Source: Bacteroidales bacterium (GTDB lineage: Bacteria; Bacteroidota; Bacteroidia; Bacteroidales; UBA932). From it: 36,048 nt of DNA. The stretch's first letter is position 1. Every line of letters starts with the position of its first letter. Below are positions 1 to 36,048 of this stretch, in pieces. The notes under the pieces were generated by a model. It saw nothing but the letters and a program-made list of their open reading frames with translations, ran no database searches and was not told where the DNA came from. Both the position numbers and the translations under genes were made by a program. The stretch is from NCBI GenBank assembly GCA_017438265.1, contig JAFRVZ010000050.1, forward strand, positions 1 through 36,048, written 5' to 3'.

Positions 1-887
1 TAGCCGATGTTCCAGAACACGGTCTGGTAGCCGCGGTTGCCGGCGGGCATGTTCATCGAATGGACGACCTGCTGGAAGCAGTTGTCGATGACCTTGGTCA
101 GCGTCCGGTTCTTGCGGTTGATTTCGACGACCTCGTCGAGGCGCTCCAGGTAATTGTCGCCGTAGTCCTTGCGGATGAAGTAGTCCAGGTACATCAGGAA
201 TTCCGGGGTCGCCACGGCGCCCATGAACTGGGAGGAGATGGAGTAGACGAGGTTGATGAACTCGCCGCAGAAGGACTTCAGGTCGGTCGGGGCGACGGAA
301 ACGCCGCCGAGCTGGCGCAGACCGGACTCCAGGAACGGGTACATCGTGATCGCGACGCAGTACGGATAGCCCGGGGTGCCGCTCTCGTCGTGCTTGTAGA
401 GGACGTGGGACTCCAGGTCGTCGATGTACTGTTTCGCCATCGCACGGCCGTACAGGGCCTTGATCTTGTCCTGCATGATGTAGCGGTTCTGCTTGATGTT
501 GTTCTCCTTGTAGAGCTCGTGGCCGAGGGTCACGATGTTCTTGCTCGTCACGTTGGCGTTCGAGTCGAAAATTGAGCCGGTCGCGGCGTTGGAAGCCTTG
601 ATGTAATCCCGGATGAAGTCGTTCTTCTTGCGCAGGTCCATGCCCCGGTCGAAGGTCTCGATATACGAGAGGGCGACCTTCTTGTTGATGGACATCAGGG
701 AGTCCACGACCTGGCGGCGGATTTCCTGGCTGGAAATCTTGTCGTAGATATACAGGTTGTCGGCAATGGAAACGACTACGTCCTCCGGGCAGGGCTGGCC
801 GGTCGTCACATAGGCAAGTCGGATTCCGTTCATGAGTTTCTCCCGGTCGAATTCTTCGAAGGAACCGTTGGTTTTACGTACGTCCAT
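1..887 (-). CDS. nrdD: Anaerobic ribonucleoside-triphosphate reductase, N-terminal part (cut by window edge)
   Basis: Class III ribonucleotide reductase makes deoxyribonucleotides anaerobically with a glycyl radical installed by NrdG. The frame is open from the ATG at 887 to the window edge, giving 295 residues with no stop. The first ~90 residues (start MDVRKTNGSFEEFDREKL) have the form of an ATP-cone, the allosteric nucleotide-binding domain at the N-terminus of this family. The following part, with the stretches GYPYCVAITMYPF and SSQFMGAVATPEFLMYLDYF and ending near NRGYQTVFWNIGY, matches the start of the NrdD barrel. The glycyl-radical site and zinc cysteines would lie outside the window. 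It is divergent from the lipoprotein gene at 1070. The family call is firm from recalled family sequence; no database search was possible. Confidence 0.9.
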   Translation of the reverse strand, partial: MDVRKTNGSFEEFDREKLMNGIRLAYVTTGQPCPEDVVVSIADNLYIYDKISSQEIRRQVVDSLMSINKKVALSYIETFDRGMDLRKKNDFIRDYIKASNAATGSIFDSNANVTSKNIVTLGHELYKENNIKQNRYIMQDKIKALYGRAMAKQYIDDLESHVLYKHDESGTPGYPYCVAITMYPFLESGLRQLGGVSVAPTDLKSFCGEFINLVYSISSQFMGAVATPEFLMYLDYFIRKDYGDNYLERLDEVVEINRKNRTLTKVIDNCFQQVVHSMNMPAGNRGYQTVFWNIG

Positions 888-901
888 ATCTAATTCTTAA
901 T

Positions 902-929
902 ATATACGTGATTATTAATTATATACGTG
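902..929. repeat. Pair of 9-bp direct repeats in the nrdD leader
   Basis: The sequence ATATACGTG occurs at 902-910 and again at 921-929, a 19-bp period (about two helical turns), 15 to 42 bp upstream of the nrdD start at 887. The second copy sits in a small dyad, ATAC-GTG-GTAT. The arrangement suggests a regulator-binding site, but it does not match the NrdR box I know (near-palindromic, about 16 bp). The tract is AT-rich, so chance is possible. Confidence 0.35.
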
Positions 930-935
930 GTATCG

Positions 936-965
936 AAAAAAGACTTCGCCACTTATGGGGGCGAA
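936..965 (-). terminator. Weak hairpin plus T-run in the nrdD upstream region
   Basis: Read on the minus strand, TTCGCC (965-960) pairs with GGCGAA (950-945) across a 9-nt loop, and is followed after three bases by six T (941-936). It would lie in an nrdD leader if transcription starts upstream of 970. A competing GCGA-TT-TCGC hairpin at 961-970 overlaps its left arm. The stem is only 6 bp, and I found no clear TAnnTTTG box for nrdD, so a leader terminator is only a possibility. Confidence 0.25.
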
Positions 966-1033
966 ATCGCAGTGTAAAATTCGCCCTATTCGGACGGATT
1001 TACAAACCCTTCCGATGGAACTTTTCAACATCG

Positions 1034-1065
1034 TTTTTAACAATCCCCCGAATTCCCTATCTTAG
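1034..1065 (+). promoter_or_regulatory. Bacteroidetes-type promoter for the lipoprotein gene at 1070
   Basis: A TTTTT tract at 1034-1038 is followed after 19 bp by TATCTTAG (1058-1065), close to the Bacteroidetes TTTG-N19-TAnnTTTG consensus. The -7 box ends four bases before the ATG at 1070, so the transcript should begin on or next to the start codon. Two positions of the -7 box differ from consensus. Confidence 0.5.
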
Positions 1066-1069
1066 CGCC

Positions 1070-1834
1070 ATGAAACGCATTCTCCTGCTCGTGGGAGTCC
1101 TCCTGCTCCTCGCCTCCTGCCGGCGCGAACTGACCCTGGTCAGCTACAACGTCGGCGCCTTCGGCAAATACACGGAAAACAGCATCCCCCAGGTGGCGGA
1201 CATCCTCCGCGGCCTCGGCGCGGACCTGATCGGCCTGAACGAACTCGACAGCTGCAACCGCCGCCACGGTTTCTACCAGCTCGCCTCCCTGGCGGACGCG
1301 CTGGGCGCCCCTGATTACCACTTTGCCTCCGCCTTCCCCTATGCGGGCGGCGCCTATGGCAACGGCATCGTCGCGGGCATGCCCGTCCTCCGGCGGGACC
1401 ACATCGCCCTTCCCGTCTTCGACGGCAGCGAACCGCGCAGCGTCGCGGTCATCGAAACCCGCGACTGCATCTTTGCGGCAACCCACCTCGACCACCGCGG
1501 GGCGCAGGCGTCAACCCTTCAGGCGGAACGGATCAACGCCTGGTTCCGGGAACATTACCCCGCCTGCCGCAAGCCCGTCTTCCTCTGCGGAGACATGAAC
1601 GCGGCCCCCGGCTCCGCCACCGTTTCCGCCCTCCTGGAGGCCTGGGAACCCCTTTCTCCGGAGCAGTTCACCTACGATTCGCAGCAGCCCCACATCTGCA
1701 TCGACTACATCTTCCACCTCCGCGATTCCGCCCCGGTCCGCGTCCGGGCCGGCGGAGTCCCCTCCGGAAAAGAAGATCCGAGGCTGCAGGCAGCCTCGGA
1801 CCATCTTCCCGTCTATGTAAAAGTCTCCTTCTAG
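1070..1834 (+). CDS. Endonuclease/exonuclease/phosphatase-fold lipoprotein
   Basis: A 254-residue metal-dependent phosphoesterase of the EEP (DNase I-like) superfamily. The ATG at 1070 was chosen over an in-frame start at 908 because it opens a lipoprotein signal, MKRILLLVGVLLLLASC, with the lipid-acceptor Cys at 17. Family motifs follow in order: SYNVGAF (Asn27), GLNELD (metal-ligand Glu58), ATHLDHR (His139), CGDMNAAPGS (Asp175, Asn177) and the closing SDHLPVYV (Asp244, His245). All catalytic positions are present, so it should be active, probably in the periplasm or on the outer membrane. The substrate (nucleic acid, phospholipid or sugar phosphate) cannot be told. It converges on the gene ending at 1831 and the two stop codons share CTAG. 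Confidence 0.85.
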   Translation: MKRILLLVGVLLLLASCRRELTLVSYNVGAFGKYTENSIPQVADILRGLGADLIGLNELDSCNRRHGFYQLASLADALGAPDYHFASAFPYAGGAYGNGIVAGMPVLRRDHIALPVFDGSEPRSVAVIETRDCIFAATHLDHRGAQASTLQAERINAWFREHYPACRKPVFLCGDMNAAPGSATVSALLEAWEPLSPEQFTYDSQQPHICIDYIFHLRDSAPVRVRAGGVPSGKEDPRLQAASDHLPVYVKVSF

Positions 1835-2616
1835 AGGCCCTCGAATTCCATTTTGAAGATCCGGCTGGTCGTATCGTCGCCGATCCAGAGGCAGCCGCGC
1901 GCGTGGTCGACGCAGACCGCTTCCGCGTTCGCGATGTACGGGACCGGCCAGGACTGCAGGATCTCCCCTTCCGTCGTGCAGAGGTTGATCGTGTACGCGT
2001 CGCTGTCCATCACCCAGAGCACGTCGCGGACCGGATCATAGCACAGGTCCGCGATTTCCGACGTCTGGGTCAGGCAACCCGACAGGATGCGGTTCTCCTG
2101 CAGGGAGTACTGCATCAGCAGGCTGGGCCGCTTCTGGTTGCCGACGAAAAGGATATCGTCCCGGTACCAGGCGACGCCCTCCAGGCCGCTGTTCGTATGG
2201 AGCCCGACGTCCTCGAAGACGAAGAGCAGCTCGGACTGGTTGTACTCCGGGCCCCGGAGGCGGCGCAACTCCTGCTTGCGCTCGACAATATAATAGACGT
2301 CTCCCGTCGCAGGGTTGACGGTGACGCCCTCGCAGTCGAGGTTCTTCTCCGTGTAGAACGGCGTCGTCGTCCCGTCGGGGGCAATGTAATAGACGCCGTC
2401 CTCGTCCGACGCGGCGAGCAGGCCGACGCCGTCCGGCGCGAGACAGAGTCCGGACACCTCCGGGCAGGTGGTCTGGATGATCTCGAACTGGCAGAATTTC
2501 GGAGCGTACGGCTCCGTTTCCTCCGGCTTGTTCCCCTTCATCAGGCGCATGGAAACGAGGATGCATCCCAGTGTGACGACAAGGGAGATGAACAGGGTAA
2601 GTTGCAGCTTATTCAT
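1831..2616 (-). CDS. SdiA-regulated-like beta-propeller protein, membrane anchored
   Basis: A 261-residue protein with one N-terminal hydrophobic segment (residues ~3-25) followed by a repeat-rich domain. Elements such as VSGLCLAPDG, LDCEGVTVNP, SGLEGVAWY, EIADLCYDP and NAEAVCVD followed by LWIGDDTTSRIF resemble propeller blades of the SdiA-regulated (YjiK-like) family. No biochemical role is established for that family; binding or esterase-type activity has been guessed from the fold. The ATG at 2616 overlaps the upstream GH20 stop by 8 nt, which implies translational coupling; a longer frame from 2652 would run further into GH20. It is the last gene of the glycosidase operon. The N-terminus looks like a transmembrane anchor rather than a good lipobox. 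Confidence 0.7.
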   Translation of the reverse strand: MNKLQLTLFISLVVTLGCILVSMRLMKGNKPEETEPYAPKFCQFEIIQTTCPEVSGLCLAPDGVGLLAASDEDGVYYIAPDGTTTPFYTEKNLDCEGVTVNPATGDVYYIVERKQELRRLRGPEYNQSELLFVFEDVGLHTNSGLEGVAWYRDDILFVGNQKRPSLLMQYSLQENRILSGCLTQTSEIADLCYDPVRDVLWVMDSDAYTINLCTTEGEILQSWPVPYIANAEAVCVDHARGCLWIGDDTTSRIFKMEFEGL

Positions 2617-4669
2617 TGACGTGGCGGTGATAAGAGATTCCTTCCGCTTCATAGTACGGATACTCGTGGTCCACGATGATGCTGAAGAAGCGGTTGAAGT
2701 CTTCCACGAAGGCAGGGTCGTCGGATGCGGTCGTGCCCTCCCAGGACGGACGGGAGTTCCAGGCGCGTTCGAAGAGCGGGGCCGCCTTCGGGAAGAGATA
2801 ATAGGTTACGTGGTCGAAACTGCGGAGGGTTTCGCCCCAGAGCTGTCCGGAGACACCGATAATGTGGCTGGCGGCTCCCGGCTCCAGCGCAGTCTTGCCG
2901 ACGCCCGCTTTCGAGATGTCGGTCATCCGGCAGCGGTCATCCCAGCGGACGGACTTGTAGATGCTGAACGGGAGGTAGGAGAAGCCGCGGCGCTCGTCGA
3001 CGAATCCGGCCCAGGAGTGGCCGCGTTCGAGCTTTCCGTAGTTGTAGGCGAGGTCGTAATAGAGGTTCGACGAGGAGGAGAGGACGACATTCGTCCCTTC
3101 GTTCGCGAAGCGGTACGGGAGCTCGTCGACCCCGCGGGAATTCCGCCACATATTGACGAAATACAGGTTCTTCTGGAGGCGGGCCAGCGTCGCGGGGGCG
3201 AGGTGCTGGGCCAGCTCCTGCCAGCCGGCGAGCTTCACGCCGCGCGCCTCGGCGATGTCGAGCACATGGGAGACGAAGTAATCCTTCAGCTGCTGGATGT
3301 CGGTCATTCCCTGCTCCGCCATCAGCCTCTTGCAGGAAGGCGAGCCGGTCCAGGCGCCGTCCGGAACTTCGTCGCCGCCGACGTGGATCGCCGGCAGCGG
3401 AACGCCCGCTTCCTGATAGATCGCGATGGTGGCGTCGAAGACCTTCCCGATGAAGGCATAGACGGCCGGAAGGGAAACGTCGAGTGCACAGTCGTTGAAA
3501 TCCTGGGCGGAATTGTAGACGGACGTGTCTTCCGGATCGGTCAGGAGGCAGTTTTCACCGGTGGCTGCAGCCCGTATCGCCATCGACTTGATGGCCGCGC
3601 GGGAGTGGCCGGGCATGTCGAATTCGGGAATCACGGCGATATGGCGGTCCGCCGCATAGCGGAGGATCTCGATATAATCGGCCTTGGAATAGAATCCGCT
3701 GCCGAGCTGGTCGCCGAAAGCGGGCGCCAGACAGTCCGGTTCGCTGACGGTCCCGTCTTCATTCAGGACCGGGATCCCGCGGCGGGAGCCGTACGAGGTC
3801 AGCTCCGGCAGGCCGGCGATCTCGAGGCGCCAGCCCTCGTCGTCGCCCATGTGGAGATGCAGCGCGGAGGCCTTGTAGTGGGCCATCAAGTCGAGGAGTT
3901 TCAGGACGTTGTCCTTGGTCGTGAAGTTGCGGCTCACGTCGAGCATAATCGCACGGTACGGCAGGTCCGGCCAGTCTTCGATCGTCATGTTCCGGACCGG
4001 GCTGCCGCCGGCATTGCGGCGGAGGTTCGCCAGCGTGACACCGGCGTACCAGGCGCCGTCCGCGTCCGCGGCCTCGACGGAGACTTTCCCGTCGATGCGG
4101 ATGCGGTACCAGCCGGGAACCTGGCCGGCAACCGTCACGGCGGCGGGATCCGTCGCGGGCAGTGCGGTGCTCCCCTCGCCCGGGACGACCTTCTTCAGGC
4201 GCGGGATCATATCCTGAACGGCTGTCTCAACCGGCGTATAAGTAAAGGAAACGACCGGATCCGCCGGCAGGAATTCATACGTGCACTCCAGCTTGACCGG
4301 CTCCTTTCCCTTGACCTGCAGGTAGAAGGATTCCGGCGCACGGCTCCGGTTGACCAGCGGACGGGCTCCGTAGGCCAGCGTCATCGTGTTTCCCTTCGTA
4401 TCCACGTCCGGAACGACGCGGTACAGGGTTCCGTTGATGTGCTCCAGATGGGCGGGAGCGCCTTCGGCCATTTCAGCCGGCGTCCGGAACTGGGTAAACC
4501 AGATCGTCCAGTCCGTGCCCTTCGGGGGATTCTGGATGACGAGCGTGTTGTCCGCCAGGCGCGTTTCGGCGTTCGTCTCTCCTTCCGTCCAGACGAGGCT
4601 GCAGGGTTTGGCGCAGGCCGCCAGCAGCGCGCCGGCAGCCAGACAGTAAAGCAGGAATTTCGTCTTCAT
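2609..4669 (-). CDS. GH20 beta-N-acetylhexosaminidase lipoprotein
   Basis: Releases terminal GlcNAc/GalNAc from glycans by substrate-assisted catalysis. From the chosen ATG at 4669 the protein has 686 residues and starts with a lipoprotein signal ending LLAAC. Alternative ATGs at 4687 and 4678 would only lengthen the signal; the one at 4687 makes a TAATG overlap with the upstream stop. An N-terminal GH20b-type domain covers ~30-225. The catalytic barrel begins around YRAIMLDVSRNF and contains HLHMGDDEGWRLEI, PEFDMPGHSRA and the catalytic pair in HVGGDEVPDGAW (Asp433-Glu434). All diagnostic residues are present. Its position between a galactosidase-like enzyme and an SdiA-like protein suggests host mucin-type or similar amino-sugar glycans, which is inference. 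Confidence 0.93.
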   Translation of the reverse strand: MKTKFLLYCLAAGALLAACAKPCSLVWTEGETNAETRLADNTLVIQNPPKGTDWTIWFTQFRTPAEMAEGAPAHLEHINGTLYRVVPDVDTKGNTMTLAYGARPLVNRSRAPESFYLQVKGKEPVKLECTYEFLPADPVVSFTYTPVETAVQDMIPRLKKVVPGEGSTALPATDPAAVTVAGQVPGWYRIRIDGKVSVEAADADGAWYAGVTLANLRRNAGGSPVRNMTIEDWPDLPYRAIMLDVSRNFTTKDNVLKLLDLMAHYKASALHLHMGDDEGWRLEIAGLPELTSYGSRRGIPVLNEDGTVSEPDCLAPAFGDQLGSGFYSKADYIEILRYAADRHIAVIPEFDMPGHSRAAIKSMAIRAAATGENCLLTDPEDTSVYNSAQDFNDCALDVSLPAVYAFIGKVFDATIAIYQEAGVPLPAIHVGGDEVPDGAWTGSPSCKRLMAEQGMTDIQQLKDYFVSHVLDIAEARGVKLAGWQELAQHLAPATLARLQKNLYFVNMWRNSRGVDELPYRFANEGTNVVLSSSSNLYYDLAYNYGKLERGHSWAGFVDERRGFSYLPFSIYKSVRWDDRCRMTDISKAGVGKTALEPGAASHIIGVSGQLWGETLRSFDHVTYYLFPKAAPLFERAWNSRPSWEGTTASDDPAFVEDFNRFFSIIVDHEYPYYEAEGISYHRHVNE

Positions 4670-4686
4670 TATCAGCATTTTAATCA

Positions 4687-6288
4687 TTATTTCCGGGGTT
4701 CACGGGCATAGACGCGGATCCGGAGCATTCCGGGTTCCGTGCCCAGGTACGGGCCCTGCCAGTCGGTCTCGTCGCCGTTCAGCACGCGGCGGAGCACCCA
4801 CTGCCCCTGTGCGTCGTAACAGCCTTCCTCGACGCGGAGGAAATGCCAGGCCTTGCCCTGGTCCTTTCCCTGCGGCAGGAAACTGACATGGACGTCCGTC
4901 CCCATCACGAGGAAATCGCCCTCGCCGAACTTGACGACCATCGCCTTGCCGACGGGCTCGCCCTGCGACGCGGCGGGCGTGTTGCCCCTGCGGCCGCTGC
5001 CGAAGGTCAGGACCGCCTGCCAGGCGCCGAGGTCGAGGGCCTGCTTTTTCGCGCCCTCCTCAGGCTCGATCGCGGAGTAGACGCGTCCTTCCGCCGCCCA
5101 CTGCGCCAGGTCGGAGACGATCGGGCGGAGGAGCCGGTACTCGGCGGCGAGGCGGCCGTGGCCGGAAGGATTCCGGTCCACGCCGAACGGCGAGAAGCCG
5201 ATACCGCGCCGCAGCACCTCATAAAGGTACTTCGTACTGGCGCCGGAAGAAGTCTCCGGGACGAACAGGGCGTTGTCCGGACGGGAATACAGGTCGATGA
5301 CCGTCATGTAGTTGGCATCGCCGCGCAGGTAGATGTCCGGGGCGCAGAGGTCGATCGCGGGGGCCGCGGCCTTGTAGATCGCGATCACGTTGTCGGTCGG
5401 GCCGCCGCTCTCGTACTGGGTCGCCGGCGGATTCGTCAGCGGGTTGCGCAGGGCGGCGTTGACATACAGCGGCAGCGGATTGACCGCCTTGCCGGCTGCA
5501 GCGACATAGCCGATATAGGAGGCGACGTGCCAGGCGTGGAAATACTCATCCGCCCGCTCGCCGAAAACTTCGCTCCAGGTTCCTTTCTTTGCAGTTCCGC
5601 CCAGTTCCTTCAGCACGTCGGGCTTGAGGAGGGCGGCCGGCACCTGCTCGCCGGCGAAAAGCCTCTCCGCCGCCTGCGAGTAGTCGCGCACGCTGTCCCA
5701 GGCGCCCGGTTCGTTCTCGACCTGCACCATGATCACGGTATGCTGCGGGTCGGCATCCTTGAGATACTGCATCAGGGCCGCGAACGCCCGGGCGTCCAGT
5801 TCCATCGCTTCCGTGATATGCGGCGAGGGGGAATCGACCGGCTTCCCGTTTTTCCCGACGATGTTCGGGAACTTCTTCGAATCCAGCTTCATCCATTCCG
5901 GCATATAGTGGTTGCTGCCGTTCTTCCAGGTCGCAAACCAGAGCAGCACGAGGCGGATCTTCTGCTCGCGGGCCTGGTCCAGCAGGCGCTGCACGGAGCG
6001 GAAATCGTACTGCCCGCGGACCGGTTCGATCTCCTCCCAGTAGACGGGGATTTCAAGCGTGTTGGCGTTCATCTGCCGCATCGTCTCCCAGACGCCCGGC
6101 AGCGTTCCGGGCCAGTTCGAGGAGTTGCCGCACTGGCCGCCGAGAATGAGGTAAGGTTTGCCGTCGACGAGCAGGAGCGGATGGCCTTTCTGCCAGGTCA
6201 GCTGCGGCATCGGGGTCGTCTGCGCCGCGGCGGCAACGGAAAGAAGGAGTGCGGCGAGGGCCGCAGCCAAAGGAAAATGTCTTTTCAT
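4687..6288 (-). CDS. Secreted GH42/GH35-like beta-galactosidase (DUF5597-type)
   Basis: A 533-residue clan-A glycosidase with an N-terminal signal peptide (MKRHFPLAAALAALLLSVAAAAQ region, probable cleavage after AAA). The barrel carries ILGGQCGNSS, LEIPVYWEEIEP, the acid/base loop VQVENEPGAW (Glu193) and the probable nucleophile in PETSSG (Glu345). A C-terminal beta-rich part resembles the DUF5597 domain found on GH42-like galactosidases. The ATG at 6288 was chosen because the upstream alternative (TTG at 6315) lies inside the promoter box. It is the first gene of an operon with GH20 and the SdiA-like gene. The hydrolase call is firm; beta-galactoside specificity is inferred from family resemblance. 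Confidence 0.85.
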   Translation of the reverse strand: MKRHFPLAAALAALLLSVAAAAQTTPMPQLTWQKGHPLLLVDGKPYLILGGQCGNSSNWPGTLPGVWETMRQMNANTLEIPVYWEEIEPVRGQYDFRSVQRLLDQAREQKIRLVLLWFATWKNGSNHYMPEWMKLDSKKFPNIVGKNGKPVDSPSPHITEAMELDARAFAALMQYLKDADPQHTVIMVQVENEPGAWDSVRDYSQAAERLFAGEQVPAALLKPDVLKELGGTAKKGTWSEVFGERADEYFHAWHVASYIGYVAAAGKAVNPLPLYVNAALRNPLTNPPATQYESGGPTDNVIAIYKAAAPAIDLCAPDIYLRGDANYMTVIDLYSRPDNALFVPETSSGASTKYLYEVLRRGIGFSPFGVDRNPSGHGRLAAEYRLLRPIVSDLAQWAAEGRVYSAIEPEEGAKKQALDLGAWQAVLTFGSGRRGNTPAASQGEPVGKAMVVKFGEGDFLVMGTDVHVSFLPQGKDQGKAWHFLRVEEGCYDAQGQWVLRRVLNGDETDWQGPYLGTEPGMLRIRVYAREPRK

Positions 6289-6312
6289 CGTGCAATCATG
6301 TGGTGCTTGTTT

Positions 6313-6320
6313 CAAATATA
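6313..6320 (-). promoter_or_regulatory. -7 promoter box for the glycosidase operon
   Basis: The minus strand reads TATATTTG, a perfect TAnnTTTG box, 24 nt before the ATG at 6288. At the expected N19 distance the strand has TTTC, an imperfect -33 element, lying inside the first codons of the divergent esterase gene. Confidence 0.6.
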
Positions 6321-6322
6321 GT

Positions 6323-6330
6323 TATTTTTG
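6323..6330 (+). promoter_or_regulatory. -7 promoter box for the tandem esterase gene
   Basis: TATTTTTG matches TAnnTTTG exactly and ends seven bases before the ATG at 6338, implying a leader of only a few nucleotides. It lies two bases from the opposing box at 6313-6320. No good -33 element is seen at N19. Confidence 0.6.
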
Positions 6331-6337
6331 TTATGCC

Positions 6338-8062
6338 ATGAAAAGAATCCTCGTCCTTTTGTTCTCGCTGCTCGTCCTGCCGCTGTCCGGCTGGGAGCGC
6401 GAGCCCGTCTGGCCGGCAGGGAAAATGCCGGACAGCCAGCAGCACCAGATCGCCGCGATGACCGACGAAGCCGGAGAACCCGGCTTCAGGCCCGAAGCCC
6501 ACAGGACCGCCTACCTCGAATGGTTCGAGGCGCCGGACCCGTCCGTCGACAACGACGCCTGCATGATCCTGATTTCCGGCGGCTCCTACCAGAACTGCTG
6601 CGACGTCGGCCTGATCGACCTTTGGCACAAGGAACTCACCGCGCGCGGCATCCAGTGCGTCAATTTCGTCTACCGGACGCCCCGGCCCGTCGGACTGCCG
6701 ATCTACCAGACCGCCTGGGAGGATGCCCAGCGCGCCGTCCGCCTGGTCCGCAGCGAAGCCGCCCGGCGCGGTTTCGACCCGGAGAAGATCGGGACCATCT
6801 CGATGTCCGCCGGCTCCCACCTCGCCCTGCTGCTGGCGACCAGCTCCCAGACGCCCGCCTACGCGAAGGTCGACGCCCTCGACGAGATTCCCTGCCACAT
6901 CAACTGGGCGATCGTAAACGCACCCGCCTACGTCACGACGGACGCGGAGTCCGGCACCCCGGCGACCCGCGAAGGCTACGGCCCCGACGTCCGGCTGAGC
7001 GAGGTCTTCCGCTTCGACGGGAAAACCTGTCCGATGAGCCTCCACCACGGCGGCGCAGACATCTACTCTCCCAACGGTTCGACCCTGGTATACAGGGAGT
7101 TGCGTAAGCGTAAGATCCCCGCGGAGCTCCACCTCTACCCGGACAAGGGCCACGGCGCCTACGGCCTCGAACGCGGCATCGAGTTCCTGACGCAGATGGG
7201 CTTCCTCGGCCCGCTCGCCCCGGAGGAGGACCTGATGAAACGCTTCCCGGACGACGGCGCCCGTGCGGACCTGATCGTCGAAGACATCTGGCCCGCCGGC
7301 CGGATGCCCGACCCCCAGGAAGACCAGTGCACTCCGTACCTGGAATGGCACATCCCGGTCCACAAGACCACGGGCGCCATCCAGATCATCTACTCCGGCG
7401 GCAGCTATACCGGCAACGGTCCCGACGGTTTCGAAGTCGCGCCGGCACGCCGCTACCTCAATGCGATGGGCGTCACAGTCGTCACGCTGAAATACCGCAC
7501 CCCGCGCCCGAAAGGCCTCGCAAAGCACACGACCGCCTGGCAGGACCTCCAGCGCACGATCCGCATCGTCCGCAGCGAAGCCGCCTCCCGCGGCCTCGAC
7601 CCGGACCGCATCGGCATCATGGGCTCCTCCGCCGGCGGCCACCTGACCCTGATGGGCGTAACCTCCTCCCGCCACCGCTCCTACTTCCCCATCGATGCCA
7701 TCGACCGCATCTCCTGCAAGGTCCAGTGGGGTATCGGCATCTACCCGGCCTACGCCCTCACGGACGGCCTCGAGCGCAACAACACGACCGGCGGCAACGA
7801 CGATTCCGCCGTCCTCGCCCCGGAATTCTCCTTTGACCTGGATACGGCCCCGATGCTCTTCATCCACGGCGACGCCGACGGCTGGGCCGCGATGAACAGT
7901 GTCAAGGCCTGGGAAAAACTGCGCGCGATGGGCCTCCAGAGCGAACTCCATACGCTCGCCCTCCGTCCCCACTGCTTCCAGGCCAGCGCCTCCCCCGGCA
8001 CCGGCAGCTACACCTGGCTCGACCGCATCGCCGAATTCCTGCAGCCGTTCCTCTCCGAGTAA
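6338..8062 (+). CDS. Tandem-duplicated alpha/beta-hydrolase esterase
   Basis: A 574-residue secreted protein made of two alpha/beta-hydrolase copies of the esterase/lipase type (acetyl-xylan- or feruloyl-esterase-like). Copy 1 spans ~20-295, copy 2 ~315-574. Both open with WPAG(K/R)MPD and repeat YRTPRP, TAW(E/Q)D and VRSEAA(R/S)RG(F/L)DP in the same order. Copy 2 has a standard elbow GSSAG (Ser431) with HGDADG (Asp512/514) and His545. Copy 1 has SMSAG (Ser157, the first glycine lost), GGAD (Asp241) and KGHG (His272), so its triad looks complete but its elbow is unusual. The start at 6338 is fixed by the hydrophobic signal MKRILVLLFSLLVLPLSG and the promoter just before it. Neighbouring glycosidases suggest removal of acyl groups from glycans (inference). 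Confidence 0.85.
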   Translation: MKRILVLLFSLLVLPLSGWEREPVWPAGKMPDSQQHQIAAMTDEAGEPGFRPEAHRTAYLEWFEAPDPSVDNDACMILISGGSYQNCCDVGLIDLWHKELTARGIQCVNFVYRTPRPVGLPIYQTAWEDAQRAVRLVRSEAARRGFDPEKIGTISMSAGSHLALLLATSSQTPAYAKVDALDEIPCHINWAIVNAPAYVTTDAESGTPATREGYGPDVRLSEVFRFDGKTCPMSLHHGGADIYSPNGSTLVYRELRKRKIPAELHLYPDKGHGAYGLERGIEFLTQMGFLGPLAPEEDLMKRFPDDGARADLIVEDIWPAGRMPDPQEDQCTPYLEWHIPVHKTTGAIQIIYSGGSYTGNGPDGFEVAPARRYLNAMGVTVVTLKYRTPRPKGLAKHTTAWQDLQRTIRIVRSEAASRGLDPDRIGIMGSSAGGHLTLMGVTSSRHRSYFPIDAIDRISCKVQWGIGIYPAYALTDGLERNNTTGGNDDSAVLAPEFSFDLDTAPMLFIHGDADGWAAMNSVKAWEKLRAMGLQSELHTLALRPHCFQASASPGTGSYTWLDRIAEFLQPFLSE

Positions 8063-8069
8063 CGGCTGC
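8041..8069 (+). terminator. Hairpin across the esterase stop codon
   Basis: GCAGCCGTT (8041-8049) and AACGGCTGC (8061-8069) form a perfect 9-bp stem with an 11-nt loop; the TAA at 8060-8062 lies at the loop-stem boundary. No U-tract follows, so it is at best part of an end-of-transcript structure or 3'-end protection. Confidence 0.45.
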
Positions 8070-8072
8070 AGA

Positions 8073-8089
8073 AGCTGTCTTCGACAGCT
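8073..8089 (+). terminator. Second 3' hairpin after the esterase gene
   Basis: AGCTGTC (8073-8079) and GACAGCT (8083-8089) pair perfectly around a TTC loop, followed by the pyrimidine-rich TCTGTCCTTCCC. This resembles a weak terminator without a clean T-run. ACAGCTC (8084-8090) could alternatively pair with GAGCTGT (8132-8138). Confidence 0.45.
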
Positions 8090-8138
8090 CTGTCCTTCCC
8101 AACCCCCTGCACCCCCTCCGATAGATTGATGGAGCTGT

Positions 8139-8289
8139 TTCACGGGATAGGCCAGGCTGCGGAAAGATACGGCTGTTTCCCAAACCTATGGCCGCCCGCG
8201 GCCGTATGAGCGGGGGGACCGCTTGCGGTGGGACGAGGGTGCAAAGCACCCGAAAGGTTTGGGGAACAGCCGTATCTTTCCGCCGTGAA
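8139..8289. repeat. Long inverted-repeat element enclosing three hairpins
   Basis: Two 29-nt arms, 8159-8187 and 8255-8283, are exact inverted repeats except for one position (T8178 opposite G8264, a U-G wobble in plus-strand RNA). The 67-nt interior holds three further perfect stems: GGCCGC/GCGGCC (8190-8203), ACCGC/GCGGT (8218-8229) and GGGTGC/GCACCC around AAA (8237-8251). Outside the arms, TTCACG (8139-8144) pairs with CGTGAA (8284-8289), leaving a 14-nt one-sided bulge. No coding sequence is convincing here. It lies between convergent gene ends, starting six bases past the amylase stop. It has no U-tract on either strand and no obvious target-site duplication. It may be a MITE/REP-like element or a structured RNA; family unknown. 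Confidence 0.8.
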
Positions 8290-8294
8290 CCCGG

Positions 8295-10262
8295 TTATTG
8301 GAGGCGGAGGACGAAGGCGGAGCGGGCGGGGATGGTGAGGGGTGCGGAGAGGTCGAGGACCGCTCCGGTCACGACGTCGGTGCCGCGGGTCGCGGAGCCG
8401 ATGACTTCGGAGAAGCGCTTCGGGTCGAGGGTGCGGTCGGTGTCGCTGCCGCTGAGGATGACGAGGACTTTTTCAGCGCCGGCGATCCGCGCGTAGACGT
8501 AGCACTTCGTCGCGTTGTCGGGCGTATAATGGATTAACTTCCCTTCCGTCAGCGCCTTGGAGCTGCGCCGGAAATGCAGCAGACGGCTCGCGAAATCCCA
8601 GCATGCGTTCTGGAACTCCGTGCGGCCGGCGGCCGTGAAGGCGCTCGCCGGGTCCTCTTTCCAGCCGCCCGGGAAGTCCTTGCGGACCTGGGCATCGCCG
8701 CCCTTGGACTTGTCCCCCGTCATCGCGATCTCCGTCCCGTAATAGATCTGCGGGATCCCACGGGTCGTCAGCAGGAACGCGAGGCCCTGCTTGAACTTCC
8801 AGAGCGGATCGCCGTCCTGCATGAATCGGGAGATGTCGTGGTTGTCGAGGAAGACGAGCACGTGCTGCGGGTCCGGAATCAGGAAATCCTGCGTCAGCGT
8901 CTCGTACATCTTGAAGAGGCCGGCTTCCGACCCTTCGGAGGTGTTGCTCTCCTTCAGGATCTCACGCTGCGTCGTAAAGGTCAGGTCGAAATCCATCACC
9001 GTCTTCAATTCGGAATCGTCGTCGTTGAACTCGGAGTCGTGCTGCCACCATCCGGCGGCGGAATTGCGCGGGTACCAGCCCTCGCCGACGATGTTGAAAT
9101 CCGGATACTCCCGGTCGATCGCCTTGCACCAGCGGGCCATGAAGTCATAATCGGCATACGGATAGGTATCCATGCGGATGCCGTCGATGCGGGCGTATTC
9201 AATCCACCAGAGACTGTTCTGGATCAGATAATCGGCCAGGTAACGGTTGCGCTGGTTCAGGTCCGGCATTCCGCCTGAGAACCAGCCGTCCAGCAGGATG
9301 TCCTTTTCGCTCTGCGGGGCATGCGGGTCCATCAGCGTCCACTTATAATGGGTCGTCGTGACGAGGCCGTCGTTGCCGCGGCCGCGCGGGGCATTCTGGG
9401 ACTGCTGCCCCTGCGGAGGCTGCTGCGGCCGGGGCTGCGCCGCGGCCTGCTGCTGGGAACGCATCCGCTCCCCCACCCGGGCGGCGTAGTCGTTCTGGTT
9501 GAACCAGTCCGCGTCCGGGATGTCCTCCATCCACCAGTGAGTGCTGCCGCAGTGATTGAAGATCATATCCATCACGACCTTCATCCCGCGGGCGTGGACC
9601 GCGTCCACGAGGTCGCAGTACTCCGCATTCGAGCCGAGGCGCGGATCGATCCGGTAGAAGTCCGAAATCGCATAGCCGTGGGAGGCGTTGCTGCGGTTGA
9701 ACTGGACGGGGTTGAGCCAGATGGCGGTCACGCCGAGCGCGTCGAGGTAGTCCAGATGGTCCCGGATGCCCTTCAGGTCGCCGCCGTGGTGGCCGCCGCC
9801 CTGTGCACGGTTCACGCCGAAGTCCTCATAGGTATCGTTCGACGGGTCGCCGTTGGCGAAACGGTCCGGCATGATCAGATACAGGACATCCTTCGAGGTG
9901 AATCCCTGGGCGCCGGGCTTCGTATTGCGGGAGCGCAGTTCGAAGGACTGGCGGGTCGTGCGGCGTCCTTCCTTGAACAGGAAGGTCAGGCTGCCGGGCT
10001 TCGCCTCGGGCCGGACCTCGAGGTAGACGAAGAGGTAATTCGGGTTGGCTGACTTCGCGACTTCCCGGATCCGGACGCCGGCATAGTCGGCAAGGGATAC
10101 TTCGGCGGCAGAGATATTCTTGCCGTAGAACAGGACCTGGAGGGTGGGATTCTTCATCCCGACGTACCAGAACGGGGGTTCCATCCGCTGGATATCGGCG
10201 GCGGAGAGGGTCGCAGCGAGCAGCAGCGCGGCTGCCGCGGCAAGGAAAGGACGGATGCGCAT
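8295..10262 (-). CDS. GH13 alpha-amylase / cyclomaltodextrinase-like (SusA-type)
   Basis: A 655-residue secreted enzyme hydrolysing alpha-1,4-glucans or cyclodextrins, with a signal peptide (MRIRPFLAAAAALLLAATLSA). Residues ~22-112 form a neopullulanase/cyclomaltodextrinase N-terminal domain (FWYVGMKNPTLQVLFYGKNI). The barrel carries region I DMIFNH (232-237), region II GIRMDTYPY (nucleophile Asp365), region III VGEGWY (acid/base Glu394) and region IV FLDNHD (Asp476). A C-terminal beta domain ends the protein. Unusual: a Gln/Pro/Ala-rich low-complexity stretch at ~269-296, inserted after region I. It follows the patatin gene after a 12-nt gap, so it is the last gene of the SBP-phosphatase operon, which is an odd setting for an amylase. 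Confidence 0.93.
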   Translation of the reverse strand: MRIRPFLAAAAALLLAATLSAADIQRMEPPFWYVGMKNPTLQVLFYGKNISAAEVSLADYAGVRIREVAKSANPNYLFVYLEVRPEAKPGSLTFLFKEGRRTTRQSFELRSRNTKPGAQGFTSKDVLYLIMPDRFANGDPSNDTYEDFGVNRAQGGGHHGGDLKGIRDHLDYLDALGVTAIWLNPVQFNRSNASHGYAISDFYRIDPRLGSNAEYCDLVDAVHARGMKVVMDMIFNHCGSTHWWMEDIPDADWFNQNDYAARVGERMRSQQQAAAQPRPQQPPQGQQSQNAPRGRGNDGLVTTTHYKWTLMDPHAPQSEKDILLDGWFSGGMPDLNQRNRYLADYLIQNSLWWIEYARIDGIRMDTYPYADYDFMARWCKAIDREYPDFNIVGEGWYPRNSAAGWWQHDSEFNDDDSELKTVMDFDLTFTTQREILKESNTSEGSEAGLFKMYETLTQDFLIPDPQHVLVFLDNHDISRFMQDGDPLWKFKQGLAFLLTTRGIPQIYYGTEIAMTGDKSKGGDAQVRKDFPGGWKEDPASAFTAAGRTEFQNACWDFASRLLHFRRSSKALTEGKLIHYTPDNATKCYVYARIAGAEKVLVILSGSDTDRTLDPKRFSEVIGSATRGTDVVTGAVLDLSAPLTIPARSAFVLRLQ

Positions 10263-10274
10263 ATCTGATAAGTT

Positions 10275-12578
10275 CTAGAAATCGAAGCCGATGCCCAGAT
10301 AGACCCCGACGGATTTCGTCAGGCTGGACCAGTGGACATCCGCCCGGATCGGGCCGATGTAGGTATTGTAGGCATATTCGAGAGCGAAACCGAGCGCCTG
10401 TCCGGCCGCGTGGACGTTCAGGTAGTCCCGCAGGTCCGCCGCGTCGCGGAGATACTGGCCGGTCGCCGTGACATAGTGTTTCGAGGCGATCTGCCAGCGC
10501 AGGTCCAGACCGGCGACGGAGAGCAGGCGGTTGCGCCGGAAGGCGCTGTTGACGCCGGCGAAGGCGATCTGCTGGTCGAGCGTGCGCCCGGGCAGCTTGA
10601 CCGAGAGGAAGTTGTCGAGGACGGGAACGTCGTCCGAGATATACCGGGCGGCGAGGCTCGGCAGGACCGTGAAGCGGCCGATGCTGGCAGCGGTCTGGAA
10701 ATCGGCGTTCAGCACATAGAAGCCGCCGCGTTCCTCCCGCAGGTCCGCGAAGAACCACTGGCCACCCAGCGAATAACGGGCGCCGGAGCGCGGGAAATAC
10801 GCGATGTCATAGGAATCCAGGCGCGTCTGGGCGTACAGGCTGGCATAGGCGTGCTTGCGCTTGAAGTCGGCGGGACCGTTCTGGTCGGAGAGCACGGAGG
10901 TGAAGTTGAACTGTTCGATGCGGGCGCCCAGGCGCACGTCGGCCAGGTTCCAGCGGGTCATCGCCAGGTAGGCGTCGCCGCGGATGTGGTTGAAATCCGC
11001 CTGGAATTGCCGGGGGTCCAGGTTGAAATCCACGTTCCGAGTGCGCCTGAGTAGCACTTCCGTGCCGAGGCTGAAGCCGGACTGGGTCCGGTAGGAATAG
11101 TCCGCGTCCAGCGAAGAGCGCAGGCCGAGGCGGCCGGTCAGGTCGAGGTGGTGGCCCGTCAGGCGGTGGGCGTTCAGGCCGAGCATCAGCAGCAGGGACG
11201 CGTTTTCCTCCGTATCGAAGCGGAAGCTGACGCCGGACTGGTGGACGGGGGCGCGGACGCAGTCGAACTGGAGGAGGAAGGGTTCCTTCTCGCCGATGAG
11301 GCTGTAGGTCACGCTTTCGAAGGCGGAGGTGCCTTTCAGGGTATAGACGGCGCGGTCCAGGTCCGCCTTGCTGACCGTATGGCCGAGCTTCAGCAGCTCC
11401 AGCAGGTATCTCCCGTCATCGACGCTGTTCACGCCGCTGAAGCTGATTCCGGAAATCTGGACGGCGTGGTCCGCCGTGTTGACGGAAACGGCGTTCTTCG
11501 GCCGCGGGGCGCGCCCGAGCGCCTGGCGCAGGGCCTGGATCTCCGCGGCGTGTTCCTTCGCGGCCTTGTCGCCGCGCAGGATCAGCGAGTCGATGCTGCG
11601 GGCATCGAAGCTGAGCATGCTGTAGCCGGAAATGTCCGGGCGGATGTACAGGTCGGACTGGGCGACGCCTTCGTTGTAGGAGTCCTCGCCGATCAGGTCC
11701 ATCAGGTGGCTGACAATGTCGAGGAGGCTGTTGATCGGCGCTTCCGAATCGCCGGGAGAGGAGATGTCGACGCCGATGATGATGTCCGCGCCCATCTTGC
11801 GGGCGATCGCAGCGGGGAAATTGTCGATGAGGCCGCCGTCCATCAAGATCATCCCGTCCTTGCGCAGCGGTGCGAAAAGGCCCGGGATCGACATCGTCGA
11901 GCGCAGCGCGTCGATCAGGTTGCCGCAGTGCCAGACCTTCGGCGAGGCGCTGACGGCGTCGGTCGCGACGCAGACGAAGGGAATCGGCAGCCGGAGGAAG
12001 TCGATCTCCCCGCCATAGCCCGGCAGGAGGCTGCTGAAGAGGTTGCGGATGTTCTGGCCCTGGACGATGCCGCCGGGGAGGATGCCGCGGACGCTTTCCT
12101 CGCGGGAGCGGTCCCGGGAGAAGAGGTCGACGTTGTCCGAGCCGAACGACAGGGACACGGGATATTTCAGCTGATAGTCTTTCTGGTGGAGGGTGTTGAA
12201 TTCGCGCGGGTAGCTGTCCGACAGGAGGCTGTCCCAGTCCAGGCCGCGCATGATGGTCTCCAGCTCCTCCCCGCTGTAGCCGCAGGCATAAAGGCCGCCG
12301 ATCAGGCCGCCGACGCTGGTTCCGAGGACCATGTCGATCGGGATCTCGGCCTCGTCGAGGGCCTGGATGACGCGGACGAGCGCCGCCCCTTTTGCGCCGC
12401 CGCCCGAAAGCACCAGCGCGACGACGGGCCGCTGCCGCCGGACCGCATCCATCCGCCGGGAGAAGGCGGCGAAGGCGGCATCGTCCCGGCGTTTGTCGAT
12501 GCCGTAGCTGTAATCCGGCTGCGCCAGGGCGGAAACCCCGGCGAAAAGCAGCATCAACAGTAGCAGAACCCTTTTCAT
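10275..12578 (-). CDS. Patatin-like phospholipase fused to an outer-membrane barrel (type Vd-like)
   Basis: A 767-residue protein with a signal peptide ending SALAQ. The N-terminal patatin domain (~50-350) has the oxyanion loop SGGGAKG, the nucleophile elbow GTSVGG (Ser88) and the catalytic DGG (Asp247), so a Ser-Asp lipase dyad is present. Residues ~375-450 look like a POTRA domain (VQISGISFSGVNSVDDGRYL). The rest alternates short amphipathic strands and ends in aromatic GIGFDF, as in Omp85-family barrels. This is the layout of PlpD/FplA-type Vd proteins, in which the barrel displays the patatin at the surface. The ATG at 12578 overlaps the phosphatase stop as ATGA; it is preferred over 12599 because it opens the signal peptide. 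Confidence 0.88.
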   Translation of the reverse strand: MKRVLLLLMLLFAGVSALAQPDYSYGIDKRRDDAAFAAFSRRMDAVRRQRPVVALVLSGGGAKGAALVRVIQALDEAEIPIDMVLGTSVGGLIGGLYACGYSGEELETIMRGLDWDSLLSDSYPREFNTLHQKDYQLKYPVSLSFGSDNVDLFSRDRSREESVRGILPGGIVQGQNIRNLFSSLLPGYGGEIDFLRLPIPFVCVATDAVSASPKVWHCGNLIDALRSTMSIPGLFAPLRKDGMILMDGGLIDNFPAAIARKMGADIIIGVDISSPGDSEAPINSLLDIVSHLMDLIGEDSYNEGVAQSDLYIRPDISGYSMLSFDARSIDSLILRGDKAAKEHAAEIQALRQALGRAPRPKNAVSVNTADHAVQISGISFSGVNSVDDGRYLLELLKLGHTVSKADLDRAVYTLKGTSAFESVTYSLIGEKEPFLLQFDCVRAPVHQSGVSFRFDTEENASLLLMLGLNAHRLTGHHLDLTGRLGLRSSLDADYSYRTQSGFSLGTEVLLRRTRNVDFNLDPRQFQADFNHIRGDAYLAMTRWNLADVRLGARIEQFNFTSVLSDQNGPADFKRKHAYASLYAQTRLDSYDIAYFPRSGARYSLGGQWFFADLREERGGFYVLNADFQTAASIGRFTVLPSLAARYISDDVPVLDNFLSVKLPGRTLDQQIAFAGVNSAFRRNRLLSVAGLDLRWQIASKHYVTATGQYLRDAADLRDYLNVHAAGQALGFALEYAYNTYIGPIRADVHWSSLTKSVGVYLGIGFDF

Positions 12579-14533
12579 ACCTTTTTGATTCTCAGACACA
12601 GCAGCGTCAGGTCGTCGCTGGCCTCTGCCTCCCCTACGAAGGCAGCCACGGCATCCTTCAGCGCCTCGACCGCCGATTCCGCGTCCGCGAACGGACGCGC
12701 ATCCAGCGTCCCGAAGAGCCGTTCGTTGCCGAACTGCTCGTGCGACAGGTTCTCGGCCTCGTTCAGGCCGTCCGTATAAAGCAGCAGGGAAAGGCCCTCC
12801 AGGGAGTCCATATGCTCCCCGCGGAAGGCGAATCCCGGAATGACGCCGATCATCGTGTTCGGCTCGGAATCCAGGAAGCGGGCCTTCGCCGGACGGTCGG
12901 CGCCGGAGAAGAGCACGGGCGGGTTGTGGCCGCAGTTGCAGAAGTCCATCGCGCCCGTCCGCAGGTCGATGACGCCCAGGAACATCGTGACGAACATCAT
13001 CTGCTCGTTGTCCTCGGAGAGCGTGTCGTTGATCTGTCGGGCGATTTCCGCCGGAGGGAGCGCCTGCTGTGCCACGACGCGGAACAGGTTGCGCGCAACC
13101 GCCATGAAGAGGCTGGCCGGCACGCCCTTTCCGCTGACGTCCCCGATGCAGAAATACAGTTTCTCATCCTGGATGAAGAAGTCATACAGGTCGCCGCCGA
13201 CCTCCTTCGCCGGCGTCATCGACGCATAGAGATCCACGTCGCGGCGCTGCGGGAACGCCGGGAAAATCCGCGGGACCATCCCCATCTGGATGTCGCGGGC
13301 GATGCGGAGCTCGCCTTCGATGCGCTCCTTGTTCGCCGTCGTACGCGTCAGCTCGTCGATATAGTTGACGAGCGAACTCTGCATCTCTGCGAAAGAGCTG
13401 TTCAGCTGGCCGATCTCGTCGTGGCGCGTCAGCGCCGGCAATTCCTCGTCGAAACGGCCGGAGGCGATGGTCTTCGTCTGGCTGACGAGGCGTCCGAGGG
13501 GCGCCAGCTGCCGCTGGATGATGCGCGCGATCACGAGGAACATCAGCAGCAGGCCTAGCAGCAGGTTGAGGAAGACCGAACGGCGCAGGCGGTTGAAGCC
13601 GGCGAACACGTCGCTTTCGGGGCAGACGATGGCGACGCTCCACCCCGTGCTGGGAACCGGCTTGAAGAACACATAGCTGGGCTGGCCGTCCATCACAAGG
13701 GAGCGGTAACCCGCTTCCCCGTCCAGCATCGCATGGCCGAGTTCATCCATTTCGGGCAGGTCCTCCAGGAGCGACCGGGTAAAGATGGTCTCGTAGAAGA
13801 GTTTGGTCGAATCCGGGTGGACCAGGAAGGTCCCGCCGCGGCCGATCATGATGCTGTAGGAATTCGGGTAGGGCTTGACGGCGGATATCGTTTCGGAAAG
13901 CCAGTCCAGGGACAGGTCGAGGGACAGCGAGCCGATGAAATTGCTGCCCGCGTCGGTCAGGGGGACGCAGTAGGAGGCGATCACCTCCGTGGCGTAGATG
14001 GCATTCGGGTTGTAGTCCATGAAGGGCTCGGTCCAGGCGGGCTGCATCATCAGTTTCGGCAGCAGGTACCAGTCCATATAGAAATACTGGTAATCGTCGT
14101 TGCCCTCCTGGGCGGACAGGATCTCGCCGCCGACATTCTCGGTATAGGCGGAGAAATAACGGCCGTATTCCGGATAGAAATCAGGCTCGAAGGAAATCGA
14201 GCAGCCGTTCAGGACAGGATTGTTGCGGACGATGCTGCGGCTGAGCGCGAAGATGTCCTGCGGGGATCCGATCCGCTCGTAGACCTGGTCCTCGGAATTG
14301 TCCGCGGCGATCCGCACGCCGTCCAGGATGCCGTTCACGCGCAGGACAGTGTTGTCCAGGACCTGCGTCGCGTGCTCGATGGCTTCGTCCCGGACGGCGC
14401 CGCGCGACACATAGAAGAGGAAACCCAGCGCAAGGATGAAGATGAGCGCGGCGAAAAGGACAATCCAGAGGCTCAGCCGCGTCGCAAGGGAGCGGCCGGA
14501 CTTTTCACGGAGGAGTTGGAACGGATTTCTCAT
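12575..14533 (-). CDS. RsbU-like PP2C phosphatase with periplasmic sensor and HAMP
   Basis: A 652-residue inner-membrane phosphatase expected to dephosphorylate a STAS-domain anti-sigma-factor antagonist. Segments in order: TM1 ~21-42; a periplasmic region ~45-310 resembling a double Cache sensor (GSLSLDLSLDWL, GTFLVHP, VPSTGWSVAI); TM2 ~318-340; HAMP ~341-393 (PLGRLV ... DEIGQL); a short helix with IARDIQMGMVP, the usual lead-in to SpoIIE-type domains; then PP2C ~425-652. Metal-binding motifs GGDLYDF (Asp448), GDVSGKG (Asp465), YTDGLNEA (Asp588) and SDDLTLL (Asp640/641) are all present. It overlaps both neighbours by ATGA. Its likely substrate is the STAS protein encoded divergently at 16009; that pairing is inferred from context. 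Confidence 0.92.
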   Translation of the reverse strand: MRNPFQLLREKSGRSLATRLSLWIVLFAALIFILALGFLFYVSRGAVRDEAIEHATQVLDNTVLRVNGILDGVRIAADNSEDQVYERIGSPQDIFALSRSIVRNNPVLNGCSISFEPDFYPEYGRYFSAYTENVGGEILSAQEGNDDYQYFYMDWYLLPKLMMQPAWTEPFMDYNPNAIYATEVIASYCVPLTDAGSNFIGSLSLDLSLDWLSETISAVKPYPNSYSIMIGRGGTFLVHPDSTKLFYETIFTRSLLEDLPEMDELGHAMLDGEAGYRSLVMDGQPSYVFFKPVPSTGWSVAIVCPESDVFAGFNRLRRSVFLNLLLGLLLMFLVIARIIQRQLAPLGRLVSQTKTIASGRFDEELPALTRHDEIGQLNSSFAEMQSSLVNYIDELTRTTANKERIEGELRIARDIQMGMVPRIFPAFPQRRDVDLYASMTPAKEVGGDLYDFFIQDEKLYFCIGDVSGKGVPASLFMAVARNLFRVVAQQALPPAEIARQINDTLSEDNEQMMFVTMFLGVIDLRTGAMDFCNCGHNPPVLFSGADRPAKARFLDSEPNTMIGVIPGFAFRGEHMDSLEGLSLLLYTDGLNEAENLSHEQFGNERLFGTLDARPFADAESAVEALKDAVAAFVGEAEASDDLTLLCLRIKKV

Positions 14534-15468
14534 CGGCCGGTCAGTTCATCGTAGGTAATCTCCCGGGAAATCATCCCGTTTTCCAGCATCAGGGCGCAGG
14601 CCAGGGAAAGCATGTCCGGGCGCAGGCGGAACTCCGGTTCGCCGGATTCCCGGTCGCACTGCAGGCGCAGGACTTCGTCCAGCATCAGCCGCTGGATCAC
14701 GCGGTTCGTGCCGACGTGGCTCTCGCGGACCATCTCCATCACGATGTCGAGGGTCTCTTCCGGGTGCTCCCGCGCCCACTCCCAGCCGCGTCGGCTGGCC
14801 CGGGCGAAGCGCTCCGCCCGGTCCGGGTCCTTCAGGTAGGCGGCGCGGGTCATGTAGACGCCGTCCTCCTGGACATTGTAGCCGTGGTCGCTGAAGCGGT
14901 AGACGGCCTCCGGGGGCACGTCGATACCGGCCTGGAGGATCTGGTAGTATTCGTTGTAGCTCATCGCCAGGGTCGCGTCGATGGCGCCGGCGATAAAGAG
15001 GTTGACGTTGTTGCCGATCGGAATCCACTCGTAGCCGAGGTTTTCCCGACGGCTCATCGCGATGGCGATCTGGCCGAAGCCGGAAGCCCAGGTCCCGACC
15101 CGGGCGCCGCGCAGGGTCAACGGGTCGCGGCCCCGGCGCGAGACGATGACCATCCCGTTGTTCATCGAGGTCTGGAGGATGTTGACGAGCGGGATTCCGT
15201 GGTCCAGGATTTCGAGCGCCTGCGCCAGCTGGAGGGTCGTCGCATCGCTCTGGTTCTCCCGCATCCGGTCCAGCGCGGAGCGCGTCGCGGAAGGGTGCTC
15301 GATCCGGACATGGATTCCTTCCTCCTCGTAGAAGCCCATCTTCTGGGCGACGTAGTAGCCGGCGAATTGCGCCTGCGCGGTCCACTGCGGCGTAAAGACG
15401 AAATCCTGCGCCCGGAGGACAGGCGCAGCGGCGGACAGCAGGAGGAAAAGCAGGGGTCGGAATCGCAT
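14530..15468 (-). CDS. NMT1/THI5-like periplasmic substrate-binding protein
   Basis: A 312-residue secreted protein with a signal peptide (MRFRPLLFLLLSAAAPVLRAQ). FTPQWTAQAQFAGYYVAQ and KMGFYEEEGIHVRI are hallmarks of the NMT1/THI5-like family, whose members bind small organic ligands such as pyrimidines, riboflavin precursors or sulfonates. GARVGTWASGFG and later lobe elements fit the same fold. The start at 15468 is the ATG in front of the signal; the longer frame begins with a TTG inside the promoter. No permease or ATPase is encoded with it. It is instead coupled by ATGA to the RsbU-like phosphatase, suggesting that it presents a ligand to that sensor rather than feeding a transporter (inference). 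The ligand is unknown. Confidence 0.83.
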   Translation of the reverse strand: MRFRPLLFLLLSAAAPVLRAQDFVFTPQWTAQAQFAGYYVAQKMGFYEEEGIHVRIEHPSATRSALDRMRENQSDATTLQLAQALEILDHGIPLVNILQTSMNNGMVIVSRRGRDPLTLRGARVGTWASGFGQIAIAMSRRENLGYEWIPIGNNVNLFIAGAIDATLAMSYNEYYQILQAGIDVPPEAVYRFSDHGYNVQEDGVYMTRAAYLKDPDRAERFARASRRGWEWAREHPEETLDIVMEMVRESHVGTNRVIQRLMLDEVLRLQCDRESGEPEFRLRPDMLSLACALMLENGMISREITYDELTGR

Positions 15469-15489
15469 CACGGACGGACTTCTTTTCCG

Positions 15490-15497
15490 CAAATTTA
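15490..15497 (-). promoter_or_regulatory. -7 promoter box for the SBP-phosphatase-patatin-amylase operon
   Basis: The minus strand reads TAAATTTG, an exact TAnnTTTG match, 21 nt before the ATG at 15468. A TTG lies 24 nt upstream of it (15524-15522), farther than the usual 19. Confidence 0.6.
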
Positions 15498-15531
15498 CAT
15501 TTTTTCTTTCTTTATTCCGTACAATTATTAT

Positions 15532-15539
15532 TAACTTCG
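15532..15539 (+). promoter_or_regulatory. -7 promoter box for the RsbW-RsbV-ABC-purine operon
   Basis: TAACTTCG matches TAnnTTTG at all but one position and ends 24 nt before the ATG at 15564. The upstream region is T-rich but has no exact TTTG at N19. The two divergent boxes are 34 bp apart. Confidence 0.5.
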
Positions 15540-15563
15540 CACAAATTGAGACAGTCCCCCGTC

Positions 15564-15989
15564 ATGACCGAACGACACCTGATTTTTCACAACGACATCC
15601 AGCAGATTCCGCAGCTGGCGTGCTTCGTCGAAGCCATTGCGGAGGAAGCCAGCCTGGACCAGTCCCTGGCGATGAGCCTGAACCTCGCGCTGGAAGAAGC
15701 CGTTACCAACGTTATCATGTACGCGTATCCGGCCGGCTCCGACGGACTCGTCAGCATCGAAGCGGTAATCCGCGACGACGCCCTGGAATTCATCCTGAGC
15801 GACAGCGGCATTCCTTTCGACCCGACGGAAGCCCGCGAAGCCGACGTGACCCTCGCCGCGGAAGACCGCCCCATCGGCGGCCTCGGCATCTTCCTTGTAC
15901 GCAACATCATGGACGAGGTGACCTACCGGCGGGAAGACGGGAAGAACATCCTCACGATGCGCAAGCACCTGAAACAGAATAATAATTAA
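15564..15989 (+). CDS. RsbW-like anti-sigma-factor serine kinase (GHKL ATPase)
   Basis: A 141-residue single-domain HATPase_c_2 protein. The N-box is LALEEAVTNVIMYAYP (Glu45, Asn49), the G1 box DSGIPFDP (Asp80, Gly82) and the G2 region IGGLGIFLVRNIMDEV (105-119), so ATP-binding residues are intact. In partner switching such kinases phosphorylate the STAS antagonist and bind a target, classically a sigma factor. The ATG at 15564 is used; a TTG six codons upstream adds nothing conserved. The STAS gene follows after 19 nt. No sigma factor is encoded in this window, so the kinase's target is open. Confidence 0.92.
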   Translation: MTERHLIFHNDIQQIPQLACFVEAIAEEASLDQSLAMSLNLALEEAVTNVIMYAYPAGSDGLVSIEAVIRDDALEFILSDSGIPFDPTEAREADVTLAAEDRPIGGLGIFLVRNIMDEVTYRREDGKNILTMRKHLKQNNN

Positions 15990-16008
15990 ACAAGCACATA
16001 CAGAAAAG

Positions 16009-16317
16009 ATGGAAGTCAAAATTTCGGAACAGGGCGGCACGATGACCGCCGCCTTCGTCGGACGCCTCGACACGCCGGCCTCCCTGGAAGTCTCCCGCGA
16101 TATCCAGCCCCTGCTGGATAACGCCAACAAGACCCTCGTGCTGGACTGCAAGGAACTGAGCTACATCAGCAGCTCCGGCCTCCGCATTTTCCTGACCATC
16201 CGCAAGGCCGCCGCGGCCAAGGGTGGCAAAGTCATCGTCAAGGACATCACCGACGACATCCGCCAGGTCTTTATGATGACCGGTTTCCTGAACCTGTTCG
16301 AAGTCCGCAATGGGTAG
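16009..16317 (+). CDS. RsbV-like STAS-domain anti-anti-sigma protein
   Basis: A 102-residue protein consisting only of a STAS domain. The conserved phosphorylation loop appears as SYISSSGLRIF; by alignment with SpoIIAA/RsbV the acceptor should be in Ser54-Ser56, most likely Ser55. The aspartate usual just before that serine is replaced by Ser/Ile here. It is expected to be phosphorylated by the kinase encoded just upstream and dephosphorylated by the PP2C protein at 12575-14533. Its stop overlaps the next start by 8 nt, tying its translation to the transporter gene. Confidence 0.92.
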   Translation: MEVKISEQGGTMTAAFVGRLDTPASLEVSRDIQPLLDNANKTLVLDCKELSYISSSGLRIFLTIRKAAAAKGGKVIVKDITDDIRQVFMMTGFLNLFEVRNG

Positions 16318-17788
16318 GCGGGCATTCCGGCTCCTCGGATGCCTGCTCCTCCTGCTGCTCGTCGTTTCCTGCGCTTCCGAAAAGCGGCGTGAAATCCGCG
16401 CCTGCAGCGACCTGGAGCACGGCAACGTCGGAGTGCTGACCGGGCGGAGCAACGACAGGGCCGTCCGCGCCCTGTTCCCGGATGCGGAACTCTATTATTT
16501 CGAAGACCTCGTGTCGATGTGCATGTCGCTCCAGAGCGGCCACATCGACGCGTTTGCCTGTATGGAGACGGGCGTAGACGGGCTCCTGGCCCGCAATCCC
16601 GGCTTCCGCGTGCTCGAAGGGGTGCCGGAGATCCTGGATACCGCGGCCGTCGCCTTCCGGGAGGACAACCTCCTGCTGGCGGGCCAGTTCAATGAATTCC
16701 TGCGCGGGATCCTCGCCGACGGGACGATGGACGCAATCCGCGCCAACTGGCTTGCGGCCGATGCCCCGGGCGTCCATTATCACCCCCATGCGAAGGAAGG
16801 CACGCCGCTCTCCGTCGGCATCGAGGCCGGCCAGACCTTCTTCACCGTGATCCGCGAAGGCGAAGGCGCCGGCCTGGAGCCGGAGATGATGCTGCGCTTC
16901 GGCGACTACCTGGGCCGTCCCGTCCGCTTCGTGGAGATGACCAACCCCGGCATGATTCCGGCGCTGTTCTCCGGCAAGGTCGATGCGCTCGTGAGCGCCA
17001 TCGCCCCGACGCGGAGCCGCGCGGGCCGGGTCCTGTTCTCGACGCCGTATGACATCTCCCCCGTCTGCCTCGTCGTCGCCGGCGCCGCCCCGCCCCAGGT
17101 TCGGAAAAGCGCCTGGAGCTCGCTGAAAGAGAATTTCCACGAGTCGCTCATCGCCGACAACCGCTTTGAACTGATTCTGGAAGGCCTGAAGAACACCCTC
17201 CTCATCACCTTCCTTTCCGTCATCTTCGGTTTCCTGCTCGGCTGCGGGCTCTGCTGGATGAAGCGCCGCGGTCCCCGCTGGGCGGAGGCCTTCTCCCACG
17301 GCTACTGCGAGATCGTCGAGGGCATCCCGATCGTGGTGCTCCTCCTCTTCATGTTCTACGTCGTCTTCGCGACGAGTCCCCTGACCGCGATCGTCGTCGC
17401 CGTCATCACCTACTCCCTCCATTTCGCCGCCGGTGCGGCGGAATGCCTGGAACGCAGCATCGAGAGCGTCGACAAGGGGCAGTGGGAGGCTGGCAAAGCG
17501 CTGGGATTCAGCCGCTTCGGAACCTTCCGCTACGTCATAGCCCCGCAGGCGGTCCGCCAGTTCCTTCCCCTCTTCAAGGGCAAGGCCGTCGGCCTCATCG
17601 AAAACACCTCGATCGTCGGCTTCATCGCCATCGAGGACATGACCAAGGTCACGGACATCATCCGCAGCCAGACCTACGACTCGCTCGTACCGCTCGTCGT
17701 GGTCGGCGTCATTTATTTCCTCATCGCCCGGCTGATCAGCGTCGGCCTGGACAAGCTCGGTGACCATTTGAATTTCAAGGTGAAATGA
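16310..17788 (+). CDS. Amino-acid-type ABC transporter: substrate-binding lipoprotein fused to permease
   Basis: A 492-residue fusion. A lipoprotein-like signal ends VVSC (Cys21). Residues ~37-150 look like the second half of an SBP_bac_3 domain (GNVGVLTG ... LQSGHIDAF ... DGTMDAIRANWL) and ~166-258 like its first half (LSVGIEAGQ ... LFSGKVDALVSAIAPTRSRA ... FSTPYDISPV), so the order is swapped relative to the family. Residues ~285-485 form a HisM/GlnP-type permease: segments near 294-316, 337-355, 357-375 and 459-478, and the EAA loop QWEAGKALGFSRFGTFRYVI. It should import polar amino acids or similar compounds with the ATPase encoded next, which overlaps it by ATGA. If the Cys is lipidated, the permease must still insert downstream; the segment may instead act as an uncleaved anchor. 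Confidence 0.88.
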   Translation: MGRRAFRLLGCLLLLLLVVSCASEKRREIRACSDLEHGNVGVLTGRSNDRAVRALFPDAELYYFEDLVSMCMSLQSGHIDAFACMETGVDGLLARNPGFRVLEGVPEILDTAAVAFREDNLLLAGQFNEFLRGILADGTMDAIRANWLAADAPGVHYHPHAKEGTPLSVGIEAGQTFFTVIREGEGAGLEPEMMLRFGDYLGRPVRFVEMTNPGMIPALFSGKVDALVSAIAPTRSRAGRVLFSTPYDISPVCLVVAGAAPPQVRKSAWSSLKENFHESLIADNRFELILEGLKNTLLITFLSVIFGFLLGCGLCWMKRRGPRWAEAFSHGYCEIVEGIPIVVLLLFMFYVVFATSPLTAIVVAVITYSLHFAAGAAECLERSIESVDKGQWEAGKALGFSRFGTFRYVIAPQAVRQFLPLFKGKAVGLIENTSIVGFIAIEDMTKVTDIIRSQTYDSLVPLVVVGVIYFLIARLISVGLDKLGDHLNFKVK

Positions 17789-18834
17789 TCCGCATATCCC
17801 ATCTTTCCAAAGTGTACCCCGGCGGGGTGACCGCCCTGCGGGACATCAGCCTGGAAGTCCGTCCGGGAGAGGTCATTTCCGTCATCGGCCCCTCCGGCTG
17901 CGGCAAGAGCACCCTCGTCCGCTGCATCGAAGGCCTCGAGGCCCCGAGCGCCGGGACCATCGAGACCGGCAGCAGCCGCCTCGGGATGGTCTTCCAGCAG
18001 TTCAACGTCTTCCCCCACCTCAGCGTCCTCGACAACGTGACCCTCGGTCCCGTCAAGCTGCGCGGCATCCCGCGCGAGGAAGCGGAGCAGCGGGGCATGG
18101 AGCTGCTGCGCACGGTCGGCCTCGCCGAGAAGGCCCGCCGGATGCCGGATTCGCTCTCCGGCGGCCAGAAGCAGCGTGTCGGCATCGCCCGCTGCCTGTC
18201 GATGGATCCGGACGTCCTGCTCTTCGACGAGCCGACCTCCGCCCTCGACCAGACGATGAAGACCGAGGTCTTCGGCGTCATCAGCGAGCTCGCCAAGCAG
18301 GGAATGACGATGGTCATCGTGACCCACGAGCTCGAATTCGCCCGCAAGGTCAGCACCCGTGTGCTCTTCATGCACGACGGCGAGATCTGCGAGGAAGGAA
18401 CCCCCGAGCAGGTCTTCGACCACCCCCAGAAGACCCTGACCCAGATCTTCATCCGCAACCGCCGCAGCCTCATCTTCCAGGTCGACAGCCGCGAATACGA
18501 CCTCTACAAGTTCAACGCGGACATCGAGTGGTTCTGCCAGCGCAACCACCTCGGCAAGAAGTACTTTACCCTCGAACTCATTACCGAGGAACTCCTGACC
18601 CACTTCCTCCCCTTCTCCGGCCCCATCCACTTCCGGATCTATCTCAACGACGAGAAGAAACTGGCGATGGAGATCGAGCAGGAATCCTGCTCCTCCCCCA
18701 TCGTGGATTCGCCGGAAGCCGACGAGATCTCCCTGATGATCCTCCAGGGCCTCTGCGCCTCGATCCGGGAGCGCCAGGAAGGCGCCAGCCGTTTCCTCGA
18801 CATCGTCGTCAACGACGTCTATAACCAGGATTAA
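17785..18834 (+). CDS. ABC transporter ATPase with C-terminal degenerate RsbW-like domain
   Basis: A 349-residue ATPase; GlnQ-type proteins usually have about 240. The standard cassette fills ~1-230: Walker A GPSGCGKST (35-43), Q-loop FQQF, signature LSGGQKQR (124-131), Walker B VLLFDEP (144-150) and H-loop His181. Residues ~238-349 are extra. There, FTLELITEELLTHFL aligns with the N-box of the RsbW-like protein encoded at 15564, with the metal-binding Asn replaced by His273. IYLNDEKKLAMEIEQESCSSP aligns with the strand leading into the G1 box, but the Asp-x-Gly is lost. I infer a non-catalytic GHKL-like regulatory domain. The cassette call is firm; the extension assignment rests on visual alignment. 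Confidence 0.9.
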   Translation: MIRISHLSKVYPGGVTALRDISLEVRPGEVISVIGPSGCGKSTLVRCIEGLEAPSAGTIETGSSRLGMVFQQFNVFPHLSVLDNVTLGPVKLRGIPREEAEQRGMELLRTVGLAEKARRMPDSLSGGQKQRVGIARCLSMDPDVLLFDEPTSALDQTMKTEVFGVISELAKQGMTMVIVTHELEFARKVSTRVLFMHDGEICEEGTPEQVFDHPQKTLTQIFIRNRRSLIFQVDSREYDLYKFNADIEWFCQRNHLGKKYFTLELITEELLTHFLPFSGPIHFRIYLNDEKKLAMEIEQESCSSPIVDSPEADEISLMILQGLCASIRERQEGASRFLDIVVNDVYNQD

Positions 18835-18846
18835 AAACCATTATCT

Positions 18847-19791
18847 ATGCAAGCGCTAACCCATACCGATTTCCATTTCGCCGGCCAGGTCTCCAAGTAC
18901 ACCGGCAAGGTCCGGGACGTCTACGACATCCGCGGCGAGTACCTCGTGATGGTCGCCACCGACCGCATCTCCGCCTTCGACGTCGTCCTTCCGAAAGGCA
19001 TTCCCTGCAAGGGACAGGTCCTGAACCAGATCGCCTCGAAATTCCTGGACCAGACGGCCGACATCCTTCCGAACTGGAAGATCGCCGAGGTCGACCCGAT
19101 GGTGACCGTCGGCCACCGCTGCGAGCCCTTCAAGGTCGAAATGGTCATCCGCGGTTATCTCGCCGGCCACGCCTGGCGCGAGTACCGCGACGGCAAACGC
19201 GAGATGTGCGGCGTCGCGCTCCCGGAAGGGATGGTCGAGAACCAGCGCTTCCCGGAACCCATCATCACTCCCACGACCAAGGCCGACGAAGGCCACGACC
19301 TCGACATCAGCCCCGCGGAGCTCATCGCCCGGGGCATCGTCTCCGCGGAGGACTACGCGGCGCTGGAGCGCTACACGCGCGCCCTCTTCGCCCGCGGGAC
19401 CGAACTGGCCGCGGAGAAAGGCCTGATCCTCGTCGACACGAAATACGAATTCGGAAAGAAGGACGGAAAGATCCTCCTGATGGACGAAATCCATACGCCG
19501 GACTCCTCCCGCTACTTCTACGCGGAAGGTTACGAAGAGCGTCTCGCCCGCGGCGAGCGCCAGAAGCAGCTCTCCAAGGAGTTCGTGCGCGAATGGCTGA
19601 TGGCCGAGGGCTTCCAGGGCCTCGAGGGCCAGAAAGTCCCGGAAATGACCCCGGAAGTCGTGGACGGCATCACCGCCCGCTACGTCGAGCTCTACGAGAA
19701 GATTACCGGCGAGCCGTTCGTCCGCCACGAAGCGGAGGACATCGCCGCCCGGATTGAGAAGAACATCGAAAACTACCTCGCGAAGCTATGA
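18847..19791 (+). CDS. purC: Phosphoribosylaminoimidazole-succinocarboxamide synthase
   Basis: SAICAR synthetase, joining aspartate to CAIR with ATP in de novo purine synthesis. The 314-residue length fits the longer form of the family. Recognisable parts are [11 protein letters not shown] near the N-terminus, [14 protein letters not shown], the VRGYLAG-like [24 protein letters not shown] and LVDTKYEFG followed by [13 protein letters not shown], the active-site region. It follows the ABC ATPase after only 12 nt (18835-18846), with no visible promoter or terminator between them, so it is probably cotranscribed with the partner-switching operon. Its stop overlaps the purB start as ATGA. Confidence 0.97.
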
Positions 19792-21083
19792 TAGAACGGT
19801 ATTCGAGAAAAGTGATGCGGGACGTCTGGACCGAAGAGAACAAGTTCGGAGCGTACCTGGAAGTCGAAATCCTCTCCTGCGAAGCCTGGAGCAAGCTGGG
19901 CGTCATCCCGGCGGAGGACGTCGCGAAAATCCGTGAGAAAGCCCGCTTCAGCGTGGATCGGATCAAGGAGATCGAAGAACAGACCCGCCACGACGTCGTC
20001 GCCTTTACCCGCGCGGTCAGCGAGAGCCTCGGCGAAGAGCGCAAGTGGGTCCACTACGGCCTGACCTCGACCGACGTCGTCGACACGGCCAACGGCTTCC
20101 TCATCAAGCAGGCGGACGCGATCCTGCTGAAAGACCTGGAAGAATTCCTCGAGGTACTGAAGCGCAGGGCACTGGAATTCAAGGAGACGCCCTGCATCGG
20201 CAGGACCCACGGCATCCACGCCGACATTACCTGCTTCGGTCTGAAATGGGCCCTCTGGTACGAGGAGATGAAGCGCAACATCCGCCGCTTCAAGGCCGCC
20301 GCCGCGGACGTCGAGGCCGGCAAGATGAGCGGCGCCGTCGGCAATTTCGCCAATATTCCCCCGTTCATCCAGGACTACGTCTGCGAGAAGCTCGGCATCC
20401 AGTCCGCCGACATCTCGACCCAGGTCCTCCAGCGCGACCGCCACGCCTGGTACATCGCGACCCTCGCCGTGATCGCCTCGACCCTGGAGCAGATGGCCTT
20501 CGAGGTCCGCAACCTCCAGCGCACCGAGGTCCGCGAGGTCGAGGAAGCCTTCCGCAAGGGCCAGAAAGGCTCGAGCGCGATGCCCCACAAGCGCAACCCG
20601 ATCTCCAGCGAGAACATCTGCGGCTGCGCGCGCGTGATGCGCGGCTACATGTGCGCCTCCGGCGAGAACGTCGCCCTCTGGCACGAGCGCGACATCTCCC
20701 ACTCCTCCACGGAGCGCATCATCCTCCCGGACGCGACCGAGCTGCTCGACTACATGCTCTGCCGCTTCAAGGGCATCCTCGAGAACCTCGTCGTCTATCC
20801 GGAGAACATGCTGGAGAACATCTGGCGCACGAAGGGCGTCATCTTCGCCCAGCGCGTGATGAACGCGCTGATCGGCAAGGGCCTCTCCCGTGAGGAGGCG
20901 TACGATACCGTACAGCCCGTCGCGATGAAGGCCTGGACCGAAAAGCTCGATTACCAGACCCTCCTGAAAGAAAACGAGCGTGTCACTTCGCTGCTCTCCG
21001 AAGAGGAGCTGGCAGCCTGCTTCACGCTCGATTACTATTTCAAGAACGTAGATTACATCTACCGCCGGGTAGGCATCCTTTAA
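19788..21083 (+). CDS. purB: Adenylosuccinate lyase
   Basis: A 431-residue member of the fumarase/aspartase superfamily that acts twice in purine synthesis, releasing fumarate from SAICAR and from adenylosuccinate. Visible family landmarks are [22 protein letters not shown] and the signature loop [12 protein letters not shown] with the catalytic serine. Translation is coupled to purC by an ATGA overlap. The gene ends in TAA sharing TTAA with the stop of convergent purA, so the two mRNAs overlap at their 3' ends. Confidence 0.97.
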
Positions 21084-22351
21084 TTCCGGAATACGATTTC
21101 GCTTCTGTCGGGGCCGACCGAAATGATCTTTACGGGACATCCGGTTTCGGCCTCGATGAACGCTACATAGTCCTTGAAGGCCTGCGGGAAGTCCTCCCAG
21201 GCGCGGATGCCGCCCAGGGCCGTCTTCCAGCCGCGGAATTCCTTGTAGACCGGCTGGATCGAGTCGTCGGCGTCGTACGGGAAGTAATCCAGGTCTTCGC
21301 CGTGGCGCTTGTAGCTGACCGCCACCTTGATGGTCTCGAAATCGTCCATCACGTCCGGCTTCATCATGATCAGTTCCGTCACGCCGTTCATCGTCACGGT
21401 CTGCTTCAGGGCGACCATGTCGAGCCAGCCGCAGCGGCGGGCGCGGCCCGTCGTCGCACCGAACTCGCAGCCGATCTTGCGGAGGCGGTCTCCCGTCTCA
21501 TCGAACAGCTCGGTCGGGAAAGGGCCGTTGCCGACGCGGGTGCAGTAGGCCTTGAAGATGCCGTAGACGTTGCCGACGCGGCTCGGCGCGATGCCGAGGC
21601 CCGTGCAGACGCCGGAGGCCATCGTATTGGAGGAAGTCACGAACGGATAGGTGCCGAAGTCGATGTCGAGCAGGGAGCCCTGCGCGCCTTCCGCGAGAAT
21701 CGCGACATCGTTGTTCATCGCGTCGTTGACGTAGCGCTCGCTCTCGATGAAGCGGAACTGCTTCAGTTCTTCGATCGCGGCGAGCCAGGGGCCCTCGAAC
21801 TTCGCGAGGTCGTAGCTGTAGTCCGGATACATCGTGAGCATCCGGAGGTGGCGCTGCTTCAGGGCCTCGTAGCGGTCCTTGAAGTCCGGCAGGAGGATGT
21901 CGCCGATGCGGAGGCCGTAGCGGCCGGTCTTGTCCATGTAGGCGGGGCCGATGCCCTTCAGGGTCGAGCCGATCTTGCCCTTGCCCATCGCGCTTTCGCT
22001 GGCGCCGTCGAGGATGCGGTGGGTCGGGAGGATGAGGTTCGCACGCTTGGAAATCAGGAGCTTGGACTTGACGTCCACGCCCTTCGCCTCGATCTGGCGG
22101 ACTTCGTCCATCAGGATCGCGGGATCGACGACGACGCCGTTGCCGATAATGTTGAGGGTCCCTTCCCGGAAGATGCCGGACGGGACGGTGTGCATCACGA
22201 AGCTGTCTCCGTCGAACTTGAGCGAATGGCCGGCGTTCGGACCGCCCTGGAACCGGGCGACCACATCATACTTCGGAGAGATCGAGTCCACAATCTTTCC
22301 TTTTCCTTCATCGCCCCACTGGAGGCCGAGAATCACGTCAACTTTCTTCAT
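21080..22351 (-). CDS. purA: Adenylosuccinate synthetase
   Basis: A 423-residue GTP-dependent enzyme joining IMP and aspartate to give adenylosuccinate, the substrate of the convergent purB product. The N-terminal phosphate loop [13 protein letters not shown] is diagnostic, followed by GPNAGHS, the [18 protein letters not shown] segment [34 protein letters not shown] and [10 protein letters not shown]. It lies 19 nt downstream of guaA on the same strand, so the AMP and GMP branch enzymes share a transcript. Confidence 0.97.
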
Positions 22352-22370
22352 ATAATACGGTGATTAATTA

Positions 22371-23891
22371 TTATTCCCATTCAATCGTCGAGGGCGGTTT
22401 CGAGGAGATGTCATAGCAGACACGGTTCACCCCTTTCACCCGGTTGATAATCTCATTGCTGAGCGCACGCAGGAAGCCGGTCGGCAGCTCCGCCCAGTCG
22501 GCGGTCATCGCGTCGCTGCTCGTCACGGCGCGCAGCGCGACGGCATAGTCGTAGGTCCGCTCGTCGCCCATCACGCCGACCGTCCGGACCGGCAGCAGGA
22601 TCGCGCCCGCCTGCCAGATATCGTCGTAGAGGCCCTCCTTGCGCAGCGCGCGGATAAAGATGTCGTCCACCTCCTGGAGGATCGCAACCTTCTCGCGGGT
22701 CACTTCGCCCGGGATACGGACGGCGAGGCCCGGGCCCGGGAACGGGTGGCGGAAGACCATGTGGCGGGGCATCCCGAGGCTCAGCCCGACGGCGCGCACC
22801 TCGTCCTTGAAGAGCCATTTCAGCGGTTCGCAGAGCTGCAGTTTCATCTTTTCGGGAAGGCCGCCGACGTTGTGGTGGCTCTTGATGACCTTGCCGGTGA
22901 TGTTGCAGCTTTCGATGCGGTCCGGATAAATCGTCCCCTGGGCAAGCCAGCGGGCGCCGGAGTACTTCGCGGCTTCGGCGTTGAAGACTTCGATGAAGTC
23001 CGCGCCGATGATCTTGCGCTTGCGTTCGGGCTCGGAAACGCCCTCCAGATCCTGCAGGAAGCGCTGCGAAGCATCCACGCCGTCGACATGCAGGCCGAGG
23101 GAGCGGTAGTCCGCCAGCACGTCCGTGAACTCGTTCTTGCGCAGCAGGCCGTGATTCACGAAGATGCAGCGCAGGCGGTCGCCGATCGCGCGGCTGAGCA
23201 GCACGGCGGCGACGGACGAGTCCACGCCTCCGCTGAGGCCGAGGATGACTTCGTCCTCCCCCAGCTGCGCGCGCAACTCCGCGACGGTCTTCTCCACGAA
23301 CGAATCGGGCGTCCATTCGCGGCGGCTGCCGCAGATACCGACGACGAAATTCTCGAGGAGAAGCTTGCCCTGGAGGCTGTGGACGACTTCGGGGTGGAAC
23401 TGGACGCCCCAGACGGGGGCGCCGGAGGCCTCGAAGGCGGCAAGCCGGACGCTCGGCGTCGAAGCGACGCAGCGCCAGCCTTCCGGCAGGGCGGTAATCG
23501 TGTCGCCGTGGCTCATCCAGACCTGCGCGCCGCTCTCAAGCCCGCGCAGCAGCGGACAGTCCGCGTCGAGGAAGGTCAGGTTGGCGCGGCCGTATTCCCG
23601 GCTGCCGGCGCTCTCGACGCGGCCGCCGAACGTATCGCTCAGAAGCTGGGCGCCGTAGCAGATGCCGAGGACCGGGTACTTCCCGACGATGCCGGAAAGG
23701 TCCGGGCGGAACGCATCGGGCGCATAGACACTCAGCGGCGACCCGCTCAGGATTACGCCGATGACGTCCGGATCGTCGGCCGGGAACCGGTCATAGGGAA
23801 GGATTTCGCAAAAGGTATCCAGCTCGCGCACCCGGCGTCCGATCAGCTGGGTCGTCTGCGAACCGAAATCAAGGATAATGATCTTCTGCAT
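22371..23891 (-). CDS. guaA: GMP synthase (glutamine-hydrolysing)
   Basis: Converts XMP to GMP with glutamine-derived ammonia. From the ATG at 23891 it has 506 residues, near the usual ~510-525; the ORF extends four codons further (23903) into the T-run of the leader hairpin. The glutaminase domain carries [10 protein letters not shown] (nucleophile Cys78) and VQFHPEV (His/Glu). The synthetase has the PP-loop GLSGGVDSS, and the dimerisation domain ends in the family's PPSTIEWE. It heads a guaA-purA operon with its own promoter. Confidence 0.97.
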
Positions 23892-23901
23892 AACCGCACA
23901 C

Positions 23902-23931
23902 AAAAAACGATTCTCCGGGCACGGAGAATCG
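23902..23931 (-). terminator. Terminator-like hairpin in the guaA leader
   Basis: On the minus strand CGATTCTCC (23931-23923) and GGAGAATCG (23916-23908) form a perfect 9-bp stem with a 6-nt loop, followed at once by TTTTTTG (23907-23901). This is a textbook intrinsic terminator. It lies downstream of the guaA promoter and 10 nt upstream of the guaA ATG, so it must be passed to express guaA. It could also stop read-through from the peptidase operon that ends at 24006. Confidence 0.7.
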
Positions 23932-23946
23932 GGAGTATCCTTTGAA

Positions 23947-23977
23947 CAAAGATAAAGGATTTTCCCGGTTTTCCAAA
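23947..23977 (-). promoter_or_regulatory. Consensus Bacteroidetes promoter for guaA-purA
   Basis: On the minus strand TTTG (23977-23974), then 19 bp, then TATCTTTG (23954-23947): an exact TTTG-N19-TAnnTTTG match. The start of transcription should fall near 23940-23943, giving a leader of about 50 nt that contains the hairpin at 23908-23931. Confidence 0.8.
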
Positions 23978-24005
23978 TACCCGGAGAAACTATTTCTAAA
24001 AAAAG

Positions 24006-26528
24006 TTACCGCAGGGACACGGCGCTGACCGTTTCCGGCCAGAACATCGCGTTCGCGGCCAGCTTCGAAGTACCGTACCAGACGCCGCGGAAGGCGGGAT
24101 CGATCGTGAAGCTGACGATGCGGCCGCTGCCGAGGGCGGTCAGGACCGCGACCGGCGTGTCGGCGAGCATCTCCTGCAGGCGCGGCAGCATGTTGCCGGA
24201 GAGGAGGACCTTCTCCGGATGCATCAGCGGAGTGCGCAGCCTGTTCTGGAGCGGTTCGAGCATGATCGCGTTGTTCTTGAAGACCGGGAGCTCCGCACGG
24301 CGGTAGCCCCAGCCGAGCGGATGGGTCACGTCGATCTTCGCGTCGAGGATGACGCCGGGAATGCTCTGGGCGCGGGCGGCGGTCGCGATGTTGTCGTAGC
24401 TGATGTCCGTCGGGAAAGTCTGGGCCTTTGTCTTGAGGGCCTCGAGGCCAAGCTTGCGGAGGAACTGGTGGCCCTGCTCGAGGGTCACGAGCGTGCCGCC
24501 GCGTTCCACCCACGACTTGACTTTCGCCGCGGCGCCGGCGGACATCGAGCCGTGGGCGGCCGTCACGAAGAGGACGTTGTAGCGGTCCAGGTCGAGGGAA
24601 GCCAGGCCTTCGGCCGGGATGATGCTGAGCGGAATCCGGTACAGCTGGTCCATCAGGTACCACAGGTCGCCGACGGGCACGGAGGAGGCCTCGTTGCTGC
24701 CGATCACGGCGACGCGCGGCAGGCGGGCCGTCGCGAAGCTGGCGCTGCCGAGGTTATGGCCGCCGGCAAAACCGCTGGAGAGGGCGTAGACGTCGATCCA
24801 GTCCTCGCGGGCAATCTGGGCCATCAGGGCGTGGATGCGCTCCGCAGGGACGCTCTGGTAGGCCTCGCCGAGCGGAACAATGATCGAACCGTGGCTGAAG
24901 ACCTTTCCTTCCGCGGAGAACTTGCCCTGCGCGACCTTCGCGAAGACGCCTTCCGACAGGAGGCGGTACAGCGCGCGCGGCGCGTAGAAGCCGGTCCACT
25001 CGAAAGCGTAGGCGTAGGAGGCGCGGCTGTATTTTCCGGCCGGGACGACGGCCTCGTCGAACTTGTCGCCGAGCGTCGCGGAGGCAACCTTGGCGTACGG
25101 CAGATTGAAGGACATCGGCATCGTCCATCCCGTAATATCATAGGAAAGGCTGTCCGAATAGCTTTCGCGGATCTCGAAGAGGGCCTCGACCATCCGGTGG
25201 CTGGCCTGGCGGACGGGGACGACGAAGGCGGAATCCGGGACGAAGGTCTTGTCGCCGACGGTCAGTTTCCGTCCGAGCCTGTAGATGTCGACGTCGTTAC
25301 GGGCGACGGTCTGGGCGAGCTTCCAGGCGGAAGCGATGTCGTCCGAAGAGCCGAAGACATAGTAGCCGGAGCCTTCGCGGGAAGTCTGGCGGAAGTAATC
25401 CTTCTGGTACTTCAGCAGTTCCTCGCGCATGTCGTAGCCGCCCCGCAGGGTCGCCATTTCGGCCGTCAGCTGGTTGTGGATCGAGAGCGGGAAGGAAAGC
25501 AGCCCGTTCACGGTGTTCCGCAGGAAGCCGCGGGAGCTCTGCTCCTCCCAGAGGAGGGCGATGCCGCCGTAGAAGTCCATATACTCGCGGCCGCGGCCGG
25601 GATAATAGTCGTCATAGACCTCGCCGGAGAAATACATCATCCCCTGCTTGTCGAAGGCCGGCGCATAGTAGTCGCTGGCGAGCCGGCGGATGAAAGCCTG
25701 GCATTCGTCGGGGATGAGCGGATGGACGCGGGTCGGTTCGCCCGGCGAGAAGTGGTAGTTGGCCTCGGAGCCCTGCTCGTGGGCGCAGGTGTAGATGTTC
25801 GGCTTCCAGGAGAGCATCTCGGCGGCGCGGTAGCTCGATTCCGGCTGGGTCTGGTTGATCCAGTCGCGGTTCAGGTCGAACCAGTAGTGGTTGGAGCGTC
25901 CGCCGGGCCAGGCCTCGGTGTGCTCGAGTTCCTGGTTGTCGGGGTTCGGGACCGCGCTGCGGTGGGAATTGACCCATTCCGTGAAGCGGCCGATGCCGTC
26001 CGGGTTGATCATCGGGTCAATGATGACGATGGTCTTCTCGAGGATCCGGCGGGTATAGGCCGACTGCGAGGCGGCGAGGTGGTACGCCAGCAGGAGCGAG
26101 GCGTTGAAGCCGCTCGTCTCGTTGCCGTGGATCGTGTTGCCGAACCAGTTCACGAGCGGGCCGTCGGTCGGCGCATCCGCGGACGGGTCGCTCAGCCGGG
26201 CGTGCTGCTCCTTGATGCTGTCGAGGTTGCGGATGTTCTCCTCCGTCGAAATGATGAGGATGTAGAGGGGACGGCGCTCATAGGTCCATCCGTACTGCTT
26301 GAGGACGACGCGGTCGGATGCCGCGGCGAGGGCCTTGATGTAGTTCACGCCCTGCTCGGGATTCGTCTGGTACTCCCCGATTTCGAAGCCGAGGACTTCC
26401 GCCGGGGTCGGGATGGCCTTGTTGTAGCTGCAGGTATCCGGAAGGAAATACGAGAGCGGAACCGCCTCCTGGGCGTGCAGCGACGCGAAGGCGAAGATTC
26501 CGGCAAGGAGAATCAAGAGTCTTTTCAT
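24006..26528 (-). CDS. Secreted M14 zinc carboxypeptidase with C-terminal GATase-like region
   Basis: An 840-residue exported metallopeptidase (signal MKRLLILLAGIFAFASLHAQ). The M14 domain (~45-400) shows the zinc ligands NTIHGNETSG (His134, Glu137) and CAHEQGSE (His250), the FDLNRDW segment with a substrate-binding Arg, and a candidate catalytic Glu in LLWEEQSSRG (328/329). The remainder, over 400 residues, contains a part around 630-720 (PRVAVIGSNEAS, YNVLFVTAAHGSM, VKSWVERGGTLVT) that resembles a class-I glutamine-amidotransferase-like fold, as in other large Bacteroidetes M14 proteins. It overlaps the cyanophycinase-like gene by ATGA and ends the SusCD operon. It is expected to trim C-terminal residues from peptides outside the inner membrane. 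Confidence 0.88.
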   Translation of the reverse strand: MKRLLILLAGIFAFASLHAQEAVPLSYFLPDTCSYNKAIPTPAEVLGFEIGEYQTNPEQGVNYIKALAAASDRVVLKQYGWTYERRPLYILIISTEENIRNLDSIKEQHARLSDPSADAPTDGPLVNWFGNTIHGNETSGFNASLLLAYHLAASQSAYTRRILEKTIVIIDPMINPDGIGRFTEWVNSHRSAVPNPDNQELEHTEAWPGGRSNHYWFDLNRDWINQTQPESSYRAAEMLSWKPNIYTCAHEQGSEANYHFSPGEPTRVHPLIPDECQAFIRRLASDYYAPAFDKQGMMYFSGEVYDDYYPGRGREYMDFYGGIALLWEEQSSRGFLRNTVNGLLSFPLSIHNQLTAEMATLRGGYDMREELLKYQKDYFRQTSREGSGYYVFGSSDDIASAWKLAQTVARNDVDIYRLGRKLTVGDKTFVPDSAFVVPVRQASHRMVEALFEIRESYSDSLSYDITGWTMPMSFNLPYAKVASATLGDKFDEAVVPAGKYSRASYAYAFEWTGFYAPRALYRLLSEGVFAKVAQGKFSAEGKVFSHGSIIVPLGEAYQSVPAERIHALMAQIAREDWIDVYALSSGFAGGHNLGSASFATARLPRVAVIGSNEASSVPVGDLWYLMDQLYRIPLSIIPAEGLASLDLDRYNVLFVTAAHGSMSAGAAAKVKSWVERGGTLVTLEQGHQFLRKLGLEALKTKAQTFPTDISYDNIATAARAQSIPGVILDAKIDVTHPLGWGYRRAELPVFKNNAIMLEPLQNRLRTPLMHPEKVLLSGNMLPRLQEMLADTPVAVLTALGSGRIVSFTIDPAFRGVWYGTSKLAANAMFWPETVSAVSLR

Positions 26529-27361
26529 TGGGTTATCGGTTTGTGTTCTTTCAAATCATATTGCTGGCCCGGACGCAGGAAGAAGAACTTCTCCCGGCCG
26601 GCCTGGTGGACGGCGACATAGGATTTGCCGATCACCTCGAAGACATCCCGCTCGACGACGATCGCGGTCGATTCGTCGATTCCGATGCCGATGAACTCGG
26701 GCGCAGCCTTGAGGAACGCTTCCAGGTCGTGCTGCCGGTTGCGGACCAGGATGTGCTGGTCGATGGCGGAGAGCTTCAGGAAGCCGAGGCCCTGGGTATG
26801 GTCGCCGATGGTATACTGCGGACCGCGGGTGTCGCCGCGCCACAGGAAGGAGCCCTGGATGCTGGCGCCGGCGGAGGAGCCGGCAATCACGCCGCCCCGC
26901 GCGAGGAGCGCGAAGCACTCGCGGTGGACTTTCGTATTGAGGTACACCTCGGAAATGCGCCACTGGCGGCCGCCGGTAAAGTAAATGCCGGTCGCACGGC
27001 GCAGGGGGGCGAGGTTCTTCTCGTCGTTCGCCTCGTCGATGGTCGCGAGGTGCATCCGGGTGACACGGTCCGCGCCGAGGCGCTCGGAGAGCGCGTTGAT
27101 GGCGGCCGAATGGTAGTCGTCCCCAGGGCCGGAGGCGTTGGTAATCACGACGATGCGGGCATCCTTCCCGCCGGCCAGGTCGATGAAGCGGTCCCAGATC
27201 TCATCGGTCACGGTTCCGCCTCCGATGATGACGAGGCTCCCCTTCTCCGGTCCGTGCCGGGTCTCCGAGAGGTCCACCGCCGTCGGGTTCTGCGCGGACA
27301 GCGCCAGGCTGCACGCCATCCCGGCCAGTATCAGCATCAGTCTTTTCATCTTTTTCATCAT
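26525..27361 (-). CDS. Secreted cyanophycinase-like S51 peptidase
   Basis: A 278-residue serine peptidase of family S51, whose members cleave beta-linked aspartyl peptides such as cyanophycin or isoaspartyl peptides. The start of the mature part, GSLVIIGGG, is typical. Then come YFTGGRQWR (a variant of the family FTGG-x-Q loop), the nucleophile elbow GSSAGA (Ser163) and GIGIDESTA. An N-terminal signal (MKRLMLILAGMACSLALSAQ) exports it. Starts at 27361, 27358 or 27346 differ only in the signal's n-region. It follows susD after 15 nt and overlaps the M14 gene. The family call is firm, but cyanophycin itself as substrate is not proven; dipeptidase E-like isoaspartyl activity is the main alternative. 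Confidence 0.85.
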   Translation of the reverse strand: MMKKMKRLMLILAGMACSLALSAQNPTAVDLSETRHGPEKGSLVIIGGGTVTDEIWDRFIDLAGGKDARIVVITNASGPGDDYHSAAINALSERLGADRVTRMHLATIDEANDEKNLAPLRRATGIYFTGGRQWRISEVYLNTKVHRECFALLARGGVIAGSSAGASIQGSFLWRGDTRGPQYTIGDHTQGLGFLKLSAIDQHILVRNRQHDLEAFLKAAPEFIGIGIDESTAIVVERDVFEVIGKSYVAVHQAGREKFFFLRPGQQYDLKEHKPITQ

Positions 27362-27376
27362 TTTCTATAAAACATA

Positions 27377-28708
27377 CTAATAACCGGGATTCTGTTCGAG
27401 GTCTTCGTCGGCGAGGATGGCATTGTTCGGGAACGGAAGGACCCAGTAGTTCGCATCCTTGAAGACGGGATCATACGCCCCGAACACCTCCGCCGCACGG
27501 CCGGTCCGGACGATATCGTTGAACCGGTGGCCCTCGAAGGCCAGCTCATAGCGGCGCTCCTGCTCGACCAGGCGCAGCAGCGCGGCCGCGTCCGTGAGCT
27601 CCGTGTCCGGCAGGCCGGCGCGGCTGCGGATCACGTTGATGTCCGCGCAGGCGCCCGCGATGTCCGGCGTGGCGGACTTCAGGCGCGCCTCCGCACGGAT
27701 CAGGTACTGCTCCGCGAGGCGCAGGACCAGGATGGAGCTGGAGCCGTCCTGCTTGGCATACTCCTCGACGACATAGACGCCGTCGCCCTTGTCGCGCACC
27801 AGTTGGGCGCGCTTGCCGCCCAGCGCGGGATTCAGCAGCTCGGCGACGAGGTCCGGATTCGGGATGTAGTCGAGACGGCCGCCCTTGTCCGAAGGAAGGT
27901 AGTAGGTAAAGAACGGCAGCCGGTCGGCGCTGCTGAAGACGAGCTCGAAGATGGACTCGCTGCTCAGCGGGGCGTTGTAGATGCCGGTGATTTCGGGCGT
28001 CAGGCTGAACTTGCCGCTGCCGATGACCCTGGAGGCGTACTGCGCCGCTTCGTCCCACTGCTCGAGGTAGAGGCAGACGCGCGCTTTCAGCGCATAGACG
28101 GCCCAGACCGAGGCGGTCGCCTTGGAAGTCAGGCCGTCGCCGAAGAGGCTCTCCGCCTGCTCCAGGTCAGACTTGACCTGCCTGAGGACGTCCGTATAGC
28201 TGCTTTTCCGGATACCCTTGCCGTTGTCCGGGGACTCGGAAGGCTCGAGGATGAGCTGGACGCCGCCGTAGGTGCGGGCGAGGTCGAAGTACGCGAGGGC
28301 GCGGAGGAAATAGGCCTGGCAGAGCAGGTCGTTTTTCCGGCTTTCTTCCGCGGCGATGCCGGGCAGGTACTTCAGGACGGTGTTGACCTGGTTGATGCCG
28401 CTGTAGTAGGAGGAGAATCCGCCGCCGTCGGTCGGATCCCAGCCGGCCGTGCCGGCCGCCTTGAACTGCGGCACCACGATGGCCTGGGCGCTGTAGAGGA
28501 GGACGTTGTCGGACGCATAGTTCATCGTGACGACCTGCAGGGCCTCATAGCTCTGTGCGGCGTCGTAGGCGCCCGTCAGGGCCACCTGCGCCGATTTGAG
28601 GTCCTTGACCACGCCTTCGCCGGGCACGGAATCGACCGGCACCTGGTCCAGGCAGGACACGAAGGCGAAACAGGCGGAAATCAGAAGGAAGATATATCTC
28701 TTTTTCAT
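27377..28708 (-). CDS. susD: SusD/RagB-family surface lipoprotein
   Basis: A 443-residue nutrient-binding outer-membrane lipoprotein working as the lid of the SusC channel. The signal ends FVSC. Family features are CLDQVPVDSV after the lipid Cys, alpha-helical repeat segments (CQAYFLRALAYFDLARTYGG, LYLEQWDEAAQYASRVI) and the C-terminal RLAEQYLIRAEA and INVIRSRAGLP, ending in ERRYELAFEGHRFNDIVR and PFPNNAI. The ATG at 28708 was chosen for its signal; 28720 would add four residues. It lies 13 nt after susC. Its ligand is unknown; the neighbouring peptidases point to peptides rather than glycans (inference). Confidence 0.95.
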   Translation of the reverse strand: MKKRYIFLLISACFAFVSCLDQVPVDSVPGEGVVKDLKSAQVALTGAYDAAQSYEALQVVTMNYASDNVLLYSAQAIVVPQFKAAGTAGWDPTDGGGFSSYYSGINQVNTVLKYLPGIAAEESRKNDLLCQAYFLRALAYFDLARTYGGVQLILEPSESPDNGKGIRKSSYTDVLRQVKSDLEQAESLFGDGLTSKATASVWAVYALKARVCLYLEQWDEAAQYASRVIGSGKFSLTPEITGIYNAPLSSESIFELVFSSADRLPFFTYYLPSDKGGRLDYIPNPDLVAELLNPALGGKRAQLVRDKGDGVYVVEEYAKQDGSSSILVLRLAEQYLIRAEARLKSATPDIAGACADINVIRSRAGLPDTELTDAAALLRLVEQERRYELAFEGHRFNDIVRTGRAAEVFGAYDPVFKDANYWVLPFPNNAILADEDLEQNPGY

Positions 28709-28721
28709 AAGGCAATCCATT

Positions 28722-31700
28722 TTAGAAGGTCAGGTTAAGTCCGATCGTGAAGGAACGGGGCTGCGGCGGCATACCGAAGTCCATGCCCTGGACGAGGCCG
28801 TTCACGCCGTCGCGGTTCACGTTGACTTCGGGATCCGGGCCGGTGTAGCGGGTCAGCAGGAGCAGGTTGCCGCCGGTCACGTTGACCGAAGCGCGCTGCA
28901 GGCCGATCTTCTGGACCAGGACGGTCGGGAGGACATAGCTGAGCGTGACGTTCTTCAGGCGGATGAAGGAGCCGTCTTCCACCACGCGGCTGCTCTGGCC
29001 TTCGTAGTTGAAGCTGCCGTCCGCGTTGGCGGTGCTCTTCGGGCGCGGAAGGACGCCGGTGTCGCCCGGGGCCTTCCAGTAGTTCACGGAACTCTTCTGC
29101 ATCGAGCGGGTGATGCCGCGCGTGCCGCCGGACTCCAGGAACATGCGGGTGTAGTTGAACACCTTGTTGCCGTACTTGTAATAGAAATTGACATCGAGGC
29201 TGACGGGGCCGAACGTGAAGGTGTTGCGCAGGAGGCCTTCCATCTTCGGCCAGGCGTTGCCGACGACCTTCTTGTCCGCGACGGTGATCTTGCCGTCGCC
29301 GGAGATGTCGTTGTAGATCGCGTCGCCGGTCTGGGGATCGACGCCGAGGTACTCGTAGACCCACATCGAATAGAGCGGATAGCCTTCGAAAAGCTTGAAG
29401 GGCGTGTAGTTGCCGGTCACGTCGGTCGTCAGCTTCTCGACCTTGTTCTCGTTGTGGGCGAGGGTGAAGGTGGTCTTCCAGGTGAAGGCCTTCTTCTCGA
29501 CGTTGACGGTGGAGAGGCTGAATTCGACGCCGCGGTTGCTGATCTCGCCGGAGTTGTCGACGATGGACTGGAAACCGGTCTTCCACGGAACGGTGCGGGC
29601 GAGCAGCAGGTCGTAGGTGTACTTGTCGTAGTAGTTCAGCTCGAGGTCGACGCGCTGGTGCCAGAGGGTCGCGTTGAGGCCGACGTTCCACTGGCGGGTC
29701 GTCTCCCATTTCAGGTCGGGGTTGCCGAGCTGGTTGGGCTCGAGGCCGGCGTTGCCGTCGTAGTTGGCGCCGCCGTTCCAGAGGGCCAGGGAGGCGAAAT
29801 CGCCGATGTTTTCGTTACCGCCGAGACCGATGCTGGCCTTGAGCTTGAGGCTGTTGAAGGTCTGCTTCCAGGGGAAGAAATGCTCGTTGGTGATGTTCCA
29901 GGCTGCGCCGACCGCCGGGAAGTAGCCGAAGCGGTTGTTCTTGCCGACGCGGGAGGAACCGTCCGCACGCACCGTGACGTCGAGGCTGTAGCGGCTGTCG
30001 TAGGAGAGGTTCGCGCCGCCGAAGAAGGAAAGCAGCGAAGACGAGGTGCCGTTCGAAGTGGCGGTCTGGTTCGCGGAGGAGACGATGCGGGTCAGCAGGT
30101 CGCTCGGATAGTCCTTGCCGTTCATATAGGAGCGCTGGATGGAGGTTTCCTGGAAGGAATTGCCAAGGAAGGCGGAAAGGGTCGTCTTCGAGAAGCTGCG
30201 GTAGAAGTTGAGCAGGTGCTCGAAGGAGAAGACGTTCGAGGTGTTGGTGCCTTCGACGCCGGCGCCGTTCGGCTGGCCGTAGATCAGGTTCGTGTTGTAG
30301 TAGAAACGCTCGAGGTAGATGCTGCGGTCGTTGTTGAAGGAGGACTTCCAGGTGATGCCTTCCGCGATGTCCCAGGTCAGCGCGATGCTGTTGGTGACGC
30401 GGAAGTTGTTCGAACCGCCGTTCCAGTTGTCCAGGATGGCCTGGTGGTTGTCGAAGGAGACGGGCTTGTTGTAGGAACCGTCCTCCTTGAAGACGGGCTG
30501 GAAGGTCGGGGTGTGGAGGGCCGCCTGGAAGAGGCCGGCAGGGCCGTCGCCGACGCGCATCAGGTGGCGGTCCGTATAGACCACGGCGTTGCTCGAGCTC
30601 AGCTTGAGGTTCGGGCGGAGCTGGTGGTCGAGGTTGAAGCGGAGGCTCATGCGCTCGAAATCGATGAGCTTCAGGATGGCATCCTCGTTCGTGTATTCAC
30701 CGCCGATGTAGAAGCTGGTCGACTCGTTGCCGCTGGTCACGGAGAGGTTGTAGGTCTGCTGGAGGGCGGTGCGGAAGACTTCCGGCAGGCGGAAGACCGT
30801 GATCTGCTCCTCAGGCGAGCCATAGGCGGGAGAGCCGCTGATGACTTCCGACTTCGGGCGGAACGGGCGCTTCGCCCAGTCCTTGCCGTCGTTGCGCCAG
30901 GCCTCGTTCACGATTTCGGCGTGCTCGGGGCCGGTCACAAGCTCCCAGAGGCGGTCCGCCTGGCTCAGGCCGAGCTGGGCCTTGAAGTTCACCTGGGTGC
31001 GCTGGTTGTAGCCGCCGCGCTTGGTGTTGATGATGATGACGCCGTTGGCAGCACGGGCGCCGTAGGCCGCGGTCGCGCTCGCATCCTTGAGGACGGTGAT
31101 GGAGAGGATGTCCTCGGGGTTGATGTCGGCGATGGGGTCGATGGCGAGGCCGCCGAGGTCGGTGCGGCCGGGATTGTCGGTGCTGACGAAGACGCCGTCA
31201 ACGATGTAGATCGGGGTGTTGGCCGCGGTGATGGAGGTTGCGCCGCGGAGGCGGACCATCGACGAGGTGCCGGGGATGCCGGCGTTGCTGGAAATCAGCA
31301 GGCCGGGGACGGCGCCCTGGATCTTGCCGTTGATGTCGGAGGACTGGATGTTCTCCAGCGCTTCCGACTGGACGGTGTTGACCGCGCTGGTCATCGCGTT
31401 CTTCGTCGTCTTGGCGTAGCCGAGGACGATGACTTCCTCGAGCAGCTCGCCGTCTTCCACGAGGGAGACGGTCAGCGGCTCGTCGAAGCTGCGGACCGAA
31501 AGGATCTGGGTCTGGTAGCCGATGAAGCTGACTTCGACGGAAACCGGAAGCCGGGCGGCCACGCGGAGGGAGAACGCTCCTTCCAGGTCGGCGGCGGCGC
31601 CGGCGGAATGGTCCTCCAGGGCGATGAACGCACCGACGAGCGGAGCGCCGGTCTTGGAATCCACGATCTTGCCCCGCAGGATGCCGTCCTCAACGGCGCC

Positions 31701-31763
31701 CAACGGAAGGACGCGCAGCACGGCGGCGAGCAGAATCAGGAGGAAAACAGGTTTTCTGTACAT
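28722..31763 (-). CDS. susC: SusC/RagA TonB-dependent outer-membrane transporter
   Basis: A 1013-residue TonB-linked channel. After a signal peptide (MYRKPVFLLILLAAVLRVLPLGA) comes a carboxypeptidase-regulatory-like domain (~27-105; LRGKIVDSKTGAPLVGAFIAL), then a plug beginning EEVIVLGYAKTTKNAMTSAV with VPGLLISSNAGIPG and the RLRGATSI and YIVDGVFV segments characteristic of SusC. A long beta-barrel follows and ends GLNLTF. It pairs with the SusD protein to import oligomers across the outer membrane. It starts 14 nt after the symporter stop, so the transporter genes are probably one transcript. Confidence 0.96.
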   Translation of the reverse strand: MYRKPVFLLILLAAVLRVLPLGAVEDGILRGKIVDSKTGAPLVGAFIALEDHSAGAAADLEGAFSLRVAARLPVSVEVSFIGYQTQILSVRSFDEPLTVSLVEDGELLEEVIVLGYAKTTKNAMTSAVNTVQSEALENIQSSDINGKIQGAVPGLLISSNAGIPGTSSMVRLRGATSITAANTPIYIVDGVFVSTDNPGRTDLGGLAIDPIADINPEDILSITVLKDASATAAYGARAANGVIIINTKRGGYNQRTQVNFKAQLGLSQADRLWELVTGPEHAEIVNEAWRNDGKDWAKRPFRPKSEVISGSPAYGSPEEQITVFRLPEVFRTALQQTYNLSVTSGNESTSFYIGGEYTNEDAILKLIDFERMSLRFNLDHQLRPNLKLSSSNAVVYTDRHLMRVGDGPAGLFQAALHTPTFQPVFKEDGSYNKPVSFDNHQAILDNWNGGSNNFRVTNSIALTWDIAEGITWKSSFNNDRSIYLERFYYNTNLIYGQPNGAGVEGTNTSNVFSFEHLLNFYRSFSKTTLSAFLGNSFQETSIQRSYMNGKDYPSDLLTRIVSSANQTATSNGTSSSLLSFFGGANLSYDSRYSLDVTVRADGSSRVGKNNRFGYFPAVGAAWNITNEHFFPWKQTFNSLKLKASIGLGGNENIGDFASLALWNGGANYDGNAGLEPNQLGNPDLKWETTRQWNVGLNATLWHQRVDLELNYYDKYTYDLLLARTVPWKTGFQSIVDNSGEISNRGVEFSLSTVNVEKKAFTWKTTFTLAHNENKVEKLTTDVTGNYTPFKLFEGYPLYSMWVYEYLGVDPQTGDAIYNDISGDGKITVADKKVVGNAWPKMEGLLRNTFTFGPVSLDVNFYYKYGNKVFNYTRMFLESGGTRGITRSMQKSSVNYWKAPGDTGVLPRPKSTANADGSFNYEGQSSRVVEDGSFIRLKNVTLSYVLPTVLVQKIGLQRASVNVTGGNLLLLTRYTGPDPEVNVNRDGVNGLVQGMDFGMPPQPRSFTIGLNLTF

Positions 31764-31777
31764 ACGTTTATCGTTTA

Positions 31778-32998
31778 TTATTTAACATCGATGGAAAGGC
31801 TTTCCTTTTCGGATTTGGCGACGAGGACGGCGATGCAGGTATCACCGTAGACGTTGACGGCCGTGCGCAGCATATCCAGGATACGGTCCACGCCGATGAC
31901 GAGTCCGATGCCCTCGACCGGGAGGCCGACGGCGCTCAGGATGATGGCCATCATGACCATCGCGGACATCGGGATGCCGGCGGAGCCGATGGCGCACATC
32001 AGGGAAAGGAAGCAGATCAGCAGGGTCTGGACCAGGCCCAGCTCCACGCCGTAAACCTGCGCGATGAAGATGACCGCGACGCATTCGAGCAGCGCGGCGC
32101 CGTTCATGTTGACGGTCGCGCCGAGCGAGACGACGAAGTCGGCGATCCGGCGCGAGACCCCGTCCTTCTTCTCGACGGCGTCGAGCGTCAGCGGCAGCGT
32201 CGCCCCGGAGGAGGCAGTCGAGAAGGCCGTGATCATCGGGACGGACATGTTCCGCAGGTGGGCCCAGGGACGGACACGGCCGGCCAGGCGGAGCAGGAGC
32301 GGCAGCGTGATGAACGTATGGATTGCCAGGCCTGCAGCGACGGTGACGACGTAGAAGAGCATGTTGCGGAGCATCAGGAGCACGTCGCTGATGGCGGCGA
32401 ACTGGCCGGCGACGATCGCAAAGATGCCGAAGGGAGAGAGGGAGATGATGGCGCGGGTGATGCGCATCGTCAGCTCATAGGCGCTCTTCATCCCGACCGT
32501 GAGCACATCGCGGGACTTTTCCGAGAGCCGCGGGACCGTGATGCCGATCACCAGGGCGAGGAAAATCACAGGGATGGTATTGTTGTGCGCAAAGGCGTAG
32601 AAGACGTTCGAAGGGATGAAGCCGGAAATGATGTCGGAGACGGAAGTCGAGGTGACGAGGTCGGGGACTTCGGCGGCGGGGACGGTCACGCCCGCTCCGG
32701 GGCGGATGAAACGGACCAGCAGGACACCGGTTGCGACGGCGAGCAGCATCGTGGCGATGTACCAGAAGACGGTCTTGGCGCCGATGCGCTTGAGGTCGCC
32801 CCGGCCGCCGGTGCTGATTTCCGAAACGCTCAGGGAGACGGAAAAGAAAATGATCGGGACGATCAGCATGCAGAGCGCATTCATGAACAGCGTTCCGATC
32901 CAGGCGTAATACCGGGTGGTTCCGGGGAGGAAAGTACCGGCCAGGATTCCGAGCACGAGCGCCAGGAGGATCTGGAGGTACAGCGGTATTTTCTTCAT
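31778..32998 (-). CDS. Dicarboxylate/amino acid:cation symporter (glutamate/aspartate type)
   Basis: A 406-residue inner-membrane secondary transporter of the DAACS (GltP/DctA/SstT) family. Multiple hydrophobic helices carry the family core: FSTASSGATLPLTL (hairpin 1 region), VVSLGATVNMNGAALL (TM7-like, normally GATVNMDGTA), a hairpin 2 region around IGSAGIPMSAMVMM and DRILDMLRTAVNVYGD (TM8-like). Family members import glutamate, aspartate, C4-dicarboxylates or serine/threonine with Na+ or H+. The NMNG variant and the TM8 sequence would need structural comparison to predict substrate. It is the first gene of the SusCD-peptidase operon, which suggests import of a released amino acid such as aspartate (inference). 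The ATG at 32998 replaces a longer frame that crosses the promoter. Confidence 0.92.
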   Translation of the reverse strand: MKKIPLYLQILLALVLGILAGTFLPGTTRYYAWIGTLFMNALCMLIVPIIFFSVSLSVSEISTGGRGDLKRIGAKTVFWYIATMLLAVATGVLLVRFIRPGAGVTVPAAEVPDLVTSTSVSDIISGFIPSNVFYAFAHNNTIPVIFLALVIGITVPRLSEKSRDVLTVGMKSAYELTMRITRAIISLSPFGIFAIVAGQFAAISDVLLMLRNMLFYVVTVAAGLAIHTFITLPLLLRLAGRVRPWAHLRNMSVPMITAFSTASSGATLPLTLDAVEKKDGVSRRIADFVVSLGATVNMNGAALLECVAVIFIAQVYGVELGLVQTLLICFLSLMCAIGSAGIPMSAMVMMAIILSAVGLPVEGIGLVIGVDRILDMLRTAVNVYGDTCIAVLVAKSEKESLSIDVK

Positions 32999-33019
32999 AG
33001 GTTCAGATTTCAGTACATG

Positions 33020-33027
33020 CAAAATTA
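33020..33027 (-). promoter_or_regulatory. -7 promoter box for the symporter-SusCD-peptidase operon
   Basis: The minus strand reads TAATTTTG, an exact TAnnTTTG match, 21 nt before the ATG at 32998. A TTG lies 14 nt upstream rather than 19, so the -33 element is unclear and an activator may be needed. Confidence 0.55.
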
Positions 33028-33072
33028 ATATCCCCCTTTTTCAAGCATGGGTAAAATAATCCGAGATTTTTG

Positions 33073-33080
33073 TAAATTCG
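33073..33080 (+). promoter_or_regulatory. Possible -7 box for the AraC regulator gene
   Basis: TAAATTCG is one mismatch from TAnnTTTG and sits 25 nt before the ATG at 33106, the spacing seen at other starts in this window. TATTTATC at 33086-33093 is a weaker alternative. No -33 element is seen. Confidence 0.35.
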
Positions 33081-33105
33081 TCCGATATTTATCGGAACTC
33101 GCCAC

Positions 33106-34308
33106 ATGACGCTGCTTTTCGCCATCCTCTTCGCCCTGACGCTGGTTGTACTGGCGGTCGTGATTTTTTACGCCCGCGCGCGTCGGAAGCGCTACCGCAA
33201 GCAGGTCCGCAAGGCGCTCCAGAAAAAAATCGAGGAGCTCTACGCCGGCCGGATGGGCCGGCTCCACTTCATCGGCATCCTCGACAAACTCCGGACGCCC
33301 TTCGACCGGATGGACAGCGCCGTCGCCGTCCTGGGTTCCCAGAAAGGCCTGGCGGAAACCGGCCGCGCCCAGCTGGAAATCCTGCGTTCCGGCCTGGACC
33401 AGTCGCGCCTCGTGCTCGAACAGGCCGAAACGCTGCGTTCGCTGGTCGAAAAGAAGCTGGCCCTGTCGCTGCACCGCAGCCAGCCGCTCGGCCCCTCCGT
33501 CCGGAAGATCATGGACGGTTTCAAGGCCGACGCGAGCCTTGCCGGCATCTCCCTGACGGCGACCCTGCCCCCGGACGACATCCTCCTCCCCCTCGACACC
33601 GGCATCTTCGAGAGCATCCTCTTCGATATGCTTCTCAGCGCGATGAAATACACGCGCCCGAACGTCGGCAGCATCCGCGTCCACGTCAACCGCACGGACC
33701 GCGACGGCGTCAGCTGGTATGTCCCGCTGCGCGAAGGCGATACAAGCAAGGCGTATGTCTATGTAGCGATGTACTGCACGGAGGCGGCGATGGAGAAGGC
33801 CGCGCCGGAGCTCCAGCTGACCGGCCGCCTGGCAGAACTCCACCACGGCTACCTCTGGGTCGCTGACTCGGATGCCGGGAAAGGCATCCGGCTGATGCTG
33901 GCGCTTCCCGAGAACGAATCCGCCTATCCGGACGCCCGGTTCATCCGCGAGGAAAGCGCCCCGGCGCAGGAAGACGCCATGGCCTCCGAGGAGGACCGCA
34001 ATTTCTATGCGACGCTGGTCAATGTCCTGCGGGAGAACCTTTCCGACGAGAATTTCGACATCGCGGGGCTGGCGGAGAAGATGGGTATGTCCCGTTCGAC
34101 CCTCTTCTCCCGGGTCAAGGACGTGACCGGCAACAGCCCGAAACAGCTGCTGAACGAATTCCGGCTCCGAACCGCCGCCAACCTGCTCGCCAAGGGGGAA
34201 ATGACCGTCTCCGAGGTGGCGGACGCGACCGGCTGGGGTTCCCTCTCCTACTTCTCGAAGTCGTTCAAGCGCCGTTTCGGCCACAGCCCGGCAGGGAGCC
34301 GCAATTGA
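33106..34308 (+). CDS. Membrane-anchored AraC-family regulator with degenerate histidine-kinase core
   Basis: A 400-residue regulator. Residues ~3-23 form one transmembrane helix with a basic cytoplasmic flank. RLHFIGILDKLRTPFDRM (52-69) resembles a HisKA box (normally SHELRTPL), but the phospho-acceptor His is Asp60. A GHKL-like region follows (~165-270; SILFDMLLSAMKYTRP replaces the N-box) without recognisable ATP-binding glycine boxes. Residues ~300-400 are an AraC DNA-binding domain with two helix-turn-helix units (FDIAGLAEKMGMSRSTLFSRV; MTVSEVADATGWGSLSYFSKSFKRRFGHSP). It looks like a hybrid two-component regulator stripped of its periplasmic sensor and receiver. It is divergent from the SusCD-peptidase operon and likely controls it. 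Confidence 0.87.
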   Translation: MTLLFAILFALTLVVLAVVIFYARARRKRYRKQVRKALQKKIEELYAGRMGRLHFIGILDKLRTPFDRMDSAVAVLGSQKGLAETGRAQLEILRSGLDQSRLVLEQAETLRSLVEKKLALSLHRSQPLGPSVRKIMDGFKADASLAGISLTATLPPDDILLPLDTGIFESILFDMLLSAMKYTRPNVGSIRVHVNRTDRDGVSWYVPLREGDTSKAYVYVAMYCTEAAMEKAAPELQLTGRLAELHHGYLWVADSDAGKGIRLMLALPENESAYPDARFIREESAPAQEDAMASEEDRNFYATLVNVLRENLSDENFDIAGLAEKMGMSRSTLFSRVKDVTGNSPKQLLNEFRLRTAANLLAKGEMTVSEVADATGWGSLSYFSKSFKRRFGHSPAGSRN

Positions 34309-34318
34309 TTTATTTCCG

Positions 34319-34326
34319 TATATTTG
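34319..34326 (+). promoter_or_regulatory. -7 promoter box for the flavodiiron-SOD genes
   Basis: TATATTTG is an exact TAnnTTTG match, beginning eleven bases after the regulator stop and ending 25 nt before the ATG at 34352. No TTTG is found at N19. Confidence 0.55.
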
Positions 34327-34351
34327 TCTGATCAGCTATTTCCAAAACATT

Positions 34352-35536
34352 ATGATAAAACAACTCAGCAACTCCGTCAAATACATCGGCGTCGATGACC
34401 TCGACCTGGACCTGTTTGAAAGCCAGTACATCGTCCCGGAAGGCATCGCGTACAATTCTTACCTGATCCTGGACAACAAGACCGCCATTCTCGATACCGT
34501 CGACGTGCGGAAAGCCTACGAATGGAAGAGCCAGCTCGCCGACGCGCTCGAAGGCCGCCAGCCCGACTACCTCGTCGTCCACCACCTCGAACCCGACCAC
34601 TCCGCCCTGATCGGCTGGGTGCTCGAAACCTATCCCAACCTGACGCTTGTCGCGGGCGCCAAGGCCCTCCAGATGCTGCCGCAGTTCTTCGAAGGCGCAA
34701 GCCTGGAAGGCCGCACGCAGGCGATGAAGGAGGGCGACGTACTCGACCTCGGCGAACACAGCCTGCGCTTCATCGCCGCTCCGATGGTCCACTGGCCGGA
34801 AGTAATGCTCTCCTACGACGCCGCGGACGGCGCCCTCTACAGCGCGGACGCGTTCGGCAAGTTCGGCGCCCTCTCCAAGTGCGGCTTCTACGGCCGTGAC
34901 GACGAGGACTGGACCTGCGAAGGCCGCCGCTACTATTTCAACATCGTCGGCAAATACGGCGCCCAGGTCCAGGCCCTGCTGAAGAAGACCGCCCCGCTCG
35001 ACATCAAGACGATCCGCCCGCTCCACGGCCCCGTCCTGGAGGACAACCTCGTCGACTACCTCACGCTCTACGACACCTGGAGCAGCTACAAGCCCGAGAC
35101 GGACGGCATATTCATCGCCTGCGCCTCGATCCACGGCGGGACCCTCGCCGCCGCCGAGAAACTGCAGGAGATCCTGCTCGCGAAAGGCGCGCCGCGCGTC
35201 GTGCTGAGCGACCTGAGCCGCAGCGACATCGCCGAGAACGTCGAGGATGCCTTCCGCCACTCCAAGATGGTCGTGGCCGCCGCCTCCTATGACGCCGGCA
35301 TCTTCACCCCGATGCACGATTTCCTCCACCGCCTCCAGGTCAAGGGTTACGCCAACCGCACCGTCGGCATCCTCGAAAACGGCTCCTGGGCCCCTTCCGC
35401 GGGCCGCGTCGCCCGCGAGATGCTCGAAGGAATGAAGAACGTCTCCGTCCTCGAGCCGGTCGTCACGATCCGCAGCCGGATGAAACCGGCCGACCTCCCC
35501 GCCCTCGAAGCCCTCGCGGGCGCCCTCCTCGCCTAA
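34352..35536 (+). CDS. FprA-type flavodiiron protein (O2/NO reductase)
   Basis: A 394-residue class A flavodiiron protein that reduces O2 to water or NO to N2O in anaerobes. The beta-lactamase-like domain has the di-iron ligands H-x-E-x-D-H (His78, Glu80, Asp82, His83), His147 (MVHWPEVM), Asp166 (SADAFGKFG) and His225 (PLHGP). A flavodoxin domain fills ~250-394, with IHGGTLAAAEKL in place of the usual YGNT phosphate loop and GSWAPSAGR near the flavin. No rubredoxin domain is fused, so an external electron donor is needed. It is followed after 21 nt by the superoxide dismutase gene, consistent with a joint oxygen-detoxification unit. Confidence 0.95.
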   Translation: MIKQLSNSVKYIGVDDLDLDLFESQYIVPEGIAYNSYLILDNKTAILDTVDVRKAYEWKSQLADALEGRQPDYLVVHHLEPDHSALIGWVLETYPNLTLVAGAKALQMLPQFFEGASLEGRTQAMKEGDVLDLGEHSLRFIAAPMVHWPEVMLSYDAADGALYSADAFGKFGALSKCGFYGRDDEDWTCEGRRYYFNIVGKYGAQVQALLKKTAPLDIKTIRPLHGPVLEDNLVDYLTLYDTWSSYKPETDGIFIACASIHGGTLAAAEKLQEILLAKGAPRVVLSDLSRSDIAENVEDAFRHSKMVVAAASYDAGIFTPMHDFLHRLQVKGYANRTVGILENGSWAPSAGRVAREMLEGMKNVSVLEPVVTIRSRMKPADLPALEALAGALLA

Positions 35537-35557
35537 CCTCAGCATCCAGTATAAACC

Positions 35558-36048
35558 ATGTTCACGCTCATAGAACTCCCCTACGCGCCCGACGCCCTTG
35601 CACCCGCGATCAGCGCCGAGACCCTGGCCTTCCACCACGGCAAGCACCTCCAGACCTATGTCAACAACCTCAACGCCGCCCTTCCCGGAACCCCCTGGGA
35701 GGGTAAGACCCTCGAGGAGATCGTCAAAGGCGCCGAAGGCGGCCTGCTGAACAACGCCGGCCAGACCCTGAACCACAACCTCTACTTCACCCAGTTCCGC
35801 CCGGCACGCGAAGGAAACGCCCCCGCCGGTCCCCTCGCTGCGGCGATCGACCGCGACTTCGGCAGCTTCGACGCCTTCCGCCAGGAATTCGCCGCGAAGG
35901 GCGGCTCGCTCTTCGGCAGCGGCTGGGTCTGGCTCTCCGCCGACGCGGACGGCAAGCTCGTCATCACCCAGGAGCCGAACGCCGGCAACCCCGTGCGCAA
36001 GGGCCTGAAGCCCCTGCTGACCTTCGACGTCTGGGAACACGCCTACTA
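35558..36048 (+). CDS. sodB: Fe/Mn superoxide dismutase, N-terminal part (cut by window edge)
   Basis: Converts superoxide to O2 and H2O2 in the cytoplasm. 163 residues are visible of a usual ~190-200. The metal ligands are in place: His26 (FHHGKH), His73 (LNHNLYF), and Asp157 and His161 in DVWEHAYY, the family signature. FGSGWVWL is also typical. Metal choice (Fe or Mn) cannot be settled by eye; sodB is used because Bacteroidales enzymes are Fe or cambialistic. The start ATG at 35558 opens the typical ELPYAPDAL sequence. Confidence 0.95.
   Translation, partial: MFTLIELPYAPDALAPAISAETLAFHHGKHLQTYVNNLNAALPGTPWEGKTLEEIVKGAEGGLLNNAGQTLNHNLYFTQFRPAREGNAPAGPLAAAIDRDFGSFDAFRQEFAAKGGSLFGSGWVWLSADADGKLVITQEPNAGNPVRKGLKPLLTFDVWEHAY

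Follow-up and report, generated by a model that had tools for sequence, protein, structure and literature searches.

Gene organization of the locus

The window, i.e. the whole 36,048-nucleotide stretch of DNA analyzed here, comes from an uncultured gut-type bacterium (host assembly 87.7% complete). At the locus under study, an intergenic region at positions 15493..15563 separates two divergent transcription units. The minus-strand unit encodes a 652-amino-acid sensor phosphatase (12575..14533), in which a dCache/PDC periplasmic sensor (PF22673, 53 bits) and a HAMP domain (PF00672, 47 bits) accompany a PP2C/SpoIIE catalytic domain (PF07228, 164 bits against a cut-off of 25), the sole SpoIIE match in the host assembly. 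This gene is overlapped by 4 nt by that of an NMT1/THI5-like substrate-binding protein (14530..15492, minus strand; PF09084, 101 bits), whose gene lies directly beside that of the kinase and is divergent to it; the reading frame begins with TTG at 15492 and, by inspection, an ATG near 15468 is the likelier start and an apparent signal peptide is present.

The plus-strand unit begins with an RsbW-like switch kinase (HATPase_c_2, 15546..15989; PF13581, 103 bits), whose reading frame opens at 15546, with the ATG at 15564 as the likelier start. The N, G1 and G2 motifs of the kinase are intact: numbered from the ATG, E44, E45, N49, D80, G82, G105, G106 and G108 are invariant in 22 of 22 alignment rows (row L087 was left out because of a stop-codon error). 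It is followed, after 19 nt, by an RsbV/SpoIIAA-like STAS switch protein (16009..16317, plus strand; PF01740, 57 bits; TIGR00377, 62.0 bits against a cut-off of 53.45), in which the putative phospho-acceptor Ser55 is retained in 19 of 19 rows. Elsewhere in the host assembly, neither PF13581 (at E ≤ 0.001) nor the STAS profile has a further match. Overlapping the STAS gene by 8 nt is a fusion of a substrate-binding domain to an ABC permease of the polar-amino-acid type (16310..17788, plus strand; PF00497 or SBP_bac_3, 71 bits; PF00528 or BPD_transp_1, 73 bits; TIGR01726 above cut-off), with the halves of the binding domain in permuted order. The last gene (17785-18834, plus strand), which overlaps the permease gene by 4 nt, encodes a GlnQ/HisP-type ABC ATPase domain (17785..18450; PF00005, 115 bits) and a C-terminal extension (18451..18831).

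The elements by which partner switching is recognized in sequence, namely a PP2C/SpoIIE phosphatase, an RsbW-type kinase with intact ATP-site motifs and a STAS protein with a phosphorylatable Ser/Thr, are all encoded here. Pfam and NCBIfam scans recovered in place every gene named in the first-pass annotation; its count of five genes is too low, with at least six present, the NMT1/THI5-like gene having been overlooked within the annotated interval.

Comparison with known switches and transporters

The RsbU/RsbV/RsbW and SpoIIE/SpoIIAA/SpoIIAB systems of Bacillus likewise consist of a PP2C phosphatase, a GHKL-type kinase and a STAS protein with an acceptor serine, encoded by adjacent genes. Unlike in Bacillus, the genes alongside encode a transporter and a binding protein of the periplasmic type, no SigB/SigF-type sigma factor was found, and the kinase scores below the cut-offs for Bacillus RsbW equivalogs (63.8 vs. 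145 bits for NF003144 and 62.2 vs. 155.05 bits for TIGR01924). None of the seven locus proteins scanned is a sigma factor, in agreement with the first-pass annotation. Region-3 sigma factors (PF04539, RpoD-like) gave one match in 11 of 14 genomes and none in 3, these assemblies being incomplete; a second region-3 sigma, and thus a sigma of the SigB/SigF type, was found in none of these 14 incomplete assemblies. An output of the SigB/SigF kind was rejected on these grounds, no cognate alternative sigma having been found there or among the seven proteins. A sigma factor bound by the kinase, which the first-pass annotation listed among the findings that would refute its circuit, is still conceivable, given the RpoD-like sigma and the binding of the primary sigma by RsbW of Chlamydia that is described in PMC4552016.

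The annotation's premise that known partner switches act on sigma factors did not hold: the SiaC-SiaD and HsbA-HsbD switches end in diguanylate cyclases (PMC7647112, PMC8457831, parts cited). SiaABCD of Pseudomonas aeruginosa resembles the present locus in its HAMP- and PP2C-containing membrane sensor phosphatase, its kinase, its STAS-like protein and a non-sigma output (here a proposed one), whereas the output is the diguanylate cyclase SiaD in that system and, as we propose, a transporter in this one. Membership in SiaABCD was rejected, the phosphatase scoring 74.4 bits against a SiaA cut-off of 700 and no diguanylate cyclase being detected among the seven locus proteins scanned.

In amino-acid ABC importers of the GlnPQ type, the binding domain is fused to the permease. 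The present transporter is similar in that SBP_bac_3 and BPD_transp_1 share a single protein and the ATPase is GlnQ-like, and differs in the permuted halves of the binding domain, the probably RsbW-like ATPase tail and the linked partner switch. MlaFEDB shares with the present locus the pairing of a STAS gene with one for an ABC ATPase bearing a C-terminal extension; the extension is given as ~25 amino acids in the material cited on MlaF, compared to ~125 amino acids, probably RsbW-like, in this ATPase. Membership in the MlaFEDB family proper was rejected, given that the permease is of the amino-acid type (BPD_transp_1 and SBP_bac_3), not the MlaE type, and that no MCE match was found among the seven proteins scanned. 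According to the cited part of PMC7367683, MlaB (STAS) binds MlaF (ATPase), the residue at the acceptor position of MlaB sits in the MlaF interface, and the mimic Thr52Glu weakens the association; phosphoregulation is raised there as an open possibility, but the Thr52Ala variant is non-functional and still bound, a result that the authors of that paper consider difficult to reconcile with simple phosphoregulation. That part of the report names no MlaB kinase or phosphatase.

Conservation of the linkage between switch and transporter

Loci were compared for the best 80 of the 86 relatives of the permease fusion. Conserved synteny, suggested in the first-pass annotation as a check on the proposed circuit, was found: the order RsbW, STAS, permease, ATPase recurs in further genomes, down to 48% identity. 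Among the 13 loci with at least 48% identity to the permease fusion, RsbW is adjacent in 10 and STAS is present in 6; one RsbW is fused to the phosphatase, and the outer neighbours of this operon core vary among lineages. The kinase is retained without an adjacent STAS gene in 4 of 14 loci, and three of the 14 genomes (L108, L117 and L149) keep the transporter with neither RsbW nor STAS in cis, each holding a STAS protein elsewhere. The NMT1-type protein and the phosphatase are present together in 9 of the 14 genomes. All nine belong to the 10 genomes in which a free RsbW adjoins the transporter, and the pair is seen in 0 of 4 others (Fisher p = 0.005, with few independent events in the tree behind this value). 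The L114 genome keeps RsbW and STAS, and the one SpoIIE match found in it is a 387-amino-acid PP2C protein.

Across the genus, STAS is present in 19 of 21 genomes with the transporter compared to 15 of 40 without it (Fisher p = 9 × 10−5). However, the association vanishes (5 of 7 vs. 4 of 7) in the 14 genomes nearest by PurA, a group defined by at least 67% PurA identity to the window rather than by a tree; the genus-wide co-occurrence was therefore dropped as support. PurA itself was abandoned as a genus marker, being present in just 36 of 61 genomes. The STAS proteins in the 15 genomes without this transporter are of the same type, so that further STAS targets must exist.

A probable degenerate kinase domain in the ABC ATPase

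The last ~125 residues of the ATPase probably constitute a degenerate RsbW fold devoid of the ATP motifs, as judged from profile tests, conservation contrast and motif inspection; the ATP-site Asn is retained in 1 of 14 tails. Searches of Pfam and of PDB sequences returned no match for the tail, hhalign against RsbW was not significant (E = 0.41 and 0.061), and with a plain RsbW profile the highest score among 1580 shuffles, 9.6 bits, was not exceeded by any of 79 tails, of which the best reached 7.3 bits. After these approaches had given nothing significant, profiles were built stepwise and run against shuffled sequences and negative controls as well. When RsbW was combined with MATE tails, with no ATPase tail in the profile, the L036 tail scored 18.2 bits, a value reached by 0 of 1000 shuffles, and 8 of the 14 tails of the linked clade (clade 1) exceeded all 500 of their own shuffles, in register; among 13 negative segments, 12 scored below 0 and 1 was not aligned. 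Before the L036 tail was added to the profile, 6 of the 14 clade-1 tails were equalled or beaten by shuffles, the tail in the window by 3 of 500. The extra domain resembling the kinase that the first-pass annotation had described is thus recovered by stepwise profiles for most members, albeit not for all, and not by Pfam, the PDB search or hhalign.

In the unlinked sister clade, there were just 8 of 65 tails that no more than 1 of 100 shuffles equalled or outscored. The presence of the tail in this clade as well implies that it is older than the linkage. Within clade 1, tail divergence keeps pace with that of the ATPase core, whereas in the unlinked clade the tail diverges 2.6 times faster. 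At 65-75% core identity, tail identity is 81% over the 15 pairs of clade 1 compared to 42% over the 7 pairs of the unlinked clade, and the values for the next bins are 85 vs. 49% and 90 vs. 63%. The tail/core ratio of 1.02 is the same with or without the three clade-1 genomes that lack the switch in cis, and the tails of two of these, L108 and L149, are 89% identical; thus, the constraint on the tail does not follow linkage in cis. A class-wide search of 395 genomes with the L036 tail yielded 2 matches in the host genome and otherwise just two weak matches, so that a wide spread of the tail is not shown. We propose that the tail is a docking or regulatory domain.

A model for post-translational control of transport

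With roughly even confidence, we read the locus as a partner-switching module with a membrane transporter as its output, that is, as a device for post-translational control of transport. It is best described as resembling MlaB/MlaF furnished with a kinase and a phosphatase. The periplasmic NMT1-type protein would present a ligand, or the absence of a ligand, to the Cache domain of the phosphatase. From what is known of these families, we infer that the RsbW kinase would phosphorylate Ser55 of the STAS protein and that the PP2C phosphatase would remove the phosphate. More conjecturally, the dephosphorylated STAS protein would leave the kinase and dock on the ABC ATPase, at the degenerate RsbW-like tail, altering in one direction or the other the activity or the assembly of the amino-acid-type importer, as MlaB acts on MlaF. 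Of the interpretation offered in the first-pass annotation, what stands is a single circuit tied to the transporter by synteny, and by co-occurrence even where its parts are scattered, along with a probable kinase-like ATPase domain that is strongly constrained in the linked clade; the sigma-only premise and the gene count do not.

The switch could instead act elsewhere, the transporter merely being co-transcribed or a member of the regulon; RsbW or STAS would then bind another protein, such as a (p)ppGpp-type enzyme or, following the Chlamydia example, the primary sigma. We consider this unlikely, albeit to be taken seriously: a region-3 sigma is available as a target in 11 of 14 genomes, there is the Chlamydia precedent (PMC4552016, part cited), and in several genus genomes STAS/phosphatase-RsbW modules adjoin RelA_SpoT-, HD- and APH-like genes (assigned by Pfam for L089 only). 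Moreover, 13 of 14 genomes have a single STAS copy, and trees suggest that STAS was reciprocally lost from two modules, which would make it shared rather than dedicated. This explanation leaves unaccounted for the constrained RsbW-like ATPase tail of clade 1, as well as two features described below, the RsbW-like tail of the MATE protein and the STAS-domain protein in the ABC gene runs.

The same anatomy would fit a transporter that serves as the sensor, flux through which alters the RsbW-like tail so that it sequesters or releases STAS or RsbW, as a STAS decoy might, and thereby reports substrate to a switch acting elsewhere; the five genomes with two kinases and one STAS suggest that several inputs converge on one switch protein. 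With a dedicated input apparently already present in the binding protein and the dCache phosphatase, and with the MlaB/MlaF precedent favoring an output (PMC7367683, part cited), such a role appears quite improbable. Least probable, in our estimate, is an operon of convenience, in which switch and transporter have nothing more than their expression in common and the tail is an unrelated dimerization or substrate-inhibition domain. The weak single-profile scores of the tail, whose fold rests on sequence profiles, and the retention of the transporter without an adjoining switch in L108, L117 and L149 are in its favor, whereas the co-occurrence of scattered parts (9 of 10 vs. 0 of 4), a tail that clade 1 conserves far better than its unlinked sister clade does and the independent linkage of the switch to unrelated transporters all argue against it.

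If control of the transporter is indeed the function of the switch, partner switching gates transport, too, beyond transcription or second-messenger synthesis. The cited part of PMC7367683 leaves undecided whether phosphorylation regulates the STAS-ABC contact. Here, one small gene set combines a STAS protein with its putative kinase and phosphatase, with what is likely an extracellular sensor, and with an ABC ATPase whose tail is probably kinase-like, which makes the question directly testable with purified parts.

Partner switches beside other transporters

Switch genes also adjoin transporters unrelated to that in the window, and these independent linkages agree with a transporter as the output of the switch. 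The order in L095 is NMT1, phosphatase-RsbW fusion, STAS, and a MATE protein with a C-terminal HATPase_c_2 domain. L272 has eight genes on one strand, encoding NMT1, phosphatase, RsbW, STAS, ABC_sub_bind, STAS with 300 additional amino acids, BPD_transp_2 and an ABC ATPase; this ABC transporter, unrelated to that of the window, has a STAS-domain protein of its own. L264 resembles L272 in arrangement but is divergent.

These arrangements lead us to a broader proposal, held tentatively and with clearly less than even confidence, that STAS/RsbW switches of Bacteroidales are a general means of reversible post-translational transport control. Unrelated transporters would have been recruited through a worn-down RsbW dock (the ABC ATPase tail, the MATE tail) or a STAS-domain subunit (with ABC_sub_bind/BPD_transp_2), the NMT1-type protein and the Cache phosphatase would supply an extracellular signal, and each cell of the window's lineage would use a single STAS to integrate up to two phosphatase-kinase inputs. 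Degenerate kinase folds would, in that case, serve transporters as a docking tag that can be transferred among them.

In the loci scanned, a transporter-type gene directly follows 7 of 32 STAS reading frames, a raw count rather than an enrichment; these neighbours were assigned by Pfam in L086, L095, L102, L264 and L272, and by similarity to L086 in L088. The gene next to the STAS frame at 13379 in L264 encodes an NMT1-type protein and was left out of this count.

Organization of the switch locus

The window is the entire contig C24 (36,048 bases) of a 1.74-Mb host assembly (G000) that is 87.7% complete. Every gene named in the first-pass annotation was located, namely, a dCache-HAMP-PP2C phosphatase (12575-14533, minus strand) and, on the plus strand, an RsbW-like kinase (15546-15989), a STAS protein (16009-16317), a fusion of a binding domain with a permease (16310-17788) and an ABC ATPase extended at its C terminus (17785-18834). 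However, that annotation overlooked the gene for an NMT1/THI5-like binding protein (NMT1; 14530-15492, minus strand), which overlaps the phosphatase gene by 4 nt and, together with it, is divergent from the kinase gene. The host assembly contains a single SpoIIE match, a single HATPase_c_2 match and a single STAS-profile match, all three within this locus; another permease-ATPase pair belonging to this family, on contig C63 (L032), has no RsbW or STAS match within the surrounding 14 kb. In the alignments, Ser55 of the STAS protein, the putative acceptor position by analogy with the SpoIIAA/SpoIIAB family, is invariant (19 rows), as are E44, E45, N49, D80, G82, G105, G106 and G108 of RsbW (22 rows), which by the same analogy make up the ATP-site motifs.

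The permease-fused binding domain (16376-17134) matches AncQR (4zv1) with the halves permuted, chain positions 108-231 preceding 12-102, which suggests either a circular permutation of SBP_bac_3 or a pair of truncated copies. In each of four other loci (L041, 8891-11602; L042, 1668-4475; L039, 7642-10407; L183, 7974-10673), one protein of about 900 amino acids spans the permease, the binding domain and the ABC ATPase and bears at its C terminus an extension of the same family. Downstream of the ATPase gene, purC follows after 12 nt (18835-18846) in the window and after 10 nt in L106, the nearest relative; in this lineage, the transporter and purC-purB may share a transcript. PurA (adenylosuccinate synthetase) is matched at E<=1e-50 in only 36 of the 61 genus genomes (G000-G060) and 18 of the 25 high-quality ones, and this patchiness makes purine auxotrophy possible in part of the genus.

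Conservation of the switch at the transporter

With the permease fusion as the query, 86 relatives were found over genome contigs, of which the best 80 were examined. The named sources among these 80 are uncultured Bacteroidia, many apparently from the ruminant gut (labelled Bacteroidales, Bacteroidia, Bacteroidaceae, Prevotellaceae or Paludibacteraceae), except for one Lachnospiraceae and one 'uncultured bacterium', and 77 of the 80 loci carry an ORF in which ABC core and extension are joined (the exceptions are L170, at a contig end, L181 and L184). Besides the window, 13 loci show at least 48% identity to it in the permease fusion (L106-L117 and L149; clade 1); L033, L034 and L035 apparently represent contigs identical to those of L113, L107 and L115. 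The first-pass annotation had proposed conserved synteny of switch and transporter as a check, and this is borne out: RsbW adjoins the transporter in 10 of these 13 loci (in L115 as a phosphatase-RsbW fusion) and STAS is present in 6, while the outer neighbours, named by inspection, differ: patatin and purC flank the operon in the window and in L106, genes that include a YebC-like one surround it in L107-L109 and L112-L113, and yet others do so in L110 and L114. Among the remaining 67 of the best 80 loci, no adjoining RsbW was found in the available sequence around each; in one locus outside clade 1 (L154), an RsbW-STAS pair lies about 7 kb from the transporter.

Searches of the 14 clade-1 genomes (window and 13 others) for STAS, SpoIIE, RsbW and NMT1 showed that NMT1 adjoins its phosphatase in 9: the pair lies next to the operon in two of these, divergent in the window and convergent in L110, and on a different contig in each of the other 7. 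This pair occurs in 9 of the 10 genomes with a free RsbW at the transporter vs. none of the 4 others (Fisher p = 0.005), although few independent events are involved because, on visual reading of the permease-ATPase tree, the pattern agrees with a single joint gain, a single joint loss (L108 and L149) and a single loss of NMT1. The exception is the L114 genome, which lacks the pair and whose sole SpoIIE match is a 387-aa PP2C protein. In L106, the pair lies on a separate contig (L207) and patatin directly abuts RsbW; the pair differs in position but is retained. We consider it highly probable that NMT1, phosphatase, RsbW and STAS form one circuit.

Exactly one STAS match is present in 13 of the 14 clade-1 genomes and none in the L111 genome (assembly gaps are possible); elsewhere in the genus, genomes with two or three also occur. 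Two RsbW matches occur in each of five genomes (L107, L109, L112, L113 and L116): one kinase adjoins the transporter, and the other is part of a phosphatase-RsbW fusion. The only STAS of these genomes lies in the transporter operon in three and near the fusion in two. In trees, the latter two STAS join L101 (99%) among the fusion-module type, and the kinases of the five fusions cluster together (90%). Trees and distribution are suggestive of reciprocal loss, with one or the other of two STAS copies discarded, and the two thus look interchangeable, the main caveat of these copy counts being sequence missing from metagenome assemblies.

Origin and constraint of the ATPase tail

The kinase-like domain that the first-pass annotation ascribed to the ATPase gained support from stepwise profiles with shuffle controls, but not from standard comparisons. 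The tail (18451-18831) had no match in Pfam and PDB sequence searches; hhalign against RsbW was weak (E 0.41; in a second run 0.061, colinear over 100 columns), and with a plain RsbW profile the top score among 79 tails, 7.3 bits, fell short of the highest among 1580 shuffles, 9.6 bits. Scored singly, nine tails gave 11.1 bits for L036 (0/500 shuffles at or above), 6.7 for L183 (2/500) and 1.8 for L039 (6/500), the other six being indistinct from shuffles. Two MATE transporters that end in a HATPase_c_2 domain (L095, 6748-8508, Pfam 1.6e-13; L261, 3074-4840, 1.7e-9) then served as intermediates. With RsbW and the two MATE tails in the profile, the L036 tail reached 18.2 bits over the whole domain (0/1000 shuffles, the best at 6.2), and 8 of the 14 clade-1 tails exceeded all 500 shuffles each, whereas the other six, including that of the window, were met by 1 to 6 of 500; once L036 was added, 13 of 14 exceeded all shuffles and L110 was met by 1/500. 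The 13 negative segments (10 from ABC cores, 3 from other ORFs) scored below zero or not at all, and in the clade without adjoining RsbW (unlinked) only 8 of 65 tails were equalled or surpassed by no more than 1 of 100 shuffles. Homology of the tail to RsbW is therefore likely, short of proof. The N-box double Glu is kept in all 14 clade-1 tails, the Asn in one, and no G1 or G2 motif was seen by inspection, so the tail should be unable to bind ATP.

In clade 1, tail and core (17785-18450) diverge at an equal pace (mean difference ratio 1.02; 91 non-independent pairs), whereas in 15 unlinked sequences the tail diverges 2.6 times faster than its own core (105 non-independent pairs). At core identities of 65-75%, 75-85% and 85-95%, tail identity is 81% vs. 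42% (15 vs 7 pairs), 85% vs. 49% (12 vs 65) and 90% vs. 63% (3 vs 33) for clade 1 and unlinked sequences, respectively; at 55-65%, clade-1 tails average 49% (41 pairs, with no unlinked pairs in this bin). The ratio is unchanged, 1.02 (55 pairs), for the 11 clade-1 loci with RsbW at the transporter, which indicates that the constraint belongs to the clade as a whole and is not relaxed where the switch has left cis. The three clade-1 genomes without the switch in cis carry STAS elsewhere.

Possible outputs of the switch

The first-pass annotation took a sigma factor to be the output of known partner switches, a premise that is too narrow: a diguanylate cyclase is the output of HsbA-HsbD and, from the combined evidence, of SiaC-SiaD (PMC7647112, PMC8457831). 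One region-3 sigma factor was found in 11 of the 14 clade-1 genomes and none in the other 3, and because no genome yielded more than one, a target of the SigB/SigF type is unlikely. The primary sigma factor is a possible target, with a precedent in Chlamydia (PMC4552016). The closest mechanistic precedent for an action on the transporter is MlaB-MlaF, in which the STAS protein MlaB binds the ATPase MlaF, with Thr52, the acceptor-position residue, near the centre of the interface; a Thr52Glu mimic lowers association, MlaB phosphorylation is described as never demonstrated, and Thr52Ala stays bound yet is non-functional, which its authors find hard to reconcile with simple phosphoregulation (PMC7367683).

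In the most probable scheme for the locus studied here, a periplasmic ligand would act via the NMT1 protein on the Cache phosphatase, which would generate dephospho-STAS in opposition to RsbW; dephospho-STAS would then dock on the RsbW-like ATPase tail and alter transport. We regard this whole chain, from ligand to transport, as evenly poised between holding and failing. Among the papers listed by searches of open-licence PubMed Central, none was found to describe a partner switch of kinase and phosphatase that acts on an ABC importer or MATE or is encoded alongside one; the component families and the mechanism class are already known, and the wiring is a novel variation.

Other associations of switch modules

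Transporters are unlikely to be the output of every switch: of 32 STAS ORFs in the loci scanned, 25 have other genes, antisense-looking ORFs or nothing after them. Nor does every NMT1 switch adjoin a transporter, since none was noticed at that of L097. Independent linkages to transporters do recur. In L095, of the same genus, the order is NMT1, phosphatase-RsbW fusion, STAS and the MATE with the HATPase_c_2 tail, STAS and MATE overlapping by 1 nt, in a genome (G048) without a permease match (23 of 101 genomes have one). L272, from another family of the order, has eight genes on one strand: NMT1, phosphatase, RsbW, STAS, double ABC_sub_bind, STAS joined to about 300 aa, BPD_transp_2 and ABC ATPase. 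In L264, from a further family, one arm encodes NMT1, a dCache histidine kinase, receiver-PP2C, RsbW, ABC_sub_bind and STAS, and the divergent arm the extended STAS, BPD_transp_2 and ABC ATPase. The region of about 300 aa joined to STAS (L264, 3297-4568; L272, 10457-11695) has no Pfam match and in both loci precedes BPD_transp_2 and the ATPase. A gene of the Na+/H+-exchanger type shares a 4-nt overlap with STAS in both L086 and L088; the gene next after STAS in L102 encodes an OPT transporter. As a further point against transporters as the general output, phosphatase-RsbW-STAS modules also occur with RelA_SpoT-like, HD-like and/or APH-like genes in L086, L088, L089, L102, L210 and L219 (by Pfam in L089 only), and a (p)ppGpp link of the switch modules of the genus is possible on the basis of this gene content.
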